NCBI RefSeq assembly: GCF_013402795.1
Contig: NZ_CP058595.1
Span: 3,078,001 to 3,142,000, forward strand
Length of the DNA: 64,000 nt
Source of the DNA: Costertonia aggregata
Lineage (GTDB): Bacteria > Bacteroidota > Bacteroidia > Flavobacteriales > Flavobacteriaceae
Direction of reading: 5' to 3'
This document shows, one piece after another, positions 1 to 64,000 of the stretch. A model generated the notes under the pieces. That model did not search any database, had not been told where the DNA came from, and saw only the letters and a list, made by a program, of their open reading frames with translations. The stretch's first letter is position 1. Each line of letters starts with the position of its first letter. A program made the translations under genes and the position numbers.

Positions 1-1
1 T

Positions 2-238
2 ATTCAATACCTGCCATTGGCCGCTTCGTTACGTATTTACCCCTTTACAGGTTTTAAATTGGGTGGGGATCTAGGTTATGCGGTTGGTATAAATTCCGGA
101 AATGATGGCGGTCTGTATTATAGGCCAACTATTGGGGTTGATATCAATGGTTCAACAGAATTGAATGTTTCCTATGCTGTCGTGGACAGTGATATCGATA
201 TATCTTCGGCCCTTGTGGGGATTTTGTTTTTGTTTTAA
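2..238 (+). CDS. C-terminal end of an outer-membrane beta-barrel protein (5' truncated)
   Basis: The reading frame is open from the first base of the window to a stop at 236-238, so the start lies outside. The visible 78 residues alternate polar and aromatic or hydrophobic residues in short strands (RIYPFTGFKLGGDLGYAVG, then YYRPTIGVDI and ELNVSYAVV) and end on a hydrophobic strand closing with phenylalanine (GILFLF). A terminal Phe on an amphipathic strand is the usual outer-membrane barrel insertion signal. The exact family cannot be told from this fragment. Confidence 0.6.
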   Translation: MQYLPLAASLRIYPFTGFKLGGDLGYAVGINSGNDGGLYYRPTIGVDINGSTELNVSYAVVDSDIDISSALVGILFLF

Positions 239-261
239 ATCCTTGCCCCTTAAATTATTAT

Positions 262-269
262 TATTTTTG
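262..269 (+). promoter_or_regulatory. Candidate -7 element (TATTTTTG) for aroQ
   Basis: TATTTTTG matches the Bacteroidota -7 consensus TAnnTTTG. It ends only four bases before the aroQ ATG at 274, so a transcript starting at the usual distance would begin at or beside the start codon, i.e. be leaderless. A clear -33 TTG at standard spacing is not obvious (TTG at 243-245 is a little close). Confidence 0.45.
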
Positions 270-273
270 GACT

Positions 274-687
274 ATGAAAATCATAATAATCAACGGCCCC
301 AATTTAAACCTCTTGGGAAAAAGAGAACCAGAAGTATATGGTAACAAAACCTTTGAGGATTACTTTTCTGAATTGCAGTTCACGTTCAAAAATGTACAGT
401 TACAATATTTTCAATCAAATATAGAAGGGGAGTTGATATCCAAACTGCAAGAAGTAGGCTTCTCGTATGACGGGATAGTTCTTAATGCCGCTTCTTACAC
501 ACATACCTCGGTTGGTTTGGGAGATGCGGTAAAAGCTATTGAAACCCCAGTCGTGGAGGTACATATTTCAAATACCCACAAACGGGAAGACTTTAGGCAT
601 GTTTCTTACATTTCCCCTAGCGCCAAAGGAGTGATCTTGGGTTTTGGCCTTCAAAGTTATGACTTGGCCATACAGAGTTTTTTATAA
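274..687 (+). CDS. aroQ: 3-dehydroquinate dehydratase, type II
   Basis: Catalyses dehydration of 3-dehydroquinate to 3-dehydroshikimate, the third step of the shikimate pathway, in the cytoplasm. The 137 residues match the usual length for this small dodecameric enzyme. Visible motifs are INGPNLNLLGKREPEVYG with the catalytic Tyr22, NIEGELI, and EVHISNTHKREDFRH with the catalytic His97 and the substrate-binding Arg region. The usual NxGAYTHTS loop is NAASYTHTS here (residues 71-79), a mild departure. It stands alone and its last 6 bases overlap the convergent gene at 682-984. Identification is firm from the motifs. Confidence 0.96.
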   Translation: MKIIIINGPNLNLLGKREPEVYGNKTFEDYFSELQFTFKNVQLQYFQSNIEGELISKLQEVGFSYDGIVLNAASYTHTSVGLGDAVKAIETPVVEVHISNTHKREDFRHVSYISPSAKGVILGFGLQSYDLAIQSFL

Positions 688-984
688 GTCATTTTTACCG
701 GATTCTTTCACTATTTTTTTAAGGTCCATAGTTTTTTTGATACCAGCTCCTCCGGATATTAGGCCAAATATGATGAAAAGGCCCAGAACGGCCGCTTTGC
801 CTCCCATGTCATACACTGCCCATAAAAGTGAATGAAGGCTCATTTGTTCATTGGAGTTCTCCCAAGCCGCCAAATCTTTGTAGATAAACACTCCTACGAT
901 GATAAAAACAGCGCCAATGATTATTCCAACAAACATAGGTTTATTAGTGCTTCTAGACGATTTTCCGGTATACATGTTGCTCAT
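682..984 (-). CDS. Small two-helix membrane protein, unknown function
   Basis: A 100-residue protein with a short polar N-terminus (about 15 residues), a hydrophobic helix at about 17-36 (MFVGIIIGAVFIIVGVFIY), a polar loop, a second helix at about 64-83 (VLGLFIIFGLISGGAGI) and a lysine-rich tail (KKTMDLKKIVKESGKND). The positive tail suggests a cytoplasmic C-terminus. I do not recognise the family. It lies just downstream of the zinc-ribbon membrane protein at 995-1669 in the same direction with a 10-base gap, so the two are probably co-transcribed. Confidence 0.7.
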   Translation of the reverse strand: MSNMYTGKSSRSTNKPMFVGIIIGAVFIIVGVFIYKDLAAWENSNEQMSLHSLLWAVYDMGGKAAVLGLFIIFGLISGGAGIKKTMDLKKIVKESGKNDL

Positions 985-994
985 GACTATATAT

Positions 995-1669
995 TTAATC
1001 GGTTTCTATTTCTGTAATGATGCCCGTAAAAGGTTGATTTTCATAATCAAAGCTTTCTAAACTTCTTTTTTTAATTCTTGGCAGGGAGGCTTTTATAAGC
1101 TCACCACTAAAATTTGACGTCTCAAGATCAAAACTAAAACCTTTCTCGTTGTTGTGATCTTTATGTCGTTGAAGCCAAACGGTATCCGCTTCAATCCGTT
1201 GTACCAAAAACCATGTGTCACCATACATAACGGAATTCGATTTTTCAATACCGCTGTACATGGCCTTTACCTTATCGCCCTTCGATATATTTTCAATGTC
1301 AGTGGCGGTAATGTATTCTTTGACCCCAAAACCCACAACAACTGCGGTAATGGTTAAAAGAAAAAAAAGCAATATGTAAAATCGCTTTGAAAATTTGAAC
1401 ATATTGGGCTGTAACCTAAGCTTAGGCTTTTCGGTATCGAAGTAATTGGCTATTTCATCCGTCCAAAGTACAGGAGCAATTTCTGTCTTGCTATGATGAC
1501 AAAACAAAATACCCGTTACTTTTTTAGTTGTTTTTGTGCCAAACGGGCTTTCTGTTCTTCTCTGATAAAAAGATAATTCCAAACAATTGTTGTTTCCGCA
1601 ATCCGGGCACTTTGTCGGAATCTTTTTCTCACCTATTGGATCGTAATAATCGGTAATTGTATAAAACAT
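995..1669 (-). CDS. Zinc-ribbon membrane protein, unknown function
   Basis: 224 residues. Near the N-terminus CPDCG (about residues 21-25) is followed at a distance by a single further Cys in the CHH segment, so this looks like a partial or unusual zinc ribbon rather than a standard four-Cys knuckle. One strong membrane helix lies at about 96-114 (ILLFFLLTITAVVVGFGV). The C-terminal half is a probable periplasmic domain rich in beta-forming sequence. Family not recognised. It is probably the first gene of a two-gene unit with the small membrane protein at 682-984. Confidence 0.7.
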   Translation of the reverse strand: MFYTITDYYDPIGEKKIPTKCPDCGNNNCLELSFYQRRTESPFGTKTTKKVTGILFCHHSKTEIAPVLWTDEIANYFDTEKPKLRLQPNMFKFSKRFYILLFFLLTITAVVVGFGVKEYITATDIENISKGDKVKAMYSGIEKSNSVMYGDTWFLVQRIEADTVWLQRHKDHNNEKGFSFDLETSNFSGELIKASLPRIKKRSLESFDYENQPFTGIITEIETD

Positions 1670-1733
1670 GGTTAAGAATCATAATATTCATGGACAAATA
1701 TTTGATTAATAACGAAAATTTGAATCCCTTATT

Positions 1734-2012
1734 TCAGGGATTTTTTAAATACTTTTTGTCTACGTAAAAAGTACCGAATGGCAGGAGCGATGCAATACCA
1801 AAAATTAGAAAGCGTTTAATGTTCCATTTTTTATGGTAACAAAAAATAGCGGCAAAAACAACAAATCCTATAAAGAGCACACCATGGGCGTAGCCCACAT
1901 AAAGGTTTGGTTCTACGATACCCGCCTTATATTTTAGAGGCATTGTGACCGCAAAGAGCAACAAATATGAAATACCTTCCAATACGGCCAAAATTCTAAA
2001 AAAAAGGAGCAT
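1734..2012 (-). CDS. DUF3817-family integral membrane protein
   Basis: 92 residues, three predicted membrane helices (about 4-22, 38-60, 67-83). The opening FFRILAVLEGISYLLLF and the later GYAHGVLFIGFVVF fit the DUF3817 pattern, where a short protein carries conserved Glu-Gly and His-Gly pairs inside the membrane. The function of the family is unknown. It is followed by the lpdA terminator and is separated from lpdA by about 60 bases, so it may be transcribed independently. Confidence 0.75.
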   Translation of the reverse strand: MLLFFRILAVLEGISYLLLFAVTMPLKYKAGIVEPNLYVGYAHGVLFIGFVVFAAIFCYHKKWNIKRFLIFGIASLLPFGTFYVDKKYLKNP

Positions 2013-2027
2013 ATAAATATGGATGTT

Positions 2028-2059
2028 AAAAAATATGGGTTCGCATTGGGCGAACCCAT
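2028..2059 (-). terminator. Rho-independent terminator of lpdA
   Basis: Perfect 9-bp stem ATGGGTTCG (2035-2043) / CGAACCCAT (2051-2059) with a 7-base loop. On the minus strand it is followed by a run of T (A-run at 2028-2033 on the plus strand). It sits directly after the lpdA stop. Confidence 0.8.
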
Positions 2060-2075
2060 TGTTCGAAAACTTTTT

Positions 2076-3467
2076 TTATAGGTGAATTACTTCGTCATAA
2101 GCGTCGGCAACGGCTTCCATTACCGCTTCGCTCATGGTGGGATGCGGGTGTACGGCCTTTAAGATCTCATGCCCAGTGGTCTCCAATTTACGAGCGACCA
2201 CAGCCTCGGCAATCATATCGGTAACACCGGCACCGATCATATGGCAGCCTAGCCATTCGCCATATTTGGCGTCGAAAATAACTTTGACGAATCCGTCGGA
2301 AGTACCCGAAGCTTTTGCTTTTCCACTAGCCGAAAAGGGGAACTTACCGATTTTGATATCCAGCCCTTTTTCTTTTGCCTGTTTTTCCGTTAACCCGACC
2401 GAAGCCACTTCAGGAGCACAATACGTACATCCGGGTATATTGCCATAATCCAACGGTTCAACATGCATACCCGCAATTTTTTCTACACAGAGAATACCTT
2501 CTGCAGATGCAACGTGTGCCAGTGCGGGACCGGCAGTAACATCACCAATAGCGTAGTATCCGGGGATATTGGTCTGGTAAAAGTCATTGACCAGGATTTT
2601 ATCCCTATCCGTGGCAATGCCAACGTCTTCTAGGCCTATATTTTCAATGTTGGTCTTGATGCCTACTGCAGAAAGAACAATATCCGCTTCCAAAACCTCT
2701 TCGCCTTTGGAAGTTTTGACAGTAACTTTGGAAACGTCTCCGGAGGTATCCACTTTGGTAACTTCTGATGAGGTCATGATTTTTATACCCGATTTCTTGA
2801 AACTGCGTTCCAGTTGTTTGGACACTTCCTCATCTTCTACAGGAACAATGTTGGGTAAAAATTCAACAACGGTAACCTCGGTACCCATTGCGTTGTAGAA
2901 ATAAGCAAATTCAATACCAATGGCACCACTACCTACAACAACCAGTTTTTTAGGTTGTTCCTTTAAGGTCATTGCCTCACGGTATCCTATTATTTTTTTT
3001 CCGTCTTGCGGTAAACTCGGTAATTCCCTGCTTCTTGCACCAGTTGCTACGATGATGTGGTTGGCGGAATACTCGGTTTCTTTCCCATCTTCGCTTTTGA
3101 CCGAAACTTTTTTACCGGACTTTAAGGTGCCGAAACCATTGATCACTTCAATTTTATTCTTCTTCATCAAAAACTGTACGCCCTTGCTCATGCCATCCGC
3201 TACGTTTCTGCTGCGTTTTACAACTGCATCAAAATCCTTGTCAACACCATCTGCCTTTAGGCCATAATCGCCGGCATGTTTTAGATATTCAAACACTTGA
3301 GCCGATTTCAACAATGCTTTGGTAGGAATACAACCCCAATTCAAACAAACGCCACCTAGGCTTTCCTTTTCAATAATTGCGGTTTTTAATCCCAATTGTG
3401 AGGCTCTGATAGCGGTTACATACCCTCCGGGACCACTACCTAAAACAATAACATCAAAATTGCTCAT
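2076..3467 (-). CDS. lpdA: Dihydrolipoyl dehydrogenase (E3)
   Basis: Reoxidises the dihydrolipoyl groups of 2-oxo-acid dehydrogenase complexes with NAD+. The FAD-binding GSGPGGY motif is near the N-terminus, the redox-active disulfide is in GGVCLNWGCIPTKALL, the NAD site is GSGAIGIEFAYFY, the second FAD site is YAIGDV, and the C-terminal active-site base lies in AVHPHPTMSEAV. I use the ATG at 3467 (protein MSNFDVIVLGSG...); an upstream in-frame ATG at 3515 would add 16 residues that do not fit the family. No E1 or E2 gene is adjacent. Length, 463 residues, is standard. Confidence 0.97.
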   Translation of the reverse strand: MSNFDVIVLGSGPGGYVTAIRASQLGLKTAIIEKESLGGVCLNWGCIPTKALLKSAQVFEYLKHAGDYGLKADGVDKDFDAVVKRSRNVADGMSKGVQFLMKKNKIEVINGFGTLKSGKKVSVKSEDGKETEYSANHIIVATGARSRELPSLPQDGKKIIGYREAMTLKEQPKKLVVVGSGAIGIEFAYFYNAMGTEVTVVEFLPNIVPVEDEEVSKQLERSFKKSGIKIMTSSEVTKVDTSGDVSKVTVKTSKGEEVLEADIVLSAVGIKTNIENIGLEDVGIATDRDKILVNDFYQTNIPGYYAIGDVTAGPALAHVASAEGILCVEKIAGMHVEPLDYGNIPGCTYCAPEVASVGLTEKQAKEKGLDIKIGKFPFSASGKAKASGTSDGFVKVIFDAKYGEWLGCHMIGAGVTDMIAEAVVARKLETTGHEILKAVHPHPTMSEAVMEAVADAYDEVIHL

Positions 3468-3498
3468 ATCTGTATTTTTCTGTGTGATTTTTGAAGTG

Positions 3499-3506
3499 CA
3501 AAAGTA
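3499..3506 (-). promoter_or_regulatory. Candidate -7 element (TACTTTTG) for lpdA
   Basis: On the minus strand the sequence is TACTTTTG, matching TAnnTTTG, 31 bases before the ATG at 3467. It lies downstream of the longer in-frame ATG at 3515, which supports the shorter start. No convincing -33 element. Confidence 0.4.
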
Positions 3507-3515
3507 CAAAACCAA

Positions 3516-3975
3516 ACTTAAAACCCATAAAGGGGTATAAGGTTAATTTTTGGCTAAAACACAAAGTAATATATAGATGCTGTCTATTGAATTTTTTTAT
3601 ATTGAAAGCGCTTGAACCCCCTTTGGGAATGGATTGGGAAACCCAATCATTTCCTTTTATCAACTTGGCAAAAACATATATTTGTCCAATATAGCCTGCA
3701 CAATGCTATAATTGACGATGGAATGGCCCCGGTTAGGGCACGTTCCTCGTTCCTCGTTTCATGAAATCAAAATTGAAATCATCAATCTAGTCCAAGGCAT
3801 CAAAAAAGGCAGCTTGGACCTTTGTACTATAAAGAAATCGTTTCTTTTTTATTCTCGACGGTTTATGAAATTTGTTATCCCAATGGCGGCGGGACTTCTT
3901 TGCATCCTTGATCAAAAAATCTATCCATCAGCTCCACAATATTTTCTTGATACTTCGTGGGTCAAAGTATACCGA
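3516..3975. other. Intergenic stretch without a supported gene
   Basis: About 460 bases between lpdA and msrB. Open frames here have no recognisable domain. One minus-strand frame at 3875-3961 encodes a short protein-like tail (YQENIVELMDRFF, ending EVPPPLG) and may be debris of a lost gene. A short tandem CGTTCCT CGTTCCT occurs near 3741. Confidence 0.5.
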
Positions 3976-4380
3976 TTACCCCTTTTTTGCATCAAAATCT
4001 ATACTGACTGAATTGATACAATAGCGTTGACCTGTGGTCTCCTGTGGGCCATCCTCGAACACGTGCCCTAAATGACTGCCACAATTGGCACAGATAGTTT
4101 CGGTACGTATCATACCATGGCTGGTGTCCCGAATATATGTTATGGCGCCTTCAACCGCTTTATCAAAGGAAGGCCAGCCACAACCACTTTCAAACTTATG
4201 TTCGCTCTCAAAAAGTTTGGCATTGCAGGCTTTACAATGATAATCACCATTTTCAAAATGTAGGTTATATTTACCCGTATGTGGGTATTCGGTACCTTTT
4301 TTTCTCAGCACCCTATATTCTTCATCGGATAGCTGTGCTTTCCACTCTTTTTCCGATTTATTTACTTTATAATCGCTCAT
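3976..4380 (-). CDS. msrB: Peptide-methionine (R)-S-oxide reductase, cytoplasmic
   Basis: Reduces the R-epimer of methionine sulfoxide in proteins. The 134 residues hold the two zinc CxxC pairs (Cys49/52 in HCKACN, Cys97/100 in CANCGSHLGH), SGCGWPSF with a probable resolving Cys67, and RYCINS with catalytic Cys121. No signal peptide, so cytoplasmic. The start overlaps the stop of the upstream lipoprotein msrB in an ATGA (4377-4380), implying translational coupling. Full-length and intact. Confidence 0.95.
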   Translation of the reverse strand: MSDYKVNKSEKEWKAQLSDEEYRVLRKKGTEYPHTGKYNLHFENGDYHCKACNAKLFESEHKFESGCGWPSFDKAVEGAITYIRDTSHGMIRTETICANCGSHLGHVFEDGPQETTGQRYCINSVSIDFDAKKG

Positions 4381-4877
4381 TTACTTGGAATAAAGTTTAA
4401 AGCTGCCCCATTGATACAATGCCTTAATCCCGTGGGTTCAGGGCCATCTTCGAACACATGCCCCAAATGACCGCCACAAGTAGCACAATGTTCCTCGGTG
4501 CGCTTGTAACCTATTTTATAATCTACATCGTAGGCAACGTTACCTTCAATTTCTTGATAAAAGCTGGGCCAACCCGTCCCTGATTTAAATTTTGTCTCAC
4601 TTTTGAACAATGGCGTTTCGCAAGCGGCACAAACGTAGGTGCCTTCTTTTTTATTGTCCAATAAATCGCTTGAACCAGGGTTTTCGGTGCCTGCTTTTCT
4701 TAGGATGTAAAACTCCATATCGGTCAGTTCTTTCCGCCATTCGGCTTCGGTTTTGGTAATCTCAAATTTCTTTTCTGATTTGGTCTGGGTGGTCTTGGCC
4801 ATTTCTTTTTCCTGAGAAGTACCTTTACAACTGGCAAAACCAACGCATAATATTCCTAGAACAATTTTTTTCAACAT
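4377..4877 (-). CDS. msrB: Lipoprotein-type peptide-methionine (R)-S-oxide reductase
   Basis: A second MsrB, 166 residues, with an N-terminal signal and lipobox (GFASC, lipidated Cys17), so it probably acts in the cell envelope. The zinc pairs are Cys83/86 and Cys131/134 and the catalytic Cys154 is in RHCINGAAL. At the place where the downstream copy has SGCGWPSF this one has SGTGWPSF, so the usual resolving cysteine is missing; regeneration must use another thiol or direct thioredoxin attack. First gene of a two-gene msrB operon. Confidence 0.93.
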   Translation of the reverse strand: MLKKIVLGILCVGFASCKGTSQEKEMAKTTQTKSEKKFEITKTEAEWRKELTDMEFYILRKAGTENPGSSDLLDNKKEGTYVCAACETPLFKSETKFKSGTGWPSFYQEIEGNVAYDVDYKIGYKRTEEHCATCGGHLGHVFEDGPEPTGLRHCINGAALNFIPSK

Positions 4878-4923
4878 CGATTTTAATTTTAATGTATTTG
4901 ACGCTTAATTTTCTTTTTCCTTT

Positions 4924-4931
4924 CAAATGTA
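4924..4931 (-). promoter_or_regulatory. Candidate -7 element (TACATTTG) for the msrB pair
   Basis: Minus-strand TACATTTG fits TAnnTTTG, 46 bases before the lipoprotein msrB start. No matching -33 TTG was seen. Confidence 0.4.
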
Positions 4932-4980
4932 GCAAAATGGCTATATAGTTTTGGTTAACACTATCCTAAACTAACAATGG

Positions 4981-5014
4981 TGAGGGCCGTTTCAAGAATT
5001 TGAAACGGCCCTCA
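4981..5014 (-). terminator. Strong hairpin terminator after the collagen-like lipoprotein gene
   Basis: Perfect 15-bp inverted repeat TGAGGGCCGTTTCAA (4981-4995) / TTGAAACGGCCCTCA (5000-5014) around a GAAT loop. It lies 22 bases after the stop of the gene at 5037-5591. No strong T-run follows, so part of its effect may be transcript protection. Confidence 0.75.
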
Positions 5015-5036
5015 CATAAAGTTGTTACTACATATT

Positions 5037-5591
5037 TTAGGGCATAGTGATTTTTTTCACGTCTTTTTCGCCTAGTCCTAGGCTGTTCATTACCGATACT
5101 ATATTGGACTTATCCGATTTTGAGGATGCAAACTGACCAGGAATAATGACCACTCTAAAAATTTGGTCCTGTGTAAAATCTGCGGATAAGGTACTTAAGT
5201 CAAAGTTACCGTCTATCAATATTTCTACGTCAGCGGGTGTGTGGGTGTATGTATATTGAATAGTACCTTCGGGCAAAAAGAAGCTTTGCGGTATGAGACT
5301 CCAAAGATTTTCAACGTTACCATTTATTTCCGTGGTGCCATCAAAGCGGTATACCAAGACGGCATCGCTAGGCAGAGCTGTGAAGCTTATGGCAGCTACA
5401 TGAGAATTTATATCGTTTAAGTATTCAAAATTCACTTCGGTTACCTCAAAAACCGTAGCTTCTTCCCCGTCTCTACCGTCAAGCCCAGGAGCACCATCCC
5501 GCCCATCAAACCCGGGAGGCCCTACGGGACCCTCGCATGATACCATAAATAAAGTAAGAAATGTACCTAAAACCAAAATTGCTTTTTTCAT
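5037..5591 (-). CDS. Secreted lipoprotein with a short collagen-like repeat
   Basis: 184 residues from the ATG at 5591, chosen because it gives a clean lipoprotein signal (MKKAILVLGTFLTLFMVSC); a longer in-frame start at 5660 would bury the signal. Right after the lipidated Cys come collagen-type Gly-X-Y triplets (GPVGPPGFDGRDGAPGLDG and a little more), then an Asp/Glu-rich linker and a beta-rich domain of about 130 residues. The triplets are too few for a stable triple helix by themselves. Such short repeats are common in Bacteroidota surface lipoproteins of unknown role. No partner gene is evident. Confidence 0.75.
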   Translation of the reverse strand: MKKAILVLGTFLTLFMVSCEGPVGPPGFDGRDGAPGLDGRDGEEATVFEVTEVNFEYLNDINSHVAAISFTALPSDAVLVYRFDGTTEINGNVENLWSLIPQSFFLPEGTIQYTYTHTPADVEILIDGNFDLSTLSADFTQDQIFRVVIIPGQFASSKSDKSNIVSVMNSLGLGEKDVKKITMP

Positions 5592-5735
5592 AATTGATTG
5601 TATTACTGTTTGTACTGATTTTTTTGATGTTTCTCTATAGTATTTCAAAAAGCGTTCCATTTTTTACTTTTCATTATTTTTATATGTACGCAGCAAAAGT
5701 TGAACACTAAAATCACATGTTAATTTTAAGTTGAT

Positions 5736-5743
5736 TAGATTTG
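5736..5743 (+). promoter_or_regulatory. Candidate -7 element (TAGATTTG) for glgB
   Basis: TAGATTTG fits TAnnTTTG and lies 18 bases before the glgB ATG at 5762. No clear -33 element. Confidence 0.4.
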
Positions 5744-5761
5744 TGTAAAACCACCTAATAT

Positions 5762-7660
5762 ATGCCTAACGTTATAGTTCATAGTTTGTTTTCGGATTTT
5801 GATATCGATCTCTTTAAATCGGGTAAACATTTTAAGTTGTATGAGAAATTAGGGTCCCATCCCATAGTGGTAAACGGTATAAACGGAACGTATTTTGCGG
5901 TTTGGGCACCCACGGCAAGGTCGGTTTCGGTAATCGGTAATTTTAATGGCTGGGAAGCCCACGAACACGAGTTGAACGTTCGTTGGGACTCAAGCGGTAT
6001 CTGGGAAGGTTTTATCCCTAACATTGGGGTAGGGGAAATATACAAGTACAAGATATTTTCCAATAATCACGGTGCTGTTACCGAAAAGGCCGACCCGTTT
6101 GCCCGTTATTGTGAGCACCCGCCGAAAACAGCTTCTGTAATTTGGGACGCAGATTACAAATGGAAGGACAAAAAATGGATGGAGACCCGGGCAGCAAAAA
6201 ATGCCTTGGATGCTCCGTTTTCGGTTTATGAAGTCCATTTAGGGTCATGGAAAAGGGGCAAGGAAAATAATTTTTTGACCTATGAAGCGTTGGCGAAGGA
6301 TCTGGTTTCCTATGTTAAGGAAATGGGCTTTACCCATGTTGAGTTTATGCCGATTATGGAATACCCCTATGATCCGTCATGGGGGTATCAGTTGACAGGG
6401 TATTTTGCACCGACATCCCGTTTTGGAGAGCCTGAGGGCTTTAAGCTCTTAGTGGATAAATTGCATCAAAACGATATTGGCGTTATTTTGGACTGGGTGC
6501 CTTCACATTTTCCCGAAGATGCGCACGGTCTTGGTTTTTTTGACGGTTCCCACTTATATGAGCATCCGGATAGGCGAAGAGGCTACCACCCCGATTGGAA
6601 AAGTTTGATTTTCAATTATGGACGAAATGAAGTACGTGCTTTCTTGATCAGTAATGCGCTGTTCTGGTTGGATAATTATCATGCAGACGCACTTCGTGTA
6701 GATGCCGTAGCATCTATGCTATATTTGGATTACTCACGCGAAGAAGGGGAGTGGGAGCCCAATATGTACGGTAATAACGAAAACTTGGAGGCCATGTCTT
6801 TCATACGGGAATTTAATGAAGCCGTATATGGTAATTTTCCTGATGTACAGACCATTGCCGAAGAATCGACCGCATTTACAGGGGTTTCCAAGCCTGTTCA
6901 TTTAGGTGGACTGGGTTTTGGAATGAAATGGATGATGGGTTGGATGCACGATACACTTGAATATTTTAAAAAAGAGCCCGTTTACAGAAAGCATCATCAA
7001 AATGATCTTACCTTTAGTATGACCTACGCTTTTACAGAGAACTTTATGTTGCCATTTTCACACGATGAGGTGGTCTACGGCAAACAATCGTTGGTATATA
7101 GAATGCCAGGTGACGAATGGCAACGTTTTGCCAACCTAAGAACACTTTTCGGTTATATGTTCACCCATCCGGGAGCTAATCTAATTTTTATGGGCGGGGA
7201 ATTTGGACAAACCTCTGAATGGAATTTTCAACAAAGTTTGGAGTGGCATCTGACACAATATGATTTTCATTCGGGAGTTCAAGAATTGATAAAGGATTTG
7301 AACCAAACCTACAGATCTTATCCTGCACTATATGAAAAACAGTTTAGCCCCGAAGGATTTCAATGGATAGATTATGGCGATCATGAAAATTCGGTATTGA
7401 CCTACATCCGAAAAGGAAACAATCCTAAGAATGATATATATATCGCGTTAAATTTAACTCCAGCACCTAGAGAGAACTACAGGATAGGCGTTCCAAAGAA
7501 ATCGGGGCAACCTAAAGAGATTCTCAATAGCGATTCAAAAAAGTATGGTGGCTCGGGCATGTCGAGCAATATTTCAAAAATTGGTAAAAAAGCTTGGCAC
7601 GGATATGCTAATTCAGTTGAAATAACAATCCCACCGCTAAGTATTGTTATTTTTCAATAA
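5762..7660 (+). CDS. glgB: 1,4-alpha-glucan branching enzyme (GH13)
   Basis: Creates alpha-1,6 branches in glycogen-like glucans. 632 residues: N-terminal carbohydrate-binding module of family 48 (YFAVWAPTARSVSVIGNFN), central GH13 barrel and C-terminal beta domain. Active-site motifs are DALRVDAVASML (nucleophile Asp), TIAEESTAF (acid/base Glu) and FSHDEVV (transition-state Asp). The order is that of GH13 subfamily 9 enzymes. It is followed, 99 bases on, by a GH31 alpha-glucosidase in the same direction, which suggests turnover of internal alpha-glucan. No glgA or glgC in the window. Confidence 0.95.
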   Translation: MPNVIVHSLFSDFDIDLFKSGKHFKLYEKLGSHPIVVNGINGTYFAVWAPTARSVSVIGNFNGWEAHEHELNVRWDSSGIWEGFIPNIGVGEIYKYKIFSNNHGAVTEKADPFARYCEHPPKTASVIWDADYKWKDKKWMETRAAKNALDAPFSVYEVHLGSWKRGKENNFLTYEALAKDLVSYVKEMGFTHVEFMPIMEYPYDPSWGYQLTGYFAPTSRFGEPEGFKLLVDKLHQNDIGVILDWVPSHFPEDAHGLGFFDGSHLYEHPDRRRGYHPDWKSLIFNYGRNEVRAFLISNALFWLDNYHADALRVDAVASMLYLDYSREEGEWEPNMYGNNENLEAMSFIREFNEAVYGNFPDVQTIAEESTAFTGVSKPVHLGGLGFGMKWMMGWMHDTLEYFKKEPVYRKHHQNDLTFSMTYAFTENFMLPFSHDEVVYGKQSLVYRMPGDEWQRFANLRTLFGYMFTHPGANLIFMGGEFGQTSEWNFQQSLEWHLTQYDFHSGVQELIKDLNQTYRSYPALYEKQFSPEGFQWIDYGDHENSVLTYIRKGNNPKNDIYIALNLTPAPRENYRIGVPKKSGQPKEILNSDSKKYGGSGMSSNISKIGKKAWHGYANSVEITIPPLSIVIFQ

Positions 7661-7759
7661 AATATCAACTATAACGTAATAGTTTATAATTGGTAGTAAT
7701 ATCTTTTCATTATTATTCATTAATGTGTTTTTTTTGCTAGGCTATTAAATAGAGTTGCT

Positions 7760-10159
7760 ATGATCACAAATACCGAACTTGAATACAAGGGGAATTTATA
7801 TCCCAACCATATCGTTCATTTTGAGCAGGACAATGAAAAACTTTCATTTACCACTGAGAACGGGGTCATTCTCCAAGTGACTATTCTCAGGGGAAGTGTC
7901 ATACGTTTTAGATATGCTACGGATTATAATTTTGAGCCCGACTTCTCTTATGCCATAGACCCTGACGCTACATTGGGTTATAGTACCTTGGAGGTTACCG
8001 ACACTGCGACGGAATACCTCATAAAAACGGCGAGAGTCATCGTCTTGATCGACAAAAAGACCTTACGTGTTCAAATATCGGATTTAGAGGGCAATATCAT
8101 AAACGAAGATGAATTGGGCTTTCACTGGGAAGAAAATTACGAGTTTGGCGGCAATACGGTAAAAATGAGCAAAATAACCCAGACCGGGGAGAGCTTTTAC
8201 GGTATGGGCGATAAGGCTACACATAGTAATCTCAAAGGAAAACGGGTTCATAATTGGGTGACCGACCAATATGCATACGGTAAGGATCAAGACCCGTTGT
8301 ATAAGGCCATTCCGTTTTTTATTGGTTTAAGTAACAACAAAGCCTATGGTATTTTCTTTGATAATAGTTTTAAGACCCATTTTGATTTTGCCCACGAACG
8401 CAGGAATACAACCAGTTTTTGGGCCGATGGGGGAGAGATGAACTATTATTTTTTCTATGGGCCAGATATGCCCAAAGTAGTAAGCGCATATTCAAATTTG
8501 ACGGGAACGCCCGAACTTCCACCTTTATGGGCTTTGGGTTTTCATCAATCCAAATGGAGCTACTATCCGGAGAGCAATGTAAAGGAAATCGCAAAACAAT
8601 TTAGGGACTTAAAAATACCTTGTGATGCCATTTATTTGGATATAGATTATATGGATGGTTTTAGATGTTTTACTTGGGACAAAAATCATTTTCCCGACCC
8701 AAAGCGAATGATCGCCGAATTGGAAGAAGATGGTTTTAAGACCGTTGTCATGATTGACCCGGGAATTAAGATAGATAAGAACTATTGGGTGTACAATGAA
8801 GCTTTGGAAAATGATTACTTCTGTAAGCGTGGTGATGGTCCCTTAATGCATGGCAAAGTCTGGCCTGGGGAGTGTAATTTCCCCGATTTTACCAATCCCG
8901 AAGTACGCGAATGGTGGGCTGATCTATACAAGGAATTCATGTCGGATTTGGGAGTTCATGCTGTTTGGAACGATATGAACGAACCTGCCGTGATGGAAGT
9001 GCCCACAAAGACAGCTCCTTTGGATACGCGCCATAATTATGATGGCCACCCCTGTACCCATAGGAAAGCCCATAACGTGTATGGTATGCAAATGGTACGT
9101 GCAACCTATGATGGTGTTAAAAAGCACGTATTTCCCAAAAGGCCTTTTGTCATAACCCGTGCCGCGTATTCCGGTACGCAACGCTATTCCTCAACATGGA
9201 CAGGCGATAACGTAGCCACGTGGGAACATTTATGGATTGCCAATGTTCAAATGCAGCGCATGTCAATGAGCGGTTATTCGTTCGTAGGTTCCGATATCGG
9301 TGGTTTTGCAGAGCAGCCTGACGGTGAATTGTTTGCCCGGTGGATACAATTGGGTATTTTCCATCCTTTCTGCCGTGTGCATTCCAGTGGTGATCATGGC
9401 AGTCAAGAACCGTGGTCATTTGATGTAGAGATAACCGATATTGTGCGCAAGTTTATAGAATTACGTTATCAATTATTACCGTATTTGTATACCATGTTCT
9501 GGAAATATTCCAAAGAACAAAAACCCATGTTGCAACCCTTGGTGCTTTTTGATCAGGAAGATACGCAGACGCATTTTAGAACAGATGAATTTATTTTTGG
9601 TGAGAAAATTTTGGTAGCTCCCATACAGGAACCCAATGCACAGGGTCGAAGAATGTATATTCCCAGGGGAAAATGGTATGATTTCTGGACAGACGAACGT
9701 ATAGAGGGCGGTAAGGAAAAATGGGTTCCCGCTGCACTGGATAAAATCCCCGTATATATAAAAGAGGGAGCCATCATACCTAAATATCCGGTACAACAAT
9801 ATGTGGGTGAAATACAAATTGAAGAGTTGATATTGGATATATATTACAAAGAAGGTGTAGAAAACTCCGAAGTATATGAGGATGCTGAAAATGGGTATGA
9901 TTATAAAAAAGGAAGATATAGCTTACGTAATTTCAAGCTAACGGGAAAATCAAAATCCTTGAGTATACAACAGTTTAAAGATGGTGACTTTGTGACTTCC
10001 TACGAAACCTTTAAGTTGAACCTGCACGGTCTTCCTTTTAACATCGAAAGAATACAAGTGGATAATGAGGATGTGGTGCTAAAGGACATGCGACCCAATG
10101 GTGATAACACCATGTATATTGATAAAAACTTCACTACGCTGCACATTATCGGGAAATAA
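7760..10159 (+). CDS. Alpha-glucosidase, GH31 family
   Basis: 799 residues without a signal peptide, so probably cytoplasmic. The order is N-terminal beta domain, (beta/alpha)8 barrel and C-terminal beta domains. The nucleophile motif is VWNDMNEPAVME, the acid/base region is STWTGDNVATWEHLW, and GSDIGGF with FHPFCRVHS completes the active site. Likely releases glucose from the non-reducing ends of alpha-glucans or maltodextrins, consistent with the neighbouring glgB. Exact linkage preference cannot be told from sequence. Confidence 0.92.
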   Translation: MITNTELEYKGNLYPNHIVHFEQDNEKLSFTTENGVILQVTILRGSVIRFRYATDYNFEPDFSYAIDPDATLGYSTLEVTDTATEYLIKTARVIVLIDKKTLRVQISDLEGNIINEDELGFHWEENYEFGGNTVKMSKITQTGESFYGMGDKATHSNLKGKRVHNWVTDQYAYGKDQDPLYKAIPFFIGLSNNKAYGIFFDNSFKTHFDFAHERRNTTSFWADGGEMNYYFFYGPDMPKVVSAYSNLTGTPELPPLWALGFHQSKWSYYPESNVKEIAKQFRDLKIPCDAIYLDIDYMDGFRCFTWDKNHFPDPKRMIAELEEDGFKTVVMIDPGIKIDKNYWVYNEALENDYFCKRGDGPLMHGKVWPGECNFPDFTNPEVREWWADLYKEFMSDLGVHAVWNDMNEPAVMEVPTKTAPLDTRHNYDGHPCTHRKAHNVYGMQMVRATYDGVKKHVFPKRPFVITRAAYSGTQRYSSTWTGDNVATWEHLWIANVQMQRMSMSGYSFVGSDIGGFAEQPDGELFARWIQLGIFHPFCRVHSSGDHGSQEPWSFDVEITDIVRKFIELRYQLLPYLYTMFWKYSKEQKPMLQPLVLFDQEDTQTHFRTDEFIFGEKILVAPIQEPNAQGRRMYIPRGKWYDFWTDERIEGGKEKWVPAALDKIPVYIKEGAIIPKYPVQQYVGEIQIEELILDIYYKEGVENSEVYEDAENGYDYKKGRYSLRNFKLTGKSKSLSIQQFKDGDFVTSYETFKLNLHGLPFNIERIQVDNEDVVLKDMRPNGDNTMYIDKNFTTLHIIGK

Positions 10160-10197
10160 TTTTTTTTGTAAATTAGGTATACAAAAACACTGACAAA

Positions 10198-11007
10198 ATG
10201 AAAAAAATAATATTGGTATTCGCCATTTTTTTTGGTATCACCGCATGTAAAACAAATCCGTTTACCGGGAAGAAAACACTAAATTTTTATCCGAATAGTC
10301 AAATATTCCCCATGGCCTTTGCTCAATATGACCAGTTTTTGAACGAGAACAATGTCGTTGAGAGTACTTCCGAAGCGCAGATGATAACCAAGGTTGGCCA
10401 AAGAATATCTTCGGCAGCGGAGCGGTGGTTGACCGCTAATGGGTACCCAGGCTATTTGAAGGATTATAAATGGGAATATAAATTGGTTAAAGACGAGACC
10501 GTGAACGCATGGTGTATGCCAGGGGGTAAAATCGTTTTTTATACCGGAATAATGCCTATTTGCGATGGTGAGACCGGAGTTGCCGTTGTCATGGGCCACG
10601 AGGTTGCCCACGCACTGGCAGACCATGGAGCGCAACGTATGAGTGCGGGTATGGTTCAACAATTGGGCGCGGTTGCGGGCAATGTGGCCATTAAAGATCC
10701 GCAAAAGCGAAATATCTTCAATCAATCTTATGGGATAGTATCCTCAGTAGGAGGTATGCTCCCATTTAGTAGAAGTCATGAGACCGAGGCAGATAGGATC
10801 GGTCTTCAAATAATGGCGATTGCCGGTTACAATCCCGATGAGGCCGCAGATTTATGGAGACGTATGAAAGCAAAGAGTGGAGGACAGGCATCACCTGAAT
10901 TTATGAGTACACACCCTTCAAATGATACCAGAATCAGTAATTTAACGCAATGGGCCCCTTTGGCCAAGCAAGAAGCTGCTAAGTTTGGCGTTACTTCTTT
11001 CAGATAA
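10198..11007 (+). CDS. M48-family zinc metalloprotease, lipoprotein
   Basis: 269 residues with a lipoprotein signal (FGITAC, Cys17), so envelope-anchored, probably in the periplasm. Zinc site: MGHEVAHALADH (HExxH) with the third ligand Glu in SHETEADRIGLQIM. CMPGGKIVFYTG before it is typical of the M48 (BepA/LoiP/Oma1-like) group that degrades misfolded envelope proteins. No TPR region follows, so it is closer to LoiP/YggG than to BepA. A hairpin terminator follows at 11042. Confidence 0.92.
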   Translation: MKKIILVFAIFFGITACKTNPFTGKKTLNFYPNSQIFPMAFAQYDQFLNENNVVESTSEAQMITKVGQRISSAAERWLTANGYPGYLKDYKWEYKLVKDETVNAWCMPGGKIVFYTGIMPICDGETGVAVVMGHEVAHALADHGAQRMSAGMVQQLGAVAGNVAIKDPQKRNIFNQSYGIVSSVGGMLPFSRSHETEADRIGLQIMAIAGYNPDEAADLWRRMKAKSGGQASPEFMSTHPSNDTRISNLTQWAPLAKQEAAKFGVTSFR

Positions 11008-11041
11008 ATTTACGCACAGGATTGTGAATAATTGTATATTG

Positions 11042-11067
11042 AAGCCGCTCTTTACGAGCGGCTTTTA
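11042..11067 (+). terminator. Rho-independent terminator of the M48 protease gene
   Basis: 9-bp stem AAGCCGCTC (11042-11050) / GAGCGGCTT (11056-11064), five-base loop, T-rich tail. It lies 35 bases after the stop and just before the transporter gene. Confidence 0.85.
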
Positions 11068-11078
11068 ATTTTTAAGAT

Positions 11079-12401
11079 ATGGTCAAGGCATTAGCGATAA
11101 AAGGAAGCAAAAAATTGTTGAATGCTTGGGCATTTTATGATTGGGCAAATTCGGTCTACAGTCTGGTAATAGCATCTGCCGTGTTTCCTATTTTTTACGG
11201 AGCTCTTTTTAGGGTAGCGGAAATTGAAAAGGTCACTGTTTTTGGTGGGGAAATCGCTCGGGCTCCCCTAATAAGCTACACTACATCGGCCGCATTTCTA
11301 TTCATCGCCATTATTACACCGTTGTTATCCGGTATAGCCGATTATTTGGGCAACAAGAAAGTGTTTATGAAATTTTTCTGCTATCTCGGGGGGATTTCAT
11401 GTATTGGCCTGTATTGGTTTTCTTTGGAAAATATTTACTTGGGGCTCATATGTTATTTCTTTGGTTTGGTTGGTTTTTGGGTGAGTTTTGCCATTAATAA
11501 TTCATATTTGCCCGATGTGGCCTTCCCCGAACAGCAAGACCGCATTAGTGCCAAAGGGTTTTCTATGGGCTATATAGGCAGTGTTATCCTATTGTTGTTC
11601 AATTTGGCAATGGTCATGAAACCAGATTTTTTTGGTATAACTTCAGATGAAAGTGGAGCTGCAGAAATAAAAGCAATGAAGTACTCCTTTGTTTCGGTAG
11701 GTATCTGGTGGATAATCTTTGCACAATACACCTTTTATCACTTACCAAAGGGATACAAAAAAGAAGGTGAACGAAAAAATATAATACTCAATGGGTTTAA
11801 GGAGCTAAAAGGCGTGTGGCAGCAACTAGGCAACGAAGTAAGATTAAAACGATACCTAGGTGCGTTTTTTGTATATAGTATGGCAGTACAGACCGTAATG
11901 CTTATCGCTACATATTTTGGTGAGGAAGAGATTGATTGGGGCTCCGACAGCGAACGCACTACAGGTTTGATTATCAGTATTTTGGTCATTCAAATAGTTG
12001 CTATTTTGGGAGCTACCGTAACAGCTTGGGCATCCAACGCGTTCGGAAACATCAGAACATTGGTATTTGTTAATATATTATGGATTCTGATTTGTATCTA
12101 TGCCTATTTTGTAATCACACCAAATGATTTTTATATAGCGGCGGGTTGTGTTGGGCTTGTTATGGGCGGAATACAGGCATTGTCCCGATCTACCTACTCC
12201 AAATTCATTCCCGACACAACCGATACTACTTCCTTTTTTAGCTTTTATGACGTATCGGAAAAAATAGGTATCGTTATAGGTACCTTTATGTATGGCTTTA
12301 TTGCACAACTTACGGGAAGTATGAGGAATGCAACCATATTTTTGGGTTTGTTTTTCTTAGTTGGGGTTTTGATTTTGATGCGGGTACCAAAAAGGGATTA
12401 A
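11079..12401 (+). CDS. MFS transporter of the UMF1 / Atg22-like family
   Basis: 440 residues with about 12 predicted membrane helices. The opening NAWAFYDWANSVYSLVI is the hallmark of the bacterial UMF1 (vacuole effluxer Atg22-like) family, and GGIQALSRSTYSKFIP plus FYDVSEKIGIVIG are later conserved loops. Members are putative effluxers of amino acids or other small solutes; the substrate is not known here. It follows a terminator and seems monocistronic. Confidence 0.9.
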   Translation: MVKALAIKGSKKLLNAWAFYDWANSVYSLVIASAVFPIFYGALFRVAEIEKVTVFGGEIARAPLISYTTSAAFLFIAIITPLLSGIADYLGNKKVFMKFFCYLGGISCIGLYWFSLENIYLGLICYFFGLVGFWVSFAINNSYLPDVAFPEQQDRISAKGFSMGYIGSVILLLFNLAMVMKPDFFGITSDESGAAEIKAMKYSFVSVGIWWIIFAQYTFYHLPKGYKKEGERKNIILNGFKELKGVWQQLGNEVRLKRYLGAFFVYSMAVQTVMLIATYFGEEEIDWGSDSERTTGLIISILVIQIVAILGATVTAWASNAFGNIRTLVFVNILWILICIYAYFVITPNDFYIAAGCVGLVMGGIQALSRSTYSKFIPDTTDTTSFFSFYDVSEKIGIVIGTFMYGFIAQLTGSMRNATIFLGLFFLVGVLILMRVPKRD

Positions 12402-12538
12402 GACCAATGACCCGCATTTCTATTTAAGTTTCCTGCTCTTAGTACAATTAGTTTAAGAACCTTACGTTTTCTATAAATTGTAATTATATGTTAAAAGTTT
12501 TTTTTACTTTTCAATATAAATCCGTCAAATAAAAAATT

Positions 12539-13093
12539 ATGTTTAGATTTTTATCCCTTTTTGTTCTGTTTTTGGTAGTGGTTTCCTGTGGAAACAGTGT
12601 TGATTTGGCTATTGATAACCCTACGGACAGGCCCATACAGTTAAAAGTAGATTCCTTGGAGGTAGAAATACCTGCTAAAGAAGTAGTTTGGGTAGAAATG
12701 GGTAAAGGTCAGCACCAAATCACATTGCAGAACGACAGTATCGTTAATTTTGATTTTAATCAAAGTGTTTACATGGTAAACCCCACATTGAGCGAATATT
12801 TGTTGACCGAGGAGTATTATGGTAGCAATGCCTACTATCAAACATACGAGCTAACAGCGGCCATGAGAAAAAAGTCGGTTACGTATTTGGGTATCGAGTT
12901 TGAGGGAAATTATGATGTTGTAAAAGCATTGATAAACCCTGTTACTTGGGATTATGGCCCAAGGGAAACCCTGCCCGAAGTGGTTCAAGTAGAGGAAGGC
13001 GACAACTATACTGTTCTAAAAAAGCTATTGGGTCCTCAAGAATTTATCGATATGGTACAGGCCAGTCGGGAGAACAACACCGCCGTTGAGTAA
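12539..13093 (+). CDS. Lipoprotein of unknown function upstream of speD
   Basis: 184 residues with a lipoprotein signal (LFLVVVSC, lipid Cys17). The mature part begins with a beta-rich stretch (NSVDLAIDNPTDRPIQLKV) resembling a small Ig-like fold, then an acidic tail. Family not recognised. It precedes speD by 32 bases in the same direction, so it may belong to the polyamine-type cluster. The 137-base gap before it holds no visible feature. Confidence 0.7.
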   Translation: MFRFLSLFVLFLVVVSCGNSVDLAIDNPTDRPIQLKVDSLEVEIPAKEVVWVEMGKGQHQITLQNDSIVNFDFNQSVYMVNPTLSEYLLTEEYYGSNAYYQTYELTAAMRKKSVTYLGIEFEGNYDVVKALINPVTWDYGPRETLPEVVQVEEGDNYTVLKKLLGPQEFIDMVQASRENNTAVE

Positions 13094-13125
13094 TCAACCA
13101 ATTCTTTTAACTAAAATTTATCATA

Positions 13126-13500
13126 TTGTACATAGGAATGCATGCCACATGGGACGTTTACAACTGCGATGCGAACAAGCTCTCATTTGTGCCCCATATC
13201 AAAAAGACCCTTCATGCGATAACCGCTACTTTAGGGTTAGAGGAAATAAACGAGGCCTTTAAACAGTTTGAACCGATCGGCGTTACCGGATTTATTTTAT
13301 TGGCAGAAAGCCATATCAGTATTCATACCTGGCCAGAACATAATTACGCTGCCGTGGATGTTTTTTCCTGTAAACCTTTTGATGTTGGTATTGTCACCAA
13401 AGCTTTGAAGGTACTTTTGGCATCTGATGAGGTAAAGGCCAATGTTCTTGAAAGGGGAAAGTTGAGCGTCGCCAAAAAAACATCGTTACCACCTAAATAA
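13126..13500 (+). CDS. speD: S-adenosylmethionine decarboxylase proenzyme
   Basis: Produces decarboxylated AdoMet, the aminopropyl donor for polyamine synthesis, using a pyruvoyl group made by self-cleavage. The 124 residues fit the short prokaryotic (SpeH-type) class. The cleavage site is LAESHISIHTWPEH (Ser of ESH becomes the pyruvoyl group), followed by the family's AAVDVFSC. The start is uncertain: TTG at 13126 keeps the Gly-x-His seen near the N-terminus of relatives, while the first ATG is at 13138 and would remove four residues. Its 3' end overlaps the convergent ATP-grasp gene by 8 bases. Confidence 0.92.
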   Translation: MYIGMHATWDVYNCDANKLSFVPHIKKTLHAITATLGLEEINEAFKQFEPIGVTGFILLAESHISIHTWPEHNYAAVDVFSCKPFDVGIVTKALKVLLASDEVKANVLERGKLSVAKKTSLPPK

Positions 13501-14668
13501 TAAAATGCGACATAAATTCGCAATCATCGGTAATTATTAAATTTTCTTGGGTCCTCAGATTGAGTGCCGAAGGCTTATCGGTATAAAAAATCCCGGTTTG
13601 GTAATAATATTCCTCCCTATCTTGCTCCAAAGGATGAAACCTTTGATACACTCTATCTTGATGTGCATAGTCACCTTTTGACAAAGTAGTCTCTTTGCCC
13701 TTGATTTCTATATTCTCGCCCAATCGCCCATAATGGGGTTTGGTCACAAATTCTTGTAACAAAGGTTTTTCTATAAAAGTTTCCGCAATGTAATCGTTGG
13801 GAAAATGTCTCGTAATATAGGCCAAGAATTTTTTATTCTGCCATAGGGCTGCATACGCGGGGTTTAAAACAGTGCACAAATCTTTGCGAATGATTGCGGA
13901 TAGATCTTTGGCCAGTTGGGGTTCATCGGTAAACATCCAATCCCAGGGTATCATTTTAAACCATATGTCGGCAATTTGATATTCCCCATTAATTTCATAA
14001 AGTATGCCTTCTTCATGCGAGAAAATCACCTCTTCAAGGTTAACGTAGAAAGATTTAAATCCGTTTTCATGGCCGATATCCAAAATTGTGTTCACGTTAA
14101 GGATATCCTCTTTATACCCAAAGGAAGAGCCCAAAATAAAGGGTTCGTCGTGTGAAATTTTATGCTTCAACTTGAGCAAAATTTCCCCTATATCATGAGA
14201 TAGATTGTTGAATTGGGAATTGCCCAAGGGTAACTGCTGATGCTGTAGATCTTGCCAAAGAACCGTTTCGGGCAGCGTGCTACAAGTATCGGCATTGAAC
14301 TCTATAATTTTAGCGTCATTGTTTTTTAATCCGCCGTTTACATCAAACCTACCCAGTAAAAAAGGGTGTTTGTCCCTATTGTTCCAGCTATGGTAAATAC
14401 ATTCTTCGAAAAAAGGAGGTATTGAAAATTCATTCAATCTTTTTTCATCCAATATTTTTTGGGTAGCTTTTTCAAAAAGCAAAAAAGCTTCGGTACAAAT
14501 GCGTTGAAAATTCTCTATCTGAAACCTATGGATGCCCAGAAGTTCTTCGGAAAAGTAATCTTGCTTAAGATACCAATGCAATTGGTGGGGCAACTGTTTC
14601 TTTTTAAGTCGTTTTACTTCTTTGAACCGACTATCCTCCAAACGATCTAAACGACTTCCCTGAACCAT
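13493..14668 (-). CDS. YgiC/YjfC-like ATP-grasp ligase (glutathionylspermidine synthase family)
   Basis: 391 residues of the glutathionylspermidine synthase C-terminal family, without the amidase domain of E. coli Gss. Signature blocks: EFNADTCSTLPET (about 123-135), NPAYAALWQNKKFLAY (269-284), KPHYGRLGENI (310-320). The family joins a carboxylate to an amine with ATP; in Gss glutathione is joined to spermidine. The gene overlaps the end of the upstream YgiB-like lipoprotein gene by 38 bases if the ATG at 14668 is used; a TTG at 14641 would shorten the overlap to 11. The neighbourhood (speD, aminopropyltransferase) points to a polyamine substrate. The actual acceptor is not known. Confidence 0.85.
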   Translation of the reverse strand: MVQGSRLDRLEDSRFKEVKRLKKKQLPHQLHWYLKQDYFSEELLGIHRFQIENFQRICTEAFLLFEKATQKILDEKRLNEFSIPPFFEECIYHSWNNRDKHPFLLGRFDVNGGLKNNDAKIIEFNADTCSTLPETVLWQDLQHQQLPLGNSQFNNLSHDIGEILLKLKHKISHDEPFILGSSFGYKEDILNVNTILDIGHENGFKSFYVNLEEVIFSHEEGILYEINGEYQIADIWFKMIPWDWMFTDEPQLAKDLSAIIRKDLCTVLNPAYAALWQNKKFLAYITRHFPNDYIAETFIEKPLLQEFVTKPHYGRLGENIEIKGKETTLSKGDYAHQDRVYQRFHPLEQDREEYYYQTGIFYTDKPSALNLRTQENLIITDDCEFMSHFII

Positions 14669-15191
14669 AACCTTTTGATGAAGCTCCAGGTACTTTGATT
14701 TTTCTGGAAGTTGCTGTACTTTTTAAATCGTTTTTAAGTCCGGTCGACTTGTTATAAGCTGTAGCGTCTTTATAATAGCTGCTGTTCGGGGTAACGTTGC
14801 CCAGCCTTCTATTAAAATATGAAGCCGCTAAGGAGTAGTATAAAATATTGCGTAGGCCGGATCTTTGGTATTTGGCCTCGTCCGAACCGCTATCAATTTT
14901 AGCCAAAGAAAGTGTATCTACCGTACCTTCCAAAGTATGTACTATGGCTATGGACTTTTCCTTTTCGTCGATTATGCGCTCATCAATGATTTTATAGTCG
15001 TCTCCAGGTTCAATTTCCTCGACTTCAGTGACCGTTCCCTTGGTGGCTTCGTATACCGTTTTGTCTTGTGCATCTTTGATTCTAGGACTGCCATCCCCGC
15101 CGCAACTGGAAACCAAAATACATCCTGATACCGCACTGGCCAACATTATTTTTCTGGAAAATGCAAAGCCGTTTACTGATTTTTTATTCAT
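14631..15191 (-). CDS. YgiB/YjfM-like (DUF1190-type) lipoprotein ending in Gly-Gly
   Basis: 186 residues with a lipoprotein signal (LVSSC, Cys30 or so). The C-terminal half has VTPNSSYYKDATAYNKSTG and a Ser/Gly/Lys-rich tail ending GKSFRSFGG. From memory, E. coli YgiB also has a Ser-rich tail ending in RSMGG and is encoded beside the ATP-grasp protein YgiC, the same pairing as here. The preserved terminal Gly-Gly may be a ligation site for the neighbouring ATP-grasp enzyme (inference). The homology is judged by eye and the N-terminal half is diverged. Confidence 0.7.
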   Translation of the reverse strand: MNKKSVNGFAFSRKIMLASAVSGCILVSSCGGDGSPRIKDAQDKTVYEATKGTVTEVEEIEPGDDYKIIDERIIDEKEKSIAIVHTLEGTVDTLSLAKIDSGSDEAKYQRSGLRNILYYSLAASYFNRRLGNVTPNSSYYKDATAYNKSTGLKNDLKSTATSRKIKVPGASSKGYGSGKSFRSFGG

Positions 15192-15222
15192 CTTTGGATA
15201 GATTGTTTTGCTTTAACGTTAT

Positions 15223-15230
15223 CAAACCTA
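15223..15230 (-). promoter_or_regulatory. Candidate -7 element (TAGGTTTG) for the lipoprotein/ATP-grasp unit
   Basis: Minus-strand TAGGTTTG matches TAnnTTTG, 31 bases before the lipoprotein start at 15191, within the 49-base divergent gap to the gene at 15241. Confidence 0.4.
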
Positions 15231-15240
15231 AATAAATTAT

Positions 15241-16767
15241 ATGAGAAAGAAAATTCTTTTGTCTTTTGCCGTCTTCGTTGCTGGCCTTTGTTCTATTGTT
15301 TATGAACTTTTGGTCAGTACAACGGCTACCTATTTTTTGGGCGACGGGGTAAGACAATTTTCTATTATAATCGGAATTTACTTATTTTCTATGGGAATTG
15401 GTGCATTTTTGTCCAAGTTTTTAACTAAAATGCCGCTACGCTTTTTTGTGCATATTGAGTTTTTGTTGGGATTGATCGGTGGTATATCGGTGCCTTTGTT
15501 ATATTTTTTGTTCGTAAACGTAAATTCAATCACGCTACAGATTTTATGTTTGGTGATTATATTCATCATAGGTCTACTTACGGGTATGGAAGTTCCCTTG
15601 CTCACCTTTGCCTCAAACGAGGTGGATTTTAAAAATAATCTTTCCAATGTACTTTCATTGGATTATATAGGAGGCTTATTGGCCACTTTGCTTTTCCCTT
15701 TTATTCTATTGCCTTTTGTTGGGCTTTTTTATTCGTCGTTGATATTCGGGATTTTTAATATAGTATTGGGGTTGGTATTGAACCATTTTTTCTTGAAAAA
15801 ATCCAAAAAGACCCTGTTTTTGGGGCTACTGTCAATGACGGTACTTTTCGCGATCGTATTTTCTGGTGGAAGACTTTTAAAGATATGGGACGACGCCATT
15901 TACAAAAACCCAATTGTACTCAATACCCAAACGCCCTATCAAAAAATTGTGGTAACCAAAAAACAAGAGGATATCAGATTGTATTTGAACAGGGTAATAC
16001 AATTTTCTTCGGCGGATGAATATAGATACCACGAACCCTTGGTTCATGTACCGTTAACGTTGCATAAAAACCCTAAATCGGTTTTAATTTTGGGGGGTGG
16101 GGAAAATTTGGCCAGCAGAGAAGTACTAAAATACCCGAGTGTCGAGAAAATTGATGTGGTAGATATTGACAGTACCATGTTTCATCTGGCGAAGAACAAC
16201 TCCTTTTTTAAGGAAATTAACCAGGGCGCCGCATTAAACAAAAGGGTTAATTTAATTACCGAGGATGCTTTCACGTTTTTATATAATTATCCCAATTCGT
16301 ATGATGTTATCATAGCCGATTTGCCCGATCCGGTAAATGAAGCCATTGCACGGTTGTACAGCAGACAGTTTTTTTTATTGGCAAAGGCCAAATTGAAAGA
16401 GGATGGTCTTTTTGTGACACAATCCGGTGAAATTTATTTTTCAAATTCGGTCTTTAGCTGTATAAACAACACATTGAAAGATGTATTTGAATACAAGCTT
16501 CCGTATCACAATTACATACCTTCTTTTGGCGATTGGGGTTTTGTATTGGCCAGTAGAAACCCTATCGATATAACAGTTAAAAAAAGAAACCTTCCTCAAA
16601 ATCTACAATTTTTGACCGATGAACAATATCAAATGGCTTTTCTTTTTCCAAAGGATATTGAAATTGCACAAACCCAAAAAAATACTTTGGACAGCCCCGT
16701 GATACTCAACTATTTTTTGGAGGATTGGAACAAATGGAAAACCGATTTACAATCAGGTACCAAATAA
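15241..16767 (+). CDS. Membrane-anchored spermidine synthase-like aminopropyltransferase
   Basis: 508 residues. The first about 210 form roughly seven membrane helices (IVYELLVSTTATYFLGDGVRQFS early on is typical of membrane-fused spermidine synthases). The C-terminal domain has DEYRYHEPLVHVPL (the conserved YHE block), the AdoMet loop ILGGGENLASREVL and IDVVDID. The canonical loop is GGGDGGxxREVL, so two glycines and the Asp are altered; the later DxxDP motif is ADLPDP. Probably transfers aminopropyl groups from decarboxylated AdoMet made by the nearby SpeD to an amine at the membrane; acceptor unknown. It is divergent from the lipoprotein/ATP-grasp unit. Confidence 0.85.
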   Translation: MRKKILLSFAVFVAGLCSIVYELLVSTTATYFLGDGVRQFSIIIGIYLFSMGIGAFLSKFLTKMPLRFFVHIEFLLGLIGGISVPLLYFLFVNVNSITLQILCLVIIFIIGLLTGMEVPLLTFASNEVDFKNNLSNVLSLDYIGGLLATLLFPFILLPFVGLFYSSLIFGIFNIVLGLVLNHFFLKKSKKTLFLGLLSMTVLFAIVFSGGRLLKIWDDAIYKNPIVLNTQTPYQKIVVTKKQEDIRLYLNRVIQFSSADEYRYHEPLVHVPLTLHKNPKSVLILGGGENLASREVLKYPSVEKIDVVDIDSTMFHLAKNNSFFKEINQGAALNKRVNLITEDAFTFLYNYPNSYDVIIADLPDPVNEAIARLYSRQFFLLAKAKLKEDGLFVTQSGEIYFSNSVFSCINNTLKDVFEYKLPYHNYIPSFGDWGFVLASRNPIDITVKKRNLPQNLQFLTDEQYQMAFLFPKDIEIAQTQKNTLDSPVILNYFLEDWNKWKTDLQSGTK

Positions 16768-16799
16768 AAAAAATCATCTTGCTAGTAAGATGATTTTTT
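16768..16799. terminator. Bidirectional terminator between convergent genes
   Basis: 13-bp perfect inverted repeat AAAAAATCATCTT (16768-16780) / AAGATGATTTTTT (16787-16799), loop GCTAGT. The A- and T-runs serve both the aminopropyltransferase gene (plus) and the operon ending at 16828 (minus). Confidence 0.85.
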
Positions 16800-16827
16800 G
16801 AATGTTCGTTTTTTGATGTTTTTAAGG

Positions 16828-17553
16828 TTACCCTTTGGAAATATCTCCAGAACCAGATGTCTTGGTATCTATCTTTTCCGGATTGCCCCTGTAACTAATA
16901 TCCCCTGAGCCAGATACCCGAGCCTTTAAGACCTTGTTTACCGTTACTTGGATATCTGCTGAACCGGATACACTGGCGGTCACGTTATCAGCCTCTAAAC
17001 CATAAGCTTCTACATCGCCAGAGCCTGATATGCTCACGTCAAAATCTTTCGTGCTACCGGCAAAATCCATATCTCCCGAACCCGACATCGATACCGATAG
17101 GTAATCTGTCTCAACATCCATTGTAAGGTTGCCCGAGCCGGACATACTTGTCTTTAATCGCTCAGATCGTATGATCGTCTTTCCAACGATATCCCCAGAA
17201 CCAGAAATGGCTATCCCCTCAATACTTTCTACAGGCACCGTGACCTTGATACCACTTTTCCAGTTTGAAGGTTTTAGATTGACCCCTTTTTCGGTTTTAA
17301 TAACAAGTTTTCCGTTTTTTACTTCTGTTTTAATGTACTCCAAAAGATTTTCCTCGCCCCGTAATGTAATTTCCCCTTCATTGCCTGATACCAAATCTAC
17401 ATCAAACCAGCCTGAAAGCGATATAGATTCATAATCGCCGATAGACCTTTCTATGGTTTTCATATTTCCGTTTCCTTTGATACGTTTTCCCCATTGGGCA
17501 GTGGCCGACAGTGTAAACAATAGTATTAGGGCAAGTGATGTTGATTTTTTCAT
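16828..17553 (-). CDS. DUF2807 (head GIN domain) secreted protein
   Basis: 241 residues with a cleavable signal peptide (LLFTLSATAQWG). The body is a beta repeat with SGSGD-type motifs about every 20 residues (ISGSGDIVG, MSGSGNLTM, SISGSGDVEAY, VSGSADIQV, RVSGSGDISY, TSGSGDISKG), the pattern of the putative autotransporter adhesin head GIN domain. Predicted parallel beta-solenoid in the envelope. Last gene of the ECF operon; 24 bases after the stop of the preceding gene. Function unknown. Confidence 0.88.
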   Translation of the reverse strand: MKKSTSLALILLFTLSATAQWGKRIKGNGNMKTIERSIGDYESISLSGWFDVDLVSGNEGEITLRGEENLLEYIKTEVKNGKLVIKTEKGVNLKPSNWKSGIKVTVPVESIEGIAISGSGDIVGKTIIRSERLKTSMSGSGNLTMDVETDYLSVSMSGSGDMDFAGSTKDFDVSISGSGDVEAYGLEADNVTASVSGSADIQVTVNKVLKARVSGSGDISYRGNPEKIDTKTSGSGDISKG

Positions 17554-17577
17554 GATGTGTTTAGTTTATCGTTTTTT

Positions 17578-18690
17578 TTAATTTTTACTTGTTGATTGAA
17601 TTTTATTGAAGGATACCCCACCATAATCACTGGTAATATAAACCATATTGCCACTATTGGAAGAGCCATGATAGCCTTTATAATACTTTTCGGTTGACTT
17701 CTCATTGCTGATACTGATTTCAAAATCGTCCTTACCACTAACACCTGCATACTCTGTATTGATTTCAAAGTCAAAGTGATACTCAGGGGCATACCCTATT
17801 TTTACGCCAGTGTAATCGGTACGTATTTGTAAGTTACCGGCATCCTCAGCCATTTCCTTTATGCGTATAGACCCATAATCTGCGGTCAAATTTACATTGC
17901 CGTGCAGTGTACCCAATTTAACGTTTATGTACTGCCCATTTCCTTGAACGTTCTGCGCCTCGCCTATTTCCATATTGCCATAATCGCTAGTGTATTGTAG
18001 GTTTTTCATGGTCACTACGGTAGAATTGGTATAATCTGCCTTGATCATAAGGTCACCTGCTTTCTCGATGGTAAAACCCGAATAATCTGCCCTGATCTCA
18101 CCACTGTTTATATAACCTATACTGGATTTTGAAGTGTAGTCGAATTTCAATTGATTGTTACGCCCCCTAAGTTCACCAATTTCTAACCTGCCGTAATCAC
18201 AGTTTATCTTGGCATGCCCATCAACCCTGTCCAAAACAATGTTGCCATAGTCATTGTTCAGATGAACGCTATTTTTTACAGGTAATTTTATGGTATAGTT
18301 TATCTGCATGTTCACATTGTTATTGTTGCCCCAGTTCCAATCCCAACCGTTTTTCTTTTTGTTGAAAACGGTACGTGCCGAGACTACGCTACTGCTAGCT
18401 TCAAAATCTATGGTGATTTCGTCTAGTTTTTGCTTTACTTTTTCTTCGTTGTTGCCATTGGTCTTTACATGTACTTCTATGACGATTTTATCCTCGTTCC
18501 AAGATGTTATATTTAGATTGCCGTAACTGTTTTTAACCTTTAAAAGGGCATCTGAATTAACATCGTACTCTTTTTTTATTGTTTTTTCTTTAGTGTGTTT
18601 TCCTCTGGGTTTGCCATCATGCGCCAAAAGCACAATAGGGAGTACCAAAAGTAACACCGTTACATATTTACATAGTATAGTTCGCATCAT
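17578..18690 (-). CDS. DUF4097-like secreted beta-repeat protein
   Basis: 370 residues with a signal peptide (LLLVLPIVLLAHDGKP). After a Lys-rich linker the protein repeats short beta units centred on DYG or DYT (NDYGNIVLD, CDYGRLEIG, ADYSGFTIE, ADYTNSTVV, SDYGNMEIG, ADYGSIRIK, TDYTGVKIG, SDYGGVSFN). This periodic adhesin-like architecture is seen in DUF4097/toastrack proteins. Its start overlaps the preceding gene (18668-19234) by 23 bases, so it is co-translated with a putative anti-sigma factor. Confidence 0.85.
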   Translation of the reverse strand: MMRTILCKYVTVLLLVLPIVLLAHDGKPRGKHTKEKTIKKEYDVNSDALLKVKNSYGNLNITSWNEDKIVIEVHVKTNGNNEEKVKQKLDEITIDFEASSSVVSARTVFNKKKNGWDWNWGNNNNVNMQINYTIKLPVKNSVHLNNDYGNIVLDRVDGHAKINCDYGRLEIGELRGRNNQLKFDYTSKSSIGYINSGEIRADYSGFTIEKAGDLMIKADYTNSTVVTMKNLQYTSDYGNMEIGEAQNVQGNGQYINVKLGTLHGNVNLTADYGSIRIKEMAEDAGNLQIRTDYTGVKIGYAPEYHFDFEINTEYAGVSGKDDFEISISNEKSTEKYYKGYHGSSNSGNMVYITSDYGGVSFNKIQSTSKN

Positions 18691-19234
18691 CGTAGTTTTT
18701 TAGATTTTTAATAGTTTCAATTTTATTGAGTACGTCCCGCAACAGGTCTATCCTTGTTTGAAAATTCGTTATCATCGCGCTAAGTATCATCTTGCTGTTA
18801 CCGCCGTTCAAAAGGTCTTTTTCAAGTTGATTGTAATCGGTCTTTAATTTTTGTAACTGTTGCATGGTATCATCCACCATCTTTTTGGTTTGCGGGGTGC
18901 TTTCACTTTCTAGTTTTTTTATTTGTTCTTCTATTAAGCTGGCAAAGTAATACTCTGTATTGGACACTTCGGGCGATATTTCCGCAACTTGTTCTTCAAT
19001 GCTGGGTCTGCTTTGGTAAACACCTATGCCTATACAGCATAACAATGCTATTGAAGCCGCAATTGAAAGTGGTTTCCACCAAGGCTTACGTTTCTTTTCA
19101 AGGGATGCTACTCCTTTAGAGGCGTTTAGTTTGTCCAAAAACCTTTGCTGGTGCCCCATCGCCGGCTCAAGCGTATCGAACGTACCTTCTAGGTTTTTGA
19201 ATAGGGTTTCAATATTTTCTTCTTTTTTATTCAT
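18668..19234 (-). CDS. Putative anti-sigma factor with one membrane helix
   Basis: 188 residues: about 60 cytoplasmic residues, one helix at about 51-68 (SIAASIALLCCIGIGVY), then a periplasmic part rich in Lys/Glu/Leu with coiled-coil character (IKKLESESTPQTKKMVDDTMQQ). It sits 2 bases after the ECF sigma gene, the usual place and layout of a membrane anti-sigma factor. There is no ZAS zinc motif, so the assignment rests on position and topology. Confidence 0.7.
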   Translation of the reverse strand: MNKKEENIETLFKNLEGTFDTLEPAMGHQQRFLDKLNASKGVASLEKKRKPWWKPLSIAASIALLCCIGIGVYQSRPSIEEQVAEISPEVSNTEYYFASLIEEQIKKLESESTPQTKKMVDDTMQQLQKLKTDYNQLEKDLLNGGNSKMILSAMITNFQTRIDLLRDVLNKIETIKNLKNYDDANYTM

Positions 19235-19236
19235 AA

Positions 19237-19788
19237 TCAGGCCATTACCAATTTTTTTCGTAAACTTTCTTTCGCTCTGGAAATCGTTGTTCTACAATTT
19301 GCATAGCTTATGTTCATGATATCGCTTATTTCTTCATAATCATACCCTTCTATTAAATGTAAGGTCAAAGAAACTCTGTAATTGTCCTTCAAATTCTTCA
19401 TGGTTTCCATTACTTTTTGAGCCTTTAGTTCTGTGATTCCATGATCTGAAGCAACTACATCATCATCTTCGACCTTGTACATTATGTCATCCAGACCAAC
19501 TTCATTTTGCTTTTGCTTTTTACGATAGTGATATATACTGTTGTTTATCACGATACGTTTTAGCCAAGCTCCGAAAGTAACCTCTCCTTTGAATGATTGC
19601 AGTTTTGTAAACGCGTTCAAAAACGATTCCTGCATAACATCCTCTGCTTCGGCACTGTCCTTTACAATTCGCACGGCCGTGTTGTACATGGCCTTGTAAT
19701 AGCGGTTGTAAATTTCCAATTGTGCACTTTGTTTTCCGTCCAGGCACAATTGTAATAATGCGTTGGTATGTTCTTTTTTGTGGCTCAA
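19237..19788 (-). CDS. ECF-type sigma factor (sigma-70 family)
   Basis: 183 residues. Region 2: YNRYYKAMYNTAVRIVKD, then EDVMQESFLNAFTKL and FGAWLKRIVINNSIYHYRK; region 4 helix-turn-helix: LHLIEGYDYEEISDIMNIS and NCRTTISRAKESL. This is the layout of an extracytoplasmic-function sigma factor. First gene of a four-gene operon with a putative anti-sigma factor and two surface beta-repeat proteins, so it likely responds to an envelope signal. Confidence 0.93.
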   Translation of the reverse strand: MSHKKEHTNALLQLCLDGKQSAQLEIYNRYYKAMYNTAVRIVKDSAEAEDVMQESFLNAFTKLQSFKGEVTFGAWLKRIVINNSIYHYRKKQKQNEVGLDDIMYKVEDDDVVASDHGITELKAQKVMETMKNLKDNYRVSLTLHLIEGYDYEEISDIMNISYANCRTTISRAKESLRKKLVMA

Positions 19789-20004
19789 AAAATGAATGGT
19801 TTGTTATAGAGATGTTTGCTTTTTGAGATTGTTACAGTTTTTTCACTTTTTTTTTCGATTGGCATGAGAATTGCCCATAAGGTAGGTAATAAAAGAGATT
19901 GCTAAATAGCGTACACCTTGTATTAAGGGTTTTGAAGAAAATATAGTCTAATTAAAAATGAAGGGATTCTGTAATTTACGTGACAGAATGACCGAAATAT
20001 ACAT

Positions 20005-22455
20005 ATGGGAAATTCGAAGTTTGAAAATTTTGACAATATGTCTTTGCAAGGGATTGATGAGGATTCTGAGTTGATTCCGTTATTGACACCTGAAGATGAG
20101 GAAGAAATGAACAATGAGGGGCTGCCGGAAACACTGCCTATTTTGCCGTTACGCAATACGGTGTTGTTCCCAGGTGTTGTAATACCGATAACGGCCGGGA
20201 GGGATAAGTCCATCAACCTGATAAAAGACGCGAACAAAGGCTCCAAGGTTATCGGTGTAGTTTCACAAAAGGATGAAAGCACCGAAAACCCGAGTGTAAA
20301 AGATATCAACACTTTAGGTACAGTGGCACGTATATTACGTGTATTGAAAATGCCAGACGGCAATACCACGGTAATCATACAGGGAAAAAAACGGTTTGAG
20401 GTTGCCGAAATACTTACCGAGAAACCCTATATGACCGCAACGGTACGCGAGGCTAACGAGAGCAGGCCAGATAAAGCCAATAAGGAATTTTTAGCCATAA
20501 TCGATTCCATTAAAGAATTGGCGTTACGTATTATCCGTAACAATCCCAATATTCCGAGCGATGCTTCCTTTGCTATCAAGAATATCCAGAGTAATTCTTT
20601 TTTGATAAATTTTGTATCCTCCAATCTTAATTTGGACGTAAAGGACAAGCAAGAACTTTTGGAAATTCCAGATCTGCAGGAGAGAGCTCTAGCGACCCTG
20701 AAGTATATGAACGTTGAACTTCAAAAACTAGAATTGAAGAACGACATTCAGTCCAAGGTACGTAGTGATATGGACCAACAACAGCGGGAGTACTTTTTGC
20801 ACCAACAAATGAAGACCATTCAGGAAGAATTGGGCGGTGTATCTTATGATGAGGAGTTGGAAGAGATGCGAAAAAGGGCAAAATCAAAAAAATGGGACGA
20901 GAAGGTTGCGACACATTTTGATAAGGAACTGGCCAAAATGCAACGCATGAACCCGCAAGTGGCAGAATACTCCATTCAAAGAAACTATTTGGATTTATTT
21001 TTGGATTTACCCTGGAACGAATTTTCCAAGGATAAATTTGATTTAGAACGTGCGGAGAAAATTTTGGATCGCGACCATTACGGTTTGGAAGATGTAAAAA
21101 AGCGTATTATCGAATACTTGGCCGTATTGAAGCTAAGGAATGATATGAAGTCACCCATTTTATGCCTATATGGCCCCCCAGGGGTAGGTAAGACCTCTTT
21201 GGGGAAATCTGTTGCAGAAGCACTGGGAAGGGAGTATGTACGCATCTCGCTGGGAGGATTGCGAGACGAAGCCGAAATACGGGGGCACCGAAAAACATAT
21301 ATTGGCGCAATGCCGGGTAGAATTGTACAGAGCTTAAAAAAGGCAGGGACATCCAATCCGGTATTTATCTTGGACGAAATAGACAAACTGTCCAATAGCC
21401 ATCAAGGCGATCCCTCTTCTGCAATGTTGGAAGTCTTGGACCCGGAACAAAATAGTGAGTTTTACGATAATTTTTTGGAAATGGGGTATGACCTCTCCAA
21501 AGTCATGTTCATCGCCACCGCAAATAACCTGGGAACCATTCAGCCCGCCTTGCGCGACCGTATGGAGATAATCAATGTTACTGGGTATACCATCGAGGAA
21601 AAAGTTGAAATCGCCAAACGCCATCTTTTGCCAAAGCAATTGAAAGAACATGGCCTTTCTGCAAAGCACCTAAAAATAGGAAAGCCCCAATTGGAAAAAA
21701 TCGTGGAAGGGTACACGCGCGAATCCGGAGTGCGTTCCCTTGAAAAACAGATTGCCAAAATGGTACGGTATGCCGCAAAATCAATCGCTACAGAAGAAGA
21801 TTACAACATTAAGATCAGCACCGCCGATGTTGAGAAAATATTGGGACCAGCCCGTTTGGAGCGCAACAAGTATGAAAACAATGAGGTTGCAGGTGTGGTA
21901 ACGGGATTGGCATGGACAAGTGTCGGGGGCGATATTTTGTTCATAGAATCCATTCTTTCCAAAGGAAAAGGAACTTTGAACATTACAGGAAACCTAGGTA
22001 AGGTCATGAAAGAATCGGCGACTATTGCCATGGAATATATTAAATCCAATGCCGATACTTTCGGAATCAACTCCGAAGTCTTCGATAAATACAACGTACA
22101 CATTCATGTTCCGGAAGGGGCGACACCAAAAGATGGGCCAAGTGCCGGTATCACTATGTTGACCTCTTTGGTATCTTTGTTTACACAGCGTAAAATCAAA
22201 AAGAGTCTGGCAATGACAGGCGAAATTACCCTGCGGGGAAAAGTATTGCCCGTTGGTGGAATCAAGGAAAAGATATTAGCGGCCAAACGTGCCAGAATCA
22301 AAGAAATAATCCTATGCGAGGAAAATAAAAGGGATATCCTTGAAATTAAGGAAGAGTATCTTAAAGGATTGACCTTTCATTATGTTACCGATATGAGTGA
22401 AGTCATAGATTTAGCGATAACAAAAGGAAAAGTCAAGAATGCAAAAAAACTGTAA
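20005..22455 (+). CDS. lon: ATP-dependent Lon protease
   Basis: Cytoplasmic quality-control protease. 816 residues: N-terminal substrate-binding domain ([18 protein letters not shown]), AAA+ module with Walker [14 protein letters not shown] and Walker [11 protein letters not shown], and C-terminal protease domain with the Ser-Lys dyad (Ser in DGPSAGITM, Lys in [12 protein letters not shown]). Length and order are those of LonA. An acidic extension of about 35 residues precedes the N-domain, commonly seen in Bacteroidota. The gap of 216 bases before it, shared with the ECF operon, holds no -7 element that I can place with confidence. Confidence 0.97.
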
Positions 22456-22547
22456 ATAGTTTTATAAGACAATCAAGTTGATTTTTGAAGTTAGCCGAAA
22501 AGCTTGGTAAGTGCTTTACGCTGTTCAAGTTTCATTATCTTTATGTC

Positions 22548-23243
22548 ATGAATAATATAACCATAGCCATAGACGGATACTCCTCAACGGGAAAAAGTAC
22601 GATTTCCAAACAACTGGCAAAGGCTTTGGGTTATATTTACGTGGATACGGGCGCTATGTATCGTGCCGTAACACTTTTCGCTATGCAAAACGATGTTCTT
22701 GCCGATACACAAAATCTTATTGGACTTCTTCCTGAAATTGAGTTGAAATTTGTGTACAATGATGATTTGGGCTACGCAGAAATGTACCTCAACGGTAAAA
22801 ATGTTGAAAAAGAGATTAGGTCATTGGAGGTTTCTAGACAGGTAAGCAAAGTTGCCGCAATAAAAGCCGTAAGAAAAAAACTGGTCGATTTACAGCAGGC
22901 AATGGGGAAAGAAAAAGGAATCGTGATGGATGGCAGGGATATCGGGACCGTTGTTTTTCCTGATGCCGAGCTTAAAATTTTTATGACCGCTTCGCCAGAA
23001 ACACGGGCTGCGAGACGATATAAAGAGCTGTTGGACAAAGGAGAGAAAGTGCTGTACGCCGATGTGCTTAAAAATGTACAGGAGCGTGATTATATCGATT
23101 CCCATCGTGAAGTTTCTCCGTTACGCAAGGCCAAAGATGCTATTGAATTTGATAATAGCGATATGGGCTTAAAGGAACAGCTTGAAAGAATTCACAATTA
23201 TGCACTTCGGATTATTGAAAAAAGCAATAAAAAATACCGTTGA
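22548..23243 (+). CDS. cmk: Cytidylate kinase
   Basis: Phosphorylates CMP and dCMP. 231 residues from the ATG at 22548 (MNNITIAIDGYSSTGKST, with the P-loop GYSSTGKST); the upstream in-frame ATG at 22485 would add residues before the P-loop strand that do not fit. Further motifs: VDTGAMYRAVT, MDGRDIGTVVFPDAELKIF, and SPETRAARRYKEL. A TATCTTTA, one base off the -7 consensus, lies at 22536. The stop codon lies inside the terminator hairpin. Confidence 0.95.
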   Translation: MNNITIAIDGYSSTGKSTISKQLAKALGYIYVDTGAMYRAVTLFAMQNDVLADTQNLIGLLPEIELKFVYNDDLGYAEMYLNGKNVEKEIRSLEVSRQVSKVAAIKAVRKKLVDLQQAMGKEKGIVMDGRDIGTVVFPDAELKIFMTASPETRAARRYKELLDKGEKVLYADVLKNVQERDYIDSHREVSPLRKAKDAIEFDNSDMGLKEQLERIHNYALRIIEKSNKKYR

Positions 23244-23265
23244 ACATCATATTCAACGGTATTTT
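23231..23265. terminator. Terminator overlapping the cmk stop codon
   Basis: 14-bp perfect stem AAAATACCGTTGAA (23231-23244) / TTCAACGGTATTTT (23252-23265), loop CATCATA. The A-run and T-run allow use in both directions, serving cmk and the convergent LysM gene. Confidence 0.85.
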
Positions 23266-23287
23266 AATTCTGTGTATTGGTTACTGG

Positions 23288-23668
23288 CTATGGGTTCGGA
23301 ATAACCAAAACCTGATCGGGATGAATCACATCCGGATTTTTTAATATATTGGTATTCGCTTCGAAAATTTGCTTGTACTTCATGGCATCACCATAATAGT
23401 GCTTAGCAATTTTACTTAAAGATTCCCCGCTGGTAACCGTGTGCCTGTGATAAACCGAATCATCGGCAACGGTAATATTTGCCTTTACATCTGAAGCATT
23501 CTCGCCGCCCAACTGCTTTATTTTGTCCCAAAGCAAGTCCTTTTCATAAGGTGTATTGGCTTGCCCTTTTATTTTGAGAACGCCACCTTCTTCAGTAACG
23601 TTTCCATCCTTGATACCTAATTGTTGCCCAAGGTCCAAGACTCCTTGATATTTTGCTTTAACGCTCAT
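23288..23668 (-). CDS. LysM-domain protein (YgaU/Kbp-like)
   Basis: 126 residues: an N-terminal half resembling a BON-like domain (VLKIKGQANTPYEKDLLWDKI) and a C-terminal LysM domain (YHRHTVTSGESLSKIAKHYYG and PDQVLVIPNP). This is the layout of E. coli YgaU/Kbp, a cytoplasmic potassium-binding protein; no signal peptide is present here, in agreement. Function in Bacteroidota is unproven. Confidence 0.85.
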   Translation of the reverse strand: MSVKAKYQGVLDLGQQLGIKDGNVTEEGGVLKIKGQANTPYEKDLLWDKIKQLGGENASDVKANITVADDSVYHRHTVTSGESLSKIAKHYYGDAMKYKQIFEANTNILKNPDVIHPDQVLVIPNP

Positions 23669-23782
23669 AAGATTAATTTAATGGTTAATAATTATATGCT
23701 CAATATAGTAAATAAACAGAGGACTCTTGCGAATAACAGTGAAATTATTGGAAGAGATCGTTATCTAATTAGGTTTTAGGGT

Positions 23783-23812
23783 TTGTAAAACAGGAATTTA
23801 GTTGTATTTTTG
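23783..23812 (+). promoter_or_regulatory. Promoter of rpsA
   Basis: TATTTTTG at 23805-23812 matches the -7 consensus TAnnTTTG, and TTTG (TTG at 23783-23785) lies 19 bases upstream as a -33 element. This is the most complete Bacteroidota promoter in the window. It leaves a leader of about 105 bases before the ATG at 23926, room for autoregulation by S1. Confidence 0.6.
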
Positions 23813-23925
23813 CACACCTTTTTAGCAAATAATCAAGAGAAAAAGGGATACAAAAAACAAAAACATGCTTCCATAGGTATTGTTGGCTCTTGTAACACTA
23901 TGGAATACAAATTATTTATCAGCAA

Positions 23926-25752
23926 ATGGCTGAAGAAAAAACAACGGCTGAAGTAGAAGAAACTACGCAAGCCACAGAAACTATAGTTGAGACTCCTAAA
24001 CAAGACCCAAAAGAATTTTTGGAAAACTTCAATTGGGAAAAATACGAAGAAGGTATTGAGCGTGTAGACGATTCCAAATTGGAGGAGTTTGAAAAGTTGG
24101 TAGCCGAAAATTTCGTTGATACCGCCGATGAGGAAGTGGTGACCGGTACTGTCGTTCATATGACGGACAGAGAGGCTATCATTGACATCAATGCAAAATC
24201 AGAAGGTGTTATTTCCCTTAATGAATTTCGTTATAACCCCGATTTAAAGGTTGGCGATAAAGTTGAGGTTTTGATAGATATCCGTGAGGATAAAAGTGGT
24301 CAATTGGTACTGTCGCATAGAAAGGCAAGAACCATTATGGCCTGGGACAGGGTCAATGCCGCCCATGATAAAGAAGAAATCGTTACTGGTTTTGTAAAAT
24401 GCAGAACCAAAGGTGGTATGATCGTAGATGTATTTGGTATTGAGGCTTTCTTGCCAGGTTCGCAAATAGACGTAAAACCAATTCGTGATTACGATCAGTA
24501 CGTAAATAAAACAATGGAATTCAAGGTGGTCAAGATCAACCATGAGTTCAAAAACGTTGTTGTTTCCCATAAGGCACTTATCGAGGCCGATATCGAGGAG
24601 CAAAAGAAAGAAATCATTGGCCAGTTGGAAAAAGGTCAGGTTTTGGAAGGTGTGGTAAAAAACATTACATCTTACGGTGTCTTTATAGATTTGGGCGGTG
24701 TAGATGGTTTGGTACATATTACCGACCTTTCTTGGAGCCGTATCAATCACCCGAACGAGGTCGTGGAATTGGATCAGAAACTAAATGTGGTTATCCTTGA
24801 TTTTGATGATAATAAATCGAGAATCCAGTTAGGTCTTAAGCAATTGGAGAAACATCCATGGGATGCTTTGAGCGATGAGCTCAAAATTGGTGACAAGGTA
24901 AAAGGTAAGGTAGTGGTTATTGCCGACTACGGTGCATTTATTGAAGTTGCCGAAGGTGTTGAAGGATTGATCCACGTTTCGGAAATGTCGTGGTCAACAC
25001 ATTTACGTTCCGCTCAGGATTTCGTAAAAGTTGGTGACGAATTAGAAGCCGTGATATTGACTTTAGATCGTGAAGACCGTAAAATGTCTCTCGGTATCAA
25101 GCAGTTGACGCCAGACCCATGGACGGATATCACCACTAAATACCCTGTAGGTTCCAGACATAAGGGCATTGTGAGAAACTTTACGAACTTTGGCGTTTTT
25201 GTAGAGTTGGAAGAAGGTATAGATGGTTTGATTTATATATCTGACTTATCATGGACCAAGAAAATAAAGCACCCATCCGAGTTTACCGCCGTTGGCGAAA
25301 CTCTGGAGGTTGAAGTATTGGAACTTGATGTTGATGGCCGTAAGCTAAGTTTGGGCCATAAACAGACTACTGAGAATCCTTGGGATAAGTATGAAACCGA
25401 ATTTGCGGAAGGTACCGTTCACAAAGCAGCGATTACCGATATCGTAGATAAAGGCGCTACGATTGATTTTAATGATGACATTACCGCTTTTGTACCACAA
25501 CGCCATTTAGAAAAAGAAGATGGTAAAAAAATCGGTAAAGGTGAAGAAGCGGAATTCAAGATCATTGAGTTCAACAAAGAATTCAAAAGAGTTGTTGCCA
25601 GTCATACCGCAATCTTTAGGGAAGAAGAGCAACGCAATGTAAAAGCCGCTGCCAAAAGGCAAGCTGCCAGTGCTGAAGAAGCCAAGCCTACTTTAGGTGA
25701 CGCTAACGAAGCACTACAAGCGTTGAAAGATAAAATGGAAGGGAAGAAATAA
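23926..25752 (+). CDS. rpsA: 30S ribosomal protein S1
   Basis: 608 residues with an acidic N-terminal tail and six S1 (OB-fold) repeats: cores at EVVTGTVVHMTDREAIIDI, EEIVTGFVKCRTKGGMIVDV, GQVLEGVVKNITSYGVFIDL, GDKVKGKVVVIADYGAFIEV, GSRHKGIVRNFTNFGVFVEL, and a diverged sixth (HKAAITDIVDKGATIDF). The third to fifth share the G-V-F-I/V-x-L and HITDLSW or HVSEMSW type ends. Needed for translation of mRNAs without strong Shine-Dalgarno sites, which fits the weak sites in this genome. A terminator follows the stop. Confidence 0.97.
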   Translation: MAEEKTTAEVEETTQATETIVETPKQDPKEFLENFNWEKYEEGIERVDDSKLEEFEKLVAENFVDTADEEVVTGTVVHMTDREAIIDINAKSEGVISLNEFRYNPDLKVGDKVEVLIDIREDKSGQLVLSHRKARTIMAWDRVNAAHDKEEIVTGFVKCRTKGGMIVDVFGIEAFLPGSQIDVKPIRDYDQYVNKTMEFKVVKINHEFKNVVVSHKALIEADIEEQKKEIIGQLEKGQVLEGVVKNITSYGVFIDLGGVDGLVHITDLSWSRINHPNEVVELDQKLNVVILDFDDNKSRIQLGLKQLEKHPWDALSDELKIGDKVKGKVVVIADYGAFIEVAEGVEGLIHVSEMSWSTHLRSAQDFVKVGDELEAVILTLDREDRKMSLGIKQLTPDPWTDITTKYPVGSRHKGIVRNFTNFGVFVELEEGIDGLIYISDLSWTKKIKHPSEFTAVGETLEVEVLELDVDGRKLSLGHKQTTENPWDKYETEFAEGTVHKAAITDIVDKGATIDFNDDITAFVPQRHLEKEDGKKIGKGEEAEFKIIEFNKEFKRVVASHTAIFREEEQRNVKAAAKRQAASAEEAKPTLGDANEALQALKDKMEGKK

Positions 25753-25772
25753 ACTTTCCGTTTACATATTTT

Positions 25773-25804
25773 AAAGCCTCGATAGTGTTATCGGGGCTTT
25801 TTTT
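25773..25804 (+). terminator. Terminator of rpsA
   Basis: 12-bp stem AAAGCCTCGATA (25773-25784) / TATCGGGGCTTT (25789-25800) with one G-U pair, loop GTGT, then TTTT. Confidence 0.85.
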
Positions 25805-25842
25805 GTTGTGCCATTTTCATTTATTTATTGCATTTTTATGCC

Positions 25843-25850
25843 TATTTTTG
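25843..25850 (+). promoter_or_regulatory. Candidate -7 element (TATTTTTG) for pyrR
   Basis: Exact TAnnTTTG match 28 bases before the pyrR ATG at 25879. There is too little room before the ATG for a classical pyr attenuator hairpin. Confidence 0.45.
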
Positions 25851-25878
25851 TTTATTAAAGGCTTTGTACATCCAACCT

Positions 25879-26418
25879 ATGAGTCAAAAAGTACTGCTAT
25901 CCTCCAAAGAGATACACATCATACTTCACCGTTTGGCCTGTCAGCTTTTAGAAAATCATTTAGATTTCAAAGACACGGTTCTTATCGGCATTCAACCCAG
26001 GGGTATTTTTCTTGCTGAAAGATTGACCAAAATATTGAAAGAGGAATATGGTGTTAAAGAAATAAAGCTTGGTTTTTTGGATATCACTTTTTTTAGGGAT
26101 GATTTTAGAAGAGGTGACAAGACTTTGGAAGCTACCAAAACACAGATCAATTTTTTGGTCGAGGACAAAAAGGTGGTCCTCATTGATGATGTACTCTACA
26201 CCGGCAGAAGTATTAATGCTGCCCTAACGGCGATACAATCTTTTGGCAGACCATTGGAAGTAGAATTATTGACCCTTATTGATAGGAGATTCAGTAGGCA
26301 CCTGCCCATACAGCCCAATTACAGGGGAAGACAGGTTGATGCCATAAATGACGAGAAAGTAAAGGTAATGTGGAAGGAGAATGATGGTAAGGACATTATA
26401 TATCTGATCAATAAATAA
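25879..26418 (+). CDS. pyrR: PyrR bifunctional pyr operon regulator / uracil phosphoribosyltransferase
   Basis: 179 residues from the ATG at 25879 (MSQKVLLSSKEIHIIL); a longer frame from 25828 is non-homologous. PRPP motif VVLIDDVLYTGRSINAAL, plus LIGIQPRGIFLAERL, GFLDITFFRDDF and LIDRRFSRHLPIQPNY, all typical PyrR blocks. The family binds pyr mRNA and also makes UMP. It is followed after 6 bases by pyrB, so both regulation and enzyme are encoded together. I see no attenuator hairpin in front of pyrB. Confidence 0.92.
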   Translation: MSQKVLLSSKEIHIILHRLACQLLENHLDFKDTVLIGIQPRGIFLAERLTKILKEEYGVKEIKLGFLDITFFRDDFRRGDKTLEATKTQINFLVEDKKVVLIDDVLYTGRSINAALTAIQSFGRPLEVELLTLIDRRFSRHLPIQPNYRGRQVDAINDEKVKVMWKENDGKDIIYLINK

Positions 26419-26424
26419 ATAAGA

Positions 26425-27351
26425 ATGAGCGAACTGAGTGTAAAGCACTTACTGGGAATTAAGTATCTTAACGAAAAAGATATCCAACTCATTTTTGAAA
26501 CTGCCGACCATTTTAAAGAAGTTATCAACCGTTCCATAAAAAAAGTACCCTCATTACGGGACATCACTATTGCCAACATCTTTTTTGAAAACAGTACTCG
26601 CACGAAATTGTCTTTTGAGTTGGCCGAAAAACGGTTGTCCGCAGATGTTATCAATTTTTCCGCATCGCAATCTTCTGTAAAAAAGGGCGAAACGTTGATC
26701 GATACCGTAAACAATATCCTTTCCATGAAGGTAGATATGGTCGTTATGCGTCACCCGAACCCAGGTGCTGGTATATTTCTTTCAAAGCATGTTAACGCTG
26801 CTATAGTGAATGCTGGGGACGGGGCTCACGAACATCCTACCCAAGCCTTGTTGGATTCCTACTCTATACGCGAAAAGTTAGGTAATGTAGCTGGTAAGAA
26901 TGTAGTGATCGTTGGGGATATTTTGCATTCTAGGGTTGCACTTTCCAATATCTTCGCTCTAAAACTGCAAGGTGCGAACGTAAAGGTTTGTGGCCCAAAA
27001 ACATTGCTTCCCAAGCATATTGAATCTTTGGGCGTTACAGTGGAGACCAATTTGCGAAAAGCTTTACATTGGTGTGATGTCGCCAATATGCTACGCATTC
27101 AGAACGAAAGGTTGGATATAAGTTATTTCCCAACAACGCGGGAGTATACGCAGCAATATGGGGTAAACAAGGCATTGTTGAACAGTCTTGACAAAGAAAT
27201 TGTAATCATGCATCCTGGACCTATAAACAGGGGTGTAGAGATAACTACAGATGTGGCCGATTCCCATCAATCCATAATTTTGAATCAAGTGGAGAACGGG
27301 GTGGCCATTCGTATGGCCGTTATTTATTTATTGGCGTCCAAGATTAAATAA
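26425..27351 (+). CDS. pyrB: Aspartate carbamoyltransferase catalytic subunit
   Basis: Joins carbamoyl phosphate and aspartate in pyrimidine synthesis. 308 residues, family length. Motifs: FFENSTRTKLSFELA (carbamoyl-phosphate STRT loop), MVVMRHPNPG and HEHPTQALLDSYS (HPTQ), and MHPGPINRGVEI near the C-terminus. No pyrI follows, consistent with the unregulated form seen with PyrR. Confidence 0.97.
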   Translation: MSELSVKHLLGIKYLNEKDIQLIFETADHFKEVINRSIKKVPSLRDITIANIFFENSTRTKLSFELAEKRLSADVINFSASQSSVKKGETLIDTVNNILSMKVDMVVMRHPNPGAGIFLSKHVNAAIVNAGDGAHEHPTQALLDSYSIREKLGNVAGKNVVIVGDILHSRVALSNIFALKLQGANVKVCGPKTLLPKHIESLGVTVETNLRKALHWCDVANMLRIQNERLDISYFPTTREYTQQYGVNKALLNSLDKEIVIMHPGPINRGVEITTDVADSHQSIILNQVENGVAIRMAVIYLLASKIK

Positions 27352-27358
27352 AACTGTT

Positions 27359-27691
27359 ATGATTTTTGATAAAGAAGGTAATACCACCATAGTCTTTCAG
27401 GAAAAACCTGATATTGCAACTTTTTTGGACAATTTTAAAAATGGATATCCAAAAATCAAGTCAGATCACATTATCTTAAATCTTTTTTCTTTCAAAAAGC
27501 TAACGGCAAATGATATATTGGAGTTTTTGGATATATCGAACAGGCACCGTAGTTCGCTAAAATCCTTTGTTATAGTAACCGAAGTTTTGTCATATGATGA
27601 CATTCCGGATGAAATATCGGTGGCGCCAAGCATACAGGAAGCCAAGGATATTATTGAGATGGAAGAAATAGAAAGGGAGCTAGACCTGTGA
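27359..27691 (+). CDS. Conserved small protein between pyrB and rnz, unknown
   Basis: 110 residues, no signal or membrane helix. A hydrophobic strand-helix pattern (HIILNLFSFKKLTANDILEF, SSLKSFVIVTEVLSYDDI) and an acidic Ile/Glu-rich C-terminal helix (ME-E-IERELDL) suggest a small alpha/beta fold of STAS-like type, an inference only. It starts 7 bases after pyrB and its stop overlaps the GTG start of rnz, so it is translationally coupled to RNase Z. Confidence 0.75.
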   Translation: MIFDKEGNTTIVFQEKPDIATFLDNFKNGYPKIKSDHIILNLFSFKKLTANDILEFLDISNRHRSSLKSFVIVTEVLSYDDIPDEISVAPSIQEAKDIIEMEEIERELDL

Positions 27692-28593
27692 AATTACATA
27701 TTCTTGGCTGCTATGCGGCCACACCACGTACCCTTACCAACCCAACTTCACAAGTTCTCGAGATTAAAAATCATATGTTTTTGATAGATTGTGGTGAAGG
27801 TACCCAAGTACAACTGCGCAAAAATAAGATTAAGTTTTCGCGTATCAATCACATATTTATCTCTCATTTGCATGGCGATCATTTTTTTGGTCTTCCGGGA
27901 TTGATTTCTACATTTCGGTTATTGGGTAGGGAAAAAGAAATGCATGTGTATGGGCCAAAGGGAATAAAAGAAGCCATTACCTTGTTTTTGAAATTAGGGG
28001 ATTCTTGGACCAATTACCCACTAATTTTTCATGAGCTGGTTTCCAAAGAACGGCAAATCGTCTTTGAAGACGATAAAGTAAGTGTTGAGACTATACCCTT
28101 GAATCACAGGGTGTATACAAACGGATTTTTGTTCAGGGAAAAACTTGGAGAAAGAAAATTGAACAGTAAAGCGGCCGCAGCATACAAAATAGATAAAGTG
28201 TTTTTTAAGAACATCAAAAAAGGTAATGATGTTATTTTGGATGATGGCTCTGTTATTTCAAATGACAAAATTACTTTTGACCCGGACAAACCCAAAAGTT
28301 ATGCCTATTGTAGTGATACCGGTTTTGAGCCAGAAATTATTCCGCAGATAAAGAATGTAGATGTATTGTACCACGAGTCTACTTTCTTGGAGTCAGAAGC
28401 CAAATTGGCCCCTAAAACAAAACACGCGACAGCTAAAGAGGCCGCAACTATCGCAAAGAATGCAACTGTTGGTACTTTGATTTTAGGACACTACTCAACA
28501 CGTTACAAATCAATAGGGCTTTTCAAAGCGGAAGCGCAAACTGTTTTCGAAAACGTAGAATTGGCAGATGATGGGAAAACGTTCGAGTTTTAG
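27688..28593 (+). CDS. rnz: Ribonuclease Z
   Basis: Matures the 3' end of tRNA precursors (tRNase Z). 301 residues of the metallo-beta-lactamase fold: FLIDCGEGTQVQLRK, zinc motif ISHLHGDHFFGLPG, YCSDTGFEPEII, and the late zinc ligand in LILGHYSTRY. The start is GTG at 27688, sharing GTGA with the stop of the upstream gene. Confidence 0.96.
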   Translation: MKLHILGCYAATPRTLTNPTSQVLEIKNHMFLIDCGEGTQVQLRKNKIKFSRINHIFISHLHGDHFFGLPGLISTFRLLGREKEMHVYGPKGIKEAITLFLKLGDSWTNYPLIFHELVSKERQIVFEDDKVSVETIPLNHRVYTNGFLFREKLGERKLNSKAAAAYKIDKVFFKNIKKGNDVILDDGSVISNDKITFDPDKPKSYAYCSDTGFEPEIIPQIKNVDVLYHESTFLESEAKLAPKTKHATAKEAATIAKNATVGTLILGHYSTRYKSIGLFKAEAQTVFENVELADDGKTFEF

Positions 28594-28708
28594 TTGATTA
28601 AAAAGGTCTTTGCCGAACAACTTAGATATGTGACCTATAAAATACCCTCCTTACTTCATATTCTCCTTTCTTTTCCTGAACTTTATAGTGGTATTTATTT
28701 GATGATAT

Positions 28709-29359
28709 ATGATGCAAAAAGACTTAGGGGGTTATAGAAAATCTTATGAAAAAAGTGCCTTGATGGAAGACTCCATATCGGATAATCCGATGGAGCTTTT
28801 TCAGAAATGGTTTCACGAAGTAGAAGCTTCCGATGGGGTAGACGAGCCCAATGCCATGACGATTAGTACTATTGGGTTGGATGGTTATCCCAAAAGCAGG
28901 GTAGTGCTTTTAAAAAAATATACCTATGAAGGCTTTATTTTTTATACCAATTACGAAAGTGAAAAGGGTAAGGCCATGGCGCAAAACCCCAATGTTTGTA
29001 TCTCTTTTTTTTGGCCCAATTTGGAAAGACAGGTAATCATTAAGGGAGCGGCGGAAAAAATTTCTGAAAACCTATCGGACGGGTATTTTGAATCTAGGCC
29101 CGATGGTAGTAAACTCGGCGCAATAGTTTCGAAGCAAAGTACTGTAATACCCTCAAGAAATGTTTTGGAAGAGGATTTGGAGCGATTGGAAAAGGAATAC
29201 AAAAACAAAGAAATAGAAAGACCCCATTTTTGGGGCGGGTACATAGTAAAGCCGGTATCGATTGAGTTTTGGCAAGGAAGGCCAAATCGGCTGCACGATA
29301 GGATACGATATACCTTGCAAAAAGATTTTAATTGGAAAATTGAGCGACTGGCTCCATAA
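28709..29359 (+). CDS. pdxH: Pyridoxamine 5'-phosphate oxidase
   Basis: FMN-dependent oxidation of pyridoxamine and pyridoxine phosphate to pyridoxal phosphate. 216 residues; motifs include GLDGYPKSRVVLLKKY, GFIFYTNYESEKGKAM, RPHFWGGYIV and the C-terminal QGRPNRLHDRIRY block. Length and blocks are standard. It may be co-transcribed with the phosphatase 17 bases on. Confidence 0.96.
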   Translation: MMQKDLGGYRKSYEKSALMEDSISDNPMELFQKWFHEVEASDGVDEPNAMTISTIGLDGYPKSRVVLLKKYTYEGFIFYTNYESEKGKAMAQNPNVCISFFWPNLERQVIIKGAAEKISENLSDGYFESRPDGSKLGAIVSKQSTVIPSRNVLEEDLERLEKEYKNKEIERPHFWGGYIVKPVSIEFWQGRPNRLHDRIRYTLQKDFNWKIERLAP

Positions 29360-29376
29360 TCATAACGAATATTCAA

Positions 29377-29865
29377 ATGAAAACATTGATACTCGTTCGC
29401 CACGGGAAGTCATCTTGGGAATATAACGTAGGGGACAAAGATCGGCCTTTGTTGGAAAGGGGTATTCGAGATGGGGATTTGGTCAGTTCCAAATTAAGAG
29501 AACAACATGTCAAAATCGATGCGGTATATTCAAGTCCAGCCAATCGTGCATTGCATACCTGTATGATTTTTTTGAGGAAACTCGATTATATGTTCAATCA
29601 ATTCCAAATTACCAATGATTTGTATGATTTTTCGGGTGATGACGTATTTCGGTTTATAAAATCAATCGATAATACGTTGGATACTGTTATGATTTTTGGC
29701 CACAATCATGCTTTTACCCACATTGCCAATTCCTTGGGAAATACCTATATTGAAAACGTGCCCACGACAGGTTTGGTACAACTAACATTTGACGTGTTGG
29801 CATGGAGTTCTGTCGATAAGGGTATAACCAAACAAACGATATTTCCAAAACATCTGAAAGCATGA
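29377..29865 (+). CDS. SixA-like histidine phosphatase
   Basis: 162 residues of the histidine phosphatase (phosphoglycerate mutase-like) superfamily: catalytic LILVRHGKSSWEYN with the RHG triad, VYSSPANRALHTC and IFGHNHAFTHIAN with the second His. Short size and the missing branch suggest the SixA subfamily, which acts on phosphohistidine of phosphorelay proteins. The stop overlaps ppk1 in ATGA, linking it to polyphosphate genes. Confidence 0.88.
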   Translation: MKTLILVRHGKSSWEYNVGDKDRPLLERGIRDGDLVSSKLREQHVKIDAVYSSPANRALHTCMIFLRKLDYMFNQFQITNDLYDFSGDDVFRFIKSIDNTLDTVMIFGHNHAFTHIANSLGNTYIENVPTTGLVQLTFDVLAWSSVDKGITKQTIFPKHLKA

Positions 29866-31946
29866 TAAAAAATAAAAATCAATATATAAACAGGGAAATC
29901 AGTTGGCTTCGCTTTAACGAAAGGGTTCTACAGGAAAGTGCCGATAAAAATGTGCCATTGATTGAAAGGTTGCGGTTTGCAGGTATTTTTTCCAATAATT
30001 TAGATGAATTTTTCAAAGTGCGTTACGCTACGGTAAAACGTATCGCAGATGCAGGTAAAAAAGGTAAAAGTGTTTTGGGGGGCGAGGTTGCCAAGGACCT
30101 TCTGGAAGAGATTACCAAAATCGTAATTGATCAACAAGCGCAAAGTATAGATATTATCCTCGAAATAGAAAAAGAGCTGGAGGACCAAAATATATTTCTT
30201 ATCCGTGAGGATGAACTTTCCCCGGACCAACAGAAATTTGTAAAGAGTTACTTCCTCAGAAAGGTGAGCCCGCAGCTCATGACCATTATTTTGAACGATT
30301 TGGCTGAATTCCCCATGTTGAAGGATACGGCTGCCTATTTGGCGATTAAAATGATTTTGAAGAGTGACGACCGCACCCGCCAAACATCCGATAAAAAGGA
30401 AAAACGTTATGCACTCATAGAGATACCCAAAGGTATCGACCGTTTCATCGTTCTGCCCAAAAAAGGTGAGAACGATTATGTTATCATGTTAGACGATGTT
30501 ATCCGTTTTTGTATGGATAGTATTTTCCCCATGTTTGATTATAGCTCTATATCCGCACATATGATAAAGATTACCCGTGATGCAGAATTGGATATCGACA
30601 ATGATTTGAGCAAGAGTTTTATTGAAAAAATTTATTCCAGTGTTGAGGGCCGTAAAATCAGTGATCCCGTTCGTTTTGTCTATGATAAAAAAATAGAGAA
30701 AGACACGTTGGATTTTCTAAAGGAAAAGATGGACATTGAGGATACCGACAGCGTAATCCCCGGGGGAAGATACCATAACAAAAGGGATTATATGAGTTTT
30801 CCCAGTTTGGGCAGACAGGATTTATTATACGATAAAATTACCCCTTTACCTGTCAAAGACTTGGGACTGGAAGGTAGTTTGTTGGAAAAAATAGCTGAAA
30901 AAGACTATTTGCAGTACACGCCATACCATACGTTCTCGTATGTTCTGAAATTCTTGAGGGAAGCTGCCTTGGATCCCAAGGTAAAAACGATAAAGATTAC
31001 GGTATATCGTTTGGCCAATGACTCTCAAGTTGCAGCATGCTTGTCCAATGCGGTTAAAAACGGAAAACAAGTTACTTTGCAAATAGAGCTGCGTGCCCGC
31101 TTTGATGAGCATGCAAATATTAGATACGCCGAAGAATTACAGGCTGAAGGTGTAAAACTTATTTTTGGAGTGCCCGGCCTCAAGGTACACAGTAAAATTT
31201 GTTTGATCGAGCGTGAGGAAGAAGGGCAAATGAAGCGGTACGGTTTTATAAGTACAGGTAATTTTAATGAATCCACGGCAAAAATATATACAGATTATAC
31301 GCTTTTTACAGCTCACGAAGCTATTTTGAAAGAACTGAACAAAGTGTTTGATTTTTTTGAGACAACCTATAAAATCAATAAGTACAAGCACTTGATCGTA
31401 TCGCCCCATTACACGAAATCAGTTTTTAAAAACTTGATCGATAAAGAAATCGAAAATGCCAAAGCGGGCAAGGAAGCATATATAAAGATAAAAATGAACA
31501 GTTTTACCTCTTATAAAATGATCGATAAGCTTTACGAAGCCAGTAATGCGGGAGTAAAGATTCAATTGATCGTAAGAGGTATTTGTTGTTTGATTCCCGG
31601 AATAAAGGGAATGAGCGAAAACATCGAAGCCATTAGTGTAGTAGATAAGTTTTTGGAACACACGAGATTATTTATTTTCTGTAATGACGGCGATGCCAAA
31701 GTTTACATATCTTCGGCAGATTTCATGACACGTAATTTGGAAAATAGGGTAGAGGTAGGTTGTCCCATTTATGATGAAGGGATAAAACGGGAATTGATGG
31801 ATACATACGAAATCTGTTGGAGTGATAACGTAAAAGCACGCCTGTTCAACGAGGCACAAGATAATGCCTATCGCAAAAACGATCAAGAAAAAGTGCGTTC
31901 GCAATTTGCCTTATATGATTACTATGTTGAAAAATTGAAAAATTGA
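29862..31946 (+). CDS. ppk1: Polyphosphate kinase 1
   Basis: 694 residues, family length. N-terminal INREISWLRFNERVLQESAD, GIFSNNLDEFFKVR, tandem phospholipase-D-like domains with KITVYRLANDSQVA, the catalytic His in GLKVHSKICLIERE, the glycine-turn FISTGNFNESTAKIYTDYT and HTRLFIFCNDG. Makes polyphosphate from ATP. ATG start shared with the upstream stop; the stop TGA overlaps the TTG start of ppx. Confidence 0.97.
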   Translation: MIKNKNQYINREISWLRFNERVLQESADKNVPLIERLRFAGIFSNNLDEFFKVRYATVKRIADAGKKGKSVLGGEVAKDLLEEITKIVIDQQAQSIDIILEIEKELEDQNIFLIREDELSPDQQKFVKSYFLRKVSPQLMTIILNDLAEFPMLKDTAAYLAIKMILKSDDRTRQTSDKKEKRYALIEIPKGIDRFIVLPKKGENDYVIMLDDVIRFCMDSIFPMFDYSSISAHMIKITRDAELDIDNDLSKSFIEKIYSSVEGRKISDPVRFVYDKKIEKDTLDFLKEKMDIEDTDSVIPGGRYHNKRDYMSFPSLGRQDLLYDKITPLPVKDLGLEGSLLEKIAEKDYLQYTPYHTFSYVLKFLREAALDPKVKTIKITVYRLANDSQVAACLSNAVKNGKQVTLQIELRARFDEHANIRYAEELQAEGVKLIFGVPGLKVHSKICLIEREEEGQMKRYGFISTGNFNESTAKIYTDYTLFTAHEAILKELNKVFDFFETTYKINKYKHLIVSPHYTKSVFKNLIDKEIENAKAGKEAYIKIKMNSFTSYKMIDKLYEASNAGVKIQLIVRGICCLIPGIKGMSENIEAISVVDKFLEHTRLFIFCNDGDAKVYISSADFMTRNLENRVEVGCPIYDEGIKRELMDTYEICWSDNVKARLFNEAQDNAYRKNDQEKVRSQFALYDYYVEKLKN

Positions 31947-32833
31947 GAGTAAGAAAGTTTGCGGCAATAGATATCGGATCAAATGCGGTAAGGCTGCTTA
32001 CACATAATGTCATTGAGGAAAAAGGTAAAAAAACACAGTTTCGCAAAAGTGCATTGATACGGGTTCCTGTGAGATTGGGAGAGGATTCTTTTACCGTTGG
32101 CGAGATTTCCGAACGTAATATTGAGCGCATCATCAATACCATGAAGGCGTTCAAGCTTTTAATGGATGTTGCCGGGGTAGAAAAGTATAGGGCGTGTGCT
32201 ACCTCTGCAATGCGGGAAGCCAATAATGGGAACGAAGTCATACAAAGAATAAAGGAAGAGGCGGGAATACAGATTGATTTGATTGACGGTAAGCAAGAAG
32301 CCGCGATTATAGCTTCTACCGATCTTAAAGAACTGATCAATGACCATCAATCTTATCTGTACATAGATGTTGGTGGGGGCAGCACAGAATTTACCTTGTT
32401 CACAGGAGGCAACATCAAAATTTCAAAATCGTTCAAGTTGGGAACGGTAAGATTATTGAAGGGTTTGGTCAAAGAAGAAACTTGGGAAAAGCTAGAGGAT
32501 TGGATCAGACAGAACACCAAAGGCCTGCAAAAAATATCCATTATAGGTTCAGGCGGCAATATCAATAAGCTTCATAAAATGAGCGGGAGAAAAGAAGGAG
32601 AACCGTTATCCTATATTTGGTTGAATGCTCAATATAATTTTTTGACGAGTCTTAGTTATGAAGATAGAGTATCGGAGTTGGGATTGAATCCCGACCGGGC
32701 AGATGTAATCATACCGGCGGCCCAGATTTTTTTATCCTCTGCGAAATGGAGCGGCACCAAGAAAATATACGTGCCGAAAATCGGGCTTTCAGATGGTATC
32801 ATAAAGACACTCTACTCTGATAATATGTCCTGA
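31943..32833 (+). CDS. ppx: Exopolyphosphatase (Ppx/GppA family)
   Basis: 296 residues. FAAIDIGSNAVRLLTHN opens the ASKHA fold, ACATSAMREANNG and YIDVGGGSTEFTLF are the phosphate-binding blocks. Short Ppx/GppA version without the HD domain, usual in Bacteroidota. Start codon is TTG at 31943, overlapping the ppk1 stop by 4 bases. Likely degrades polyphosphate or ppGpp precursors. Confidence 0.94.
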   Translation: MRVRKFAAIDIGSNAVRLLTHNVIEEKGKKTQFRKSALIRVPVRLGEDSFTVGEISERNIERIINTMKAFKLLMDVAGVEKYRACATSAMREANNGNEVIQRIKEEAGIQIDLIDGKQEAAIIASTDLKELINDHQSYLYIDVGGGSTEFTLFTGGNIKISKSFKLGTVRLLKGLVKEETWEKLEDWIRQNTKGLQKISIIGSGGNINKLHKMSGRKEGEPLSYIWLNAQYNFLTSLSYEDRVSELGLNPDRADVIIPAAQIFLSSAKWSGTKKIYVPKIGLSDGIIKTLYSDNMS

Positions 32834-32880
32834 TTTTTTAATGAATGTATTAGTAAAAGTTCTTGGGTCAAAGTCCAAGG

Positions 32881-33462
32881 CTATCCATGAATGGTTTCCT
32901 TTGTACCCAAATTCTTCATTATTTTAGCTTCATATTCCAACAAGGCCTGCCATTTTTTGTCCACTTCGCTGCGGTCGCCATATTTGCGGGCAAATTTTAA
33001 GAACATGGTGTAATGCCCCGCCTCACTGACCATCAATTTATGATAAAAATCGGCGAGTTCTTTGTCATCCAGTTCTTCGGACAATAATCTAAAACGTTCA
33101 CAGCTCCTTGCCTCTATGAGTGCAGCATACAAAAGCCGATGTATCAGTTGGGCGGTGCGGCTCCCTCCTTTTGGGAAAAATTTAATGAGTTCAAGAACAT
33201 ATTCGTCCTTTCTGTCCCTTCCCAATGTTTTTCCTCGTGCTATTATCTTGTCATGAACCATTTTAAAATGCCCCATTTCTTCACGGGAGAGGGCAATCAT
33301 TTCCTGTATCAATTCGGTGTATTCCGGGAAGCTAACAATTAGCGAAATAGCCGTGCTGGCGGCTTTTTGTTCGCAATAGGCATGGTCGGTAAGAATATCA
33401 TCAATATTTTTTTCGACAATATTTACCCATCTGGGATCTGTTGGTAATTTAAGGCCTAACAT
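32881..33462 (-). CDS. miaE: tRNA-(ms2io6A)-hydroxylase
   Basis: 193 residues of the non-haem di-iron MiaE family, which hydroxylates the isopentenyl group of the modified A37 in tRNA. Iron-ligand helices: AYCEQKAAS, REEMGHFKMVHDKI, LIEARSCERFRLL, SEAGHYTMFLKF. Length standard. Just after dnaX (gap of 1 base), so the two are co-transcribed. Requires a miaA/miaB pathway elsewhere. Confidence 0.93.
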   Translation of the reverse strand: MLGLKLPTDPRWVNIVEKNIDDILTDHAYCEQKAASTAISLIVSFPEYTELIQEMIALSREEMGHFKMVHDKIIARGKTLGRDRKDEYVLELIKFFPKGGSRTAQLIHRLLYAALIEARSCERFRLLSEELDDKELADFYHKLMVSEAGHYTMFLKFARKYGDRSEVDKKWQALLEYEAKIMKNLGTKETIHG

Positions 33463-33463
33463 A

Positions 33464-35305
33464 CTATAAATCTAAATCAAATTCTTTGCGTAATACATCA
33501 ATGGCGGGGTTTTTCTCCCGTAATTTTTCATATTTTTCTTCTGGAGTAAAGGCAAATTTCTTTGCTGTTTCTTCATTTACCGTAATGTGGAGCGATACAA
33601 AATGGTTGTTCAGTTTTTCCTTCAAATAGTTCATCAGGTCATACTGTTCCCGCTCAATTTCCTTTTTCATAGTACCGTTGGGCAATTCTATCCAAATGGT
33701 GGTTTCATTCTTTAGTTTAGGTACATCCGAATGTAGGTTAGAGGCTAGTATTTTTCGACCATTGTTGTCTAGTATTTCAACAAAATCTGCCCAGTGTTTT
33801 TGCATTTCAGCTTCTGAAAAAGGAGTTTTTGGTAATTGGCTTTCATCTACGAAATCCTCCTTTTTATTGAGCTCATGCGCTTTTTTTGCTCTTAGGCTTG
33901 AGATGGACAGTCCGGAAACCCGTTTCGCCGGACTTTTAATATCTATTTTTTTTACGGGTATTTTAATTTGGGTTTCGGTAGTTTCCGAAATATCGGTGTG
34001 GGTAGTTTCCGATACAATTTCATTTGTAGCTACTGACGATACTTCTTCTGTTTTTATATGAGGCTGGGTTTCAATAGTTATGTTTTCGGTTTTGTTCTCG
34101 CTACTGTTTGGTGTTGTATCGGAAGTATTTTTCAGAGTTGGCACTACGGGTTCGATAGTAGCCTTTCTATTCTTATAAAATGATGCCGGGGCGATAAAAT
34201 CAACAGTAGTATTCTGTAATGCTACGGATTCAGGATTTTTTTTTTCTCCATCAAAATTGATGGATGCCAGTTTCATCACCGCTAATTCGACCAGCAGCCT
34301 TTGGTTTCTACTGGTCTTGTATTTTAAATCGGCCTCATTGGCAATATCCAAACCTTTTAACAAAAAGCTGTGCGACGTTTTCCGTGCTTGCTCTGCATAG
34401 CGTTTTTTGGCTTCTTGGCCTACCTCCAATAGGGGAATGGTTTCCTGGTGTTGGCACACCATCAAATCCCTAAAGTGCGAGGCCAATCCGGCAATAAAAT
34501 GATGCCCGTCGAAACCCTTTGCCAAGGTCTTGTTGAACAAGATTAATAAAGATGGGATATCGTGTTGTAAAATTAAATCGGTCGCTTTAAAATACGTATC
34601 GTAATCCAATACGTTTAAATTTTCGGTCACCGCTTTTCTTGTAAGCTGTTTACCAGAAAAACTCACGACCCTATCAAAAATTGAAAGTGCATCACGCATG
34701 GCACCGTCCGCTTTTTGCGCAATAATATGCAGGGCATCATCATCGGCTTCAATACCTTGGTTTTCAGCGATATATTTTAAGTAGTTGGCAGCGTCTGTAA
34801 CGGTTATACGCTTAAAATCGAATATTTGGCAGCGCGAGAGTATAGTGGGAATAATTTTATGTTTCTCGGTAGTGGCCAAAATAAAAATAGCGTGTTTGGG
34901 CGGTTCTTCCAAGGTCTTTAAAAAAGCATTGAAGGCAGATTGGGACAGCATGTGTACCTCGTCAATAATGTATACCTTGTATTTGCCTACCTGTGGTGGA
35001 ATACGCACTTGATCTATCAAACTCCGAATATCGTCTACCGAGTTGTTGGAAGCAGCGTCCAATTCAAAAATATTAAAGGCAAAATCCTCATCTTGGTTTT
35101 CGGTTCCGTCAGAATTTATTTGTTTTGCCAGTATGCGTGCGCAACTGGTCTTACCCACACCACGGGGGCCACAAAACAATAAGGCTTGGGCCAAATGATT
35201 GTTCTCTATGGCATTTTCCAATGTATTGGTAATGGCAGACTGCCCTACAACATCTTTAAAGGTTTGGGGTCTGTACTTACGTGCCGATACTATAAAAGGT
35301 TCCAA
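33464..35305 (-). CDS. dnaX: DNA polymerase III subunit gamma/tau
   Basis: Clamp loader ATPase and tau scaffold. 613 residues. AAA+ motifs: Walker A CGPRGVGKTSCARIL, Walker B YIIDEVHMLS, sensor ILATTEKHKIIPT. The usual zinc-binding Cys4 loop after the Walker A is missing: the stretch reads INSDGTENQDEDFAFNIFEL, without cysteine. After about residue 370 a Thr/Glu-rich linker leads to a tau-like C-terminal domain. The start is the ATG at 35305, 27 bases after a -7 element. Co-transcribed with miaE. Confidence 0.96.
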   Translation of the reverse strand: MEPFIVSARKYRPQTFKDVVGQSAITNTLENAIENNHLAQALLFCGPRGVGKTSCARILAKQINSDGTENQDEDFAFNIFELDAASNNSVDDIRSLIDQVRIPPQVGKYKVYIIDEVHMLSQSAFNAFLKTLEEPPKHAIFILATTEKHKIIPTILSRCQIFDFKRITVTDAANYLKYIAENQGIEADDDALHIIAQKADGAMRDALSIFDRVVSFSGKQLTRKAVTENLNVLDYDTYFKATDLILQHDIPSLLILFNKTLAKGFDGHHFIAGLASHFRDLMVCQHQETIPLLEVGQEAKKRYAEQARKTSHSFLLKGLDIANEADLKYKTSRNQRLLVELAVMKLASINFDGEKKNPESVALQNTTVDFIAPASFYKNRKATIEPVVPTLKNTSDTTPNSSENKTENITIETQPHIKTEEVSSVATNEIVSETTHTDISETTETQIKIPVKKIDIKSPAKRVSGLSISSLRAKKAHELNKKEDFVDESQLPKTPFSEAEMQKHWADFVEILDNNGRKILASNLHSDVPKLKNETTIWIELPNGTMKKEIEREQYDLMNYLKEKLNNHFVSLHITVNEETAKKFAFTPEEKYEKLREKNPAIDVLRKEFDLDL

Positions 35306-35331
35306 TATATTGTGTAAATCCTGATGTATTA

Positions 35332-35339
35332 CAAATATA
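35332..35339 (-). promoter_or_regulatory. Candidate -7 element (TATATTTG) for dnaX-miaE
   Basis: Minus-strand TATATTTG matches TAnnTTTG, 26 bases before the dnaX ATG. It lies between dnaX and the divergent rnpB. Confidence 0.45.
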
Positions 35340-35404
35340 AAAATAGCCTTTAATTATTGGTTTTTTTTCGATAAGATAACATCTTTAGTTATCAACAATT
35401 ACAG

Positions 35405-35412
35405 TACATTTG
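35405..35412 (+). promoter_or_regulatory. Candidate -7 element (TACATTTG) for rnpB
   Basis: TACATTTG fits TAnnTTTG and ends 5 bases before the P1 helix of RNase P RNA, so the expected start site coincides with the mature 5' end. A TTTA at about 35384 is a weak -33 candidate. Confidence 0.5.
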
Positions 35413-35417
35413 CCCAT

Positions 35418-35725
35418 AGCAGGCCAACTTATCGCTGCCGTTTTGCGGGAGAGGAAAGTCCGGACACCATAGTGCAGTATAGCGGGTAACGCCCGTCCAC
35501 CGAAAGGTGAGGACCAGTGCAACAGAAAGAATGTACAGTTAGGCTGTAGTGAAACCAGGTAAACTCTATACGGTGAAACGTCATGTAAATCAGTGTTTGA
35601 GGGCTGCACGCCCAAGCTGAAGGGTAGGCGGTTAGAGCCTTTGGGCAACCAAGGGCCTAGATAAATGATAAGCAACCTCGGACTTGGTTCGAGGTCAAAC
35701 AGAATCCGGCTTATGGTCTGCTTGC
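35418..35725 (+). ncRNA. rnpB: RNase P RNA, bacterial class A
   Basis: Catalytic RNA of RNase P. Conserved blocks appear in order: GAGAGGAAAGTCCGGACACC, GGTAACGCCCGTC, AGGACCAGTGCAACAGAAAG, AGGTAAACTC, GGCCTAGATAAATGA, and AACAGAATCCGGCTTAT. P1 pairs AGCAGGCCA (35418-35426) with TGGTCTGCT (35714-35722) with one G-U pair. The ends are approximate; transcription probably runs to the terminator at 35760. It is divergent from dnaX and has its own promoter. Confidence 0.97.
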
Positions 35726-35731
35726 ACATAC

Positions 35732-35760
35732 AAAAAGACCGGATAAATTCCGGTCTTTTT
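35732..35760 (+). terminator. Terminator of rnpB
   Basis: 11-bp stem AAAAAGACCGG (35732-35742) / CCGGTCTTTTT (35750-35760) with a seven-base loop, T-run inside the stem. Confidence 0.88.
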
Positions 35761-35929
35761 AACAAATTCAATCTTTTTTGTTAGGGTTCTAAATTAGTAT
35801 GGCTACATCAAAATCTGCATGATCCACATTTATACATAAATTTTATTTATGTGTTATATCAAAAACATAAATAAAAATATATGGAATATTATATTGAGAT
35901 TTGCATTCAAAATGTAAAACAACATATTC

Positions 35930-37444
35930 ATGAAAGCAAACGTAATTCGTAAAAAGTCAACTAATGATGAAACCAATAAAGCTGTAAAGGTCGCTGTAGC
36001 CAAAGGGGATGGTATTGGCCCTGAGATTATGGATGCCACTTTGAGAATTCTAGAGGCGGCCGGAGCCAATATTGAACCTGAATACATAGAAGTTGGGGAG
36101 CAGGTATACCTTTCCGGTAATAGTGCCGGGATAACACAAGACACTTGGGAAATCATTAACCGTAATAAAATTATCTTGAAAGCGCCCATTACCACTCCGC
36201 AGGGCAAAGGCTACAAGAGTTTGAACGTAACCATGCGAAAATCATTGGGCCTTTTTGCCAACGTACGTCCGGTCAGTGCTTTGCACCCTTATGTTGAGAC
36301 CAATTTCCCAAATATGGACGTTGTTGTCATACGTGAGAACGAGGAAGACCTATATGCTGGTATTGAGCATCAGCAAACACAAGATGTGGTGCAATGTCTT
36401 AAACTGATTACTAGACCGGGTTGCGAAAAAATCGTAAGATATGCTTTTGAATATGCCAAGGTATATGGTAGAAAAAAAGTGACCTGTATGGTAAAGGACA
36501 ATATCATGAAACTTACCGATGGCCTTTTTCATCAAGTGTTCAAGGAAATAGCATTGGAGTATCCGGATATCCAAAACGAAACTCAAATAATTGATATAGG
36601 AGCGGCGCGACTGGCAGCAAACCCTCAAAATTATGATGTGGTGGTTACCTCAAACTTGTATGGTGATATAATTTCTGATATTGTGGCGGAAATCGCAGGT
36701 TCTGTGGGAATGGCCGGATCTGCCAATATTGGCACTAATGTGGCCATGTTTGAAGCCATACACGGTTCTGCTCCCGATATAGCGGGGGAAAATATGGCGA
36801 ATCCATCTGGACTCATAAACGCAGCGGTTTCTATGTTGGCCCATGTAGGACAGTCGCTTACTGCCGATACCATTAAAAATGCTTGGTTGGCTACTATTGA
36901 AGAGGGTTACCACACAGCCGATATCTATAAAGAGGGTGTGAGCAAGAGAAAGGTGTCGACTTCTGAATTTGCCGAACAAGTAATCTCTAGGTTGGGCCGT
37001 ACGCCAGAAATATTACCAACAAGTTATTTATCCAAAGGAACGGGTACGATAACCATTCCAAAATATTCAAGAAAAGTAGAGAAGAAAGAATTGGTAGGCG
37101 TAGATGTTTTCATTGATTGGAAAGGTTCTAACCCCCAAGAAATTGGACAGGCACTCAGTGCTATAGATTCTTTTAAGCTTAAGTTGAAAATGATTACGAA
37201 CCGTGGGGTAAAGGTGTTTCCCAACGGTATGAAGGAAACCTACTGTACCGATCATTGGAGATGTAGGTTCGTAGCACAAAATGCCCAAATAAAAAGAGCG
37301 GAACCTGTGTACGAACAAGTAGAATTTGAACAAGTCGTAGCCTTACTGTCCAAGTTGCATAATGAGGATTTTGATATCATAAAGACCGAGAACTTATATG
37401 AATTTGATGGTAAAAGGGGCTTTTCACTTGGGCAAGGCGAATAA
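35930..37444 (+). CDS. icd: NADP-dependent isocitrate dehydrogenase, Thermus-type long form
   Basis: 504 residues. Oxidative decarboxylation of isocitrate in the TCA cycle. Motifs: AVAKGDGIGPEIMDATL, LNVTMRKSLGLFANVRPV (substrate Ser/Arg loop), VIRENEEDLYAGIEH, TSNLYGDIISDIVAEIAGS and APDIAGENMANPSG. A C-terminal extension of about 150 residues after the core is the same as in the Thermus thermophilus-type enzyme and is normal for Bacteroidota. A terminator follows. Confidence 0.95.
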   Translation: MKANVIRKKSTNDETNKAVKVAVAKGDGIGPEIMDATLRILEAAGANIEPEYIEVGEQVYLSGNSAGITQDTWEIINRNKIILKAPITTPQGKGYKSLNVTMRKSLGLFANVRPVSALHPYVETNFPNMDVVVIRENEEDLYAGIEHQQTQDVVQCLKLITRPGCEKIVRYAFEYAKVYGRKKVTCMVKDNIMKLTDGLFHQVFKEIALEYPDIQNETQIIDIGAARLAANPQNYDVVVTSNLYGDIISDIVAEIAGSVGMAGSANIGTNVAMFEAIHGSAPDIAGENMANPSGLINAAVSMLAHVGQSLTADTIKNAWLATIEEGYHTADIYKEGVSKRKVSTSEFAEQVISRLGRTPEILPTSYLSKGTGTITIPKYSRKVEKKELVGVDVFIDWKGSNPQEIGQALSAIDSFKLKLKMITNRGVKVFPNGMKETYCTDHWRCRFVAQNAQIKRAEPVYEQVEFEQVVALLSKLHNEDFDIIKTENLYEFDGKRGFSLGQGE

Positions 37445-37497
37445 ATTTAAATGAACAAAAATATATGTTTGGTTAATTTGAGTAAGTTAGTTTCGAG

Positions 37498-37523
37498 AAA
37501 CCCACGCTTAAGCGTGGGTTTTT
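37498..37523 (+). terminator. Terminator of icd
   Basis: Palindrome AAACCCACGCTT / AAGCGTGGGTTT (37498-37521) followed by TT and a short AT-rich tail, 53 bases after the icd stop. Confidence 0.85.
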
Positions 37524-37789
37524 CATATATAAATATTTTGAAAAGTACTTATTACACACCCTAATGAAATTCTGTCAATTTTAATGAATTTTATGATTGA
37601 AATGAATAAAAATCCTTGCCAAGAAAATATTCTCAATACGATTTTTCGACCATCAAAATCACTCGAGCCAACATATTTGAACTATATTCCATTAAAATGC
37701 ACGGTGGATTAAAAAGTATCTGTTTTTAAGGTGTTGCAGTAATGTAATTAATTGGTATTAGGGTTTTATCAAAAATATATTCACTAAAA
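37524..37789. other. Intergenic, AT-rich, no gene seen
   Basis: About 265 bases between the icd terminator and the convergent rsmD. A plus-strand frame from the ATG near 37603 (MNKNPCQENILNTI, 36 codons) has no support. No repeat or strong hairpin seen. Confidence 0.5.
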
Positions 37790-38326
37790 CTATATTGAGA
37801 AAAAACTAAACGCACTCCCACCATATTTACGCATGTCGGTAAAGTGTGGCAGTTGTGACAAGTCCATATGTTTGGAGTGTTCCAACACCAAAATACCGTC
37901 TTCCACCAGCAGTTCCCGTTTAAAGACCAGTTCCGGTATTTTGGCATAATCCTCCAGCGCCATATCATAGGGTGGGTCTGCAAAAACAATATCTGCTTTT
38001 ATCTTCGCTTTTTCCAAATAGCTAAAGACGTCACTCTTAATAGCTTCAATCCCAAATGCTAACTTCTCCGAGGTTTCTTCAATAAAACGAACGCAACCTT
38101 GATGACCGTCAACAGCGATAATGCGTTCAGCACCACGAGAGGCAAACTCATAACTAATGTTACCTGTACCTGTAAAAAGATCCAGCACTATGCAATCACC
38201 AAAATAGTATGTGTTGTTCAGGATATTGAAAAGGGCCTCTTTGGCCATATCGGTCGTAGGGCGTACCGGTAATTTACCGGGTGCGATGATTCGCCTACCT
38301 TTATGTGTTCCAGAGACTATACGCAT
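37790..38326 (-). CDS. rsmD: 16S rRNA (guanine(966)-N(2))-methyltransferase
   Basis: 178 residues. MRIVSGTHKGRRIIAP, RPTTDMAKEALFNIL, LDLFTGTGNISYEFASRGA (AdoMet loop) and ADIVFADPPYDM (DPPY catalytic motif) are all RsmD blocks. Methylates G966 of 16S rRNA. The start overlaps the stop of the DUF3822 gene by 1 base, a common Bacteroidota arrangement. Confidence 0.94.
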   Translation of the reverse strand: MRIVSGTHKGRRIIAPGKLPVRPTTDMAKEALFNILNNTYYFGDCIVLDLFTGTGNISYEFASRGAERIIAVDGHQGCVRFIEETSEKLAFGIEAIKSDVFSYLEKAKIKADIVFADPPYDMALEDYAKIPELVFKRELLVEDGILVLEHSKHMDLSQLPHFTDMRKYGGSAFSFFSI

Positions 38327-39159
38327 TATAGGGCATTTAAAACGGTAAAGTCAATAGTTTCGGTTTCTAAATCGCCCAAATGATAGCTTGTGAACGAGGG
38401 TATAAAAATAGTGATATGTTTTACGTAGGTATAGCAAATGTTGTAAATGGAATCGCCTTCCTCTACGGCCCCGAACAATTTTAGGGGAACGGTTTCCGTA
38501 TCTAGATTCAATTGTTCCAAGGTAAAAAGCAAGTAGTAGATAAAATCTTCCCTCGTAGTGTATTCAAAAGTGTTGTGGAACACAAGTTTTTTTTGGGAGA
38601 TTACCGTAACGTCAAACTGCCGTTTGGATACGTGTACATAACAAACGGGTTCATTACCATTGCTATGGTTGTTCAATAGTGTTTCTATCAAAACGGTACT
38701 ATGATGCTTGAACTCAAACTCACCAAAAAGTTCATAGATATAGTTGTTGATATTTACAAATGGCACGTAAACGTTTACCACATCGTAATTCTCTATTTCG
38801 TCATAATCCAGATGATCGTTCGCCAATAGCTTGGTATTGAACTTTAAGTAGTTGGCCAATTCATTTTCATCAAAAAGTGATTTGGGCACCAGGCTAAAAA
38901 GGGTATTCTTGTGAATGACCACGATTTCCGATAGCGGAGTATTTTTTAAATCGTGCTGATTAAAAAGGCCTTTTAATTCCTTCTGTATACCGTAAGGGTT
39001 GAGTTCGTTGTCAAAAATAATACGTTCAGAGGCTAAAATAGTATTGCCTATGGTGTCTAAAACACAAAAAGAAAGTCCATCCAAGCTGACTTGGATGGAC
39101 AGTTTTTGATAGTCCGAAATGGTTTCGTCCTTTATATTATTGGTCTCCTTTTTTGTCAT
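38326..39159 (-). CDS. DUF3822-family protein
   Basis: 277 residues from the ATG at 39159 (MTKKETNNIKDETI); seven more in-frame residues are possible from 39180. The family is typical of Bacteroidota and sits immediately upstream of rsmD as here. The sequence shows a duplicated actin-like half pattern (VSLDGLSFCVLDTIG, then VCYVHVSKRQFDVTVIS), consistent with a degenerate ASKHA fold. Function unknown. It overlaps the upstream gene by 23 bases. Confidence 0.8.
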   Translation of the reverse strand: MTKKETNNIKDETISDYQKLSIQVSLDGLSFCVLDTIGNTILASERIIFDNELNPYGIQKELKGLFNQHDLKNTPLSEIVVIHKNTLFSLVPKSLFDENELANYLKFNTKLLANDHLDYDEIENYDVVNVYVPFVNINNYIYELFGEFEFKHHSTVLIETLLNNHSNGNEPVCYVHVSKRQFDVTVISQKKLVFHNTFEYTTREDFIYYLLFTLEQLNLDTETVPLKLFGAVEEGDSIYNICYTYVKHITIFIPSFTSYHLGDLETETIDFTVLNAL

Positions 39160-39787
39160 AAATAGGGGGCCAGTTACCATTGGTACTTACATCGGTCAAG
39201 GAACCTACTGTTATTTCGCTTCCATTTACCTCTTCGACACTTACCTGAGAGTTCTCCCGTGCCATAAGGTCTTCGGGCTGGTCATATAGAATGATATCTT
39301 TTTTTACTTTAGCCTCAAAAACAGGGGCCCTGTAGCCACTCTTGTCGATAACATCCGCTTTCATTTCAAATTTTTCCCCATTTTGTGCAAAGGGAACGTT
39401 CATCATGGTTTTGTAGCGGTCATCATTTTTAAACAAAGAATCCTTTACGGAAACAAATCCCAAAGTATCTATTATTTTTACTTCTTTCAATAAATCTATT
39501 TGATAGGTTTCATCAAACTCCATATATGAAGAATCCCTTTGTTGTGTAATAGTATATCTCCCGGTGTCGACAAATGCTACCAAGCTTTTAAAATCCTTGG
39601 CAAATCTGCCATTTACGGTTCTATACGCTTCTTGTGAATTTCTGATATCCTTTAGGTTAGATACTACTTGGGCGAAACGTTTTTGTTTTACTTCCTTGAA
39701 TTTGATAGGTGCGTTAACGGATTGAAAGATTAGATATCCCAACCCAATGCATACAATCCAAAGTACAATTTGAATAACGGTCTTCAT
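39137..39787 (-). CDS. Single-helix envelope protein, function unknown
   Basis: 216 residues with an N-terminal helix (VIQIVLWIVCIGLGYLIF, about 4-21). The stretch LKDIRNSQEAYRTVNGRFAK looks like the region after the helix in pseudopilin-type proteins, but the usual prepilin peptidase site is absent. The remainder is a predicted beta-rich periplasmic domain. First gene of a three-gene overlapping unit with DUF3822 and rsmD. Role unknown. Confidence 0.7.
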   Translation of the reverse strand: MKTVIQIVLWIVCIGLGYLIFQSVNAPIKFKEVKQKRFAQVVSNLKDIRNSQEAYRTVNGRFAKDFKSLVAFVDTGRYTITQQRDSSYMEFDETYQIDLLKEVKIIDTLGFVSVKDSLFKNDDRYKTMMNVPFAQNGEKFEMKADVIDKSGYRAPVFEAKVKKDIILYDQPEDLMARENSQVSVEEVNGSEITVGSLTDVSTNGNWPPIYDKKGDQ

Positions 39788-39900
39788 TTTAATAGTGTTA
39801 TTTTAAATTTAGTGGTTAAGACAAATCTACAATTTTTTTGGAAACTGCCTAATTTTTGCACACTGAATTTAAACGGATTTCTACCCTTAAAAATAACGGT

Positions 39901-39908
39901 TATCTTTG
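39901..39908 (+). promoter_or_regulatory. Candidate -7 element (TATCTTTG) for the helicase gene
   Basis: TATCTTTG matches TAnnTTTG and ends 5 bases before the ATG at 39914, so the message may be leaderless. It supports the ATG at 39914 over an upstream in-frame ATG at 39770. Confidence 0.45.
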
Positions 39909-39913
39909 ATTTT

Positions 39914-41353
39914 ATGAATACCCTCACAGCATCCGCATTTTATAAAATACTTCGAGAGAAATTTCCCCATGAGCCTACTTCCAAACAAGAGGTGGTACTT
40001 CAAAAGTTATCGGACTTTGTGCTCACCAAAGCTGATGATACTATTTTTTTGTTAAAAGGATTTGCAGGTACGGGTAAAACCACCATAGTGGGGACTCTGG
40101 TCGGCAACCTTTGGAAAACAACCTCAAAGGCTATTTTAATGGCACCAACAGGCAGGGCGGCCAAGGTAATGAGCAACTATTCCAAAACGCAGGCGTTTAC
40201 CATTCACCGAAAGATTTATTTTCCAAAAAAACAGAGTGGGGGCGGGGTGCAATTTGTTTTGGCACCCAATAAACATAAAAATACGGTTTTCATTGTTGAT
40301 GAGGCCTCTATGATTCCGGACACACCTGCGGACTCAAAATTATTTGAAAATGGTTCCTTGTTGGATGATTTGCTGATGTTCGTATACTCGGGGCATAACT
40401 GTAAACTCATATTGATAGGTGATACGGCACAATTGCCCCCTGTACATTTGACATTGAGTCCGGCATTGGACGAAAATAAACTGAGCCTTAACTATAATAA
40501 GGAAGTCACGACTTTAGAGATGGATGAAGTGGTACGCCAAGCAGAGGATTCGGGTATTTTGGTCAACGCTACCAATTTAAGGGAGCAACTGCAGAGTGAA
40601 TTTTTTGATGCGTTCCAGTTTGATGTAAACTCGTTCAGGGATATCGTTAGGCTCATAGACGGCCACGAAATACAAGAAGCTATAGATTCGTCATATTCCA
40701 AAAACGGAAAAGAGGAAACCGCGATCATTGTCAGGTCCAATAAAAGGGCAAACCTTTACAATGAGAACATTCGAAACCGGATTTTATATCTGGAAAACGA
40801 ATTGGCCGTGGGCGATTTCATGATGGTGGTCAAGAATAATTATTTTTGGCTCAAACCCAGTTCCGAAGCCGGATTCATTGCCAACGGCGATATTATTGAA
40901 GTTTTGGAAATATTCGCCATAAAAGAACTCTACAGCTTTAAATTTGCCGAGGTAAAAGTAAAGATGGTAGACTATCCCGACCAAAAACCATTTGAAACGG
41001 TGTTGCTTTTAGATACCATTAAGGCCGAATCGCCTTCCTTGCCGTATGAGGATGGGAACAGGCTTTATCAAGAAGTCATGAAGGATTATGCTCACGAAAA
41101 ATCCAAGTATAAAAAATTCTTGGGCGTAAAAAACAATAAGTATTTTAATGCTTTGCAGGTAAAGTTTTCATATGCCATAACATGTCATAAGTCCCAAGGT
41201 GGGCAGTGGAACACGGTTTTTGTAGAACAACCATATCTCCCGAACGGGCCTGATAAAGAATATTTGCGCTGGTTGTACACCGCCGTGACCCGAGCAAAAA
41301 ACCAATTGTACTTAATTGGCTTCAAGAACGATTTTTTTGTTGATTCGGAATAA
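39914..41353 (+). CDS. RecD-like ATP-dependent DNA helicase
   Basis: 479 residues. Superfamily 1 helicase: Walker A LLKGFAGTGKTTIVGTL, motif Ia MAPTGRAAKVM, motif II FIVDEASMIPD, motif III ILIGDTAQLPPV, late motif ITCHKSQGGQWNTVFVE and final YTAVTRAKNQLYLIG. The layout corresponds to the short RecD-like AAA/UvrD_C_2 helicases of Bacteroidota. There is no RecB or RecC partner here. Probably a DNA repair or end-processing helicase. Confidence 0.92.
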   Translation: MNTLTASAFYKILREKFPHEPTSKQEVVLQKLSDFVLTKADDTIFLLKGFAGTGKTTIVGTLVGNLWKTTSKAILMAPTGRAAKVMSNYSKTQAFTIHRKIYFPKKQSGGGVQFVLAPNKHKNTVFIVDEASMIPDTPADSKLFENGSLLDDLLMFVYSGHNCKLILIGDTAQLPPVHLTLSPALDENKLSLNYNKEVTTLEMDEVVRQAEDSGILVNATNLREQLQSEFFDAFQFDVNSFRDIVRLIDGHEIQEAIDSSYSKNGKEETAIIVRSNKRANLYNENIRNRILYLENELAVGDFMMVVKNNYFWLKPSSEAGFIANGDIIEVLEIFAIKELYSFKFAEVKVKMVDYPDQKPFETVLLLDTIKAESPSLPYEDGNRLYQEVMKDYAHEKSKYKKFLGVKNNKYFNALQVKFSYAITCHKSQGGQWNTVFVEQPYLPNGPDKEYLRWLYTAVTRAKNQLYLIGFKNDFFVDSE

Positions 41354-41449
41354 GCTAAATTCGTTATGCTTTAAAAACCTTAACATGACTTGTCGTATCA
41401 GTATATGTTTTTACATAGGCCCTGATGCTTGAATTTGAATATTTATACG

Positions 41450-42019
41450 ATGACTTCCGAAACAATAATCAGTATTTTTTTAGGTGTAGGGTTGGCGGCC
41501 TCGGTAGGTTTCCGAATATTTTTGCCCTTGTTCGCCTTGAGTTTGGCAAGTTACTTTAATGTTTGGGAACTTAACCATAGTTGGGAATGGATAGGTAGTT
41601 TCGCTGCGGTGATCGTACTCGGAGTGGCTACGATAGTAGAGATATTCGCCTACTTTATTCCTTGGGTAGATAATCTGTTGGACAGTATCGCCATACCTTT
41701 GGCTGGTATTGCGGGAACCGCTGTAATGGTCTCGACCGTAGCCGATTTAGACCCGGTAGTGACCTGGTCTTTGGCCATCATCGCGGGAGGTGGTACGGCA
41801 ACGGCCATAAGGGGTGCAGGTGCCACAAGTAGGCTTACCTCTACGGCGACCACCGGTGGCCTGGGAAATCCGGTAATTTCAACCGTTGAGACGGGGACGG
41901 CCATGGTGGTTACAACGGCATCTATTTTTGCCCCCATACTGGCGGCAGTGTTTGTTATTGTTATATTGATTATCATTTTCAGGATATATAGAAAATTAAG
42001 ACCAAGAAATACGCGGTAA
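41450..42019 (+). CDS. DUF4126-family membrane protein
   Basis: 189 residues from the ATG at 41450 (MTSETIISIF); an ATG at 41429 adds seven residues. About six hydrophobic stretches (helix about 8-30, FAAVIVLGVATIVEIF, LAGIAGTAVMVSTVADL, WSLAIIAGGGTATAI, a Thr/Gly-rich loop, IFAPILAAVFVIVILIIIF) match the DUF4126 layout with its conserved GLxAAxGFR-type opening. Function unknown. Confidence 0.85.
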   Translation: MTSETIISIFLGVGLAASVGFRIFLPLFALSLASYFNVWELNHSWEWIGSFAAVIVLGVATIVEIFAYFIPWVDNLLDSIAIPLAGIAGTAVMVSTVADLDPVVTWSLAIIAGGGTATAIRGAGATSRLTSTATTGGLGNPVISTVETGTAMVVTTASIFAPILAAVFVIVILIIIFRIYRKLRPRNTR

Positions 42020-42139
42020 GCTCAGGGAAATAAAAAAGGTGTTTTTGGTTTTGGTAAACCATTATCAAATTACGCTTTAAACAACAATGAAATACTATTT
42101 ATGAGCGAAAATATTTTAAAATCAAATAAACCATAGAAA

Positions 42140-42868
42140 GTGAAAATAATCGCTATGATACCGGCTCGTTATGCAGCTTCCAGATTTCCTGCAAAATTAA
42201 TGCAGGACCTATCCGGGAAACCTGTAATTCTCAGGACCTATGAAGCTACAGTCGGTACTAAGCTTTTTGATGAGGTATACGTAGTGACCGACAGTGAAAT
42301 TATCTGTGACGTGATACGTAATGCCGGTGGAAAAGCCATAATGAGCCTAAAAGAGCATGACTGTGGCAGTGATAGGATTGCAGAGGCCGTTTCAACTATG
42401 AACGTTGATATCATCGTTAATGTTCAGGGCGATGAACCTTTTACGGATCAAGAAAGTTTGGCAAGTGTATTGGAAGTTTTTAAAGAAGATATTAATAGGG
42501 AAATCGATTTGGCTTCACTCATGACCAAAATAACTGATATCGAAGAAATCAATAATCCAAATACGGTCAAGGTCATTGTAGATAATCGTGATTTTGCACT
42601 CTATTTTTCACGTTCGCCCATACCGTACCCAAGAGCAAAAACCCATACTACAACGTATTACAAGCACAAGGGTATCTATGCTTTTCGAAAAAGGGCCCTG
42701 ATGGATTTTCAAAGATTGCCTATGCTGTCCCTGGAAGCAACCGAAAAGATAGAAGCCATCCGTTATTTGGAATACGGTAAAAAAATCAAAATGGTTGAAA
42801 CCTCGGTAAGTGGTATAGAAATAGACACTCCGGAAGATTTGGAAAGGGCAAAAGCAGCATGGAAGTAG
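42140..42868 (+). CDS. kdsB: 3-deoxy-manno-octulosonate cytidylyltransferase
   Basis: 242 residues. Activates Kdo (or an 8-amino derivative, see the dehydrogenase two genes on) with CTP for lipopolysaccharide core synthesis. Motifs: [40 protein letters not shown], and SRSPIPYPR. The start is GTG at 42140. It overlaps the next gene by 10 bases. Confidence 0.95.
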
Positions 42869-43560
42869 ATTATGGTAACATAAAAGTAATCGGTTTTGAT
42901 GCCGATGATACCCTTTGGGTAAACGAGACCTATTTTAGGGAGGCCGAAGAACATTTTGCCCAATTGTTGGAAAATTACGAGACAAAAAACAAAATAGACC
43001 AAGAGTTGTTCAAGATGGAGATGCAGAACTTGGAAATTTATGGCTATGGTATTAAGGGTTTTTTGCTATCCATGATCGAATCTGCATTGGATTTGTCAAA
43101 TAATACTGTTTCCCAAGCAACGTTGGCCCAAATATTGAATCTAGGTAAAGAGATGATTTCACGTCCAGTAGAATTACTGGAAGGCGTGACCCATGTTTTG
43201 GAACAATTGCAGGACAAGTACCGATTGATCGTACTCACAAAAGGAGACTTACTGGATCAAGAAAGAAAGCTGGAAAAATCAGGTCTTTCCCAATATTTTC
43301 ATCACGTTGAGGTACTGAGCGATAAAAAAGAGGAGAATTATAAAAATCTCTTGGACCATTTGGAAATCAACGTGAAAGAGTTTTTGATGATAGGCAACTC
43401 CCTAAAATCGGACGTATTGCCCATAATTGGTCTCGGGGCAAATGCGGTTCATGTACCTTTTCATACCACATGGGCCCATGAAAAAGTGCCTGTTGAAGAG
43501 CAGACGGGCAACTACTTGACCTTAAATAGTATTACAGAGATAATGAAGTATTTGAATTAA
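42859..43560 (+). CDS. HAD-family hydrolase
   Basis: 233 residues. HAD motifs: [15 protein letters not shown] (nucleophile Asp and acid Asp), [23 protein letters not shown] and [19 protein letters not shown]. The long cap region is of the YjjG/5'-nucleotidase type. Coupled to kdsB by a 10-base overlap and 5 bases before the dehydrogenase; it could be a sugar phosphatase in the same pathway (a Kdo-8-P phosphatase activity is needed in that route), an inference. Confidence 0.8.
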
Positions 43561-43565
43561 TGTAG

Positions 43566-44690
43566 ATGGAAATTGATAAAAAGATTAAGACCGTACATAT
43601 GCCCCAAGCAATGAAGAAGTACAGGAACTTTCCTATGGTACCCAAAGTAGTTTTTGGTCAAGGCAGTTTTGACCAGTTGGGAGAAATTCTTTTGACAAAA
43701 CGCAAGCATTCCGATGCACCGATGATTTTTTTGGTAGACGATGTTTTTGAAGGAACCCCCCTGATAGATAGGATACCTTTGATTTTTAACGATCATGTAA
43801 TTTTTATTTCTGCCGAGGAAGAGCCCAAAACCGTACAGGTTGACGCTTTGGTACATAAAATCAAAAATGATTTTAACGACCTACCTTCGGGAATCATTGG
43901 TATTGGTGGTGGCACTGTGTTGGATTTGGCCAAAGCCATATCGATTATGTTGACCAGCAAGGGCCATGCATCTGACTATCAAGGATGGGATTTGGTTCAA
44001 ACCCCATCTCTTTACCATGTGGGCATACCCACGATAAGTGGTACTGGTGCAGAAGTGTCACGAACTACCGTTTTGTTGGGTCCGGATAAAAAACTGGGCA
44101 TCAACTCAGACTATACCACTTTTGACCAAGTGCTTTTGGACCCTGACTTGACACGAGGTGTTCCAAAGAACCAATGGTTTTACACGGGAATGGATTGTTT
44201 TATCCACTGTGTGGAATCGCTCACAGGTACATACCTCAATGCTTTTAGCCAAAGTTATGGTGAAAAGGCAATGGAACTTTGTAAAGAAGTGTATTTGGGA
44301 GATTTAATGCCTTGCGAAGCTAGGGATAAATTAATGATGGCTTCATGGCACGGCGGTATGAGTATTGCCTATTCGCAAGTAGGCGTTGCGCATGCCATGA
44401 GTTATGGCCTTTCATACGTATTGGGTGTTAAGCACGGTATCGGCAATTGTTTGGTATTTCAACATTTAGAAGAGTTTTATCCAAAAGGTGTTGAGACTTT
44501 TAAACAAATGATGCACAAGCACGATATTAAATTGCCCATGGGTATCTGCACGGAACTTTCCGAGACCGATTTGGATACAATGATCAATGTATCTTTGGGC
44601 ATGAAACCGCTTTGGGAAAACGCATTGGGTAAAGAATGGCGCAATGTAGCTACACCAGAGAAATTAAAGTCCATATACAGTAAGATATAA
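43566..44690 (+). CDS. kdnB: Iron-containing dehydrogenase, KdnB-like (Kdo 8-oxidase)
   Basis: 374 residues of the iron-containing alcohol dehydrogenase family. NAD-binding GIIGIGGGTVLDLAKA, metal-binding blocks GMDCFIHCVESLTGT and GVAHAMSYGLSYVLGVKHGIGN. The conserved opening YRNFPMVPKVVFGQGSFDQL recalls Shewanella KdnB, which oxidises C8 of Kdo before KdnA aminates it to 8-amino-Kdo. Its location after kdsB supports that role. No KdnA-type PLP enzyme is in the window, so the pathway is incomplete here. Confidence 0.65.
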   Translation: MEIDKKIKTVHMPQAMKKYRNFPMVPKVVFGQGSFDQLGEILLTKRKHSDAPMIFLVDDVFEGTPLIDRIPLIFNDHVIFISAEEEPKTVQVDALVHKIKNDFNDLPSGIIGIGGGTVLDLAKAISIMLTSKGHASDYQGWDLVQTPSLYHVGIPTISGTGAEVSRTTVLLGPDKKLGINSDYTTFDQVLLDPDLTRGVPKNQWFYTGMDCFIHCVESLTGTYLNAFSQSYGEKAMELCKEVYLGDLMPCEARDKLMMASWHGGMSIAYSQVGVAHAMSYGLSYVLGVKHGIGNCLVFQHLEEFYPKGVETFKQMMHKHDIKLPMGICTELSETDLDTMINVSLGMKPLWENALGKEWRNVATPEKLKSIYSKI

Positions 44691-44770
44691 TCCTATCTTT
44701 TCCCACGCTCTTATATCCTGTTTTTACACGATGGAGACTTGAAAATTCTAGCAAGCTGAATACATAATTA

Positions 44771-45310
44771 ATGCAAAAAATAGCGAAGTTCATTTATTTT
44801 AAGATTTTAGGCTGGAAGTTGATAGGCGATTTTCCCAAGGTCAACAAGGCCGTTCTGATTGTGGTACCACATACAAGCTGGGTAGATTTCTTTTTGGGGC
44901 TTTTGGTTCGTAGGGTGTGGAAGGAAGAAATCAATTTTATAGCAAAGAAGAGTTTGTTCAATTTTCCGTTTGGATGGTATTTTAGATGGATGGGCGGTGC
45001 CCCTATCGACCGTAGTAAAAACAATGATACCGTAGCAGCCATAGCCAGTATTTTTAATGAAAAGGAAAGGTTTAGATTGGCATTGTCCCCAGAAGGTACG
45101 CGTAAAAAAGTAAAGGAATGGAAAACAGGATTTTATTATATTGCCAAAGCGGCTAAAGTTCCTGTGGTAATGGTTGCTTTTGACTACGGGCACAGACAAA
45201 TAAAAATATCAGCTCCCCATTTCCCTACCGATGATAAAAAAGCTGATTTTAAAATTTACATCCAATTTTTTAAAGGTACTGTCGGTAAAATTCCCGAATA
45301 TAGTTTTTAG
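44771..45310 (+). CDS. 1-acyl-sn-glycerol-3-phosphate acyltransferase family protein
   Basis: 179 residues of the PlsC superfamily. Motif I is PHTSWVDFFLG (HxxxxD), motif II is NFIAKKSLFNFPFGWYF with GGAPIDR, motif III is ALSPEGTRKK. Shorter than classical PlsC, closest in layout to the small Bacteroidota acyltransferases. Likely acylates a lyso-phospholipid at the membrane. It overlaps the convergent gene by 4 bases. Confidence 0.88.
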   Translation: MQKIAKFIYFKILGWKLIGDFPKVNKAVLIVVPHTSWVDFFLGLLVRRVWKEEINFIAKKSLFNFPFGWYFRWMGGAPIDRSKNNDTVAAIASIFNEKERFRLALSPEGTRKKVKEWKTGFYYIAKAAKVPVVMVAFDYGHRQIKISAPHFPTDDKKADFKIYIQFFKGTVGKIPEYSF

Positions 45311-45810
45311 CTCCTTTCTATCAATTTTTTCGCTTTAGGCTCTTCTTTCTTTTTAGTATTGCCCGGAAAAACCAGTGTTGTGCTTGAATAGGTTGAGCCG
45401 AACGTTACGCTTGCCGCATGTACTTGCTCTATCGCATCCAAGATTTGGTGGTCGGACAGTTCTTTTAAGGGATGAATAAAAACAGACCAAATAATTTCAT
45501 CGCTTAGGGCGTATTTTACATCCAAAGCTAAATGAAAATTGGCGACCAAGGCATTTAAAATTTCTTCCTCTCCTATTTCCTCTCGTTTTATAATCGGGGA
45601 TACTATTCGCATGCGATTGGCTTTTTCGTCATACACACATATAAGAGGTCGTGCTTTGTAAATAAATTGATGGGAATTCCCATTGGACACCAATGTATCT
45701 GAGGCTTTTATGATCAAATCCTTTAGCCTATCAGGATTCATGTCCTGTGCGTGTAGTTGAAATATACCTATACCAAAAAAGAATACAATAGATAAAAGAA
45801 GACGGCACAT
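45307..45810 (-). CDS. Secreted protein of unknown function
   Basis: 167 residues with a cleavable signal peptide (FFFGIGIFQLHAQ, cut after HAQ). The mature domain (SHQFIYKARPLICVYDEKA and the later ALSDEIIWSVFIHPL) is beta-rich with a Lys-rich C-terminus. Not recognised as a known family. No partner gene. Confidence 0.7.
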   Translation of the reverse strand: MCRLLLSIVFFFGIGIFQLHAQDMNPDRLKDLIIKASDTLVSNGNSHQFIYKARPLICVYDEKANRMRIVSPIIKREEIGEEEILNALVANFHLALDVKYALSDEIIWSVFIHPLKELSDHQILDAIEQVHAASVTFGSTYSSTTLVFPGNTKKKEEPKAKKLIERS

Positions 45811-46509
45811 AGGTTTTGTATTTTAAAATAAGTCGTTGATAATTCAACTTATTTACAAAATGTGCCGCATACCATTATTAACGGTAATTATTCTTGCATG
45901 GTGTGATATACGTTCTGTACGTCATCATAATTCAGATAATCATAATATTTTCAAACACTTATGTTATTTTAAATTTTGATTAGTTCGTTATTTGTTCGAT
46001 TTTGGACGATAAATCCTAAATGATGAACTTGATTTATTAGAAGAAAGATTTAAAAAGGATTTTACAGATTACGAGGGTGACTACCAAGCTACAACTCTAT
46101 CCCACGATTTTTTGAACTATTTCATTTCTAGTAAGTAATTAAGTGTGTAATTTATTATAGTGCATGTGTCGTATGTGCTTTAAAATAGGGTTAATGTATC
46201 TTAAAAAAGATTTGTTTTAAAGAAATCATGTAGATTTTTCCGACGAAAGCATTAGCAACCTCCCTTGAGAGAAATCGTATGTATAAGTTGATATACCTGC
46301 ACACAATCATAGCAATATAAGGTATATCAAGATTTCTTATTCAAGAAGCAAGGAATAAAGCTAATAGAGCTGTGGCACTTTCCACCATATAATTTGTAGT
46401 AAGCGATATCGAAAATGGTTTCCTTGATTAAGTTGAACTCCAAAATAGAGACCAATGCGAAGCACTTTGTTTAAGCTAATTTATCTATGTAAATAGGCAA
46501 TCCGTAATC
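45811..46509. other. Long intergenic stretch, probably eroded DNA
   Basis: About 700 bases without a supported gene. A plus-strand frame at 46013-46138 encodes a protein-like tail that starts without a start codon (ELDLLEERFKKDFTDYEG, ending NYFISSK) and may be a gene remnant. The rest holds no repeat or strong hairpin. Confidence 0.5.
46013..46138 (+). pseudogene. Possible C-terminal gene fragment
   Basis: 41 codons open from a stop at 46010 to TAA at 46136, lacking a start. Charged, helix-like composition (LDLLEERFKKDFTDYE) followed by a more hydrophobic end. Not identifiable; could be chance. Confidence 0.25.
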
Positions 46510-46842
46510 TTAATTATTATTACCCTCCAACAATGCATTTTCTTTCTCATCCAATATTTGAATTCGTAAAGATAACTCCTCAATTTCTTTTGCATCATTA
46601 GTTGGAAGCTCAGAGACGGTAGATTCCAAAGAGGCAAAACTAGAACCCACTCGCATTAGTTGAATATCCAAAGACCTTTTTTCATTGAATTTTTGGCAAG
46701 GGTAAATTGGATAATTCTCACGAAATCGCCTGCGAATGCCTTTTAAGCGTTTCTTCAATCTTTTTATTTTTTTGCGTACCGAGCCTTCCTGAAGTTTAAT
46801 GTTGATCTTTTGTCCCGATTCTAAATTTTGATAAGTAGCCAT
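46510..46842 (-). CDS. Small basic coiled-coil protein, unknown
   Basis: 110 residues, no signal. A strongly basic segment at about 21-41 (SVRKKIKRLKKRLKGIRRRF) is followed by a helix-rich acidic C-terminal half (EIEELSLRIQILDEKENALL) that looks like a coiled coil. Not recognised. It sits alone inside the otherwise non-coding 45.8-47.5 kb stretch, so it may be an accessory or remnant gene. Confidence 0.5.
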   Translation of the reverse strand: MATYQNLESGQKINIKLQEGSVRKKIKRLKKRLKGIRRRFRENYPIYPCQKFNEKRSLDIQLMRVGSSFASLESTVSELPTNDAKEIEELSLRIQILDEKENALLEGNNN

Positions 46843-47546
46843 ATACTGTCTTTTCTGCCAATTTATGATTGAATTGATTGGAAGGATTGTTCTATGAAGC
46901 GAAATTTTGTCGTTAAAAATTTGGTTGCGGTAATTATATGGTACTCAAGGATTTATTGGCACCGCCAAAGGGTATAATACCCCGAGGCTTGCCTCGAAAT
47001 TAAAAGTTCGTTTCCTTCGAATGCCTCCCGGGCTTGCCCCAAGGTAGTCTACTTTTAAGAAACGCTTATAGTTCCGCTAACGGTAATTAAGCGATTATTT
47101 ACCAATAGTTCCCAATTGTGTTGATTTTGTACTTGGATTTATTAAAGTAAGTAAGCAGGCCTTTTTAAATTTGCATCGGATTGGGTTCTCTGTTCAATCC
47201 AGACTAATTGTGAATTTTATTGTGCTAGAAATCGGCGAAGACTCTGTTGAGGCTTTCTATAGGCAAAAATGAGTGTTTATAAAACAGATTACTCCAAGTT
47301 TGGCAGGTCATTTTAGTGTTTAATGGTTAGTGTATTGATTTACCAAACTGGAGTTTTTCGGGGTTTAAATTGCGTTGGAAAGGAAACGGTCGAAGTGTAA
47401 TCACAACAATGAAAGCTGGCATTCCCCCGGTCAGTTCGTTGCTGACAGCACTCGACCTCTTTTTTCCTTCGTTCATTTTTTTGAATACATTTTTATTCTC
47501 ATAAATAATCGGAACGGATCCTAGACCGCTATTCCATGGTAGCATG
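46843..47546. other. Long intergenic stretch with REP-like palindromes
   Basis: About 700 bases with no convincing gene. Short hairpins at 46983-46996 and 47030-47039 share the core GGCTTGCC. A minus-strand frame at 47327-47587 looks translated by chance (overlaps the end of the permease gene at 47547). Confidence 0.5.
46983..47058. repeat. Pair of REP-like palindromes
   Basis: CGAGGCTTGCCTCG (46983-46996) and GGGCTTGCCC (47030-47039) are two short hairpins with the common core GGCTTGCC, set inside a looser inverted repeat TTAAAAG (47000-47006) / CTTTTAA (47052-47058). Twin short palindromes of this kind resemble REP/BIME-type elements mobilised by RAYT transposases in other bacteria. Confidence 0.5.
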
Positions 47547-48602
47547 CTAGTTTTCTTTAACAGAAACGGAATCATCTCCCAAAACATCTTCGATATAGGC
47601 CATCTTGACCAAAACCATGATAACCGCTACCAATGGAACGGCCAAAATTACTCCAAGAATCCCCGTAAATAATCCAAGTACCACTTGCGCAATTAATACC
47701 ATTGCCATTGGAAAAGATATCATCTTCCTTTGAATCATCGGAGTAAAGACGTTACTTTCTATTGCCTGAATACCAAAATATAGAATTACAACGTATAAGG
47801 CTGTCATCGAATCGACCGTGAACGCCAGCAGAAAGGCAGGTATCAATGCCAACAGAGGACCGAAATTCGGTATAAAACTAATTAATGCCGCAAATAATGC
47901 TAAGGTCAGTGCCAAAGGCACCCCCAAAATACTTAAGCCGATGCCTGTCAGAACTCCAACGATTAGCATAGACAACAATTTTCCTAGCAGCCAACTTTTC
48001 AATGTAGTACCCATAGTGATTAATATTTCCTTTGTCCGCGCCCTTTTTCTTTTTGGAAATAAACTTACAATGCCTTTCAAGTATTTTTCGGGGGCGACCA
48101 TAAAGAATATTCCTAAAAATAAAATGATGTAGATGGTACTCAGCACTTCGAAGAGGGAGCCAAAAAAATTCGTGATTTCGCTTTTTTTTGGATTCATATC
48201 AAGGCTTTCGAACTGGCTAATCAGCATGCTTCCGACCTCCGTACTTTCCAGTTTGTTCAGTGTTTCGTCTGCAGCTTGCGGCAACTGTTCACGTAACGAA
48301 GAGGTTTGTTCGCTTATTCTTGGAGCCAAAGCAAAAGAGATGCCAGAAGTAAGGCCGACTATTAATAGTACCGATATTAATAATGATAAATTTCTACTGA
48401 GAGGTGTTTTGGAACGAATAAAGTCGGCAATACCCAAGAAAAAAGCGGCGACTAGAATCCCCCCTAAAATGAGTAGTATGACCCTGAACCCTTTAAGAAA
48501 AAGTAAGGTCAATAAAATCGTTACAATTGCGATACCAATAGACTGAACTATTTTTTTAGTGAAAGGATCAGTAAAGGGCTTATTCGGTATCTTATCGGGC
48601 AT
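47547..48602 (-). CDS. AI-2E-type membrane permease (first copy)
   Basis: 351 residues with about eight membrane helices. Family blocks: a first helix pair, a long amphipathic loop (SLREQLPQAADETLNKLES), SWLLGKLLSMLIVGVLTGIG, IPNFGPLLALIPAFLL, and QAIESNVFTPMIQRKMISFP with VLGLFTGILGVILAVPL. The family (PF01594) is named for AI-2 export in one case; members have varied roles. A second member lies at 57484-58587. The 206-base gap after it holds no feature that I can name. Confidence 0.92.
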   Translation of the reverse strand: MPDKIPNKPFTDPFTKKIVQSIGIAIVTILLTLLFLKGFRVILLILGGILVAAFFLGIADFIRSKTPLSRNLSLLISVLLIVGLTSGISFALAPRISEQTSSLREQLPQAADETLNKLESTEVGSMLISQFESLDMNPKKSEITNFFGSLFEVLSTIYIILFLGIFFMVAPEKYLKGIVSLFPKRKRARTKEILITMGTTLKSWLLGKLLSMLIVGVLTGIGLSILGVPLALTLALFAALISFIPNFGPLLALIPAFLLAFTVDSMTALYVVILYFGIQAIESNVFTPMIQRKMISFPMAMVLIAQVVLGLFTGILGVILAVPLVAVIMVLVKMAYIEDVLGDDSVSVKEN

Positions 48603-48807
48603 GGCGGTTTTCGTTTTGAAGAAATTTGGATTTTTGAAAATGCCGATTGAGAACCAGATTTGTTGACCTAATCCATAATAATATTAGTCCATTACTTGTT
48701 GGCCGTAAGGAAAAATCCTTTGGCCGGCTCTTAAACATGGAATGTATTTTAAATTTAAATGAACGTTTTGGAGCTATCTTAGGAATTTCGAACTTTTCAT
48801 AAAGTAG

Positions 48808-49830
48808 TTAGCGGTCCCTATTATTCTTGGCCCTAAAACTTGATGGATTTATTCCATAGGCTGTACTGAAAACCTTAGTAAGATAACTTGTACTTTTATA
48901 TCCGATAGCATTGGAAATTTCGGCTAAAGACAAATTGGTATTGACCAAAAGGGTTTTAGCCATTTCCATACGTTTGTTCTGAATGAAGGTATTGACGGAT
49001 GACCCGAACAGTTCTTGAAATCCCTTTTGCAATTTCTTGGGATGAAGACCGACCTCTGATGCAATCTTATCAATAGTGGGGAGTTCAGAAAGTCTTTCCT
49101 CGATAATAGCTACGGCTTTTTGCAGTTGTTTGAGTTCAGATTGCCGCAGCAATGAGCGTTTGCCATCTTTTTTTAAGTCATCTTGATACTGAAGAATTTG
49201 GAGAGACAAAACTTTATAGGCCATACCTTCTAAAAACAGTTTTTTCAAATAATCCTCTTTTTTGAAAGAATTCAATTCACGAAAAAGGTCTGCCAATTCC
49301 AGACTATAATACCCATCGTAGAAGAACATTTTTTCCGCTTCAATGTCGGTTAGAAGTCCTTTTAAGGGTTCGCTCAGGCTTTTCAATTCACAATCCATCT
49401 TTTTTTGAAATCTTTCCCGTGCAATTTCCAAACTGTGTAACGATGTACGCTCATTTTTTTTAAACCGTAATACGTGGCCGTTAAATTTGCTGCTGGCTAC
49501 AATCGCATTTTTGTACTGCTCGATTTTATGCCATTTCGAATTGTCTTCGAACTTATGCTTAAAAGAACCCTCCAAACAAAATAGAAATTTCAAAGGGTGT
49601 ACTTCGTTTACCGAAAATTCAAAGACCATGTCGTCATTAAAGGTGCAATCGTATTCGATAAGGCCTAGTCCGTCCTCAAAATCAATCCCTTTAATAGTTC
49701 CTTCTCCTACTGTTTCGGGCAGTCTAAGTCCATAAATGGAGCAATTCTCTTGATAGGGTACATTTAAAGCTTTTGCAATATCTGTGACGACTTCCTTTAA
49801 CGGAAGCGAACTGACTCGTATGGTTTTCAT
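48808..49830 (-). CDS. AraC-family transcriptional regulator
   Basis: 340 residues. The N-terminal half is beta-rich (FEFSVNEVHPLKFLFCLEG), a putative sensor domain. The C-terminal DNA-binding domain has two helix-turn-helix units (LPTIDKIASEVGLHPKKLQKGF and LSLAEISNAIGYKSTSYLTKVF) with the AraC end GINPSSFRAKN. Its target cannot be read. Divergent from the DUF3891-photolyase pair 200 bases away, so it may control this stress block. Confidence 0.9.
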   Translation of the reverse strand: MKTIRVSSLPLKEVVTDIAKALNVPYQENCSIYGLRLPETVGEGTIKGIDFEDGLGLIEYDCTFNDDMVFEFSVNEVHPLKFLFCLEGSFKHKFEDNSKWHKIEQYKNAIVASSKFNGHVLRFKKNERTSLHSLEIARERFQKKMDCELKSLSEPLKGLLTDIEAEKMFFYDGYYSLELADLFRELNSFKKEDYLKKLFLEGMAYKVLSLQILQYQDDLKKDGKRSLLRQSELKQLQKAVAIIEERLSELPTIDKIASEVGLHPKKLQKGFQELFGSSVNTFIQNKRMEMAKTLLVNTNLSLAEISNAIGYKSTSYLTKVFSTAYGINPSSFRAKNNRDR

Positions 49831-49847
49831 TCGGTTGTTTTCTAGGG

Positions 49848-49855
49848 CAAAATTA
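49848..49855 (-). promoter_or_regulatory. Candidate -7 element (TAATTTTG) for the AraC regulator
   Basis: Minus-strand TAATTTTG matches TAnnTTTG, 17 bases before the start at 49830. Confidence 0.4.
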
Positions 49856-50029
49856 CAAAAACTTCATAAGGGGATTTTTAATTGTAAAAGTAGTGTCGAA
49901 GGTGGTTTTCACGTTAACCGTATTTTTTTTTGAATTAACCTAAGCGAAACAGGAAGACTAAATTCGAACTCGTAATATGCAATGGCTATGCAAATTAGGC
50001 GATGACCATCGCAGCGAAAATTATCATCT

Positions 50030-50776
50030 ATGCTAATTAATTTTATTGAAAAAGGATTAGAGGTTATTACCCATCCGGCCCATGGGCTTTTGTCGGGTAA
50101 GATTGCCCAAGAAATCCATCCCCAATTCAGATATATCAATTGGCTAGAAACGCTTATCGCAATTGTTGAGCACGACGATGAACAGTTATCCCCCGAAAAA
50201 AAGAACAGCATTTCGAAAATCGGGATGCCATTGGACTTTTTAAGAAATACCTTGCCGCCAGAAAAGGCTTTGATTCACGCCAGAGCAGTTTTTGATAAGG
50301 TTTTTTTGAAGTCAAGTTGGGCGGCGATGCTCTTGTCGTATCATCTCGAATTTTTATATGAGGATGCGGCTAAGGAATCCAAAGAGTTTAAAGAATTTCT
50401 TGATGATATGAAACAATTTCGAATCGTAACCAGTAATCTACATCAGGTTGAATTGGCCGATATGAAATCGTTATATCAGATTATGGTATTCTCTGACCGC
50501 CTATCCCTGGTTTTATGCCAAAATGAGGTGCCCGAATTGGGTAGAAAATTGGAAATTAACCAATCAATCGAGGATGAACAATTCTTTATCAGTCAGCAGA
50601 ATGATGATAGTTTGAACGTTGAACCATGGGTTTTTAAGAGGAATAATTTCGAGCTGTTCATCGATACTAGAATAATTGCGGAAATCAAATTTAAGGACGA
50701 GAATGAATTTACGCAACAACTGATGTCAGCTCCTTTGCATCTGAAAAAATGGAGATTTTCCAAACCTAGCCAATGA
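50030..50776 (+). CDS. DUF3891-family protein
   Basis: 248 residues, no signal or membrane helix. The family pattern shows in HPAHGLLSGKIAQEI, NWLETLIAIVEHDDEQ and MVFSDRLSLVLCQ. DUF3891 is all-helical at the N-terminus with conserved His/Asp residues reminiscent of a metal-binding HD-like core (inference). Its stop overlaps the photolyase start in ATGA, so it is translated together with that flavoprotein. Function unknown. Confidence 0.8.
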   Translation: MLINFIEKGLEVITHPAHGLLSGKIAQEIHPQFRYINWLETLIAIVEHDDEQLSPEKKNSISKIGMPLDFLRNTLPPEKALIHARAVFDKVFLKSSWAAMLLSYHLEFLYEDAAKESKEFKEFLDDMKQFRIVTSNLHQVELADMKSLYQIMVFSDRLSLVLCQNEVPELGRKLEINQSIEDEQFFISQQNDDSLNVEPWVFKRNNFELFIDTRIIAEIKFKDENEFTQQLMSAPLHLKKWRFSKPSQ

Positions 50777-52266
50777 AAGAATCAAAAAATGCGTTAAACA
50801 TTGTTTGGTTGAAAAGGGATTTCCGATTGGAAGACCATGAGGCCTTATATCAAGCTAGTGAGGATGAAGATCACGTGTTGCTGGTTTTTTGTTATGAGGA
50901 ATCGATATATTCGGATGCTCATTACAGCGATTTCCATTTAGATTTTATTAAGCAATCACTTGTGGAAATGAACGCCTCACTTCAAACCTTTGAGACCAAA
51001 GTTCTATCAATTCAGGCTGAGGTTATTCCTTTTTTAGACTGGTGCAAAGCAAAATTCGGGCAAATAAAATTGTGGAGTTCCCAAGAAACGGGACTCAATC
51101 TTACCTTTCAACGCGATATACGAGTAGGGCAGTGGTGCAAGACCAACGGAATCGAATGGGAAGAATTTCAAAATAACGGAGTAATCAGGGGGCTTAAAGA
51201 CCGAAGCACTTGGTCTGCCGATTGGGGCAAGTTTATGCGAAGAAAAATCAAACCCATCAATCTTCACAACACTAATTTTTTATCCTTGACCCAAATCGAG
51301 CAATTCGAAACAAATTTTAAGGCATTCGGTACTTCGACCAAACCCAAAATCGAGGTTCAAAAAGGCGGTCATGTACAGGCAAAATTTTGGTTGGACACCT
51401 TTTTGGAAAGTCGCCACGAGGGGTATAATCGGCACATATCAAAACCGGTCGGATCTAGATTACATTGTAGTAGGCTCAGCCCCTATATCGCCTGGGGAAA
51501 TATTTCTATCCGACAGATTTATCAGCAAACCGTTCAGCGCAAAAAGGAAATCAAGGACAAACGAAATCTATCCTCATTTATGTCTCGCTTGCGCTGGCAA
51601 AGCCACTTCATACAAAAATTCGAGATGGAACCCCGTATGGAATTTGAGGCGCATAACAAGGGTTTTCTGAATATTGGTTACGAACACAACGAAAAATATA
51701 TCAAAGCGTGGAAAAAAGGGCAAACCGGTTTTCCCCTGGTCGATGCCAGCATACGATGTCTGATGGCAACGGGCTATGTCAATTTTCGTATGCGAACGAT
51801 GATAAGCTCTTTTTTCTCCCACTTGCTTTTTCAGCATTTTGCGGAAATCGGCCCGTGGTTGGCCCGCAATTTTTTGGATTTCGAACCGGGCATCCATTAT
51901 CCCCAACTACAGATGCAATCCGGTTTAACGGGTTATAATACGGTTCGCATTTACAATCCCACAAAAAATGCGAAAGATCATGACCCTGAAGCTATTTTCA
52001 TAAAACGTTATGTTCCGGAATTGAGAAATCTACCGCCCAATTTGGCCATCGAGCCGTGGACGCTCACTGCCATGGAAAGTGAATTATATGAGTTTGATTT
52101 GGAGCGGGATTATTTTCTTCCAATTGTCGATATGGCAGAAGCTAGAAAAATTGCGCTCTCAAAACTCTACGGCCATCGAAAGGAACCTTTGGCTAAAAAG
52201 GAAAAAGAACGGATTTTAAATCGGCATACGATTCCAAGGAGGGACAATAGTTGGAATTCTAAATGA
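50773..52266 (+). CDS. Photolyase/cryptochrome-family flavoprotein with altered FAD-side segment
   Basis: 497 residues. N-terminal Rossmann domain (IVWLKRDFRLEDHEALYQA) and C-terminal FAD-binding domain (LSPYIAWGNISI, SFMSRLRWQSHFIQKFEM, GQTGFPLVDASIRCLMATGY, MRTMISSFFSHLL, then RIYNPTKNAKDHDPEAIFIK). In E. coli photolyase the NNGGWQW segment carries the FAD-proximal Trp and N5-facing Asn; here the aligned stretch is IHYPQLQMQSG with no Trp. The protein is of full length. It may be a photolyase subgroup with other chemistry or a sensor. It starts inside the DUF3891 stop. Confidence 0.85.
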   Translation: MKESKNALNIVWLKRDFRLEDHEALYQASEDEDHVLLVFCYEESIYSDAHYSDFHLDFIKQSLVEMNASLQTFETKVLSIQAEVIPFLDWCKAKFGQIKLWSSQETGLNLTFQRDIRVGQWCKTNGIEWEEFQNNGVIRGLKDRSTWSADWGKFMRRKIKPINLHNTNFLSLTQIEQFETNFKAFGTSTKPKIEVQKGGHVQAKFWLDTFLESRHEGYNRHISKPVGSRLHCSRLSPYIAWGNISIRQIYQQTVQRKKEIKDKRNLSSFMSRLRWQSHFIQKFEMEPRMEFEAHNKGFLNIGYEHNEKYIKAWKKGQTGFPLVDASIRCLMATGYVNFRMRTMISSFFSHLLFQHFAEIGPWLARNFLDFEPGIHYPQLQMQSGLTGYNTVRIYNPTKNAKDHDPEAIFIKRYVPELRNLPPNLAIEPWTLTAMESELYEFDLERDYFLPIVDMAEARKIALSKLYGHRKEPLAKKEKERILNRHTIPRRDNSWNSK

Positions 52267-52330
52267 AGTTGATTTAGACCAGGCTACTTTTAAAGCTTTA
52301 GATGAAAGATTTTAAAAGTTTGCAGTCAAA

Positions 52331-53071
52331 ATGAGATATAAAATGAAACAAAAACTCAAAATTTTTATTGGTGGCATAAGAAATTATCTATCTGTTCAGT
52401 TTAAAAAATATGATGAGAAATGGCCTTATCTAATTCTTATAGTCGTAGCTCTGGTGGTCGTTATCGGTGGCATTAATCTATTCGTCGAGCTTACGGATAC
52501 GTTACATACAGAAACCTTGGCGAAGTATGACGAACAAATAACCGATTTCTTTATTTCACGGCGAAATCCGAAGCTTACCGATTATTTTCTGTTCGTAACC
52601 CATGTAGGGGATGTTTATGGGTATCTAGTGGTTCTGGCACTGACCATATTGGTATCGACCGTTGTTTTCAAACGCTGGAGGTATGTCGGTCAAGTGGTAT
52701 TGGTGCTTTTCTTGGCTTCGGTTTCCAATATGATGTTGAAGCGGGCCATCGATAGGGCGCGACCGGGAATAGAGCATCTTGTTTCAGTAGAAACCTTGAG
52801 TTATCCGAGCGGGCATGCCATGAGCGCGATGGCCTTCTACGGATTCTTGATTTATCTTTTCTATACTTTTAGAATGAATAAGATTTTAAAAGGGCTTGCA
52901 GTACTATTTTTAATAATCCTGATTCTGAGTATTGGAATCAGTCGAATTTATCTCGGCGTACATTTTCCTTCGGACGTGGTGGGTGGATTTATTGCAGGGT
53001 TGATCTGGGTATTCTTTTGCATTTTTCTTTTCAATATTATCGAAGTATTCAGACGTGATCCGAAAACATAA
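52331..53071 (+). CDS. PAP2-family membrane phosphatase (first copy)
   Basis: 246 residues, about six membrane helices. Phosphatase motifs: KRAIDRARPG (motif 1), SYPSGHAMSAM (motif 2, catalytic His) and SRIYLGVHFPSDVVGG (motif 3). Likely acts on lipid phosphates such as undecaprenyl pyrophosphate or phosphatidic acid. Start is the ATG at 52331; an ATG four codons on is possible. Other PAP2 protein at 53940-54755. Confidence 0.92.
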   Translation: MRYKMKQKLKIFIGGIRNYLSVQFKKYDEKWPYLILIVVALVVVIGGINLFVELTDTLHTETLAKYDEQITDFFISRRNPKLTDYFLFVTHVGDVYGYLVVLALTILVSTVVFKRWRYVGQVVLVLFLASVSNMMLKRAIDRARPGIEHLVSVETLSYPSGHAMSAMAFYGFLIYLFYTFRMNKILKGLAVLFLIILILSIGISRIYLGVHFPSDVVGGFIAGLIWVFFCIFLFNIIEVFRRDPKT

Positions 53072-53097
53072 TCGCTACTTCTGTTCGATTCTTCCGT

Positions 53098-53307
53098 TTA
53101 GTTAGAACCCACCTCAAGAAATGAGATTACGACCGCGATAAGTATAATAAATGCCAAGACCACCGCTATGGTTACCCATGGGAACCGGTTTTTCGGAACA
53201 TTCGTTGTCTGGTTTCGAACGCTGCCATCATCGACTTGCTTCGTGGGCACTGGCGAACTTTCGCTCGCTTTCATATTGTCCTTGCCTAAATCCCTTTCCA
53301 TTATCAA
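53098..53307 (-). CDS. Small single-helix membrane protein
   Basis: 69 residues, polar N-terminal 42 residues rich in Ser/Thr/Pro/Asp, then a hydrophobic helix (FPWVTIAVVLAFIILIAVVISFL) near the C-terminus. Tail-anchored topology. Not recognised. Sixteen bases after the ArsC-like gene, so the two are probably one unit. Confidence 0.6.
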   Translation of the reverse strand: MIMERDLGKDNMKASESSPVPTKQVDDGSVRNQTTNVPKNRFPWVTIAVVLAFIILIAVVISFLEVGSN

Positions 53308-53322
53308 TTCTTTTTTTGTTTA

Positions 53323-53787
53323 TTAATCCCTATCCGGTATGAAGGTTTCGTTTTCGGTATTGGATTTGGTATCAGGCCGACCTTCATCCGGACTTTGTTC
53401 CAGCCCAGCCGAATCTACTCCGTAGAATTTTAAGATATCATCGCGAGACTCGATTTGTTTGGCCCTATCTCCATTAATGGCAATAGGATTTTGCAACATG
53501 ATCGGGTTTTGGTTTAAAATTTTCAACCATCCTTTTGTATCAAAACTACCGCCTTGAAATTTTTCAGGAACTTCAGGATGATCCGTGGCTAAAATTTCAT
53601 CGAATCCCATACCAAGAAGCTCCGAAATTTCCGTCCAGGCGGTATCTCCTAAATTGTCCTTGGAAATGTCTATAGTATCGATTTGGAATTCCATTCCCTT
53701 TACATAGCCCAATACTTTTTCTCCAAGGTTTGAATTGGAGTTATAAATATAGCTAAGTTGATTTTTATCTCTTGCGAATACGCCCAT
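53323..53787 (-). CDS. ArsC/Spx-like thioredoxin-fold protein without the active-site Cys
   Basis: 154 residues. The pattern of the arsenate reductase/Spx family is visible in EKVLGYVKGMEFQIDTIDIS and WLKILNQNPIMLQNPIAING with DRAKQIESRDDI. Family members have Cys near the N-terminus (CxxC or CxxS); here the place reads YNSNSNLGEK without cysteine, and no Cys is present in the protein. Probably a non-catalytic or binding version. Ends in an acidic Thr/Ser-rich tail. Confidence 0.65.
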   Translation of the reverse strand: MGVFARDKNQLSYIYNSNSNLGEKVLGYVKGMEFQIDTIDISKDNLGDTAWTEISELLGMGFDEILATDHPEVPEKFQGGSFDTKGWLKILNQNPIMLQNPIAINGDRAKQIESRDDILKFYGVDSAGLEQSPDEGRPDTKSNTENETFIPDRD

Positions 53788-53939
53788 CCGATACTATTTA
53801 TAAAGTTCATTAGATTGAAACAATATTTGTATCTACTCAATATTATTTTCTCCGGGGTTAAATGTATTCAGATTAATGGTAGACGATTAGCGCAATACGT
53901 AGATAATGTACTCCGATTCATTTTGGTAAAAGTTCATTT

Positions 53940-54755
53940 TCAGAAACTCAGACGCAGTGTGATGGCGTTGAATTCTTGACCAAGTGGCAAACGACCCGCA
54001 GAAGGAAACACCTTTACCTTGTTCTCTTTCCTTTTGTGAAATTCCGGAACTAAAATGCCGGTAGCCGCCCCTAGAATATACCCAAGAACCACATCGGTCA
54101 AAAAGTGCTTACGCGCTTCAATTCGATAATATCCGGCCAAGACAGGAATTACTGCCGAAACCGTCCAGACAAAAGGCTTCAACTTAGAGTCCGGGTTAAA
54201 ATCGCTAAACACTTTCGCGGCGAAAAAAGCTGCCGTAGCAGTCGCGGCCACATGGCCCGAATAAAAGGAGTTTTGCCCATTTGCCTCCAACCGCTCGTTT
54301 AGCGGGGCGTCCGAATTATAAACTAAGGGTCTGCTCCGATTGACAAGCCCTGCGGTAATGGTAAAAAAGGCCGAAGTTGTTGCCAGACTTTCCAAGTATA
54401 AACCTAAGATTTGAACAGCATGTTTATTCGCATTCTTATCCAAAAGCAAGCCAAAGGGCAGTGCGAACGAGCCATAAAAAGGGATATCGCTTACGTTATT
54501 CGCTTTTTCGGAATAATTGCCGGCAGCCCATCCATCAATACCGATAATATCTTCAGATTTTATTGAGTTGAGACGGTCATTAGTAATATTTTTCTTGTTG
54601 GATTTGATATAGAGACCTAACGCAGTACCGCTCAATGAACCTACAATCCAAGGCGTGTCTTTTTTCCAAGACATCTCGTATGGAGAATCTACAACTTGAG
54701 CACATATAGAATGGCAAAGGAAAATTGTCGATAATATGATAACGGTAATTCGCAT
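53940..54755 (-). CDS. PAP2-family phosphatase, secreted (second copy)
   Basis: 271 residues with an N-terminal signal (ILSTIFLCHSICAQ). PAP2 motifs: VNRSRPLVY, NSFYSGHVAATATAAFF (catalytic His) and EARKHFLTDVVLGYILG. Predicted to sit in the envelope, facing the periplasm. Typical for Bacteroidota PAP2 proteins with an outer-face catalytic domain. Not adjacent to the first copy, so probably independent. Confidence 0.88.
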   Translation of the reverse strand: MRITVIILSTIFLCHSICAQVVDSPYEMSWKKDTPWIVGSLSGTALGLYIKSNKKNITNDRLNSIKSEDIIGIDGWAAGNYSEKANNVSDIPFYGSFALPFGLLLDKNANKHAVQILGLYLESLATTSAFFTITAGLVNRSRPLVYNSDAPLNERLEANGQNSFYSGHVAATATAAFFAAKVFSDFNPDSKLKPFVWTVSAVIPVLAGYYRIEARKHFLTDVVLGYILGAATGILVPEFHKRKENKVKVFPSAGRLPLGQEFNAITLRLSF

Positions 54756-54924
54756 CTTGTTTTTTTATCCAAAATGCGAAAGGGAAGCAATACCAGTTAT
54801 CTTCAAAAAGGGAAAAATTGATTCTAAACCAATTTGAAGGCTTTTTACCCGCTGGCTGGCTCTCTAAAAAATAGGAATGCACAGATAAGAATTTATCAGG
54901 GGTGCAATCTCAAATTCTGATAAG

Positions 54925-55365
54925 TTATAAATCCGCAGGCGGATTGGAAATCAAAAATTTTGTACGGTCCCAAAATAATTTGGCGGTCAAGCGGGTAGGT
55001 TCGGTCAAATCCGCTAATAGTAATAGATTTCTTTTGAATTGCTCGAATTCGCTTTTGCTCGTAGTCTTCGCGTCGATAGGGTAGTAGGCCATTCCCCAAT
55101 TCGGAAAGGTTCGCCTATCGATATCATCTTCCGAGAACATGTGAACCTCCTTATGACGATTGTCCGCCTTGATTTTTTCGTATAGCGCGTGAATCGTATC
55201 CTTTTCTCCTTCCAAAATCTGTATAAACCCACCCATATAATAGATAGGGCAACCCGTGATATCATCGCGCTGATTGTTTGAACGGGCCTGCTCCAAAAGC
55301 GCGTCTATATCCTCGGTCGCCATTTCATCCATGGCGATGGATTCGTAAGTAAGTGTGTAAAGCAT
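54925..55365 (-). CDS. BLUF-domain blue-light sensor, stand-alone
   Basis: 146 residues from the ATG at 55365; an in-frame ATG at 55386 lies inside the -7 element and is unlikely. FAD-binding BLUF fold: the signal Tyr7 (LTYES), Asn31 (ARSNNQRDDITG), Gln49 (FIQILEG), then ALYEKIKADNRHKEV and FPNWGMAYY with Trp90 and Met92. These positions match the Slr1694/PixD type within one residue. No output domain is attached, so partners must be separate proteins. C-terminal 40 residues form the cap helices. Confidence 0.93.
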   Translation of the reverse strand: MLYTLTYESIAMDEMATEDIDALLEQARSNNQRDDITGCPIYYMGGFIQILEGEKDTIHALYEKIKADNRHKEVHMFSEDDIDRRTFPNWGMAYYPIDAKTTSKSEFEQFKRNLLLLADLTEPTRLTAKLFWDRTKFLISNPPADL

Positions 55366-55383
55366 AGAATTTCGAGTTTCCGG

Positions 55384-55391
55384 CAAATTTA
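55384..55391 (-). promoter_or_regulatory. Candidate -7 element (TAAATTTG) for the BLUF gene
   Basis: Minus-strand TAAATTTG matches TAnnTTTG, 18 bases before the ATG at 55365, and overlaps the alternative ATG at 55386, which supports the shorter start. Confidence 0.45.
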
Positions 55392-55664
55392 AAGTTTTTA
55401 GTAAAATGCAAAAGCTAATATCCGGAAGGAAAAATGTAATAGCCTTGCTGCAATTTTAAAAAATGAGGCGAATTTACACTTAAGAACTTATGGTCGATGC
55501 TCTTTGGTTTGAGGCGGTTATGGCGTCTAATCAGCGGTTTAGAGTTAGCAATTCAATTTTTACAGCAAAGCTTTGATTAAAATAAATTACATATTTGGGT
55601 ATCGATAATTGACTGGTTAAATGGTCGATATCAAGAATTATATAGTAATCTAAAAATATATAGT

Positions 55665-55829
55665 ATGTTAAAGTGGACAGTAGTATTCGTTGTATTGGCA
55701 ATCATTGCAGCAGTTTTTGGTTTTGGTGGGATCGCCGCCGGAGCGGCAGGGATAGCCAAAGTTTTGTTCTTCATTTTTCTTGCCTTAGTGGTAATCTCAT
55801 TGCTGACTGGCAACAAGAAAATAGTGTAG
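55665..55829 (+). CDS. DUF1328-family small membrane protein
   Basis: 54 residues: [20 protein letters not shown], then [16 protein letters not shown] and a second hydrophobic helix ending in LLTGNKKIV. This matches the DUF1328 (YtjA) pattern of two helices around a Gly/Ala turn. Often induced by envelope or osmotic stress in other bacteria. About 280 bases after the divergent BLUF gene; no -7 element seen at a good distance. Confidence 0.8.
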
Positions 55830-55848
55830 AACGAAATCCTGAATCTTT

Positions 55849-56016
55849 ATGAAAAAATCATTACTTCTTTTCATAGTTAACTTGGCCTTTATTTTGGCAG
55901 ATGCCCATTTTCAGGATGAAATATCTGTAGATGGAATTGATGACAGCGCCGAGTGTGTCAGTATAGCTATTGAGGACGGTGTTTCGAACCCAACTAGGCA
56001 GGTTGCCACCCAATAA
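55849..56016 (+). CDS. Small secreted peptide, unknown
   Basis: 55 residues: MKKSLLLFIVNLAFILADAH is a signal peptide with a plausible cleavage after ADA, then an acidic mature part (FQDEISVDGIDDSAECVSIA, one Cys). 19 bases after the DUF1328 stop, and followed by a hairpin. Coding is plausible from the clean signal peptide alone. Confidence 0.45.
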   Translation: MKKSLLLFIVNLAFILADAHFQDEISVDGIDDSAECVSIAIEDGVSNPTRQVATQ

Positions 56017-56040
56017 TTTAAAATTTCAAACAAGATAATT

Positions 56041-56070
56041 CGGATAGTTGTCATTGCAACTATCCGTTTT
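56041..56070 (+). terminator. Terminator before the CRY-DASH gene
   Basis: 10-bp stem CGGATAGTTG (56041-56050) / CAACTATCCG (56057-56066), loop TCATTG, then TTTT. It follows the small secreted peptide and precedes the CRY-DASH ATG by 14 bases; its read-through may affect the latter. Confidence 0.8.
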
Positions 56071-56083
56071 AATTTATACCCAA

Positions 56084-57487
56084 ATGGCGATACTATATTG
56101 GTTTAAGAACGATTTGCGATTGCATGACAACGAGGCCCTATACCGGGCAGTGGAATTAGGAAAGAAATTGCTGCTCTGCTATTGTATTGATCCAAAAAAT
56201 TATCGTCAGCTGGATTTGGGTTTCAGAAAATCGGATAAAGTCCGACATCAATTTCTTTTACAATGCTTGGCCGATTTAAGAAGCCGCTTGCAAAGAATGG
56301 GCGGAAATCTTTTGGTCGTTAGCGGTAATCCGGCCATAGAAATTACGAAACTGGTTAACGAACTTAAAATTACCGATATCTACGCCGAGGAAGAATACGC
56401 CGAGGAAGAGTCGGAGCTGGTGGAGGGCGTAAAGAATGCACTTCCAGATTTCTGTCAGTTAAATCCATTTTGGGGTAGAACACTTTATCATAAAGACGAT
56501 ATACCTTATGCCATTGATGAAATTCCATTGATATCGAAAACGTATCGCATCAAGACCACTAAGGAAACCGAGGTTCGCGCTTGCTTTCCCGCCGTAAAAG
56601 AAATCGATTTTTTAAAAATAGCGGATTATGGGGAAATACCCGATTTGGAATCGGTAGTGCAAGAAAACAACAAATCGGAAGAAATCGAACCCTTTGTCAA
56701 AGGCGGGGAAACGAAAGCCCTAGAACGCCTCCAGCATTATTTTTTCGAAACCGAGCAATTAACGGCCTATAAGTGGACCCGTAACCGTTCGCTGGGAATG
56801 GATTACAGCTCAAAGTTCTCGCCCTATCTCGCACTTGGTTGCCTTTCCCCCAGATACGTTTATCATGAGGTCAAAAGGTATGAGGAAAAAACCAAGAAAA
56901 ATTACGGAACATGGTGGTTTGTCTTTGAACTGGTTTGGCGTGATTTCTTCATTTTTCGGCACATGAGGGTCGGGCCTAAATTATATACTAAGAATGGTTT
57001 CAAAGGTAAAAAAGTCGAATTCGATAATTCAAAAATATTGTTTGATCGTTGGTGCGCCGGAAAAACCGGAATCCCTTTTATCGATGCCCACATGCGGCAA
57101 TTAAGCCAAACAGGTTATATGAGCAATAGGGGTAGGGTCAATTGCGCTAGTTTTTTGATTCACGATTATAAAGTCGATTGGCGGTGGGGCGCGGCCTATT
57201 TCGAATCGAAACTGATCGATTACGACGTAAGCGTGAATTGGATGAACTGGCACATGCAGGCGTTCGAGATTTGGTACACGAATCCTGTGCATCAGGCGAA
57301 CAAGTACAACGCCCAAGAATATATTCGTAATTGGCTTCCCGAACTCGCGCATTTGGATAATATTGCCATATTAATTCCATGGGAATCGGATATTGAATCG
57401 TATCCGAAACCCTTGGAAATATATCAAAAATGGCAACGGTCGATTAATACCATCAATAAGAAAAAGTTAAAAGAAACCGCCAAATGA
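56084..57487 (+). CDS. DASH-type cryptochrome/photolyase
   Basis: 467 residues from the ATG at 56084 (MAILYWFKNDLRLHDNEALY); the longer in-frame ATG at 56048 would lie in the terminator. DASH blocks: TRNRSLGMDYSSKFSPYLALG, GCLSPRYVYHEVKRYEEK, FVFELVWRDFFIF, GIPFIDAHMRQLSQTGYMSN and NRGRVNCASFLIHDY. The FAD-side NWMNWHM keeps Trp, unlike the other photolyase-family protein here. DASH proteins repair pyrimidine dimers in single-stranded DNA and may act in signalling. Its stop overlaps the second AI-2E gene in ATGA. Confidence 0.92.
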   Translation: MAILYWFKNDLRLHDNEALYRAVELGKKLLLCYCIDPKNYRQLDLGFRKSDKVRHQFLLQCLADLRSRLQRMGGNLLVVSGNPAIEITKLVNELKITDIYAEEEYAEEESELVEGVKNALPDFCQLNPFWGRTLYHKDDIPYAIDEIPLISKTYRIKTTKETEVRACFPAVKEIDFLKIADYGEIPDLESVVQENNKSEEIEPFVKGGETKALERLQHYFFETEQLTAYKWTRNRSLGMDYSSKFSPYLALGCLSPRYVYHEVKRYEEKTKKNYGTWWFVFELVWRDFFIFRHMRVGPKLYTKNGFKGKKVEFDNSKILFDRWCAGKTGIPFIDAHMRQLSQTGYMSNRGRVNCASFLIHDYKVDWRWGAAYFESKLIDYDVSVNWMNWHMQAFEIWYTNPVHQANKYNAQEYIRNWLPELAHLDNIAILIPWESDIESYPKPLEIYQKWQRSINTINKKKLKETAK

Positions 57488-58587
57488 AATCCACCGTGAT
57501 CGCCAAGGGAATTTATAAGGCGTTTCTGTTAATTGCGGGAACTTTTCTTTTGCTCTATGTGCTGTATTTGATTCAATCCGTTATTGCTTATGTACTGCTC
57601 GCGGCCGTTTTTGCACTTATCGGTAGACCCGTTACGCTATGGTTGCGAACCAAGTTAAAATGTCCGAATATACTGGCGGTCTCAATTACCATTCTTCTAT
57701 TGTTCACGTTGCTGGTGGGCTTGGTTTGGCTATTTGTTCCCTTAGTAACCGAACAGGGCGAAAAATTGGCCTTACTCAATTTAAAGAATATGCAGGCCGA
57801 ACTTGAACTTTTCTTTCAAGAACTGACGAATTCTTTGGGGGCATCCAAGGAAATTGTTGAAGAAATCGTCGAAGAGGTCGATTTAGAGGAAACCGTAGAA
57901 CGTGAAATGGAAACCGGATTTCTTCCCCGGGTATTTAATTCCGTAATGCAGGTCGTCGGTACAATGAGCATCAGTTTATTCTCCATAATTTTCATAACTT
58001 TTTTTCTTCTAAAAGATACTCAGATTATTCAGGGTACTTTAGTTCGCATGTTTCCATCGATGCATCGCCCAGGTATCATGAATTCCATCGATGTAACCAA
58101 GAACTTACTTTCTCGATACTTTATCGGTTTGCTGCTTCAAATTCTAATTTTGTTCATTATCTACGCAGCTACCCTGACCTTGGTAGGTATCGAACACCCC
58201 TTGGCCATTGCATTTTTATGTGCTCTGTTCAATATCATTCCCTATGTCGGTCCCATTATCGGTGCGGTGTTTATGATGGTCTTTACCGTAACCAGTAATC
58301 TAGGCTTGGATTTTGGAATCGAAATAGTACCAAAAATGGCCTACGTCGCCATTGGCGTCATCGTAGGCCAATTAATCGATAATTTCTTTTCCCAGCCGTT
58401 TATTTTCTCCAACAGCGTAAAATCGCATCCGTTGGAAATATTTCTGATTATAATTATGGCCGGACTGCTGTTCGGGGTTGTGGGGATGATTGTAGCCGTA
58501 CCGGGTTATACGGTGCTTAAAGTTATTTTGAGGGAATTTATCCCTGAAAATAGGATTGTTAAGGCACTGACGACGCGATTGAAATAA
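57484..58587 (+). CDS. AI-2E-type membrane permease (second copy)
   Basis: 367 residues, about eight helices: TFLLLYVLYLIQSVIAYVLL, LLFTLLVGLVWLFVPLV, an acidic amphipathic loop (SKEIVEEIVEEVDLEETVE), GIEHPLAIAFLCALFNIIPY with GPIIGAVFM, VGQLIDNFFSQPFIFSNSVK and FGVVGMIVAVPGYTVLKV. It is coupled to the CRY-DASH gene by ATGA. A short direct repeat duplicates its last codons and stop. Membrane role unknown. Confidence 0.9.
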   Translation: MKSTVIAKGIYKAFLLIAGTFLLLYVLYLIQSVIAYVLLAAVFALIGRPVTLWLRTKLKCPNILAVSITILLLFTLLVGLVWLFVPLVTEQGEKLALLNLKNMQAELELFFQELTNSLGASKEIVEEIVEEVDLEETVEREMETGFLPRVFNSVMQVVGTMSISLFSIIFITFFLLKDTQIIQGTLVRMFPSMHRPGIMNSIDVTKNLLSRYFIGLLLQILILFIIYAATLTLVGIEHPLAIAFLCALFNIIPYVGPIIGAVFMMVFTVTSNLGLDFGIEIVPKMAYVAIGVIVGQLIDNFFSQPFIFSNSVKSHPLEIFLIIIMAGLLFGVVGMIVAVPGYTVLKVILREFIPENRIVKALTTRLK

Positions 58588-58616
58588 AACATGATGACGC
58601 GATTGAAATAAAACAT
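58572..58616 (+). repeat. 24-bp tandem duplication over the AI-2E gene stop
   Basis: GACGCGATTGAAATAAAACAT occurs at 58572-58592 and 58596-58616, a period of 24 bases. The first copy contains the permease stop codon (58585-58587); the second is non-coding. Confidence 0.85.
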
Positions 58617-58699
58617 TATGACAATTGGTTCACAATTTCGGGTTATCCGGTTAATCAAATTCTTCATAACGGATTACTTTATGTTCCAAACTTTAAAAG

Positions 58700-59479
58700 A
58701 TGGATGAAAAAATCAAACACATTGCAAGGACGGGTTATGCCTCAAAAGGTACGGTCTATGCACTTACGGGAATATTGGCCTTTGGGGCCGCAATAGGACT
58801 AGGACGTTCTTCAGAAGGGAAATTGGGCGTACTGAAATTTTTACAGGGTCAACCCTTCGGAAATATTCTATTGGGAATTTTGGGCCTCGGTTTACTGTGC
58901 TATGCATTTTGGCGGTTCTTTCAAAGTATCAAAGACCCGGAAGATATTGGAACGGAAGCTAAGGATGTTGTAAAACGTATCGGTTTTTTCTTTAGCGGAC
59001 TCGTCTATCTCGGATTAGGTGTTTATTCGATTTACCATATTTTCAATCCAGCGAGCGGTGGTAGCAAATCGGGTGGAAGTTCGATGATTCCCTCGGAATA
59101 TCTCGACTACGTATTTTATGCGGTGGCAATAGGTCTTGCTATAAAGGCGGTGTTTCAAATCGTCAAGGCATATAAGGGAGATTTTCTTAGAAAATTCCAT
59201 TTGAATAGTCTCTCCAATATCAATACGAGAAAAACGATTAAATGGTTGGGCTATGCGGGTATGGTATCCAGAGCGATTGTTATTGGTATCGTATCCTATT
59301 TCTTCTTTAGGGCCGCAGATACGGCCAGTCAAGGCGATATCAAAGGTACCTCGGACGCTTTTTCCTTCTTACGGCAAAATTCGGAAGGCCCGTGGTTAAT
59401 GGGTTTCGTAGCACTGGGTCTAATTTGTTATGGTGCCTATATGTTCATCATGGCGAAATACAGACGGTTTGATGATTAA
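58700..59479 (+). CDS. DUF1206-family membrane protein
   Basis: 259 residues with about six membrane helices in three repeated pairs. The typical opening IARTGYASKGTVYALTGIL, and the second and third repeats (RIGFFFSGLVYLGLGVYSIY, WLGYAGMVSRAIVIGIVSYF) show the family. Found next to stress genes in many bacteria; function unknown. The 112 bases before it hold the duplicated stop region and nothing else. Confidence 0.9.
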   Translation: MDEKIKHIARTGYASKGTVYALTGILAFGAAIGLGRSSEGKLGVLKFLQGQPFGNILLGILGLGLLCYAFWRFFQSIKDPEDIGTEAKDVVKRIGFFFSGLVYLGLGVYSIYHIFNPASGGSKSGGSSMIPSEYLDYVFYAVAIGLAIKAVFQIVKAYKGDFLRKFHLNSLSNINTRKTIKWLGYAGMVSRAIVIGIVSYFFFRAADTASQGDIKGTSDAFSFLRQNSEGPWLMGFVALGLICYGAYMFIMAKYRRFDD

Positions 59480-59592
59480 TAGCACTTCAAGCGCATGAGG
59501 CCCCTATCAATCGGATTAATATTAGGATGTTTAGGGATAAATAAATAAAAAACAAAGGGTTAATTTGGGAGAGTACAACTTAAAATAAGCGA

Positions 59593-59895
59593 ATGCAAAT
59601 CATATATGAGTACCACGACGTTGCCCAAAGCGACCGTCTAGAAAATTTAGCACAGGAGAAGTTGGAGGACTTAAAAAAGAAATTCGATATGATAATCCGT
59701 GCGGATGTTTTTTTCAAGGAAGAAAACACGACTTCCGATGAGACCGGAAAGATTTGCAATATTCGATTAAGTCTGCCCGGCCCGAGATTGTTCGCGGAGG
59801 CAAGTCATGAAAATTTTGCAAGTTCCATCTCCGAATCGGTCAGCGATTTGGAGCGGCAATTGCGAAAGCGAAAAGAGAAATTGAAAACATTTTAA
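59593..59895 (+). CDS. hpf: Ribosome hibernation factor (HPF/RaiA-like, short form)
   Basis: 100 residues, the whole length of the short HPF type. YEYHDVAQSDRLENLAQEKL and ADVFFKEENTTSDETGKICN followed by LSLPGPRLFAEASHENFASS and a basic C-terminal helix (ERQLRKRKEKLK) match the ribosome-binding fold that protects 70S dimers in stationary phase or stress. Eighteen bases before the CsbD gene, so probably co-transcribed. Confidence 0.88.
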   Translation: MQIIYEYHDVAQSDRLENLAQEKLEDLKKKFDMIIRADVFFKEENTTSDETGKICNIRLSLPGPRLFAEASHENFASSISESVSDLERQLRKRKEKLKTF

Positions 59896-59913
59896 CCCTT
59901 AAAATCAGAAATT

Positions 59914-60099
59914 ATGAACAGCGATCAATTAGAAGGTAAGTGGAAACAGGTCAAAGGCGAATTTAAACAGAAATACGGCAATTTGACCGACGATGATGTA
60001 ACCTATTCCGAAGGTAAATTTGACGAAATGATGGGTCGACTTCAAGAAAAGACCGGGAAGCGTCGAGAGGAACTGGAACGGGAAATCGAAAATTGGTAA
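59914..60099 (+). CDS. CsbD-family stress protein
   Basis: 61 residues, the usual length. Opening MNSDQLEGKWKQVKGEFKQK, then GNLTDDDVTYSEGKFDEMMG and a Lys/Glu C-terminal end typical of CsbD. Highly charged, with no membrane segment. CsbD proteins rise under general or osmotic stress; function unproven. Followed by a terminator. Confidence 0.92.
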   Translation: MNSDQLEGKWKQVKGEFKQKYGNLTDDDVTYSEGKFDEMMGRLQEKTGKRREELEREIENW

Positions 60100-60122
60100 A
60101 ATTTTGAATAGGTCACTCACAG

Positions 60123-60160
60123 AAAATAACCTCTAAAAATAGTTAGGGGTTATTTTTTTT
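60123..60160 (+). terminator. Terminator after the CsbD gene
   Basis: 12-bp stem AAAATAACCTCT (60123-60134) / AGGGGTTATTTT (60145-60156) with one G-U pair, ten-base loop, T-run to 60160. Confidence 0.85.
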
Positions 60161-60223
60161 GGGAAATATTTAGTTTCCAAATTTCACTTTAACATAGCAG
60201 CCTCAAAAACAGCCATCTAAGAA

Positions 60224-60715
60224 ATGAAGAAATTCGATTATAGTCTTGACTACAAAAATTTGAATCTGCGCGAACGCCCAGAACTGTATGCCATTGGGAA
60301 GGGCGAGCAAGGGGTGCTTCTTGTCGAACCCTATAAATCGGAAATTCTGCCCTATTGGCGATTTAAGAATCCCGAAATTGCTTCGAAGTCCGCCACAAAA
60401 ATTTATGAATTGTTTCTTGACTATTTAAGAGATAATGATTTTGTCGGTGCGGATATGGCACGAAAGTATTTGCAAATGGGCTTTACCCGCGCTCGGCGCT
60501 ATGCCAACTACAAAGGAGGGAAGAAATATGATGGTCCCGTACCCAAGGATAAAAAAGGGCAAAGTGGCTCACATGGTCGAAAACAGTTGGAGCGTCAGAA
60601 GGAAGATGTTGTAAAGGCCGAGGCAGCGGCTATTTTCAAAACCAAATTGGAGTTGGCTAAAAGCAATGCGGATTATTTAAAGCAGAAGAAAAATTTTGTT
60701 GAGGCCTTTGGGTAA
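60224..60715 (+). CDS. DUF4385-family protein
   Basis: 163 residues: MKKFDYSLDYKNLNLRERPE, YAIGKGEQGVLLVEPYKSEI, LPYWRFKNPEIASKSATKI, FVGADMARKYLQMGFTRARR and YANYKGGKKYDGPVPK are family blocks, followed by a charged helix (RKQLERQKEDVVKAEAAAI). Found in bacteria and plant-type lineages; function unknown. Soluble. A terminator follows. Confidence 0.85.
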   Translation: MKKFDYSLDYKNLNLRERPELYAIGKGEQGVLLVEPYKSEILPYWRFKNPEIASKSATKIYELFLDYLRDNDFVGADMARKYLQMGFTRARRYANYKGGKKYDGPVPKDKKGQSGSHGRKQLERQKEDVVKAEAAAIFKTKLELAKSNADYLKQKKNFVEAFG

Positions 60716-60730
60716 TCTTATTTTGGAATT

Positions 60731-60756
60731 GCTATTGAAAAATTCAATTGCTTTTT
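60731..60756 (+). terminator. Terminator after the DUF4385 gene
   Basis: Stem GCTATTGAA / TTCAATTGC with one mismatch (60731-60739 and 60743-60751), AAA loop, then TTTTT. It overlaps the stop codon of the convergent DUF3253 gene. Confidence 0.7.
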
Positions 60757-61016
60757 GATCTTTTTTTTTGAAGTCGAATCGGGCCTCTTGCCTCCGATGG
60801 TTTTTTAACGATTTTCACGCCCTTTTGAAGTGCAATTAATTGTCCGGATGTCACAAGGTTGTCGGCCACCTCTCGAACTAAATCCATTTTATCGCGCCAA
60901 ATATCCGGAGCAAATTTTCGAGCCACTTCCGAAGGGCAGTAGGTTTTATCCAAACCCCTTTCCTCGGCAAATTGTAAATGCAAATCTTTAATTTGTTCCT
61001 CGACGTTTTTGCTCAT
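60744..61016 (-). CDS. DUF3253-family protein
   Basis: 90 residues. The pattern KTYCPSEVARKFAPDIWRDK and VREVADNLVTSGQLIALQKG is typical of DUF3253, a winged-helix-like short domain of unknown function. The C-terminus is basic. Its start overlaps the stop of the upstream gene in ATGA, so it is part of the katE unit. Confidence 0.85.
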   Translation of the reverse strand: MSKNVEEQIKDLHLQFAEERGLDKTYCPSEVARKFAPDIWRDKMDLVREVADNLVTSGQLIALQKGVKIVKKPSEARGPIRLQKKRSKSN

Positions 61017-61360
61017 TTTTCGGCATCCGGTGGAAGGATGTTTTCGTCTTTTATATTTTCCTCCGGTATTTTACTTATAAATTCGAACAAATCTGTATTC
61101 GCGCTAGGCCCATAACCTACCAACAACGTGCCTTTGCCATCATCCGAAGTTTGAATGACATACAGAATCGACATATCATCGGGATTGCTCATTCCCTCAT
61201 AGCGGTGTTCCTTTACGATTGTGATGTCGGTAGGGCTATATACTTTTTCCGTCTTTAGGCTGCGCAGATTTCCATCCACAAATTGATACGAATCGGAATA
61301 TCCCACTTTTTCATATTGCTTGATATAATCGGTTTCATGTTTAGCAAAATCATTTTCCAT
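61013..61360 (-). CDS. Unknown protein in the katE operon
   Basis: 115 residues from the ATG at 61360 (MENDFAKHETDYIKQYE); a longer in-frame reading would run into katE. Soluble, with a predicted alpha/beta pattern (SILYVIQTSDDGKGTLLVGY, LFEFISKIPEENIKDENI). No family recognised. It starts 16 bases after katE and overlaps the DUF3253 gene by 4, so three genes are likely one unit. Confidence 0.7.
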   Translation of the reverse strand: MENDFAKHETDYIKQYEKVGYSDSYQFVDGNLRSLKTEKVYSPTDITIVKEHRYEGMSNPDDMSILYVIQTSDDGKGTLLVGYGPSANTDLFEFISKIPEENIKDENILPPDAEK

Positions 61361-61376
61361 AGTTGAGTTTTTCAGG

Positions 61377-63512
61377 TTAAACGGCAATTTTCTCAGCCTT
61401 AGCCATCCGCTTCCAATTGCGATGCTTCGCAATGGCCGAGATAAAATCCTTGGCTTTGCCATTGATAAAGATGGCTTCATCATTTTCCATATCGTTGATG
61501 GCACTTTCTTCCAGTAAACGTGCCCCTTCATTATCGACGGCAATGGCCTTACAATGTTTATAGGCTTCCTCGACAAACTTGAGAAATTTAGCTTTTTCCA
61601 AGAGCGCTTTAACGGACTTTTTTCCTCCGGGAATATACACGGCATCGAATAATACGCTTTCCGTAGTCATAATTGATGCATCGACCTTATGCTCCATTTC
61701 GGAATCACAGGTAATGGTACCACCATGCGGTGCAACGAGTTTGACCATGGCATTTTGTTTTTCCAAAGCCTTTTTCATATTGTCAAAATCCTTCATGTTA
61801 AAACCATCGGCGACCAAAAAAGCGATTTGCCGGGTTGCGATGGAATCGAAAATGGTATTCGCTTGGCTCAATGTGGGAGCTTTGTCAAGGTAGTTTTTTT
61901 TCTTGCCGGGCTGATGTTCCTTAACCTTGGCATCGGCACCGATGGCCTGATTGATAGGTTTATCAATGCTTTTCGGCACTTTCATACCTAAATTTTCGGC
62001 CACATTTTTGGCTAAGTCGGTATCGATTTGGGAAATAATCCACAACATACGTTCCTTGATATGGTCGTGGTTGCATTTGCCTAATTCAAAGGAGTAGGCA
62101 TCGACGACATGAGCTTTTTCCCAGTCGGCCAGACTTCTATAGAATAACGCAGGTTGCGAAAAGTGGTCACTGAAACTTTCGCTTCGGGTTCGGATTTTCT
62201 TCGCATCGATTCGCTCTTGGTACGATTCAAAACCACCTTCCGCTACTTTGGAAAGATAGGGGCAGCCACCGCCCAAGGTATTCGGGAAATAAGCGGTTTG
62301 CCCTTTCGGAATCTCCATTTGCATGTGGCCGTCACGCTGGTTGTTATGCACATCGGATACCGGTCTGTTTATTGGTAGCTGATGAAAATTATGGCTGCCC
62401 AATCGGGACAATTGTGTATCACGATAGGAAAACAAACGGCCTTGCAAGAGTGGATCGTTCGTAAAGTCGATACCCGGTACGATATTACCGGGCAAAAAGG
62501 CTACTTGCTCCGTTTCCGCAAAGAAGTTTTCGGGATTTCGATTGAGCACCATTCGACCGATACGCTGTACGGGTACCATTTCTTCGGGAATCAATTTTGT
62601 GGGATCCAAAAGGTCAAACTCGAATTTATGCTCATCTTCTTCGGGAACGACCTGTATGCCCAATTCCCATTCCGGAAATTGTCCAGCTTCGATGGCATCC
62701 CACAAATCCCTTCTATGGAAATCGGAATCCGCACCACTGATCTTTACGGCCTCGTCCCAAGTTACGGAATGAACACCCAATTTTGGTTTCCAATGGAATT
62801 TGACGAAGTGCGCTTCCCCTTTTTTGTTGATCAGTCGGAAGGTATGGATGCCAAACCCTTCCATCATCCGATAACTTCGAGGTATGGCTCGATCGCTCAT
62901 TAGCCAAATTTGGTTGTGCATCGTCTCGGTGGTTAATGATACAAAATCATAGAAGGTATCGTGCGCCGAGGCCGCTTGCGGAATTTCCTTGTTCGGTTCT
63001 GGTTTGACCGAATGTATCAAATCCGGGAATTTCATGGCATCTTGAATAAAGAAAATCGGCATATTGTTTCCGACCAAATCCCAGGTACCTTCCTCAGTGT
63101 AAAATTTCACGGCAAAGCCACGCACGTCCCTGGCCAAATCTGTAGAACCTTTGGAACCGGCCACCGTGGAGAACCGGACAAATACAGGTGTTTTTCGGGA
63201 GGTATCCGTAAAGATTCCTGCTTTGGAGTACTGATCGATACTCTCATATAGCTCGAAATACCCGTGGGCACCACTTCCGCGCGCATGTACGATCCGTTCT
63301 GGAATACGTTCATGGTCGAAGTTGTGAATTTTTTCACGGAGTAGAAAGTCTTCAAGTAAGGTCGCTCCCCGTTCCCCTGCTGTTAGGGAGTTGTTGGTAT
63401 CGTTGACCTTCAGCCCCTGTCTTGTAGTCATGGGTTTATCCTGACAATCTATCGTATAATTTTTTAACTGCTTCTCTTTTTCGGTGGACTTTGAAGTTTT
63501 CTTTTGTGCCAT
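61377..63512 (-). CDS. katE: Monofunctional catalase, large-subunit (HPII/KatE type)
   Basis: 711 residues from the ATG at 63512 (MAQKKTSKSTEKEK); in-frame starts at 63569 and 63671 are also possible. Haem catalase: distal His in ERIVHARGSGAHGYF, the Asn in LVGNNMPIFFIQD, proximal Tyr in RLFSYRDTQLSRLGSHNF. After about residue 500 a C-terminal flavodoxin/DJ-1-like domain (AFLVADGFNMKDFDNMKKAL, DAVYIPGGKKSVKALLEKA) marks the large-subunit class. Decomposes hydrogen peroxide. Central to the oxidative side of the stress block. Confidence 0.96.
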   Translation of the reverse strand: MAQKKTSKSTEKEKQLKNYTIDCQDKPMTTRQGLKVNDTNNSLTAGERGATLLEDFLLREKIHNFDHERIPERIVHARGSGAHGYFELYESIDQYSKAGIFTDTSRKTPVFVRFSTVAGSKGSTDLARDVRGFAVKFYTEEGTWDLVGNNMPIFFIQDAMKFPDLIHSVKPEPNKEIPQAASAHDTFYDFVSLTTETMHNQIWLMSDRAIPRSYRMMEGFGIHTFRLINKKGEAHFVKFHWKPKLGVHSVTWDEAVKISGADSDFHRRDLWDAIEAGQFPEWELGIQVVPEEDEHKFEFDLLDPTKLIPEEMVPVQRIGRMVLNRNPENFFAETEQVAFLPGNIVPGIDFTNDPLLQGRLFSYRDTQLSRLGSHNFHQLPINRPVSDVHNNQRDGHMQMEIPKGQTAYFPNTLGGGCPYLSKVAEGGFESYQERIDAKKIRTRSESFSDHFSQPALFYRSLADWEKAHVVDAYSFELGKCNHDHIKERMLWIISQIDTDLAKNVAENLGMKVPKSIDKPINQAIGADAKVKEHQPGKKKNYLDKAPTLSQANTIFDSIATRQIAFLVADGFNMKDFDNMKKALEKQNAMVKLVAPHGGTITCDSEMEHKVDASIMTTESVLFDAVYIPGGKKSVKALLEKAKFLKFVEEAYKHCKAIAVDNEGARLLEESAINDMENDEAIFINGKAKDFISAIAKHRNWKRMAKAEKIAV

Positions 63513-63730
63513 GGGAATCAATTTTGGAGTTTTACTTTTCTTGATATTTCGGGATTTCAAACTGTCCATTGAAATTAGTTTTCTCCCCCTAAAGCCATTG
63601 GCTGCATAAAGCGCATTATTGACCCAAACCCTTCTGTGGTCGTTAATCCGGATTCCTTTTTCGCATTGCACTATTTTCTAAGCTTTTTGCAATAAGGAAA
63701 TGATAGAGGCATAAGTAACTTTAATCTGTT

Positions 63731-64000
63731 ATGAACAAGAGAAAACAAAAATCGGATTTCCTATACGGTGTGTTCGTCTTGCGGGAACAATTGCACACCT
63801 ATTTGGATATTTTGGACAAGCACCGCAAACCCTTGGATGCGCATCTTGGGGAGACCACAACATTACGAATTTTGACTAACAAAAAGGTATTATTGGAGAG
63901 GGTAGAGGATAAATTTATGGCCTTATCGAGAATGACCATCAGCAATGCCGAAAATTTTGAGCCTTATGAAAGCCCATGGATCAATTCCGATGGACTACCG
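63731..64000 (+). CDS. Unknown protein, 3' truncated by the window end
   Basis: Open from the ATG at 63731 to the last base (90 residues seen): MNKRKQKSDFLYGVFVLREQ, LHTYLDILDKHRKPLDAHLG, KVLLERVEDKFMALSRMT. Soluble and helix-rich. Family not recognised; divergent from katE across a 218-base gap. Confidence 0.55.
   Translation, partial: MNKRKQKSDFLYGVFVLREQLHTYLDILDKHRKPLDAHLGETTTLRILTNKKVLLERVEDKFMALSRMTISNAENFEPYESPWINSDGLP

Follow-up and report, generated by a model that had tools for sequence, protein, structure and literature searches.

A cluster of four genes at 13126-16767 of the window, that is, of the 64,000-nucleotide stretch of Costertonia aggregata DNA analysed here (contig NZ_CP058595.1, positions 3,078,001 to 3,142,000 of the forward strand), encodes SpeD, a YgiC/YjfC-type ATP-grasp ligase, a lipoprotein and a membrane aminopropyltransferase (Table 1). 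We lean towards reading this cluster as a module for polyamination of the lipoprotein tail, a reaction that is predicted from the genes. An earlier note on this DNA had claimed the four genes within 3.7 kb, and all of them were found there by profile matches and translations. PF02675, PF03738 and PF01564 have one match each in the whole genome, all in this cluster. The same note had seen no DUF350/YjfL-type partner, and indeed DUF350 has 0 matches in the whole genome; a scan of the seven genes at 10198-16767 revealed no PspA.

Table 1. Features of the cluster (positions in the window).
Feature	Position	Strand	Evidence
speD, class 1b-type S-adenosylmethionine decarboxylase (proenzyme), predicted	13126..13500	+	PF02675 E 9.9e-31; TIGR03330; ESHISIHTWPE motif
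ATP-grasp ligase, YgiC/YjfC (GSP_synth) family, 391 aa	13493..14668 (longest ORF)	-	PF03738 E 3.8e-66
Lipoprotein, 186 aa, proposed substrate	14631..15191	-	signal with Cys30; ordered ~41-168; loose tail ending GYGSGKSFRSFGG
Lipoprotein C-terminal tail, 13 codons + stop	14631..14672	-	lowest-entropy 12-column window (25 sequences); pLDDT 54-57
Membrane-anchored aminopropyltransferase	15241..16767	+	PF01564 E 1.5e-44; NF002956 544 bits; GGGE and DLPDP motifs

With a TIGR03330 score of 104 bits (cut-off 75.65) and a motif that presumably represents the Ser/His processing site, SpeD is a predicted AdoMet decarboxylase. Its first codon is TTG, and an ATG lies further in, at 13138. The aminopropyltransferase belongs by its score to NF002956/PRK03612 (cut-off 472 bits); the N-terminal half is membrane, with 8 hydrophobic segments in a simple Kyte-Doolittle count, and the C-terminal domain is SpdSyn-like. 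Spermidine synthases usually have GGGD where this enzyme has GGGE, and its acceptor may accordingly be something other than putrescine. Taken together with the nearest solved structures by sequence, which are thermospermine synthase (6bq2) and then polyamine aminopropyltransferase (3anx/1uir), the GGGE motif makes a larger acceptor plausible. Passages of a paper on SpeD homologues (PMC10407285) describe members acting on substrates other than AdoMet, with Arg/Orn at issue.

The assignment of the ligase to the glutathionylspermidine synthase ATP-grasp family, made in the earlier note, agrees with the PF03738 score (224.2 bits against a gathering cut-off of 29.3), with the fold and with the conserved positions. 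The three top PDB matches of the ligase model (pLDDT 95.3) were 7uk6 (YjfC), 7uka and 7uk8, with TM values (by query) of 0.82, 0.76 and 0.78; YjfC and YgiC matched best, then Gss. The positions of Gss R316, D318, E330, N332, K498, K533, R538 and R598, which we take to be the ATP, Mg and substrate (carboxylate) residues, are kept in 59/59 ligases, and the Mg/ATP residues of the ATP-grasp are thus intact. PF03738 is the sole Pfam match, the N-terminal amidase domain of bifunctional Gss being absent. By these properties the protein is a member of the YgiC/YjfC peptide-polyamine ligase family with intact catalytic positions and predicted activity. Two in-frame starts, ATG 14668 and TTG 14641, both lie within the end of the lipoprotein gene, and TTG 14641 is perhaps the real one.

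The signal of the lipoprotein contains ...LVSSC (Cys30), and the translation closes with ...GSGKSFRSFGG, in accordance with the FRSFGG end reported before. The protein has no Pfam or NCBIfam family match, and a Foldseek search with its model returned no solved relative (best E 0.68). Twenty-five lipoproteins encoded beside SpeD/SpdSyn (the second lipoprotein of L137 was excluded from the tail tally) share the tail consensus G[YF]G[SG]G[KR]S[TFS][RK]S[FY]GG. With an entropy of 0.65-0.68 bits versus 1.71 for the remainder of the protein, the tail is the best-conserved stretch, and it is predicted to be disordered despite this conservation. The terminus is GG in 24/25 of these lipoproteins versus 7/918 other ORFs from the same loci, the latter being an uncurated set of non-overlapping longest ORFs of at least 100 aa. 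As evidence, the GG of the linked set is weakened by the gene arrangement: the ligase ORF overlaps the lipoprotein 3' end in 23/25 pairs and 25/25 lipoprotein genes have GGA as their final Gly codon, which indicates that the ligase start places some constraint on GG there. Loci without overlap have GG or another small last residue too, and use all four Gly codons. The invariance of Gly-Gly considered in the earlier note nearly holds beside SpeD/SpdSyn, but was rejected for the family as a whole. In Bacteroidota ligase loci without SpeD/SpdSyn, 30/48 distinct tails end in GG and the remaining 18 in G, S or A, so that the last residue is one of these three in 48/48; partner proteins of a distant ligase class end in SS, HA or GS.

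The earlier description of the lipoprotein as YgiB-like survives in part. Any resemblance seems limited to the tail and to a short segment of GYMMGR type, and by Pfam the protein is not DUF1190 (PF06693, no match even at E<=10; its relative L031 gave a sub-threshold match, E 0.11). Membership by way of an iterative profile that recruited YgiB was discounted, as the first match covered only the signal-peptide region (E 0.0028, then 8.7e-4). The comparison of the cores scored 48.6 versus 32.5 for the best of 60 shuffles. The tail comparison gave 72.2 versus 66.9 for the best of 60 column shuffles, showing that the similarity is mostly one of composition, and for this reason an hhalign tail match to DUF1190 (probability 96.9, E 1.9e-10) was taken as weak support and not as decisive. 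Twelve aligned DUF1190 proteins (alignment A5, in which the DUF1190 genes at L064, L067 and L073 were left out), 11 of them with a ligase in the stretch examined and one, from L077, without, end in GG in 11/12 and have R-x-G-[FYW]-G upstream in 12/12 cases. The end RSMGG that the earlier note gave for E. coli YgiB proved correct (YgiB SRSMGG, YjfM GHWGG).

All four genes occur together in 21/137 ligase loci examined, with flanks that differ between Flavobacteriaceae and elsewhere; the linkage is thus conserved under changing surroundings and exceeds coincidence. (The SpdSyn match of L144 is a weaker, non-membrane homologue. Duplicate rows L129 (= L058) and L024-L026 (= L052, L054, L055) and the fragment L126 were dropped; from 60 further ligase places, 3 were already in the set (L031-L033), 40 were added and 17 left out.) The SpeD/SpdSyn-linked ligases form one clade in the ligase tree, from which the linked loci L138, L142 and L144 were left out, and the association of SpeD with the ligase is confined to this one clade. 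Among the 110 ligase loci without SpeD/SpdSyn, 30 of which span <5 kb, a lipoprotein partner was found in 69, which makes SpeD and SpdSyn look like additions to a two-gene core. The core profile found no partner in the other 41, some of which have DUF1190 or class-2 partners. A tblastn search with SpdSyn and SpeD, by which more distant genes would be missed, gave no match in any of the 110 loci, cut ends included. Genome-wide co-occurrence, a check named in the earlier note, was seen in the order of Portibacter, where SpeD is present in 16/25 ligase genomes versus 12/173 others, but not in the order of G512 (24/88 versus 66/203), and as a general rule it had to be rejected; the overlaps were counted by hand.

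The ligase has no signal peptide or membrane segment, and as a cytosolic enzyme it would have to act on the lipoprotein before export. In the mechanism that we propose, it would convert the C-terminal carboxylate at Gly186 of the pre-lipoprotein to an acyl phosphate and then join this to an amine of a polyamine, forming an amide. The modified lipoprotein would subsequently be exported and lipidated, giving the envelope a protein with a polycation at the end of its flexible tail. The amine would be supplied, or extended by aminopropyl transfer, through SpeD and the membrane aminopropyltransferase. The lipoprotein is probably the ligase substrate; that SpeD and SpdSyn feed the ligase reaction is a more tentative proposal, and we infer both the identity of the amine and the order in which ligation precedes export. 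The earlier suggestion that the C-terminal Gly could be conjugated to a polyamine is partly supported, by the intact ligase residues, the Gly-Gly end, the linkage and the substrate-like tail; spermidine from the local aminopropyltransferase would be one candidate for the amine. Against the module stand the overlap of the tail codons with the ligase start, the 18/48 distinct tails outside the linked set that are not GG, the SS, HA or GS ends in the distant ligase class, the 41/110 loci in which the core profile found no partner, the lack of association between SpeD and the ligase in the order of G512, the need for a cytosolic ligase to act ahead of export, and the GGGE motif of the aminopropyltransferase. 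A bolder version, which we regard as a long shot, is that a short encoded Gly-Gly tail, read by a dedicated ATP-grasp ligase which caps envelope lipoproteins with a polyamine, amounts to bacterial C-terminal tagging, and that the SpeD-fed aminopropyltransferase lengthens the polyamine on the protein to give a tunable polycationic envelope brush.

The cluster could also combine genes of conventional polyamine or glutathionylspermidine metabolism with a neighbouring but unrelated lipoprotein whose R/S/G tail is of low complexity. The simple composition of this tail, the overlap of its terminal codons with the ligase start and the largely compositional similarity to DUF1190 tails (66.9 versus 72.2) would agree with that. 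However, the tail is better conserved than the rest of the protein, the four genes stay together under changing flanks, loci without overlap keep a small last residue while using four Gly codons, and a Gss-like amidase domain is lacking, all of which make this explanation distinctly unlikely. Less probable still is that the conserved tail serves the ligase for docking or regulation instead of accepting the amide bond. Conservation reaching a dozen residues inward and the exchange of the last residue among G, S and A outside the linked set fit such a role, but the conservation continues to the very end of the protein, and the donor in this enzyme family is glutathione, through the carboxylate of its C-terminal Gly.

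More serious, although still rather unlikely, is the alternative that the amine which the ligase joins to the tail is homospermidine or putrescine drawn from the general pool, and that SpeD and the aminopropyltransferase aminopropylate a tail-bound or membrane amine. The genome has, elsewhere, a separate candidate polyamine operon of arginine-decarboxylase-like, ureohydrolase-like and DHS-like genes, which may produce bulk homospermidine; taken with the confinement of the genome's only SpeD, SpdSyn and ligase to the cluster, it speaks for the tail module too. This operon, the plausibility of a larger acceptor (GGGE, with thermospermine synthase and then 3anx/1uir as nearest structures) and the lipoprotein partners in 69/110 loci without SpeD/SpdSyn argue for it, but the conserved linkage would be compatible with a plain supply of spermidine as well. 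It is unlikely, too, that two envelope systems merely adjoin, the ligase and the lipoprotein forming one unit and SpeD and the membrane aminopropyltransferase aminopropylating something unrelated in the membrane, for instance a lipid. Aminopropylation of other substrates is considered in passages of Ravi 2024 (PMC11237479, citing Li 2019), and the order of G512, where SpeD and the ligase are not associated genome-wide, is consistent with separate systems. The figures for the order of Portibacter (16/25 versus 12/173) speak against them, as does the single clade of the linked ligases, which is expected of a working unit.

In the literature consulted we found no settled natural substrate for YgiC/YjfC ligases or for SpeD-associated membrane SpdSyn, and the cluster ties both enzyme families to one small lipoprotein with a conserved, exposed C-terminal tail, a single testable candidate. 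If the proposed module is real, bacteria would modify envelope proteins covalently with polyamines, a type of protein-tail modification new for them. Surface charge, the stability of the membrane and the tolerance of cationic compounds would probably be affected; by analogy, E. coli YgiB and YjfM might also be implicated.

The statement of the earlier note that no such reaction had been reported went too far. In RefSeq, E. coli YgiC and YjfC bear the name 'peptide--spermidine ligase', a peptide-spermidine ligase appears in the title of a 2023 Biochemistry paper, and passages of PMC12270671 describe the joining of spermidine to the C-terminal carboxylate of a protein, SUMO. The latter conjugation likewise uses ATP, but proceeds via eukaryotic E1/E2, not an ATP-grasp enzyme, and involves no envelope protein. 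With Gss and trypanothione synthetase the cluster ligase shares the ATP-grasp synthetase domain and the substrate positions, but not the amidase domain. The E. coli pairs YgiB-YgiC and YjfM-YjfC agree with the cluster in the family, fold and catalytic positions of the ligase and in the adjacent lipoprotein that ends in Gly-Gly; the cluster differs in that its lipoprotein is outside DUF1190 by Pfam, the genes overlap, SpeD and a membrane aminopropyltransferase are present, and the genome lacks DUF350, a partner whose absence sets the cluster apart from the yjf-type operon (PspA, DUF350, DUF1190, ligase) as well. Operons with PspA-CesT/Tir, DUF350, DUF1190, ATP-grasp and AdoMetDC/membrane SpdSyn are described in passages of Ravi 2024 (PMC11237479); these show the same recurrent grouping of polyamine genes, ATP-grasp ligase and lipoprotein, whereas the cluster unites ligase, SpeD and membrane SpdSyn with a lipoprotein of an unnamed family, without DUF350. 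The aminopropyltransferase exceeds the curated cut-off of the NF002956/PRK03612 membrane SpdSyn, but is linked to a ligase-lipoprotein pair. Peptide-polyamine ligation itself is not new, since YgiC and YjfC already bear the name of peptide-spermidine ligases; what is apparently new here is an endogenous substrate together with a linked aminopropyl supply.

The four-gene cluster is present where the earlier note placed it. The genome has a single match to the Pfam family of its ligase, one to that of SpeD and one to that of the aminopropyltransferase, whereas the lipoprotein matched no Pfam or NCBIfam family in profile searches. The DUF350 partner suspected to be missing had no match anywhere in the genome. 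The ligase groups with E. coli YgiC and YjfC by profile (7uk8, E 3.1e-103) and by fold (7uk6, TM 0.82), with Gss (glutathionylspermidine synthetase/amidase) and trypanothione synthetase as next-best relatives. Its ATP-grasp chemistry is intact: the positions of Gss R316, D318, E330, N332, K498, K533, R538 and R598, which we take to bind Mg, ATP and substrate, are kept in 59 of 59 ligase sequences. In RefSeq the two E. coli proteins carry the name 'peptide--spermidine ligase'.

The soluble domain of the aminopropyltransferase is nearest by sequence, among PDB entries, to thermospermine synthase (6bq2), followed by 3anx/1uir. GGGE was found in 26 and DLPDP in 25 of the 27 homologues compared, the misses being short matches (L142, L144). 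Its acceptor could be an amine larger than putrescine. Since the host carries a separate set of polyamine-type genes, all with NCBIfam scores below the curated cut-offs, bulk polyamine need not depend on SpeD; the sub-cut-off matches of the deoxyhypusine-synthase-like protein include the 'homospermidine biosynthesis protein' model.

Coordinates of the cluster, its surroundings and features in compared loci (L handles, ligase loci; C1, contig of the host genome)
Location	Feature
Window 12539-13093	184-aa lipoprotein preceding speD; neighbour kept in Flavobacteriaceae loci only (31 loci searched)
Window 13126-16767	Four-gene cluster
Window 14631-14641	Terminal Phe-Gly-Gly-stop codons containing possible ligase start TTG; overlap recurs across the clade
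Window 14668	ATG, possible upstream ligase start
Window 16828-18690	Two repeat-rich adhesin-like proteins (by eye) 3' of the cluster; Flavobacteriaceae loci only (31 searched)
C1 ~1.32 Mb	Adjacent arginine-decarboxylase-like, ureohydrolase-like (named by eye) and deoxyhypusine-synthase-like genes
L071:3281-3988	Asticcacaulis DUF1190 protein ending Cys-Cys-Gly, not Gly-Gly
L076:2814-3944	376-aa protein with R/S/G tail ending GGSSS, adjoining a cyanobacterial plasmid ligase
L137:2443-3015 and 3314-3811 (-)	Tandem lipoprotein-family genes ending RGFSG and SSFSG, then one ligase

A scan of named genomes with the ligase alignment A1 yielded 14 loci, from Maribacter, Cellulophaga, Flavobacterium, Winogradskyella, Portibacter and Bacteroidota MAGs. 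The set was complete in 13, the exception (L057) being cut by the contig start, and the lipoprotein ended in Gly-Gly in all 14. With more loci from Bacteroidota, from E. coli and from plasmids the collection grew to 138, of which 137 have a ligase. SpeD and/or SpdSyn lay nearby in 27 of these and all four genes were complete ORFs in 21; the remaining 110 ligase loci, 30 of them shorter than 5 kb, gave no tblastn match to SpdSyn or SpeD. In a quick tree of 134 rows, all 24 linked ligases included share one fork of 25 rows (SH-aLRT 94), the 25th being L057; linkage maps onto this tree with 2 changes, where shuffling gave a mean of 22.5. Six genes flanking the cluster in the window were each found in 8 or 9 of 9 Flavobacteriaceae loci but, within the available flanks, in none of 22 other loci, showing that the four-gene set outlasts changed surroundings. 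In one ligase subclade (L028, L080-L082, L089, L099, L102, L103 and L161, genus g183) the core profile detected no adjacent partner lipoprotein, which may be encoded elsewhere in the genome.

With the window's own genome counted, searches found the lipoprotein in 2 of the 149 genomes sampled from the family, and 18 of 395 genomes in the phylum sample gave a ligase. The expected genome-wide co-occurrence of SpeD and ligase held in the order of Portibacter, where 25 of 198 genomes have the ligase (SpeD in 16 of these 25 versus 12 of the 173 others, p 2.4e-10), but not in the order of genome G512, where 88 of 291 do (24/88 versus 66/203, p 0.41). SpeD and SpdSyn therefore seem to have been added, in one clade, to a two-gene core of ligase and lipoprotein.

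Conservation of the lipoprotein peaks in its final 12 columns (0.65-0.68 bits versus 1.71 for the rest; 25 linked-set sequences), with the consensus G[YF]G[SG]G[KR]S[TFS][RK]S[FY]GG (n=25). The predicted structure is ordered over residues ~41-168 and loose over 169-186 (pLDDT 54-57). Because the profile used to find partners lacked the last 25 residues, the tail did not select them. Gly-Gly is nearly invariant in the linked set (24/25, the exception being the first lipoprotein of L137, ending SG) but not in the wider family: Bacteroidota ligase loci lacking SpeD/SpdSyn gave 63 lipoproteins with 48 distinct tails, ending GG (30), GA (5), SS (5), SG (3), GS (2), RG (2) and SA (1). Background ORFs from the studied loci ended in GG in 7 of 918 cases and in G, S or A in 210 of 918; Fisher values for the tails overstate certainty, as the tails share descent. 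What the tails have in common is that they end in a small residue, most often Gly. A second, distant ligase class of Bacteroidota (L034-L041) has very small partners ending SS, HA or GS, several with a GFGRSG-like motif and preceded by another small lipoprotein. In the relatives L054, L055 and L056 an N-terminal membrane segment (by eye) replaces the lipobox and the GG tail is retained. The 376-aa protein of L076 is a possible ligase partner outside the phyla studied.

Conservation of Gly-Gly could also reflect the ligase start, for the ligase ORF begins within the end of the lipoprotein gene in 23 of 25 linked pairs. In 20 of 25 the aromatic and Gly codons provide an in-frame start 11 bases before the stop codon ends, and all 25 lipoprotein genes use GGA for the final Gly, so that Gly-Gly in the linked set is under two constraints; upstream starts, such as the ATG in the window, would if used overlap a larger part of the tail. 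A protein-level signal nevertheless survives, because in L054, L131 and L133 the sole in-frame start is the last one and the tail upstream of it is still conserved, L128 retains GG without gene overlap, 37 of 57 non-overlapping pairs lacking SpeD/SpdSyn end in GG (rows not deduplicated, a few DUF1190 genes included), and all four Gly codons occur at the final position in loci lacking SpeD/SpdSyn.

In the account that we consider most economical, the ligase would attach a polyamine to the C-terminus of the lipoprotein, and SpeD with the membrane aminopropyltransferase would supply or extend the amine; we infer the lipoprotein as substrate, and likewise the amine, the order of events and the physiological role. 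A 2023 paper on peptide-spermidine ligase may already propose YgiB and YjfM as substrates.

Profile comparison of the lipoprotein with DUF1190 aligned the tail alone, and the score of 72.2 is mostly composition, as the best of 60 column shuffles reached 66.9. With the tails gapped, a short LLYG-MGYMMGR segment aligned with YgiB MPLMAGYMMGRLMGG (48.6 versus 32.5 for the best of 60 local shuffles); the two may be distantly related. Of the 12 DUF1190 proteins aligned, one of which (L077) has no ligase in the available stretch, 11 end in GG and one in CG, all with R-x-G-[FYW]-G upstream.

Among the literature matches listed, from a collection with few subscription papers, no title, opening of an abstract or passage describes polyamination of a lipoprotein in bacteria. 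For SUMO, attachment of spermidine at the C-terminal carboxylate is reported (PMC12270671), and YgiC/YjfC are called 'peptidylpolyamine synthetases' (PMC12568646). Gss has an amidase domain, whereas the window ligase does not. Ravi 2024 (PMC11237479) describes operons of PspA in which an ATP-grasp ligase, DUF350, DUF1190, and AdoMet decarboxylase or fusions of membrane spermidine synthase occur, and considers, citing Li 2019, that other substrates may be aminopropylated.
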